A stretch of 20,093 bases of DNA, taken from positions 1-20,093 of IMG/VR virus record IMGVR_UViG_3300042691_000745. One strand, given 5' to 3'. This DNA comes from a virus. The first letter of the stretch is position 1, and each line of letters opens with the position of its first letter. A program made the position numbers and the translations under genes. This document shows, piece after piece, positions 1 through 20,093 of this stretch. Below the pieces are notes generated by a model. It was not told the origin of the DNA and made no database searches. It saw only the letters and a program-made list of their open reading frames with translations.

Positions 1-1
1 C

Positions 2-202
2 ATGGACGCACAAAACCAAGAAACTCTGAAGCAAATGTTGGATGGTGCTTCAATACTTACTGTTATTGGAACACTCGTGGAATTCTTACCAGCCGTCTCC
101 GCGCTTCTCAGTATTGTTTGGGTGGCAATCCGTATCTACGAAACAGATACAGTTAAACGACTCATGGGTCGCAAGGAAGGCAGCGATGCCGAGCAAGAGT
201 AA
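2..202 (+). CDS. Small holin-like membrane peptide
   Basis: A 66-residue peptide with a polar N-terminus (about 1-16), a long hydrophobic stretch from about residue 17 to 43 broken by a Glu-Phe-Leu-Pro turn near 27-30, and a charged tail rich in K/R/E/D. That is the general architecture of small phage holins with one or two helices, which form holes in the inner membrane at lysis (T7 gp17.5 is of similar size). The first ATG is at base 2, so no ribosome-binding site is visible and the gene could begin upstream of the window. Its stop overlaps the next gene by 17 bases. No sequence signature proves holin activity, and the main lysis block lies 14 kb away, so it could be an unrelated virion or membrane peptide. 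Confidence 0.55.
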   Translation: MDAQNQETLKQMLDGASILTVIGTLVEFLPAVSALLSIVWVAIRIYETDTVKRLMGRKEGSDAEQE

Positions 203-551
203 GAAGCAACACAATTTCATGGCAGCGGTGGCCAACAATCCAGCGTTTGCTAAGAAGGTAGGAGTCCCACAGTCCGTGGGCAAAGATTTTTCAAACGCCG
301 ATAAAGGCAAAACTTTTAAAAGAGGTGGTGATATGGCAACGAAAATGAACCCCGGTTTTATGGCAATGATAGCTAAGAAAAAAGCTGGAGCCAAATCAGA
401 GACGCCTTCTAAGATGGGCAAGCCTGTGATGAAAAAAGGCATGGACACCGCCAAAGACGGCATGAAGATGGCTAAAGGTGGCGGCATTGAAGCCAAGGGT
501 AAAACCAAAGGTAAGATGGTCAAAATGAACAAGGGCGGCAAAAGCTGCTAA
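186..551 (+). CDS. Small basic Lys/Gly/Met-rich protein with C-terminal KGKTKG tag
   Basis: 121 residues. I chose ATG 186 because AAGGAAGG at 173-180 sits five bases upstream; the frame is open further upstream but without support. The N-terminal part (KKQHNFMAAVANNPAFAKK followed by VGVPQSVGKDF, residues about 6-36) is a compact helical motif that I remember from many environmental phage proteins of unknown function. The rest is low complexity, very basic and rich in K, G and M, ending in KGGGIEAKGKTKGKM and then KGGKSC. The KGKTKG element recurs in the next three genes. The charge suggests binding to nucleic acid or to acidic partners, but no function is established. It overlaps the upstream gene by 17 bases. 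Confidence 0.8.
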   Translation: MPSKSKKQHNFMAAVANNPAFAKKVGVPQSVGKDFSNADKGKTFKRGGDMATKMNPGFMAMIAKKKAGAKSETPSKMGKPVMKKGMDTAKDGMKMAKGGGIEAKGKTKGKMVKMNKGGKSC

Positions 552-563
552 AAGGGGTTAGTC

Positions 564-1142
564 ATGGCAAAAGCAAGAAACTTAGCAGCATTGGCAGGAC
601 TCGCGGGTCTTGCTTATGCCATGCGGAATAAAGACGACGCGGGCGAGCAAAAGACAAGTTCTTACGCACCCTCTAGCAACATGACTCCGATGCAAGGTGT
701 GGGAGATGCAACAAACGACGTAGTAACGCACGGAAGCTCATATACTGGTCGTAACAACCAGACCCCGATGCAAGGTGTAGGCGACGCAACAGACGATGGC
801 ATTCGTTCTGTGGCTAAATCTAAAACGGCCACAACTACTCGCACTCCTAGTACTCCAGCAAATCCTAGCGTCAGATCCGATCAGCTTCGTGGACTATCCA
901 GCGCAGTAAAGCGCGAAGCAAAAACAAAACAATTTGCTCAAGATACCCCCGAAGAGTTGAGTGCACAAAAAACTGATGCGCTTGCGGTATCGTCTCGCGC
1001 CGCTAGAGCGGCTGATGCTCGTAGACGTATGGCTAAACAAAGTTCATATAAGTCTGGCGGTATGGTGTCCAAAGGGTCGTCTGCTTCCAGTCGCGCAGAT
1101 GGCATCGCCACTAAAGGCAAAACACGCGGAAAGATTTGTTAA
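564..1142 (+). CDS. Small protein with duplicated TPMQGVGDAT motif and C-terminal KGKTRG tag
   Basis: 192 residues; AAAGGGG at 551-557 precedes ATG 564. The N-terminus (about residues 3-20) is an Ala/Leu/Gly-rich hydrophobic or amphipathic helix. A 12-residue motif, TPMQGVGDAT followed by N/D-D, occurs twice (bases 684-719 and 762-797) with a period of 26 residues. The middle is Ser/Thr/Ala/Lys rich. The C-terminus carries SSASSRADG, then KGKTRGKIC, which matches the tags of the neighbouring genes. No enzyme motif is visible and the function is unknown. By position among structural genes it may be a minor virion component. The stop is followed after two bases by the next start. Confidence 0.75.
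   Translation: MAKARNLAALAGLAGLAYAMRNKDDAGEQKTSSYAPSSNMTPMQGVGDATNDVVTHGSSYTGRNNQTPMQGVGDATDDGIRSVAKSKTATTTRTPSTPANPSVRSDQLRGLSSAVKREAKTKQFAQDTPEELSAQKTDALAVSSRAARAADARRRMAKQSSYKSGGMVSKGSSASSRADGIATKGKTRGKIC
684..797 (+). repeat. Two copies of a 36-nt coding repeat (TPMQGVGDAT)
   Basis: Copies at 684-719 and 762-797, 78 bases apart start to start. Both encode TPMQGVGDAT plus two residues (ND or DD). The DNA copies differ mainly at third positions (GTGGGAGATGCA against GTAGGCGACGCA), so the peptide appears conserved by selection rather than by recent duplication. Confidence 0.8.
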
Positions 1143-1144
1143 TC

Positions 1145-1399
1145 ATGAACGACGATCTGGAAAAGAACAAACAAGCCCCCCAAGACATTGATGGCGCATC
1201 TGCTGGGCGTAAGTTTGGCAAGAATGAACCTAATGTGCCGGAGCAACCCGGTAGCCGCATTCGTGTTGATGGTAAACCTGTAAAACCCGAGAAAAAAATG
1301 GCTAAGGGCGGTTCAGCCTCTAGCCGTGCTGACGGCTGTTGTGTTAAGGGCAAAACCAAAGGCACTATGGTTGGAATGAAAAGCGGCGGGATGTGCTGA
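1145..1399 (+). CDS. Small basic protein with C-terminal ADG/KGKTKG tag
   Basis: 84 residues. An in-frame TTG lies at 1136, but ATG 1145, two bases after the upstream stop, is the natural start; GGAAAG at 1128-1133 could be a weak ribosome-binding site. The first 45 residues are hydrophilic and mixed in charge (D, E, K, P). The remainder is KKMAKGGSASSRADG, then KGKTKGTMVG, ending SGGMC. About half of the protein is therefore the shared tag. No known domain is recognised. Its job is probably linked to that of the three other tag-bearing genes around it. Confidence 0.7.
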   Translation: MNDDLEKNKQAPQDIDGASAGRKFGKNEPNVPEQPGSRIRVDGKPVKPEKKMAKGGSASSRADGCCVKGKTKGTMVGMKSGGMC

Positions 1400-1400
1400 C

Positions 1401-1874
1401 ATGGCTACAAACAGACCAAGGCGCGGAGATGATTTAACCCCCCTTGAAGGTGGCGGTGGCGGTGCTGGCGGCGCAAGCGTCAGAGGTACTAAGTACAGCA
1501 ATCTACCTTCTCTTAGGGGGAATGCTAACGTGGTGGATGATTTTAGGAAGCTGACCGCTCCCCCCACAAAGGCAAAGGGCGCAGCAAGGCGTTCAGTTGA
1601 ACTGGCCGAAGATCGCGCTATGAATAGAATGGCTGTGAGAGCCGCAGGTGCAGCGGGTGCAGGTGCAGCGGCCAAAGCTTTGACCAGTGAAGACAAACCC
1701 AAAAAAGCCGCAGCTAAGTCCGAGGACTACGAAGATATGAGCGGAGATGTTTCCCTAGACCCTTCAAACCCCACTGGCGCTGCTGGCAAAGGTATGAAAA
1801 AAGGTGGCATGACTGCTTCACGTCGCGCTGATGGATGTGCAACTAAAGGCAAAACCAAAGGACGGTTTGTATGA
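1401..1874 (+). CDS. Ala/Gly-rich small protein with C-terminal ADG/KGKTKG tag
   Basis: 157 residues, starting one base after the upstream stop. It opens with a Gly-rich linker (about residues 17-25), has a basic central part, then an Ala-rich helix (AVRAAGAAGAGAAAKAL, about 78-94), an acidic Glu/Asp/Ser stretch, and the C-terminal tag KKGGMTASRRADG then KGKTKGRFV. It is the fourth consecutive gene with this ending, while its N-terminal part is unrelated to the other three. Function unknown; no catalytic motif. It overlaps the next ATG by four bases (ATGA), indicating translational coupling. Confidence 0.72.
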   Translation: MATNRPRRGDDLTPLEGGGGGAGGASVRGTKYSNLPSLRGNANVVDDFRKLTAPPTKAKGAARRSVELAEDRAMNRMAVRAAGAAGAGAAAKALTSEDKPKKAAAKSEDYEDMSGDVSLDPSNPTGAAGKGMKKGGMTASRRADGCATKGKTKGRFV

Positions 1875-2161
1875 TGTCTTCTCGCGGTATGGGTGCAATG
1901 AATCCGGCAAAGATGCCGAAGAAAAAGGTCATCCACCGCAAGGATAAGCCGCAAGATGTGGACATGTATGCTGAAGGCGGCAAAACAAAATCCAAAGTAA
2001 ACGAGGCGGGTAATTACACCAAGCCTGAGTTACGTAAACGGATTTTCAACAGCGTCAAAGCTGCGGCAATCGTAGGTACGGGTGCTGGTCAGTGGTCAGC
2101 AAGGAAAGCGCAGGTAATGGCTAAACGGTACAAAGCCGCAGGCGGCGGGTATAGGGACTAA
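1871..2161 (+). CDS. Small conserved basic protein (GQWSARKAQ...YKAAGGGY motif)
   Basis: 96 residues; AAAGGA at 1857-1862 supports ATG 1871. After a basic N-terminus and a YAEGGK element (about 33-38) comes a block with NEAGNYTKPELRKRIF, GQWSARKAQVMAKRYKAAGG and GY. I recall this block as a conserved small domain in environmental phages, always uncharacterised. The alternation of basic helix and turn suggests a compact nucleic-acid or protein-binding fold, which is inference. The ATG overlaps the upstream stop. The Tyr-Ala-Glu-Gly-Gly element resembles YADGG in the gene at 18986. Confidence 0.75.
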   Translation: MMSSRGMGAMNPAKMPKKKVIHRKDKPQDVDMYAEGGKTKSKVNEAGNYTKPELRKRIFNSVKAAAIVGTGAGQWSARKAQVMAKRYKAAGGGYRD

Positions 2162-2162
2162 C

Positions 2163-2396
2163 ATGAAAGCGCCACAACAGTCCCTTAAAAACTGGGGCGA
2201 TCAAAAATGGAGAACCAAAAGTGGTAAAAAATCTTCTGACACAGGCGAAAGATACCTTCCTGAAGCTGCAATTAAAAGCCTCAGCCCTGCTGAGTACGCT
2301 GCAACAACGCGTGCAAAACGTGCGGGGAAAAAAGCCGGAAAGCAATTCGTAAAACAACCACCCAAAGTGGCAAAGAAAACGGCAGGATTTAGATAA
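2163..2396 (+). CDS. Small conserved basic protein (possibly DUF5872-like)
   Basis: 77 residues, starting one base after the upstream stop, with AGGGA just upstream. The sequence has three recognisable parts: a Trp-containing start (SLKNWGDQKWRTKSGKKSS), a middle with GERYLPEAAIKSLSPAEYAA, and a Lys-rich end with KAGKQFVKQPPKVAKKTA. I remember this arrangement from short proteins of bacteria, phages and large algal viruses, annotated as an unknown-function domain (I believe DUF5872, not verified here). It is strongly basic. Its place among other basic proteins just before the connector genes suggests a virion-associated role, which is unproven. Confidence 0.75.
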   Translation: MKAPQQSLKNWGDQKWRTKSGKKSSDTGERYLPEAAIKSLSPAEYAATTRAKRAGKKAGKQFVKQPPKVAKKTAGFR

Positions 2397-2599
2397 TGAT
2401 TTCTTTTATTCAAAAACAGCTAGACGCTTCTGAACGCATGTTTGAACTGATGCACAGAGATCACAAAGAACGTATGGAACAGATTGCCATGTGGGCGGAT
2501 ATGAACGACAGCCTTATGCGTAAGTTGGAGGAGCGCGATAAAGAAATTCAACGCCTGCAAGGTCTTTTGATGGCGTATGAGACGGCGGAGAAAATTTAA
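2396..2599 (+). CDS. Short coiled-coil protein
   Basis: 67 residues, almost entirely predicted helix with heptad-like spacing and alternating charge (for example MRKLEERDKEIQRLQGLL, about residues 41-58). The start overlaps the upstream stop by one base (TAATG) and its own stop overlaps the next ATG the same way, so it is translationally coupled on both sides. No family is recognised. A small coiled coil immediately before the connector gene could be a scaffold, chaperone or oligomerisation partner, but nothing in the sequence decides this. Confidence 0.72.
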   Translation: MISFIQKQLDASERMFELMHRDHKERMEQIAMWADMNDSLMRKLEERDKEIQRLQGLLMAYETAEKI

Positions 2600-3525
2600 T
2601 GGCAACAACTTCTGGCGCAACAGGTTTCAACCTAGACCTCACCGAGTTGGTAGAGGAGGCGTTTGAACGCGCCGGTGGTGAAATGCGCACGGGGTATGAC
2701 TTACGTACAGCCAGACGCAGTTTGAATATTATGTTTGCTGACTGGGCAAACCGTGGCATCAACCTGTGGACTATTGAGACCGGCACGATTGACTTTGTGC
2801 AAGGCCAGAACACCTATGCCCTGCCCGACGACACCATTGATTTACTTGAGCACGTGATCCGTACAGGTGCGAACGTAGCTGCAACTCAGGCTGACTTGAG
2901 TATCACGAGAATTAGCGTTTCTACCTACGCTACGATCCCCAACAAGATTACCCAAGCCAGACCTATTCAGGTTTGGATTCAACGGTACAACGGACAAACT
3001 TCGCCGACAGGGATAACCCTAAATGGCGCAATTACAGCCACTTCTACTCAGATTACACTGAACACTGCGGTTGGCTTACCTGCTGCCGGGTTTGTAAAGA
3101 TTGACAATGAGATCATTAATTATGGCTACATAGACGGGAACGTCTTATACAACTGTTTCCGTGGTCAGCAGGATACAACTGCCGCAAGTCACACAAGTAC
3201 GACCGCTGTCTATTGGCAACAAGTCCCCGCGATCACCGTTTGGCCTACCCCAGACAATGCACAGCAATACCAATTTGTGTATTGGCGGCTGCGACGTACC
3301 CAAGACGCAGGCGGCGGTGTCAACATCATGGACGTGCCTTTTAGGTTTTTACCCTGCATGGCGGCTGGCCTGTCGTACTACATCGCTGGAAAGATTCCAA
3401 ATGGCGCGGAACGCATTCCGTTCCTCAAGACGCAGTATGACGAGGCATGGGAACTGGCAGCATACGAAGATCATGAAAAGGCAGCTTTGAGGCTTGTACC
3501 CCGTCAAACTTACATTGGGAGGTAG
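2599..3525 (+). CDS. Head-tail connector / tail-tubular-A-like virion protein
   Basis: 308 residues; GGAG at about 2584-2587 precedes the TAATG start. The N-terminal 100 residues (LDLTELVEEAFERAGGE, then RTARRSLNIMFADWANRGIN) are a helical block typical of connector or tail-tubular-A-like phage proteins, which sit under the portal and close the filled head. The C-terminal part (PFRFLPCMAAGLSYYIAGK to the end) resembles the conserved end of this family. Between them, residues about 141-204 form a Thr-rich beta module (ITATSTQITLNTAVGLPAAG ... IDNEIINY ... CFRG ... AASH) that looks inserted and has a counterpart in the gene at 16356. Assigned from pattern and position, so the exact connector layer is uncertain. 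Confidence 0.6.
   Translation: MATTSGATGFNLDLTELVEEAFERAGGEMRTGYDLRTARRSLNIMFADWANRGINLWTIETGTIDFVQGQNTYALPDDTIDLLEHVIRTGANVAATQADLSITRISVSTYATIPNKITQARPIQVWIQRYNGQTSPTGITLNGAITATSTQITLNTAVGLPAAGFVKIDNEIINYGYIDGNVLYNCFRGQQDTTAASHTSTTAVYWQQVPAITVWPTPDNAQQYQFVYWRLRRTQDAGGGVNIMDVPFRFLPCMAAGLSYYIAGKIPNGAERIPFLKTQYDEAWELAAYEDHEKAALRLVPRQTYIGR
3022..3213 (+). other. Inserted beta-rich module shared with the tail hub
   Basis: Encodes about 64 residues with the plan NGAI-x-TQITL-x-GFxKIDNEIINY-x-CFRGQ-x-AASH. The tail hub at 16356 has a matching segment at about 17035-17240 (INNSVTTITV, ILIDSENISY, CTRGLSGT, AASH). The order of elements is the same, so this appears to be one mobile structural module used in two neighbouring virion proteins. 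Confidence 0.6.
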
Positions 3526-3527
3526 AT

Positions 3528-3953
3528 GTGAGTAATCGTTTTGCCTCTGGCAAGAACGCAATTTCGGAATGTGATCGGTGCGGGCAACGATTTAAACTGA
3601 AGGTTCTGAAGACCGAGATTAAAAAGACAAAGCAATATAACTTGTTGGTTTGTCCTGAGTGTTGGGATCCAGATCACCCTCAGTTGCAGTTGGGGATGTA
3701 TCCTGTGGATGACCCGCAGGCTTTGAGGAATCCTCGCCCTGATCGCAGTTATGTGCTTTCAGGCACAAACGGATTGCAGCTTGACCCAACCGGAACCGGC
3801 ACTGATGGAGCGGGAACGGTAGAAGGTGGTAGCCGAATCTTCCAGTGGGGTTGGTATCCTGTTGGTGGAGCTTCTGGTTTTGACACGGGGCTAACACCAA
3901 ATAACTTGGTTTTAGCTGTAGAACTTGGTACAGTTACGGTAACAACGACTTAA
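3528..3953 (+). CDS. Zinc-ribbon phage protein
   Basis: 141 residues with a GTG start at 3528. The overlapping ATG at 3526 runs straight into a stop (ATG TGA), and GGGAGG at 3517-3522 lies five bases before the GTG. Two CxxC pairs (C15/C18 and C42/C45) form a probable zinc ribbon, followed by WDPDHPQLQLG and ALRNPRPD, which I recall from a common but uncharacterised phage family located among head-tail genes. The C-terminal half is Gly/Thr-rich, beta-like and hydrophobic (about residues 85-141). It may be a structural zinc-stabilised virion protein. DNA binding is possible but not indicated by anything else. Confidence 0.72.
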   Translation: MSNRFASGKNAISECDRCGQRFKLKVLKTEIKKTKQYNLLVCPECWDPDHPQLQLGMYPVDDPQALRNPRPDRSYVLSGTNGLQLDPTGTGTDGAGTVEGGSRIFQWGWYPVGGASGFDTGLTPNNLVLAVELGTVTVTTT

Positions 3954-3963
3954 GGAGTTAATC

Positions 3964-4176
3964 ATGGACAAAAAAGACTTGAAACAAGACAAAAAGATGA
4001 TTGCTGGCGCAGTGCATAAGCATGAGAAAAAGCTGCACCCCGGCAAGCCTATGACAAAGCTAGCCAAAGGCGGCGTTTCCAAAATGCACAAAGGTGGAAA
4101 AACCAATGACGACATGATGAAAATGGGACGTGGTATGGCTAAGGTCAATAACCAAAAAACCGGCATGAAGGCTTAA
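3964..4176 (+). CDS. Small basic KGG-type protein
   Basis: 70 residues, with AAGGAG at about 3952-3957 upstream. The first half (DLKQDKKMIAGAVHKHEKKL, then HPGKPMTKL) is a short amphipathic, Lys/His-rich segment that I have seen in small phage proteins of unknown function. The second half carries LAKGG and MHKGGK repeats with Met and Lys, resembling the linkers in front of the tags at 186-1874 but lacking the ADG/KGKTKG element itself. Function unknown. It sits between the zinc-ribbon gene and another small protein, two bases before the latter's start. Confidence 0.7.
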   Translation: MDKKDLKQDKKMIAGAVHKHEKKLHPGKPMTKLAKGGVSKMHKGGKTNDDMMKMGRGMAKVNNQKTGMKA

Positions 4177-4178
4177 TC

Positions 4179-4445
4179 ATGGCTAAATTCAGCATGAAAC
4201 AAGGCGGCAAAGAAGTTGGTAATGCCAGCGTCTACGCAGAGCCACACACTATGGACGGTAAGGCTATGAAAATTTCTTCTTCGCCCGGTAAAGAACCCAA
4301 CCACAGCGAAGCTAAAACAGTCAACATGAGCGTTGGCAACATCAGCAAAGCTGCTGGTAATCAGCCTATCAAAACCGACGGCATCAAAATCCGTGGTACT
4401 GGCGCAGCTACTAAAGGTCTGATGGCACGAGGCCCGATGGCATGA
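4179..4445 (+). CDS. Small conserved phage protein (IRGTGAATKG motif)
   Basis: 88 residues. Hydrophilic, with MKQGGKEVGNASVYAEPHT at the start, a middle rich in S/N/K, and the C-terminal KIRGTGAATKG then ARGPMA. I remember that ending from environmental phage proteins near adaptor genes, without a known role. The stop overlaps the adaptor ATG by four bases (ATGA), so the two are probably co-translated. The C-terminal ATKGLMARG is reminiscent of the ATKGKTRG of the earlier tags, but the match is too short to call them homologous. Confidence 0.72.
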   Translation: MAKFSMKQGGKEVGNASVYAEPHTMDGKAMKISSSPGKEPNHSEAKTVNMSVGNISKAAGNQPIKTDGIKIRGTGAATKGLMARGPMA

Positions 4446-5170
4446 ATTACACGACGTTGTATAACACGATTCAGTCGTATACGGAGAATCAGTTCCCCGA
4501 TGTATACCTTGCGAGTGGGAGTACCGTATCTGCGACTACGCAGATCAATACCTTCATTACGCAGGCTGAACAACGTATATACAACTCAGTGCAGTTCCCA
4601 TCGCTTCGCAAGAACGTAACAGGCGTGACAAGCACGGGTAATAAATATCTGTCTTGCCCTAGTGACTTCTTGTCTTCATTTTCTTTGGCTGTTGAAACTG
4701 CGGATGGGCAAGAGTTCTTGCTGAATAAAGATGTGAACTTTATCCGTCAGGCTTACCCCAAGGCGACTGATACCGCGACCCCAAAATACTACGCTTTGTT
4801 TGGGCCAACAACTACCAACGATCCGACACCCGTTGTTACGAATGAGTTGAGTTTTATTCTTGGCCCAACCCCAGATGCTGTATACAACGTAGAACTCCAC
4901 TACTACTATTACCCCGAATCCATTACTACTGTTGCTTCTGGACAGACATGGCTTGGGGATAACTTTGACACTGTGTTGCTTTATGGTTCTTTGGTAGAAG
5001 CCTACACCTTTATGAAGGGTGAGACTGACGTCATTGCTGGTTATGACATGAAGTACAAAGAAGCTCTTGCACTGGCTCAACGTCTTGGTGACGGACTCGA
5101 AAGAGGCGACGCATATCGCAGTGGTCAGTATCGTCAAGCGCCTTTGCCGCAGAATAACGGGGTGCGTTGA
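4442..5170 (+). CDS. Phage adaptor protein (SU10 adaptor type)
   Basis: 242 residues. It begins NYTTLYNTIQSYTENQFPD, then has ITQAEQRIYNSVQFPSLRKN (helix with the conserved AE-x-RIY motif), a strand-rich core with TPKYYALFGPT and FILGPTPDAVYNVELHYYYY, and a C-terminal helix (DTVLLYGSLVEAYTFMKGET). This order matches the adaptor family of Escherichia phage SU10 and relatives, a ring of subunits between portal and tail in short-tailed phages. Length is typical. It follows a small gene with ATGA overlap and ends in TGATG with the next. Confident as a head-tail adaptor; the exact subfamily is from memory. Confidence 0.75.
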   Translation: MNYTTLYNTIQSYTENQFPDVYLASGSTVSATTQINTFITQAEQRIYNSVQFPSLRKNVTGVTSTGNKYLSCPSDFLSSFSLAVETADGQEFLLNKDVNFIRQAYPKATDTATPKYYALFGPTTTNDPTPVVTNELSFILGPTPDAVYNVELHYYYYPESITTVASGQTWLGDNFDTVLLYGSLVEAYTFMKGETDVIAGYDMKYKEALALAQRLGDGLERGDAYRSGQYRQAPLPQNNGVR

Positions 5171-5592
5171 TGGCATTCACCGGCAACTTCTCTTGCAACA
5201 CTCTGCGTAGTGGCTTGGCTAATGCGTCAATCAACTTGACGACCGACACATTCAGGTTGGCCTTGTACACAAACGCAGCTACGCTTGACGAGACAACAAC
5301 AGCCTACACCTCTGTAGGTGAGGCAACGGGTGGAAACTATGTTGCTGGTGGAGAGATTGTTACCGCCACAGTTTCTTCTGAAGTCACGGCTTCTGGCAGT
5401 GTCGTATATGTGTCCTTTACGTCTCCATCGTGGACTGGGGCAATCACTGCCCGTGGCGCTTTGATTTATAAAGCTGGAGCAAACGGCGCTATTTGCGTCT
5501 TGGACTTTGGCAACGACAAAACATCCAACAACACTTTCACCGTGGCGATGCCTGCTAACACCAGCACATCTGCACTCATTCGACTCGTATAA
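5170..5592 (+). CDS. Beta-rich virion protein, unknown role
   Basis: 140 residues from ATG 5170, which overlaps the upstream stop by one base (TGATG); an in-frame TTG at 5167 is less likely. The sequence is Thr/Ser/Ala/Gly rich with alternating hydrophobics, consistent with a beta-sandwich. It includes NLTTDTFRLALYTNAATLDE, GGEIVTATVS and GALIYKAGANGAICVLDFG. I recall similar proteins from many tailed phages near tail-fibre genes, generally annotated as hypothetical or structural. A decoration or fibre-base role is plausible from position, and no enzymatic motif is visible. Confidence 0.72.
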   Translation: MAFTGNFSCNTLRSGLANASINLTTDTFRLALYTNAATLDETTTAYTSVGEATGGNYVAGGEIVTATVSSEVTASGSVVYVSFTSPSWTGAITARGALIYKAGANGAICVLDFGNDKTSNNTFTVAMPANTSTSALIRLV

Positions 5593-5601
5593 GGAACTAC
5601 C

Positions 5602-6177
5602 ATGTTTAACGAAAAAGCAACCTCATCAGACAATGTAAGCGCGGGTTTAGTTGCTCGTACTGGAGCCGACTTTGGAGCGCGTGCAGGCGGCGTGTTTCAT
5701 GTTGAGTGCTTCGATAAAGACGGCAACTTAAAGTGGAGTACCTCCGAACACAACTTGGTTGTAAACCAAGGCTTACAGGACATGAACACCAACTACTTTA
5801 AGGGTTCAACATACACTGCTGCGTTTTTCCTTGGCTTGGTTACTGGCCCCGGTTCAGGTACAACCTTTGCCGCCGCTGACACTTTGGCTTCTAAAGCATG
5901 GACTGAGTTCACAAACTACTCTGGTTCACGCAAGGCAGTGACTTTTGGCACAGCAACAACCGCAGACCCATCGGTCATCAGTAACTCAGCAGCACCATCT
6001 TCGTTCTCCATTTCGGGTGCTGGTGGTGTAGTAGCTGGCGCATTCTTGTGTACCGTGTCCAGTGGCACGGCAGGTGTTTTGTTCTCTGAGTCAGACTTCA
6101 CATCTCCCGGCGATCGCACCGTTGTGTCTGGCGACACTTTAAACGTAACATACACATTCAGCCTTGACGCTGCGTAA
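5602..6177 (+). CDS. Beta-rich virion / fibre-type structural protein
   Basis: 191 residues; AAGGAA immediately after the upstream stop serves ATG 5602. The segment CFDKDGNLKWSTSEHNLVVN followed by QGLQDMNTNYF (about 37-67) is a conserved phage structural motif, followed by FFLGLVTGPG, WTEFTNYS and the C-terminal GDTLNVTYTFSL. The family is common near tail and adaptor genes, role undetermined. The next gene is in the same reading frame, only three bases beyond this TAA, and has no ribosome-binding site, so occasional readthrough or a recently split gene is possible. Confidence 0.7.
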   Translation: MFNEKATSSDNVSAGLVARTGADFGARAGGVFHVECFDKDGNLKWSTSEHNLVVNQGLQDMNTNYFKGSTYTAAFFLGLVTGPGSGTTFAAADTLASKAWTEFTNYSGSRKAVTFGTATTADPSVISNSAAPSSFSISGAGGVVAGAFLCTVSSGTAGVLFSESDFTSPGDRTVVSGDTLNVTYTFSLDAA

Positions 6178-6180
6178 CGT

Positions 6181-7101
6181 GTGTTTGCTGATGCACCATT
6201 TGCCACAGTCCCATTTGCTGCACGAGGTGCGGGTGGGCAGGTTATTGATAGCGCGGTTGTAGAGTCTGCAACAGCTTCGGATGCAGTAGCTGCCCTTGCA
6301 ATATTCTTGGCGGCGGTTACAGAGGCTTCAGCGGTATCAGACAGCGTAGCTGTTGCGGCTTCTAACTTTATTGCTGACATTGCAGAAACTGTTGTTATTG
6401 GGGACGCTCCAAGCGCCTTGGTTGACTTTATCTCTTCGGTAGAGGAGTTTGCCGCAGCACAAGATTCCGCCAGCAGTCTGGTTGATTTCAGTAGCTCAAT
6501 AAGTGAGTCTGCGACAGGGGTAGATAGCGCCTCTTCACTGGCTGACTTTGTCAGTTCAATCTCAGAATCTGCTACCGCATCCGACTCAGCCGCAGCTTTT
6601 GCTGACTTTTTGGCGGCAGTGCTTGAAACTGCCACGGCCTTGGACTCCTCCAGCGCCACAACAACTTTCCCTGCCAACGTAGATGAGAGCGTCACGGCTT
6701 CAGATGCAGTTAGCGCACAAGCGGAATTTTCGGTGTCTGTTGAAGAAACTGTTACCGGCTCTGACAGTGTTCTGGTGGCTCCGTCCACCTTTAATGCAGC
6801 AATCGATGAAACTGCCCAAGCCCTTGATTCCGTCTTGGCAAGTGCGGTCTTTTTTGCTACCATTACGGAAGGCGCGGTAGCTGCCGACCAGATCATTGCG
6901 CGGCTGCTTTGGGAGATCATCAACGATGCTCAAACGGCAAACTGGGGCAACATCAACGCCTCGCAGACAACGACTTGGGCCACGGTTGGAACAGCGCAAA
7001 CAGTTAGTTGGCAGACAATTAACGATGCTCAAAACGCCGGATGGACAGTGATCTACGACGGTCAGACAGATACGTGGCAAGTAGTAAAAACGCAGGGTTG
7101 A
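6181..7101 (+). CDS. Tandem-repeat virion/fibre protein (20-residue and 11-residue repeats)
   Basis: 306 residues from GTG 6181, with no Shine-Dalgarno sequence upstream; translation probably depends on coupling to the preceding gene, which is in the same frame. After a short leader (FADAPFATVPFAAR) come about ten units of 20-21 residues (residues 28-229) with the pattern E-[ST]-[AV]-T-x-S-D-S-x-S-A-x-x-x-F-x-x-x-[VI]-x, plus a partial eleventh. Then follow five 11-residue units (247-301) of the form I-N-D-A-Q-T-x-x-W-x-x. Such repeats build long beta or fibrous rods. The position before two fibre genes suggests a tail-fibre or whisker component. The repeats explain the long open frame on the opposite strand, which is not a gene. 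Confidence 0.7.
   Translation: MFADAPFATVPFAARGAGGQVIDSAVVESATASDAVAALAIFLAAVTEASAVSDSVAVAASNFIADIAETVVIGDAPSALVDFISSVEEFAAAQDSASSLVDFSSSISESATGVDSASSLADFVSSISESATASDSAAAFADFLAAVLETATALDSSSATTTFPANVDESVTASDAVSAQAEFSVSVEETVTGSDSVLVAPSTFNAAIDETAQALDSVLASAVFFATITEGAVAADQIIARLLWEIINDAQTANWGNINASQTTTWATVGTAQTVSWQTINDAQNAGWTVIYDGQTDTWQVVKTQG
6262..6867 (+). repeat. About ten 20-residue tandem repeats (60-63 nt units)
   Basis: Units begin at each Glu of the ESATASD-like motif: residues 28, 48, 69, 89, 109, 129, 149, 169, 189 and 210. Two units have 21 residues. Conserved positions are Glu1, Asp7, Ser or Ala8, a Phe near 15 and Val/Ile near 19. Nucleotide identity between units is low, so the array is old and maintained by protein-level selection. 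Confidence 0.8.
6919..7083 (+). repeat. Five 11-residue tandem repeats (33 nt units)
   Basis: Units read INDAQTANWGN, INASQTTTWAT, VGTAQTVSWQT, INDAQNAGWTV and IYDGQTDTWQV. Gln5 and Trp9 are invariant. This is a second, distinct repeat class directly after the 20-residue array in the same protein. Confidence 0.85.
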
Positions 7102-7105
7102 GCAA

Positions 7106-10100
7106 ATGGCACTTGTAGTTAAAGATCGGGTTCAGGAAACTACCACTACAACGGGTACGGGGACACTGACGCTTGGCGGTGCTGTTTTAGGCTTTCAGAC
7201 TTTTGCAGTTATTGGTAACGCCAATCAGACCTATTACGCGATTGCAGACCCAACAACAGGCGACTACGAAGTAGGTATTGGCACATACACCGCTTCAGGC
7301 ACAACTTTAAGCCGCACCACTGTTTTAGAGTCCAGCAATTCCAATAGCTTGGTTAACTTTGCTGCTGGTTCAAAGAATGTATTTTGTACGTACCCAGCGG
7401 AAAGAGCAGTGTATTTGGATACAGCAGGCTCTGCTGTAACTCTTTTAGACATCGGCACACTGGGTGTTAGCACTGCAAACATTTCAACTGCAAACATTAC
7501 ATCTGGGACAGTTGCTACAACGCCAGTCAACAACACCGACATTGTCAACAAGGCGTATGCGGATGCGATTGCATCGGGTATTCACTTTCATGAAGCTGTA
7601 GCTTTAGCAACTACAACAACTCTACCAGCAAACACATACAACAACGGCACATCCGGGGTGGGGGCAACGCTTACAGGAAACGCTAACGGCGCTTTGTCTG
7701 TGGACTCAACGCTTACTGTCGTTACAGAACGCATACTTGTAAAAAACGAAGCGGCAGGTGCAAACAACGGTGTTTATACGGTTACTCAGGTTGGCTCTGC
7801 TGGAACACCATACATACTGACCCGCGCTACAGATTTTGATACTGTTGGCACTGGGGTTGATCAGATTGACGAGGGCGACTTCTTCTTGGTTACCAGCGGC
7901 ACTGCTAACGTCAATACCGCTTGGGTGCAACAGACCGCGCCGCCTATAACGATTGGCACAACGGCGATTGTTTTTCAGCAGTTCTCTGCGCCAATTACAT
8001 ACACGGCGGGTACAGGGCTGAGTGAGTCCCCAAGCTACACATTTAATATTGCCAACACAGGCACTGCGGGTACATACGGCGGGGCGGCTTCTGTTCCTGT
8101 CTTTACAACCAACGCACAAGGTCAAGTAACCAGCGTCACTCCTACAGGTATTGCCATAGCCGCAGCCGCAGTTTCAGGTTTGGCTCCATCAGCAACAACG
8201 GATACAACCAATGCAAGTAATATTACATCAGGTACTCTGGGTACTTCAAGGTTGTCTGGCAGCTACACGGGTGTTACTGGAGTCGGCACTGTTACTGCTG
8301 GTACTTGGAACGCTACACCTATTGGTGCTGTTTATGGTGGTACTGGTCAGTCCTCTTACGCTGTGGGAGATTTGGTATACGCGGATACAACAACGTCGCT
8401 GGCGAAACTCGCAGATGTCGCGGTCGGTAATGCGCTGATCTCAGGGGGTGTTGGCTCTGCTCCCAGCTACGGCAAGATTGGTTTGGCAACGCACGTAAGC
8501 GGAACTCTTCCAATAGCTAATGGTGGTACAGGCTCAACATCGACTCAGTTCGTGGATCTTGCTGCAAACGTCACAGGTACTCTGCCTGTTGGTAACGGTG
8601 GCACAGGTGCGGCAACATTCACAGCCAACAACGTCTTGCTGGGTAACGGTACTTCAGCATTTCAAGTCGTAGCCCCCGGCACAAACGGTAACGTACTTCA
8701 GTCTAACGGCACAACTTGGGTGTCTGCTTCAGCCCCAAGCACTATGGTGTATCCCGGCGCAGGCATACCCAACTCCACAGGCACATCGTGGGCTACGTCT
8801 TACTCTACAACAGGCACTGGCACTGTTGTTGCGTTGGCTACTTCACCGTCATTGACAACCCCAATTCTGGGTACACCCCAATCCGGAAACCTTGCAAACT
8901 GCACGTTCCCAACACTAAACCAGAACACGACTGGCAACGCGGCTACTGCTACTACCTTACAGACCGCCAGAACAATTAACTTAACAAGTTTTAATGGCTC
9001 TGCAAACATAACGATACCGCGTATTGCATCAATTGATGATCGCACCGCTGCTCCTGCTGATGGCTCAGCCGGGTATGCAACATTTGGCTTTGGTTCGTGG
9101 ACGAACAACAACTTAGCTCCATATTCTGATTTTTTCTTGATGAGGTCTTACAGTGATGTGACTGGCGGCAACGACAATATGGTGTCGTTTCGCAAAGACG
9201 TTCTTGGAATGCGGGTATGGCAACAAAGTTTTGGGTCTGCTACAGCGTTTTCTACATTTAAAGATGTAGCTTGGACTGACGGCACAAATGCTTCCGGCAC
9301 TTGGGGTATTAACGTCACAGGCAATTCGGCTACTGCGACTACGGCAATAAACCTATCAACCAATCGCACAAACTGGGCTACAAACGGAACAATTACCGCA
9401 GTTGTTGGTCAACTGGCTTGGAAAAACTACAACAACAGCCACACCATATTTGATGCTTCGGCTGGCACGTCACCTGACGGCGGTGCGGTAAACAATACCA
9501 ACTCGCAAATAGCTTGGACGGCAACATACCCCACATTAATGGGGTGGAACGGTGCAAATACCTACGGCGTTCGTGTTGACTCCGCTCGGATAGCTGACAG
9601 CGCTACTACTGCATCCAACTCCACCAATCTTGGTGGCTACGCCGCTAATACATACATTGGCAAGTTCGGCAACGTTAGCGGCTACTACCAAGCGGACAAC
9701 TGGCTTCAGTTCAATACTTCTAATGGCCTGTACTGGCCCAGTACAAACGCGGCGGAACTTACCGCCAACACAACAAGTACTTACGGTGCTATATCAATTA
9801 TTGGGGTAAGAAATACTTGGAGAGGAATCCACTTCAACGGCGGCGGAAGCCAGCCGCACCTTATGTTTGACGGTAGTTCAAACGGCGGTATTTACTATGA
9901 GGGTGGTGGGCGTTGGGCAAACTACTACAACTACGGTAATAACTGCACAGGTTTTGGCACATCATCAACCAATGCTAATTATGGCATATACGTCACAAAA
10001 GGTGGTTATTTTGACGGTCGTGTAGACGCAACTATTTTTTACGATGCCAACAACTCTTCGTATTACGTAGACCCCAGCAGTGTTTCTGTGTTCAGTGACA

Positions 10101-11224
10101 TAAGAATCAATGATGGTAATGTGCAGTTGCGTAGCAACAACGTCCCAAGAAACACAAAGTGGAGAGCGCTAGAGGGTACTACTGATGTTGGTATTTCTTT
10201 TTACAACGCCCAAGATGTGTGGTGTATGCAGTTGTACGCTAACGCAGGAAATGAGTATGGATTTTTAAGGTCTAATTGGTCTACTTGGGATTTAAGAAAA
10301 GTTCCAAACGGCAACCTGTTCATGAATGATAACAACAGTTATTATTTAAACATTACTGACACTTCAAATATAAATAAGCTCTATTACAACAACAACATGG
10401 TTTCCCAAAACTATGGGGTTGGGCAGGTGGGCCTTTACGACTCATACCGTTATCAAGCCCTTTTTTCGATGGGGGAGTCTTACATTCTTCCAGCTAACGG
10501 AACTAGCACAGGCAACCTGTACGGAATGGCTTGGTCACACCCCAACGCTGGCGGCATAGCGGGGAATCTTGCTTCTCATGGATTTCTTATTCTTGAGAAC
10601 GGAAGCTTTAGAGGGGCGTGGGGCGGCGCAAGTTTAAGAAACCCCGGTGATATTCGCGGCACAATCTTTTATGATTACGACAACACTGGGTATTATTTAG
10701 ACCCGACCAGCATTTACTCTTTGCGTACCGTAGGCGATTGGCGTGCTGATAGTGCGGGTTGGACTGGTGAGTTCGCAGGGAAGATACAGTACCACTCTAA
10801 TAATTGGTATCTTCAGTTTACTAGCAACGTAATTTTCCGCAATGGTGGTGGCACTAACGTAATGGTTTGTGACAACGGCGGTAATCTGACAGTAACAGGG
10901 TCAATATCTGGGTCAACTTCATATCCAGCCCGTGCTTGGGTAAACTTTTTTGGTCAGGGCTATACATCTATTCGGGCAAGTTCGAATGTAAGCTCAGTTT
11001 CATACAACGGGACAGGAAATTACACAATAAACTTCTCAACTGCAATGGTTGATGCAAATTACGCTACTATCGGTTCGGCTTGGTATCCCGGCGCACAACA
11101 AGCGGTTTTCAACGGCAATAGCGGGGGTACATATGCAACAACAGCAGTTCAAGTCTTTGTGGTTAATTCAGCAAATGGCGCATTACTCGATTCCCCCATT
11201 GTAAATGCCGCAATCTTCCGTTAA
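7106..11224 (+). CDS. Long tail fibre protein
   Basis: 1372 residues, the largest gene here. Residues 1-105 (VKDRVQETTTTTGTGTLTL ... AAGSKNVFCTYPAERAVYLD) are a widespread phage fibre N-terminal domain. Residues about 173-300 form a second known fibre module (LPANTYNNGTSGVGATLTG ... RILVKNEAAGANNGVYTVTQ). Then come GGTG-containing linkers (about 410, 472, 498), an NLANCTFPTLNQNTTG segment near 590, and Asn/Tyr-rich regions with FYD-x5-YY-x-DP (bases 10037-10075 and 10667-10705). The last 101 residues (1272-1372) are shared with fibre 2, roughly three quarters identical. The fibre presumably binds the host surface. No enzymatic or self-cleaving chaperone motif is evident. The ribosome-binding site is weak. 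Confidence 0.85.
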   Translation: MALVVKDRVQETTTTTGTGTLTLGGAVLGFQTFAVIGNANQTYYAIADPTTGDYEVGIGTYTASGTTLSRTTVLESSNSNSLVNFAAGSKNVFCTYPAERAVYLDTAGSAVTLLDIGTLGVSTANISTANITSGTVATTPVNNTDIVNKAYADAIASGIHFHEAVALATTTTLPANTYNNGTSGVGATLTGNANGALSVDSTLTVVTERILVKNEAAGANNGVYTVTQVGSAGTPYILTRATDFDTVGTGVDQIDEGDFFLVTSGTANVNTAWVQQTAPPITIGTTAIVFQQFSAPITYTAGTGLSESPSYTFNIANTGTAGTYGGAASVPVFTTNAQGQVTSVTPTGIAIAAAAVSGLAPSATTDTTNASNITSGTLGTSRLSGSYTGVTGVGTVTAGTWNATPIGAVYGGTGQSSYAVGDLVYADTTTSLAKLADVAVGNALISGGVGSAPSYGKIGLATHVSGTLPIANGGTGSTSTQFVDLAANVTGTLPVGNGGTGAATFTANNVLLGNGTSAFQVVAPGTNGNVLQSNGTTWVSASAPSTMVYPGAGIPNSTGTSWATSYSTTGTGTVVALATSPSLTTPILGTPQSGNLANCTFPTLNQNTTGNAATATTLQTARTINLTSFNGSANITIPRIASIDDRTAAPADGSAGYATFGFGSWTNNNLAPYSDFFLMRSYSDVTGGNDNMVSFRKDVLGMRVWQQSFGSATAFSTFKDVAWTDGTNASGTWGINVTGNSATATTAINLSTNRTNWATNGTITAVVGQLAWKNYNNSHTIFDASAGTSPDGGAVNNTNSQIAWTATYPTLMGWNGANTYGVRVDSARIADSATTASNSTNLGGYAANTYIGKFGNVSGYYQADNWLQFNTSNGLYWPSTNAAELTANTTSTYGAISIIGVRNTWRGIHFNGGGSQPHLMFDGSSNGGIYYEGGGRWANYYNYGNNCTGFGTSSTNANYGIYVTKGGYFDGRVDATIFYDANNSSYYVDPSSVSVFSDIRINDGNVQLRSNNVPRNTKWRALEGTTDVGISFYNAQDVWCMQLYANAGNEYGFLRSNWSTWDLRKVPNGNLFMNDNNSYYLNITDTSNINKLYYNNNMVSQNYGVGQVGLYDSYRYQALFSMGESYILPANGTSTGNLYGMAWSHPNAGGIAGNLASHGFLILENGSFRGAWGGASLRNPGDIRGTIFYDYDNTGYYLDPTSIYSLRTVGDWRADSAGWTGEFAGKIQYHSNNWYLQFTSNVIFRNGGGTNVMVCDNGGNLTVTGSISGSTSYPARAWVNFFGQGYTSIRASSNVSSVSYNGTGNYTINFSTAMVDANYATIGSAWYPGAQQAVFNGNSGGTYATTAVQVFVVNSANGALLDSPIVNAAIFR
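10037..10705 (+). repeat. Two FYD...YYxDP motifs in fibre 1
   Basis: Bases 10037-10075 and 10667-10705 each encode 13 residues, FYDANNSSYYVDP and FYDYDNTGYYLDP. A weaker relative (DNNSYYLN) lies between them near 10327-10350. I remember such motifs recurring in environmental-phage fibres, each probably marking one repeat of the shaft or a receptor-binding subdomain. Confidence 0.65.
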
Positions 11225-11225
11225 A

Positions 11226-11261
11226 GAAAAACTATGACACAAGTAATTATTTATCCAAACA
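11226..11261 (+). repeat. 36-nt direct repeat, copy 1 (after fibre 1)
   Basis: Identical over 36 bases to 13577-13612. It runs from just after the fibre stop codon through the ATG and the first codons (MTQVIIYPN) of the following reading frame. The base just before it (A, against G in copy 2) weakens the ribosome-binding site from AAGGAAA to AAAGAAA. Confidence 0.95.
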
Positions 11262-11308
11262 TCGCGGACTGCTTGACAGTTAAAATCAAATACCCTAAAG
11301 GAGTGTAA
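11234..11308 (+). pseudogene. Truncated copy of the 13585 gene
   Basis: A 24-codon frame, ATG 11234 to TAA 11306-11308. Its first nine residues (MTQVIIYPN) equal the start of the 89-residue protein at 13585. It then reads IADCLTVKIKYPKGV and stops. It sits directly after fibre 1, as the intact gene sits after fibre 2, and its ribosome-binding site is weakened. It is best read as the remnant of a duplicated or exchanged fibre-plus-accessory cassette. Its AAAGGAGTG end (11296-11304) now serves as the ribosome-binding site for the next gene at 11311. Expression of a 24-residue peptide cannot be excluded. Confidence 0.75.
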
Positions 11309-11310
11309 AC

Positions 11311-11670
11311 ATGGCAATCACATACACATGGGCCGTAACAGGCATGAAAGTTACCAATGTGGGAACAGAAACCAACTACGTTGTTCAAACGTACTGGACA
11401 AAAACCGGCACGGATGAGAACGGCAACACTGGCGTGTTCAGTGGCGCAACACCTTTTACCGCCAATCCAGATCAAACCGACTTCATACCTTACGACGAAC
11501 TAACGCAAGAAATTGTGCTGGGCTGGATTCAGCCTGTTGTAACCGGCAGTTACGAAGAGCATGTCAATGCACAGATTGCCAAGCAGATAGCGGATAAAAT
11601 TGACCCCGTAACAGAACCCGCTTTACCTTGGGCTCCCCCAACCCCACCAACCCCAACCCCAACTCCATAA
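11311..11670 (+). CDS. Small conserved tail-fibre-associated protein with Pro-rich tail
   Basis: 119 residues; AAAGGAGTG at 11296-11304 gives a good ribosome-binding site. The core (TYTWAVTGMKVTNVG ... NYVVQTYWTKTGTDENGNTG ... SGATPF ... LGWIQPVVTGSYEEHVNAQI) matches a small phage family that I recall downstream of fibre genes, without assigned function. The C-terminus is a Pro/Thr tail (APPTPPTPTPTP) encoded by a CCCCAA-type near-repeat. It might assist fibre assembly or be a small virion protein. It lies between the two fibre cassettes and is followed closely by another small gene. Confidence 0.75.
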   Translation: MAITYTWAVTGMKVTNVGTETNYVVQTYWTKTGTDENGNTGVFSGATPFTANPDQTDFIPYDELTQEIVLGWIQPVVTGSYEEHVNAQIAKQIADKIDPVTEPALPWAPPTPPTPTPTP

Positions 11671-11679
11671 GGAAAACAA

Positions 11680-11862
11680 ATGAACGACAAAATCAACATC
11701 GGCGAAGTAACCATTACCGAATTCAACGTAATCATGAAGCAGTTGTCTGTTGGTCAGCTTGGCGAGTGCATTGACCTGTTTATGAAATTGAGCAAGTTGG
11801 GTCAAGAATTTCAAGCAGCACAGCAATCAGGGACTAGAGCAGTACCACCCCCAGCAGTATAA
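11680..11862 (+). CDS. Small hypothetical protein
   Basis: 60 residues, with AAGGAA just after the upstream stop as ribosome-binding site. Mostly amphipathic helix (EFNVIMKQLSVGQLGECIDL, FMKLSKLGQEF), ending in a short Pro-rich tail. No family is recognised. The next gene, fibre 2, starts nine bases after its stop with an AAGGAG site between them, so it is part of the same transcript and well translated. A helper for fibre assembly is conceivable but unsupported. Confidence 0.65.
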   Translation: MNDKINIGEVTITEFNVIMKQLSVGQLGECIDLFMKLSKLGQEFQAAQQSGTRAVPPPAV

Positions 11863-11871
11863 GGAGCAGCC

Positions 11872-13575
11872 ATGAGCAGCACATATTCCAACAGTTTGCG
11901 GATTGAGCTTATTGGCTCGGGCGACCAAGCCGGTACATGGGGTCAGACCACCGACAACAACTTTGCTTACATTTTTGATACTGCTATTGCGGGAATCAAC
12001 ACAGTAACCATCTCATCTGCTGCTCAAGCTCTGACCTATGTAAACGGGCCGACATCTTCTTCGTCCCTGAACCAGTCAATCTACGCCATTTTGAAACTCA
12101 ACAGTGCGGCTGCGGCATCTGCCATTTATGCTCCACCTGTATCTAAGCAGTACATCATTTGGAACAACAGTAGCTTCACAATCACGATATACAACTCTAC
12201 GGTCATCGGTAACACAACTGCTGCCGGTGCGGGGGTTGCTATTGCGGCTGGCAATAAAGTCATGGTCTGGTCGGACGGGACAAATTTCTTTGATATCCAA
12301 GCTCAAAACTTAACCGGCACACTTGCTATCGCGAACGGCGGTACAGGACAAACCTCAGCCAACGCTGCGTTCAATGCCTTGGCCCCAGCACAAACAAACA
12401 ACCGACTACTTAGATCAAACGGCACAAACACATCATTTGCTCAAGCTGTATTGACTACAGACGTTACGGGAACCCTGCCTGTTGCAAATGGCGGCACTGG
12501 GGTGACTTCTTCTACCGGCTCGGGCAGCGTTGTTTTGTCTACAAGCCCCACACTTGTTACCCCTCTCCTTGGCACACCAACATCTGGGAACCTTGCAAAC
12601 TGCACCTTTCCAACACTCAATCAAAACACAACTGGAACTGCTGCGGGTTTATCCTCTACATTGGTAGTAGGTTCAGGTGGTACAGGCGCTACCACTTTTT
12701 CTTCTGGAGCACTGCTCAAAGGCGCGGGAACTTCAGCAATTACAACTGCAAGCGCAGCAGACATTGTTGGTCAAATTGGAGCCACTGCGGTTACAAACGC
12801 CACGAACGCAACCAACGCTACAACAGCGGCATCATGCTCAGGTAACGCGGCAACCGCTACAAGCCCACAATCGGGCGGATCGTTCATTACGTCTAGCAAC
12901 ATTGCCAGTCAGACAGTAGCAGCATGTACAGGAAATGCTGCCACTGCGACCAACCCTCAAAGCGGCGGTTCATTTATTACCTCTAGCAATATTGCTAGTC
13001 AGTCAGTAAGTTTTGCAACAACCTCAACAAATGCTACCAATGCTACCAACGCTACAAACGCAACAAATGCTACCAATGCAACAACCGCAGCATCATGTTC
13101 AGGCAATGCAGCAACAGCCACAAACCCACAGTCGGGTGGCTCATTTATTACATCTAGCAATATTGCTAGTCAGTCAGTAGCTTCTGCCGTTAACGCAACT
13201 AATGCAACCAACGCTACAAACGCAACAACTGCCACAAACCTTTCAACAGCATCAGGTTCAGCGCCATCATATTCAGCTAGAGCTTGGGTAAACTTTCAAG
13301 GCCAAAGCTTTACGGTTATTCGTGCAAGCGGGAATGTAAGTTCTGTTTCCTACAATGGAGTAGGAGATTACACAATAAACTTTGCAACAGCTATGCAAGA
13401 TACATTGTATGCTGTTGTTGGTTCAGCTTGGTATCCCGGCGCAGTACAAGCACTTTTTTCCGGCAATAGCACTGGTGGTACATACACAACATCAGCGGTT
13501 CAAGTTGCTGTGGCTAATTCAGTAAATGGTGCAGCACTTGATTCCAACATTATAAATGCTTCAATCTTTCGTTAA
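11872..13575 (+). CDS. Second tail fibre protein with repeat shaft
   Basis: 567 residues; TAAGGAG nine bases upstream of ATG 11872. The N-terminus (STYSNSLRIELIGSGDQAGT, then WGQTTDNNF) is a widespread fibre attachment domain different from that of fibre 1. The middle has GGTG linkers (TLAIANGGTGQTS, TLPVANGGTGVTS) and SGNLANCTFPTLNQNTTG, also present in fibre 1. Residues about 309-452 contain Asn-Ala-Thr triplet arrays and three 29-residue repeats. The C-terminal 102 residues (466-567) are shared with fibre 1. Different N-termini with the same tip imply two attachment points presenting related receptor-binding ends. Confidence 0.85.
   Translation: MSSTYSNSLRIELIGSGDQAGTWGQTTDNNFAYIFDTAIAGINTVTISSAAQALTYVNGPTSSSSLNQSIYAILKLNSAAAASAIYAPPVSKQYIIWNNSSFTITIYNSTVIGNTTAAGAGVAIAAGNKVMVWSDGTNFFDIQAQNLTGTLAIANGGTGQTSANAAFNALAPAQTNNRLLRSNGTNTSFAQAVLTTDVTGTLPVANGGTGVTSSTGSGSVVLSTSPTLVTPLLGTPTSGNLANCTFPTLNQNTTGTAAGLSSTLVVGSGGTGATTFSSGALLKGAGTSAITTASAADIVGQIGATAVTNATNATNATTAASCSGNAATATSPQSGGSFITSSNIASQTVAACTGNAATATNPQSGGSFITSSNIASQSVSFATTSTNATNATNATNATNATNATTAASCSGNAATATNPQSGGSFITSSNIASQSVASAVNATNATNATNATTATNLSTASGSAPSYSARAWVNFQGQSFTVIRASGNVSSVSYNGVGDYTINFATAMQDTLYAVVGSAWYPGAVQALFSGNSTGGTYTTSAVQVAVANSVNGAALDSNIINASIFR
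12796..13227 (+). repeat. Asn-Ala-Thr (9-nt) arrays in fibre 2
   Basis: Three tandem arrays of the 9-base unit AAY-GCN-ACN: 12796-12822 (three units), 13030-13083 (six) and 13192-13227 (four). They separate the 29-residue repeats. Third codon positions vary, but the unit length makes copy-number change by slippage likely, and each change would keep the reading frame. Confidence 0.85.
12832..13179 (+). repeat. Three 87-nt repeats in fibre 2
   Basis: Copies at 12832-12918, 12922-13008 and 13093-13179, each encoding 29 residues with GNAATAT, PQSGGSFITSSNIASQ and a final V. The second and third copies end with the same long stretch (AGCAATATTGCTAGTCAGTC), so they separated more recently than the first. 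Confidence 0.9.
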
Positions 13576-13576
13576 G

Positions 13577-13612
13577 GAAAAACTATGACACAAGTAATTA
13601 TTTATCCAAACA
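13577..13612 (+). repeat. 36-nt direct repeat, copy 2 (after fibre 2)
   Basis: Identical to 11226-11261. It covers the fibre 2 / accessory gene junction, including the ATG of the intact 13585 gene. Together with the shared fibre C-terminal coding region immediately upstream, it forms a long homologous block of roughly 340 bases at both fibre ends. Confidence 0.95.
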
Positions 13613-13854
13613 ACGAAGGTTGGTTAACCGTCGTTAGCCCTGCCCCTGAGTGCGGTTTATCTATTGAGGAGATTGCCCGTAAGGACGTACCCGCAGGTAA
13701 ACCGTATCACATCATCAACGTAGATCAGCTTCCACAAGACAGTATGTTCTTTAACGCATGGGAGGCGGACTTCACCAACGCAGTAGGCCGAGGGATTGGC
13801 GCAGACGCATGGTTTGCAGAGCAAGCCGCCAAGAAAGAAAAGGAGCAAGCATGA
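13585..13854 (+). CDS. Small tail-fibre accessory protein
   Basis: 89 residues, with AAGGAAA ahead of ATG 13585. It begins MTQVIIYPNNEGWLTVVSPA followed by PECGLSIEEIARKDVPAG, a pattern I recall from small phage proteins encoded next to fibre genes. The centre (PYHIINVDQLPQD, MFFNAWEADF) is conserved-looking, and the end is basic and helical. It precedes another small accessory gene with ATGA overlap. Its decayed relative follows fibre 1, which links this gene specifically to the shared fibre C-terminus. A role in fibre assembly is inferred, not shown. Confidence 0.75.
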   Translation: MTQVIIYPNNEGWLTVVSPAPECGLSIEEIARKDVPAGKPYHIINVDQLPQDSMFFNAWEADFTNAVGRGIGADAWFAEQAAKKEKEQA

Positions 13855-14084
13855 TTACCATCAACGTAACCAAAGCCAAAACCATAGCCCACAACGTGCG
13901 CCGTGCTGCCCGAACTGAAGAGTTCAAGCCCTATGACGAAGCTATTGCTAAGCAAATTCCCGGTCAAATCGACGGCGCTGAAGCGGCAAGGGCTGTAATT
14001 AGAGCCAAATATGCAGCGATGCAAACTGCTATTGACGCAGCTTCAACAGTAGACGAAATCAAGGCAGCGATGCCGCAGAGTTAA
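13851..14084 (+). CDS. Small helical tail-fibre accessory protein
   Basis: 77 residues from ATG 13851, which overlaps the upstream stop (ATGA) and has AAGGAG at about 13839-13844; the open frame upstream of this ATG is not supported. The sequence is helical (INVTKAKTIAHNVRRAARTE, IDGAEAARAVIRAKYAAMQT, AIDAASTVDEIKAAMP). I recall it as a conserved partner of the preceding gene in several phages. Function unknown, probably linked to fibre assembly. The following gene's frame resumes two bases after this stop, but without an ATG. Confidence 0.75.
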   Translation: MITINVTKAKTIAHNVRRAARTEEFKPYDEAIAKQIPGQIDGAEAARAVIRAKYAAMQTAIDAASTVDEIKAAMPQS

Positions 14085-14086
14085 AA

Positions 14087-14758
14087 ATTGACCCGATCTC
14101 CATCCTCTTCGCTGCAAATGCCTGTGTCGCTGCAATCAAGCAGGGGTGTAAGCTTTACAAAGACGCTAAAACGTCTTTTATGGAGATCAAGAAGACTGTT
14201 GATGAAGTTGTTACAGATGTTAAAGCAGTCAGAGGATTCTGGGCAAAGCTCTTCGGGTCAGCGCCAGCCGCCCAAGCCAAGCCTGTGGCGAAAAAGAAGG
14301 AAGCCTACGTTGCCGTTGACGAAACCCAAGTCATGGCAGACATCGTTACTCAGCTTTCGACTTTCTTTAAGTTGCAAGAACAGCTTGCTGAACACATAAG
14401 GGAAGAGGAAGAGAAGAGCAAAACGGTTTTTGACCCCGATGCCAACTTGATGGAAGCCGCCCTGAAGCGGGTAATGGCTCAAGACCAGATGGCAGCGTTG
14501 GAGGTGGAGATAAGAGAGGCGATGGTGTACGGCGCTCCTAAAGAGATGGGGGCTTTGTATAGCAAAGTCTTTGAAATGCGGGATGTAATCAAGGCAGAGC
14601 AGGATAAAGCAAGGAAGAAACGGGATGACGACTCATGGCAACGCAAGGAAAAGGAGCGCCTTACAAGCGAAAAGCAAGCGTACCTACTAGCGACTTTTCT
14701 TTTCCTTCTGTACCTGTGGCTCCTCCTCGGCCTCTTAAGCAGGATTGGGAAAATATAA
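14087..14758 (+). CDS. Coiled-coil protein with C-terminal membrane helix; probable ATT start
   Basis: 223 residues if translation starts at ATT 14087; the first ATG is 14180. The frame is open back to a stop at 14033-14035, and the codons from 14087 read like protein (DPISILFAANACVAAIKQGC then KLYKDAKTSF). They match the DPIS... beginning I remember for this phage family. No ATG, GTG or TTG is available in frame, and ATT lies two bases after the upstream stop. The middle is long charged helix (for example MAALEVEIREAMVYGAPKEM), and the C-terminus (about 199-217) is one hydrophobic helix, LATFLFLLYLWLLLGLL. Function unknown; inner-membrane association at the start of the lysis block suggests a lysis-related or regulatory role. 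The last 124 bases overlap the next gene out of frame. Confidence 0.6.
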   Translation: MDPISILFAANACVAAIKQGCKLYKDAKTSFMEIKKTVDEVVTDVKAVRGFWAKLFGSAPAAQAKPVAKKKEAYVAVDETQVMADIVTQLSTFFKLQEQLAEHIREEEEKSKTVFDPDANLMEAALKRVMAQDQMAALEVEIREAMVYGAPKEMGALYSKVFEMRDVIKAEQDKARKKRDDDSWQRKEKERLTSEKQAYLLATFLFLLYLWLLLGLLSRIGKI

Positions 14759-14919
14759 TGGGTTGGATTGCTGCTTGTGTGCTTGTGGGTATGCTCCTAC
14801 CCTTATTGGGTATGTTGTACATAGACGTGCTGCAAACCAAAAAAGAAGCCCAGACGCAGATTGAAAAGATGGAAAAAATACGTAAAGAACTTGAAAGGGA
14901 AAAACGTGACAAGACATGA
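14635..14919 (+). CDS. Small membrane protein overlapping the previous gene out of frame
   Basis: 94 residues from ATG 14635; ATG 14758 (TAATG overlap with the upstream stop) would give a 53-residue form. The long form adds a Ser/Pro-rich cytoplasmic-looking leader (RKASVPTSDFSFPSVPVAPP, about 12-31). Both forms contain a membrane helix (about 43-66, WIAACVLVGMLLPLLGMLY) and a charged coiled-coil tail (IEKMEKIRKELEREKRDK). The architecture could fit a small holin or antiholin, or a membrane anchor. The leader has good protein character even though it overlaps the membrane helix of the previous gene in another frame, so the long form is favoured but unproven. It overlaps the next GTG start by 14 bases. 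Confidence 0.55.
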   Translation: MATQGKGAPYKRKASVPTSDFSFPSVPVAPPRPLKQDWENIMGWIAACVLVGMLLPLLGMLYIDVLQTKKEAQTQIEKMEKIRKELEREKRDKT

Positions 14920-15109
14920 ACTTTCACTGTTGGCGCTGACTGTTTGCGTTGGCATCCTCTGCGGCTTGCTGACTGGGTGCGACGACCGTTTTCGTTACCC
15001 CTGCCAAAATCCAACAAATTGGAATAACGTTGAATGCAAGCCCCCAATCTGTACTGCTACGGGTACATGCCCAGAGCAGCTTATTAAACCTGAGCAGGAG
15101 AAGAAATGA
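14906..15109 (+). CDS. Cys-rich small lipoprotein
   Basis: 67 residues from GTG 14906, chosen because AAAGGGA at 14894-14900 lies five bases upstream and the resulting signal peptide is complete. Residues about 7-24 are a hydrophobic signal ending in the lipobox Leu-Thr-Gly-Cys (C25), so the mature part is a 43-residue outer-membrane or periplasmic lipoprotein. It contains CDDRFRYPC and four more cysteines after the lipid cysteine (33, 44, 49, 55), enough for two disulphides. I recall similar phage proteins with a CDDRFRYPCQ start, uncharacterised. Position in the lysis block suggests an envelope role; it could also act in superinfection exclusion. Confidence 0.65.
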   Translation: MTRHELSLLALTVCVGILCGLLTGCDDRFRYPCQNPTNWNNVECKPPICTATGTCPEQLIKPEQEKK

Positions 15110-15429
15110 TGCCTACTGTTGGATACAAACCAAACAACCGCTTGACCGCAGAAGAGATTGAAGTCCGTGTATGGGCTTTTGTAATTGTCGTTTTGGTGAC
15201 CATCCTGCTTGGCGCAATGGTGGCGTTCCTGTACTCTGTGACCTACGTCACTCAGCCTATGGCGGGTATGGCTCCTATTGACAAGATATACACCCAGCAG
15301 ATTTCTACCATCATGGTGTTTATCACTGGCGTTCTTGGCGGCGTGGCTGGCAGGTCTGGTATTAAAGCCGTAGCCAATGCAGTTGCCAAAGCCGAGGCCA
15401 ACGATAACGATGAGCCACCAAAGCCATGA
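15106..15429 (+). CDS. Two-helix membrane protein, holin candidate
   Basis: 107 residues; AGGAG at about 15096-15100 serves ATG 15106 (ATG 15109 also possible). Two hydrophobic segments, about 22-48 (VWAFVIVVLVTILLGAMVAF) and 66-88 (ISTIMVFITGVLGGVAG), are separated by a polar loop, and the C-terminus is charged (EANDNDEPPKP). Size, two helices, charged tail and position immediately before the spanins and endolysin all fit a phage holin, which would form the inner-membrane hole releasing the endolysin. Start and stop overlap both neighbours by four bases. Holins have little sequence conservation, so this remains a positional assignment. Confidence 0.6.
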   Translation: MMPTVGYKPNNRLTAEEIEVRVWAFVIVVLVTILLGAMVAFLYSVTYVTQPMAGMAPIDKIYTQQISTIMVFITGVLGGVAGRSGIKAVANAVAKAEANDNDEPPKP

Positions 15430-15893
15430 GTCTGTTTAATCCGTATGTCTTGCTTGGCATTGTTCTGGCGGTGTTGGGTAGCTTTGGTGTTGGGTATTAC
15501 AGCGGTGAGCAAAATGAATACGAGCGCCAGCAACTTGAGATTGCTCGTTTAAACGAACAGGCGCGGCAAACAGAACGGCGTATGGGTGAAGTTGCTCAAA
15601 CATATGCTCAAACATTAAGGAAGGCCAACAATGTTGCAAAAGTTAAAGAAGATAAGCTGCGTACTGATATTGCCTCTGGCGAGCGCAAGCTGTTCATTCC
15701 TGTCAAAGCCCCCGAGTGCGCCGTATCAGCCACCGCAGATCCCCCCGCTGCCTCTGGAAATACAGAAACAAGAGCCGAGCTTGACCCAAGAACTGCTCAA
15801 TCTCTTATCGATCTCACCAGCCGGGGAGACCAAGCCATCCGCAGCCTCAACGCCTGCATTGACCAATACGACCAAATGAGGAACATTAAATGA
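15426..15893 (+). CDS. Rz: Inner-membrane spanin (Rz-like)
   Basis: 155 residues, close to lambda Rz (153). The N-terminus has one membrane helix (about 7-27, YVLLGIVLAVLGSFGVGYYS), followed by a periplasmic coiled coil (about 30-75) and a globular end with LRTDIASGERKLFIPVKAPE and LDPRTAQSLIDLTSRGDQAI, a pattern typical of Rz proteins. It contains a complete Rz1-like frame nested in the +1 frame, the classic arrangement. Rz and Rz1 pair across the periplasm and fuse inner and outer membranes in the last step of lysis of Gram-negative cells. It starts in an ATGA overlap and ends in an ATGA overlap with the endolysin. Confidence 0.88.
   Translation: MSLFNPYVLLGIVLAVLGSFGVGYYSGEQNEYERQQLEIARLNEQARQTERRMGEVAQTYAQTLRKANNVAKVKEDKLRTDIASGERKLFIPVKAPECAVSATADPPAASGNTETRAELDPRTAQSLIDLTSRGDQAIRSLNACIDQYDQMRNIK
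15617..15624 (+). promoter_or_regulatory. Ribosome-binding site of the nested Rz1 gene
   Basis: AAGGAAGG, six bases before ATG 15631, inside the Rz coding sequence. It is one of the strongest Shine-Dalgarno sequences in the window and supports the nested start. Confidence 0.75.
15631..15879 (+). CDS. Rz1: Outer-membrane spanin lipoprotein (Rz1-like), nested in Rz
   Basis: 82 residues in the +1 frame inside Rz (lambda Rz1 is 60). A short basic start (MLQKLKK) leads into a signal peptide (ISCVLILPLASASC), with Cys21 as the likely lipidated residue. After it comes a Pro-rich stretch (PPSAPYQPPQIPPLPLE), the hallmark of Rz1, then a helical tail. The lipobox is imperfect, with Ser at -3 instead of Leu or Val. 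The preceding AAGGAAGG is ideally placed. The protein would anchor in the outer membrane and bind Rz at its C-terminus. Confidence 0.82.
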   Translation: MLQKLKKISCVLILPLASASCSFLSKPPSAPYQPPQIPPLPLEIQKQEPSLTQELLNLLSISPAGETKPSAASTPALTNTTK

Positions 15894-16354
15894 ACCTGAC
15901 AGCAAACTTTTCACTACACGAACTGACCAAATCAGAGACAGCTTTGCGTATGGGTTTTGACAATACCCCCGGCGAAGCCGAGATCGCCGCTTTAAAGCTA
16001 TTGGCTGAGAAAGTTCTTCAGCCCGTGCGTGACCATTTCGGTAAGGGTGTCAAGTGTAATTCTGGGTTCCGCAGTGCCGAAAGTAATGCAGCAGTCGGAG
16101 GATCTCGTACCTCAGACCATGTCAAGGGCCAAGCAGCCGATATTGAGATACCCGGAGTGCCAAACGCAGAGCTTGCCCAATGGATCATGGATAACTTAGA
16201 ATACACACAACTCATCCTTGAGTTTTACACCCCCGGCATACCTGATAGTGGTTGGGTGCATGTGTCTTACGACCCGAACAACCTGAAGAAGCAGGAGTTG
16301 ACCGCCATGAAAGTAGCTGGTAAAACCCAATACGTTCCCGGTCTTGTAGCCTAA
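15890..16354 (+). CDS. Endolysin, peptidase M15-type (VanY/D-Ala carboxypeptidase-like)
   Basis: 154 residues. The N-terminus NFSLHELTKSETALRMGFDN and the core VKCNSGFRSAESNAAVGG ... SRTSDHVKGQAADIEIPG carry the zinc site of M15_3 peptidases. His77 and Asp84 (S-D-H-x3-G-x-A-x-D) and His124 (WVHVSYD) are the likely zinc ligands, with Glu111 nearby as the probable catalytic base. These enzymes cleave peptide cross-links of the cell wall. There is no signal peptide, so release needs the holin. It overlaps Rz by four bases (AGGAA upstream), forming a holin-spanin-endolysin cassette. Length is typical. Confidence 0.85.
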   Translation: MNLTANFSLHELTKSETALRMGFDNTPGEAEIAALKLLAEKVLQPVRDHFGKGVKCNSGFRSAESNAAVGGSRTSDHVKGQAADIEIPGVPNAELAQWIMDNLEYTQLILEFYTPGIPDSGWVHVSYDPNNLKKQELTAMKVAGKTQYVPGLVA

Positions 16355-16355
16355 C

Positions 16356-18611
16356 ATGCCCTTACAAAAACTCGCTCTTCGTCCCGGTGTAAACAGAGAG
16401 AACACCTCTTACGCCAATGAGGGCGGGTATTACGCATCCAACAAAATTCGCTTTCGCTCGGGTATGCCCGAGAAGATTGGCGGTTGGACAGCCGATACAG
16501 GAATAAACCTTTCCGCGCTAAAACCAACCACAGGTAAGGTTTGGGGCGTTTGCCGAGCGCTATGGAATTGGATTAACTTGGCAGGCTACAACCTGTTGGC
16601 TCTTGGTACAAACTTAAAATACTACATCCAGAACGGTACAAACGGTTACTACTACGACGTAACACCAATACGTACGACAACAGCCGCTGGTGAAGTTACT
16701 TTTGCCGCATCAACTGGCTCGGCAGTAATTACAGTCACTGATGTAGGACACGGCGCTCAAACTGGTGACTTTGTGACTTTCAGTGGAGCAGTCTCTTTGG
16801 GCGGCAACATCACTGCCGCTATCCTTAATGCTGAGTTTCAGATAACGTATTTAACAAGCGACACCTACACCATCACAGCTTCAGTTCTAGCAAGTGCAGG
16901 TGACTCAGGAAATGGCGGCGCATCTGTTATTGGCGCTTATCAGGTCACTTCGGGTAACGATGTCTTTACCCAGAACGTAGGTTGGGGCGCGGGTACTTGG
17001 GGCGGCTTTATTCCGGGTACGGCAACAAACCAACTCAATGGGGCTATAAATAATTCCGTCACAACTATCACGGTAGATAGCACAACTTCGTTTTCAGCGG
17101 CGGGAAACATCTTAATTGACTCTGAAAACATATCTTATACAAGTAAAAATTCAACTCAATTCTTGGGTTGTACCCGAGGACTAAGTGGTACAGGCTCAGG
17201 CGCAGCCGCCTCTCATGCTGACAACGCAGCAGTTATTCAGTCCACCACATTCACTGGGTGGGGTGACCCCGCTCCTGCTGGTCAAGGTATTGGAGAGCAG
17301 CTTCGTTTATGGAGCCAGTCAACCTTTGGCGAGGACTTAATTTTTAACCCCCGTGGTGGCGCACTGTATTACTGGGCAAACGCTGCGTCAACAAATACAT
17401 TTAACAGGGGTCAACTTCTTGGCCCAAGCGCATCAATTGTTACCAAATATGGAACTGTAACTACGGATTCCTCATGCCCAATAGTTGCCAACTTTGTTAT
17501 GGTGTCCGATGCCTCAAGGTTTGTCCTTGCATTTGGTGTTAATGACTATCCCGGAACGCCCGGAGCAACTATCCAAGACCCCATGCTTATTCGTTGGTCT
17601 GACCAAGAAAGTTTTGTTACATGGTTTCCAGCTATTACAAACCAAGCAGGTAGCTACACTTTAAGTGACGGCTCACAAATAGTTACAGCCAAACAGACCC
17701 GTCAAGAAATTTTGGTATTGACTGATTCTGCCATTTACTCCATGCAATACCTCGGCCCACCCTACGTTTGGAGCTTCCAAATTCTGGGCAACAACATATC
17801 TATTGCTGGGCCAAATGCAATAGCGACTGCTAACAACATAACGTATTGGATGGGTACGGACAAGTTCTATATGTACTCCGGTCGCGTTCAAACGCTTCCA
17901 TCCACCCTGCGCGAGTATGTGTATAACGACATCAACCTTGAGCAGTCATTCCAGTTTATGGCGGGTACTAACGAGGGTTATAACGAAGTGTGGTGGCAGT
18001 ACTGCTCTGCTGGGTCTAACGTGATTGACCGCTACGTTATATACAACCATCTGGACAACGTCTGGTACTACGGCGACTGGGTTAACTACACCGGCACTGC
18101 ATTCCAAGGCAGAACCGCTTGGCTTGATAGCGCCTTACGTGCATACCCAATGGCAGCTACATACGGCGCGGCTGGCGGCAATGCAAACACATTGCTTGTG
18201 TACCATGAGAACGGCGTTGACGACGGCGTAGTTAATCCACCAAATCCTATTGTTTCCTCAGTTACTTCATCTGATTTTGACATCGGGGACGGACATAACT
18301 TCGGGTTTGTGTGGCGTTTAATTCCCGACTTAACCTTTGATGGTTCTAGCGTAAACGGGCCGACTGCTATGTTTACGGTACTCCCCCGTGCCAACCCCGG
18401 AGCGAACTACGGCCCATCAAATGACCCGTCTGTGGTCAGTGCGCAGAACTACCAGAACCAAAGAACCTATGCAATTCAGCAGTTTACACAGCAGGTGTAT
18501 GTCAGGATTCGTGGTCGGCAGATGGCGTTCCAAGTAAGTTCAGACGCAATCGGTGTTCAGTGGCAGTTGGGTGTACCACGAATTGACATCAGACCTGACG
18601 GTAGGAGATAG
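16356..18611 (+). CDS. Tail hub / nozzle protein (P22 gp10 or T7 gp12-like)
   Basis: 751 residues. The N-terminus MPLQKLALRPGVNRENTSYA, then a KIRFRSGMPEKIGGW block and LWNWINLAGYNLLALGTNLK, and later RWSDQESFVTWFP (about 412-424) and YSMQYLGPPYVWSF (about 461-475), are hallmarks of a broad family of beta-propeller tail proteins of short-tailed phages (gp10/gp12-like), which plug or line the tail. Residues about 227-295 contain the beta module shared with the connector gene at 2599, inserted near GWGDPAPAG. Placement after the endolysin is unusual compared with compact tail operons but seen in mosaic phages. It starts one base after the endolysin stop. Confidence 0.72.
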   Translation: MPLQKLALRPGVNRENTSYANEGGYYASNKIRFRSGMPEKIGGWTADTGINLSALKPTTGKVWGVCRALWNWINLAGYNLLALGTNLKYYIQNGTNGYYYDVTPIRTTTAAGEVTFAASTGSAVITVTDVGHGAQTGDFVTFSGAVSLGGNITAAILNAEFQITYLTSDTYTITASVLASAGDSGNGGASVIGAYQVTSGNDVFTQNVGWGAGTWGGFIPGTATNQLNGAINNSVTTITVDSTTSFSAAGNILIDSENISYTSKNSTQFLGCTRGLSGTGSGAAASHADNAAVIQSTTFTGWGDPAPAGQGIGEQLRLWSQSTFGEDLIFNPRGGALYYWANAASTNTFNRGQLLGPSASIVTKYGTVTTDSSCPIVANFVMVSDASRFVLAFGVNDYPGTPGATIQDPMLIRWSDQESFVTWFPAITNQAGSYTLSDGSQIVTAKQTRQEILVLTDSAIYSMQYLGPPYVWSFQILGNNISIAGPNAIATANNITYWMGTDKFYMYSGRVQTLPSTLREYVYNDINLEQSFQFMAGTNEGYNEVWWQYCSAGSNVIDRYVIYNHLDNVWYYGDWVNYTGTAFQGRTAWLDSALRAYPMAATYGAAGGNANTLLVYHENGVDDGVVNPPNPIVSSVTSSDFDIGDGHNFGFVWRLIPDLTFDGSSVNGPTAMFTVLPRANPGANYGPSNDPSVVSAQNYQNQRTYAIQQFTQQVYVRIRGRQMAFQVSSDAIGVQWQLGVPRIDIRPDGRR
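17035..17240 (+). other. Inserted beta-rich module shared with the connector
   Basis: Encodes INNSVTTITV, ILIDSENISY, FLGCTRGLSGTGSG and AASHADNAAVI in the same order as the segment at 3022-3213. Several positions are identical (the ID-x-E-x-I-x-Y core, C-x-RG and AASH), supporting common descent. Confidence 0.6.
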
Positions 18612-18613
18612 GC

Positions 18614-18928
18614 ATGGGTTTAAAAAACGTAGTCCAGCCACGCTTACCAGCAGCCCCCGAGCAGTATGATCGACAGTATATGGAGCAGCTTCTTAACGTG
18701 CTGCGCTTGTACTTTACCCAACTGGACAACGCTTCCCCCGCTGTGTTTGCGTCTCAAGGCGTTGGAACTACCGCTGTCGTAACTGCATTAACTTGCGCCC
18801 AGCCCGACTTAACAACTCCCGGCGCGACCAAAATCAGCCTGCCAACCCAAGCCGATCTTGCCAATCTCAGAGCGGGTGATATTTACTACGACACTACTGC
18901 TGGCAATGTTCTAAAGATCAAAGTGTAG
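18614..18928 (+). CDS. Small conserved phage protein, unknown role
   Basis: 104 residues; AGGAGA at about 18603-18608 serves ATG 18614. A helical block (PEQYDRQYMEQLLNVLRLYF then TQLDN, about 15-39) precedes a Thr/Ala-rich stretch and a compact end (LPTQADLANLRAGDIYYDTT, then VLKIKV). I recall the family from many tailed phages, always next to the tail hub gene and annotated hypothetical. The closing RAGDIYYDTT-type motif also occurs at the ends of fibre or baseplate proteins, so a tail-tip role is reasonable but unproven. It is followed by the only clear promoter-sized gap in this half of the window. Confidence 0.72.
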   Translation: MGLKNVVQPRLPAAPEQYDRQYMEQLLNVLRLYFTQLDNASPAVFASQGVGTTAVVTALTCAQPDLTTPGATKISLPTQADLANLRAGDIYYDTTAGNVLKIKV

Positions 18929-18957
18929 TTGTCCAAAAATGCCCAACATGATACGAT
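18929..18957 (+). promoter_or_regulatory. Candidate sigma70-type promoter
   Basis: TTGTCC (18929-18934), a 17-base spacer, and TACGAT (18952-18957) preceded by TG at 18949-18950 (extended -10). Four of six bases match each consensus and spacing is ideal. It lies in a 57-base gap, one of the few untranslated stretches here, and ends 28 bases before ATG 18986. Confidence 0.4.
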
Positions 18958-18985
18958 CAACCACCCCCCATTTAAAGAGGCAAAA

Positions 18986-20093
18986 ATGAGCCTACAGCTT
19001 GCAGCCCAACACCTTTCCAGCACTGGGCGTGGTAACGATTCCACGCTTGTACACATGTCGCCCCGAGAGGTTAAAAGCCTTAATGATTTGGCGATGGCGC
19101 ATGGCGGGCAATTAACCATTAATCCACAAACAGGCTTACCCGAAGCTGGCTTTCTTGAGTCTATCCTGCCTATGGTGGCTGGCGCAGCTTTAACTGCTAC
19201 TGGTGTCGGCGCTCCTATGGCTGCTTTGATGGTTGGCGGCGGCATGACGCTTATGACAGGCAGTTTGCAAAAAGGCTTGATGGCTGGTTTGGGCGCTTAC
19301 GGTGGCGCTGGACTGGGTCAAGGATTGGCAGCAAGTGGTATGGAGGCTGCGGTAGCTGGTGATTCCGCCGCACAAGCGGCACAGGCTAAGATTGCTGAGA
19401 ATGCTAGTGTTGCTAACTCTAACTTTTTTGATCCAACCGGAACACTAAGGCCGGAAATGCAGAGCCAATATATAACGGCTCAACAGACAGCCGCAGACGC
19501 AGCTAGGGGCGCGGTTAATAATTTAGCTCCAAAAGGCTTTATGGATAGGCTTGGCATGATGGGTAAAGGTATTGGAACTCTTGGGCAAGAGGGTGGCTTA
19601 ACCAATCTTTACAACAATCTTGGTGGCTCACCTATGAGCTTACTTAAAACCGTAGGCTCTGCCGCTGCACCAGCTATTGGCGGAATGATGACCCCCCAAA
19701 AAGTGGAAGAAGAAAAAGCCGACTCAGACATGGGGCAACGTTACAAATTTGCCATGAACCCCACGGGCGGTCAACCACAGCAAGTTCAGCCGGGGCAAGA
19801 CCCGCTGATTAACACGCCAAGTCCTACCACTACGCCATTCCCAACCCCTGATATTTATGGTCGGGAGCAACGCTACTTTGCGCCTTCTTACTCAAAGCTT
19901 GCACCTGAAGAAGCTAAAAAACTGTATGGGTATGCCGATGGTGGTGTCGCAACAGACCCAGATCGCCCCACAGAAACACCAGCATTACTTGCGTTTAAAC
20001 AAATGCAAGCACAACGTGCGGCCCAGCCTCCAGTGCCACAAATCGATGCAAATGCAGAGTTTGCCAAGTACGCTCAACAAACAGTCGGTGCGC
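18986..20093 (+). CDS. Ejection-type / internal virion protein (partial, runs off window)
   Basis: 369 codons visible and still open at the window end. AAAGAGG (18974-18980) precedes ATG 18986. The N-terminal 55 residues (QLAAQHLSSTGRGNDSTLVH, MSPREVKSLNDLAMAHGG, TINPQTGLPEAGF) are a conserved block that I recall in internal or ejection proteins of environmental phages. Residues about 55-118 are a Gly/Ala/Met-rich hydrophobic, glycine-zipper-like region (MVAGAALTATGVGAPMAALM) that could insert into membranes during DNA ejection. After about residue 230 it becomes hydrophilic and Pro/Gln-rich, with GYADGG near 314. It may have its own promoter. The remainder and true length are unseen. Confidence 0.55.
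   Translation, partial: MSLQLAAQHLSSTGRGNDSTLVHMSPREVKSLNDLAMAHGGQLTINPQTGLPEAGFLESILPMVAGAALTATGVGAPMAALMVGGGMTLMTGSLQKGLMAGLGAYGGAGLGQGLAASGMEAAVAGDSAAQAAQAKIAENASVANSNFFDPTGTLRPEMQSQYITAQQTAADAARGAVNNLAPKGFMDRLGMMGKGIGTLGQEGGLTNLYNNLGGSPMSLLKTVGSAAAPAIGGMMTPQKVEEEKADSDMGQRYKFAMNPTGGQPQQVQPGQDPLINTPSPTTTPFPTPDIYGREQRYFAPSYSKLAPEEAKKLYGYADGGVATDPDRPTETPALLAFKQMQAQRAAQPPVPQIDANAEFAKYAQQTVGA

What the first reader, a model, noticed from the sequence alone, without database searches (positions are those of the whole stretch)
186..1874. Four consecutive proteins with unrelated N-termini share one basic C-terminal tag
The genes at 186, 564, 1145 and 1401 all end in a KGG-type linker and KGKT[KR]G-x-[MIF]; the last three also carry S-R-A-D-G just before it. 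DNA of the tags is similar but not identical (AAAGGCAAAACCAAAGG-like cores), and the N-terminal parts do not align. A common short C-terminal tag on otherwise different proteins looks like a targeting or packaging signal, for example loading minor proteins into the capsid or onto DNA, or a docking site for one partner. The sorting idea is inference; the shared tag is directly visible. Weaker KGG or YAEGG relatives occur at 1871, 3964 and 18986.
Basis: partly seen in the sequence, partly recalled or inferred. Interest (0 to 1): 0.72.

Follow-up and report, generated by a model that had tools for sequence, protein, structure and literature searches.

The report
Shared C-terminal tag on phage proteins
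A family of mostly uncultured water phages attaches the same short C-terminal peptide to dozens of otherwise unrelated small proteins encoded beside their capsid genes, probably as an address label that docks them onto one partner in the virus head, though that docking has not been shown.

Summary
The tag is real and far wider than the four genes reported. In contigs related to the window, motif-free clustering of C-termini gives one dominant class: 344 genes with 61 N-terminal families on 158 contigs. The consensus is S-x-R-A-D-G-[CI]-A-x-[KR]-G-K-T-[KR]-G-x-[MIF]-[VIC], at or within about 15 residues of the stop. In 69 loci holding both landmarks, 223 tagged ORFs lie between the major capsid and head-tail adaptor genes and 2 outside. 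Synonymous sites vary, so the peptide is conserved, not the DNA. The tag is a separable module: 76 DUF6321-like proteins end at W-x-C, 38 carry the tag or a variant after it. A sister tag, RG-x-GAA-x-[RK]G, sits on 41 N-terminal clusters. Family libraries hold no model of the tag, the PDB gave no match, and my literature searches found no description. Best mechanism (about 0.5): a docking or head-loading label for accessory basic proteins, working like T4 capsid-targeting sequences or encapsulin cargo peptides but not a member of either. A DNA-binding tail is the main rival. No virion proteomics was available.

The parts
186..551 (+). gene 1 (121 aa): N-terminal phrog_16759-type domain plus degenerate tag
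   Evidence: PHROG match 5.9e-22 over residues 1-45
474..548 (+). degenerate tag KGGGIEAKGKTKGKMVKMNKGGKSC (no RADG)
   Evidence: sequence; full tag present in homologues such as L077:7272-7805
564..1142 (+). gene 2 (192 aa): conserved N-terminal hydrophobic helix, variable low-complexity middle, tag
   Evidence: alignment of ten homologues; low-confidence model with helix 2-21 and coil at the tag
1077..1139 (+). tag SSASSRADGIATKGKTRGKIC, ends at the stop codon
   Evidence: sequence; invariant in ten homologues at A174 S175 R177 A178 D179 G180 G185 K186 T187 G189
1145..1399 (+). gene 3 (84 aa; a TTG start at 1136 would give 87 aa): tag near the C-terminus
1313..1396 (+). tag SASSRADGCCVKGKTKGTMV followed by GMKSGGMC
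1401..1874 (+). gene 4 (157 aa): conserved LEGGG N-terminus, helical middle, tag
   Evidence: alignment of 25 homologues, whose invariant columns all lie in the tag and the GG just before it; low-confidence model
1809..1871 (+). tag MTASRRADGCATKGKTKGRFV, ends at the stop codon
4179..4445 (+). gene downstream of the adaptor with a related C-terminal motif
   Evidence: one family on about 120 contigs
4371..4442 (+). sister motif KTDGIKIRGTGAATKGLMARGPMA at the C-terminus
   Evidence: same spacing R-x2-G-x-A-x-[RK]-G-x3-[RK]-G as the RADG tag
2599..3525 (+). head-tail adaptor gene bounding the tagged cluster
   Evidence: Pfam PF24175 SU10_adaptor, 31.4 bits, cut-off 27

Best explanation
The peptide is a portable C-terminal docking motif. 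Shown from sequence: it is a linear module of about 20 residues on the C-terminus of many unrelated, mostly basic and low-complexity proteins encoded between the major capsid gene and the head-tail adaptor gene, and it is selected at the protein level. Inferred: one conserved partner present during head assembly (inner face of the capsid protein, portal or scaffold) binds the tag, so several accessory proteins are loaded into or onto the head, and some may be ejected with the DNA. The N-terminal part would be the variable payload and the tag the constant address, as in T4 internal proteins with capsid-targeting sequences and in encapsulin cargo.
For: 344 genes with 61 N-terminal families share it. 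223 of 225 tagged ORFs lie between capsid and adaptor genes in 69 loci, every locus having 1-6; the capsid gene matches phrog_371. Strictly C-terminal. Non-basic A, D, G and T are as conserved as the basic residues. Tag identity stays 74% when homologous bodies are only 37% identical, and is similar (75%) between non-homologous proteins of one contig. Synonymous sites are not conserved. DUF6321 exists with and without the tag. Head genes of several cultured relatives occur without any tagged protein in the regions read, so the set looks accessory. Analogy in the literature: T4 capsid-targeting sequences (PMC9026906) and C-terminal encapsulin targeting peptides (PMC8346489).
Against: No proteomics, binding or localisation data. 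The partner is not identified. The peptide is basic and Gly-rich, so DNA binding is possible. Higher concordance within a contig is small (75% against 72%) and can come from recent duplication. Natural CAIRGKTRA* versions lack the last residues.
Confidence: 0.5

Rival explanations
1. DNA-binding tail: the basic Gly-rich peptide binds phage DNA (backbone or minor groove), so tagged proteins coat, condense or travel with DNA without a protein partner.
For: Tag is basic, with three to five Lys/Arg in the last 16 residues; bodies of tagged proteins are more basic than other genes (7.6 against 3.2 net charge per 100 aa) and richer in disorder-promoting residues.
Against: Invariant A, D, G and T would not be needed for general charge binding; the acidic D is nearly invariant. 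Placement is strictly C-terminal and one per protein. No AT-hook or other DNA-binding family matches.
Confidence: 0.25
2. Paralogue remnant: the tagged genes are tandem duplicates whose bodies diverged beyond recognition, and the tag is only the part that evolves slowest.
For: Tagged genes are adjacent; single-linkage joins many of them into a few large clusters; four-fold sites are slightly more alike within a contig.
Against: DUF6321 and the phrog_16759 domain have their own untagged families elsewhere, so at least these gained the tag. It would still need a function to keep the tag.
Confidence: 0.12
3. Host-side signal: the tag acts after delivery or late synthesis in the cell, for example as a host-protein docking site or a stability or turnover signal.
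For: Strict C-terminal placement is typical of such signals; the bodies look like accessory proteins.
Against: Confined to the head gene block; not seen in early or replication regions of long records. No defence or counter-defence family matches.
Confidence: 0.08
4. DNA or RNA element: the repeated nucleotide core, not the peptide, is what is conserved.
Against: At shared four-fold codons third positions match 38% between genomes, near the 26-38% given by composition; always in one frame and at the C-terminus.
Confidence: 0.02

Closest known systems
[quoted passage not shown]
   Same: Short terminal peptide shared by otherwise divergent small basic proteins, some not essential; suggested as a way for T4-like phages to take up various proteins into the head (PMC9026906)
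   Different: CTS is N-terminal, 10 residues, removed by protease gp21, and acts through the core; here the peptide is C-terminal, longer, without sequence resemblance, and neither cleavage nor incorporation is known
Encapsulin family 1 targeting (cargo-loading) peptides
   Same: Short C-terminal peptide on different cargo proteins encoded beside an HK97-type shell gene (PMC8346489)
   Different: Published consensus SDGSLGIGSLKRS does not match the tag; shell here is a phage major head protein; cargo here is small orphan proteins, not enzymes
DUF6321 (PF19846) and phrog_16759 terminal domains of phage proteins
   Same: Small domains found at protein ends in several phage families; here they form bodies of tagged proteins
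   Different: They are separate domains; the tag begins after their end and is not part of their models
RG-x-GAA-x-[RK]G C-terminal motif of related phages (described here)
   Same: Same spacing of Arg, Gly and Ala, same C-terminal placement, many N-terminal families, same phage lineage
   Different: Different residues; found mainly beside portal and adaptor genes; not seen together with the RADG form

Membership tests
T4-type capsid-targeting sequence | N-terminal position | tested here: not met
   the tag is C-terminal in essentially all cases
T4-type capsid-targeting sequence | shared by several divergent small proteins of the head block | tested here: met
   61 N-terminal families; 223 of 225 between capsid and adaptor genes
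T4-type capsid-targeting sequence | directs incorporation into the prohead and is cleaved by the prohead protease | not testable with these tools
   needs virion proteomics
Encapsulin C-terminal targeting peptide | matches consensus SDGSLGIGSLKRS | tested here: not met
   tag consensus SxRADG[CI]Ax[KR]GKT[KR]Gx[MIF][VIC] compared by eye with the consensus in PMC8346489
Encapsulin C-terminal targeting peptide | binds the inner face of the neighbouring HK97-type shell protein | not testable with these tools
   a capsid gene is nearby but binding was not examined
AT-hook or other known DNA-binding tail | match to a known DNA-binding family | tested here: not met
   no Pfam match in the window's tagged proteins or representatives
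P-loop (Walker A) | GxxxxGK[ST] within a strand-loop-helix fold | tested here: not met
   the string G-x4-G-K-T matches literally, but variants with H or F in place of K occur, the sister tag lacks it, the modelled tags are coil at low confidence and no NTPase family matches

The most novel reading that the evidence does not exclude
A C-terminal virion address label: a phage lineage uses one short peptide, with sublineage-specific dialects, to load an interchangeable set of accessory proteins into its head for delivery to the host; a natural modular cargo system in mostly uncultured aquatic phages, independent in sequence of T4 CTS and encapsulin peptides.
Probability: 0.35. Interest if true: 0.82.

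Novelty: new variant of a known kind. Interest (0 to 1): 0.63.

Why it matters
If the tag is a head-loading label, the tag alone would identify the head-associated or injected accessory proteins of a widespread aquatic phage group whose genes are nearly all of unknown function, and it would show that terminal capsid-targeting peptides arose more than once. If it instead binds DNA, it defines a large class of phage DNA-associated proteins. Either way it gives a testable handle on dozens of orphan protein families.

Tried and rejected
(1) Translated searches of cultured phage records with gene 1401 and with tag sequences: no match. The only cultured-phage records found with a RADG-like tag are MinM2, Pag-Yong1 and Pra-JY27 (RDGCAKRGRTKGRFI); HTVC023P gp51 carries the sister motif. 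(2) The first viral scan used a pattern one base out of frame; kept as a negative control. (3) Pfam, PHROGs, NCBIfam and PADLOC: no model of the tag. (4) PDB sequence searches with the tag profile and three proteins: no usable match. (5) Literature: nothing on the motif. (6) AlphaFold2 of two tagged families: low confidence, tag coil; no fold search was run on such models. (7) Walker A reading rejected because natural variants replace K with H or F. (8) A recalled resemblance to small ribosomal protein Thx: the tag profile matched no PDB chain at E<=10. (9) DNA-element reading rejected by synonymous variation. (10) The genome-contig scan returned mostly chance hits; its real tags lie on contigs binned into MAGs. 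(11) Translated searches for sister-tag proteins in cultured phages gave nothing, perhaps because of low-complexity filtering.

Full report
OBSERVATION. The four ORFs are real and the tag is as described, with corrections. Genes 564 and 1401 end exactly with the tag. Gene 1145 has eight more residues after KGKTKGTMV. Gene 186 has a degenerate copy without RADG. No Pfam, PHROG or NCBIfam model matches the tag region.

HOW WIDE IT IS. Among 80 relatives fetched by the adaptor protein, 53 have a strict tag ORF, often several per contig. In 24 long records (36-65 kb) every one has 1-6 profile hits, clustered within a few kilobases. Of 254 tagged ORFs, 189 end exactly 3 residues after the final [KR]G. 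A motif-free clustering of the last 16 residues of 3,101 genes found one dominant class: 344 genes, 61 N-terminal families, 158 contigs. Counting strict-pattern ORFs only, with the tag cut off, 242 N-terminal parts fall into 72 clusters. Variants include CAIRGKTRA* (13 genes in 9 families), RGKTRCKMY* and an extension ending in CGGGM-x-K.

NOT CHANCE, NOT A DNA ELEMENT. The loose motif R-x2-G-x-[AVC]-x-[RK]-G-x2-4-[RK]-G is in 399 of 15,181 tails but 2 of 27,726 internal windows, with 0.8 expected from shuffled tails. At shared four-fold codons third positions match 38% between genomes and 46% within one contig, against 26-38% from composition for the common codons, so selection is on the peptide. 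Homologous bodies at 37% identity still share 74% of tag residues, about the same as tags on non-homologous proteins of one contig (75%; 72% between contigs; 2 of 500 shuffles reach the within-contig value).

A SEPARABLE MODULE. One tagged family is DUF6321 (PF19846). Across the loci 76 DUF6321-like proteins stop exactly at the W-x-C end of the domain and 38 continue with the tag or a variant: 32 by pattern, plus six scored 'other tail' that read as tag variants. Pelagiphage HTVC023P gp43 and phage DSL-LC04 WJZ48056 are untagged examples. Gene 186's N-terminal domain exists alone in phiKZ-like phages (86% identity over 42 aa). The tag is therefore not simply the remnant of one duplicated gene, although tandem duplication may contribute.

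WHERE IT SITS. In 69 loci holding both landmarks, 223 tagged ORFs lie between the major capsid gene and the adaptor and 2 outside; that interval is 31% of the sequence searched. The capsid gene matches phrog_371 major head protein. Of 98 tag-scan loci, 95 share core genes with the window; the other three are short fragments. By capsid protein the lineage is related to Synechococcus phage MinM2, Planktothrix phage Pag-Yong1 and HTVC023P-type pelagiphages. MinM2 and Pag-Yong1 carry one tagged protein, ending RDGCAKRGRTKGRFI. In the regions read for CRP-901, HTVC027P, Alcaligenes phage QDWS535 and Caulobacter phage GB2A no tag was seen, so the tagged set looks accessory.

A SISTER TAG. Window gene 4179 ends RGTGAATKGLMARGPMA (a class of 120 genes on 120 contigs). 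Two further scans gave 201 usable ORFs with RG-x-GAA-x-[RK]-G in 41 N-terminal clusters; every one of the 202 motifs found ends 5-8 residues from the stop. The RG-x-GAA-x-[RK]G-xx-[FY]-x-G form is in 112 loci, 106 of which share core genes with the window lineage; the nearest core gene is most often the portal, then the adaptor. RADG and this form were not seen together except on one contig fetched twice (L122, L203), where the second motif appears to be the gene-4179 type caught by a loose pattern. The way loci were fetched, and phylogeny, both contribute to this exclusivity.

MECHANISM. Shown: a portable, C-terminal, protein-level-conserved linear motif on accessory, basic, low-complexity proteins of the head gene block. 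Inferred: a common partner in the head binds it. The conserved non-basic A, D, G and T argue for a specific pocket. Structure prediction gives coil for the tag and low confidence overall. T4 CTS (PMC9026906) and encapsulin targeting peptides (PMC8346489) are the nearest working analogies; membership in either is not claimed, because position fails for the first and consensus for the second. DNA binding remains a serious alternative. I put head docking at 0.5, DNA binding at 0.25, and the rest below.

LIMITS. Gene calls are mechanical ORFs. Clustering thresholds are permissive, so family counts are approximate and singletons may include distant homologues. Viral scans were capped, so abundances are lower bounds. 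Expression, proteomics and binding could not be examined. Negative statements about cultured relatives rest on the regions fetched, not on whole genomes.

Noticed in passing
window 186-320 (+): First 42 residues of gene 186 are 86% identical to a 58-aa protein of phiKZ-like Pseudomonas phages (PA7 AFO71011) and match the N-terminus of large PHROG 'virion structural proteins' (phrog_22033, phrog_25121): an N-terminal module shared across very distant phages.
   Followed up: partly
L054:1618-1938 and PHROG profiles: DUF6321 lies at the extreme C-terminus of several different PHROG families (profile ends 928/928, 336/336, 372/372, 525/525, 141/141), so it may itself be a C-terminal module.
   Followed up: no
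L128:4977-5306, L170:3825-4199, L180:6837-7211; L317:7644-8009: An EF-hand or dockerin-like loop (DLTGDGKITRADVLKGRG) occurs inside one tagged family, and HTVC023P gp53 starts with a similar loop (LDKNKDGKISGEDF).
   Followed up: no
L141, L190, L132, L133, L160, L126, L169, L217, L198: A recurrent shortened tag ends in GKT[KR]A*, mostly CAIRGKTRA*, on 13 genes of 9 N-terminal families; a natural test of which residues matter.
   Followed up: no
L207:3321-3866, L113:3050-3331: A third C-terminal motif (KGWGKARGARAAKVY / RGWGIARGARKAKMR) replaces the RADG tag on a homologue of a tagged family.
   Followed up: no
window 6181-7101 (+) and 5916-6923 (-): A 306-aa repeat-rich ORF (recurring SAT-x-SDSA-like units) with a long 335-aa ORF on the opposite strand; probably a by-product of the codon bias of the repeats.
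   Followed up: no
L289:162-2003 (-): The tag is fused to a large membrane acyltransferase-like ORF in a Patulibacter MAG contig; possibly an assembly chimaera.
   Followed up: no
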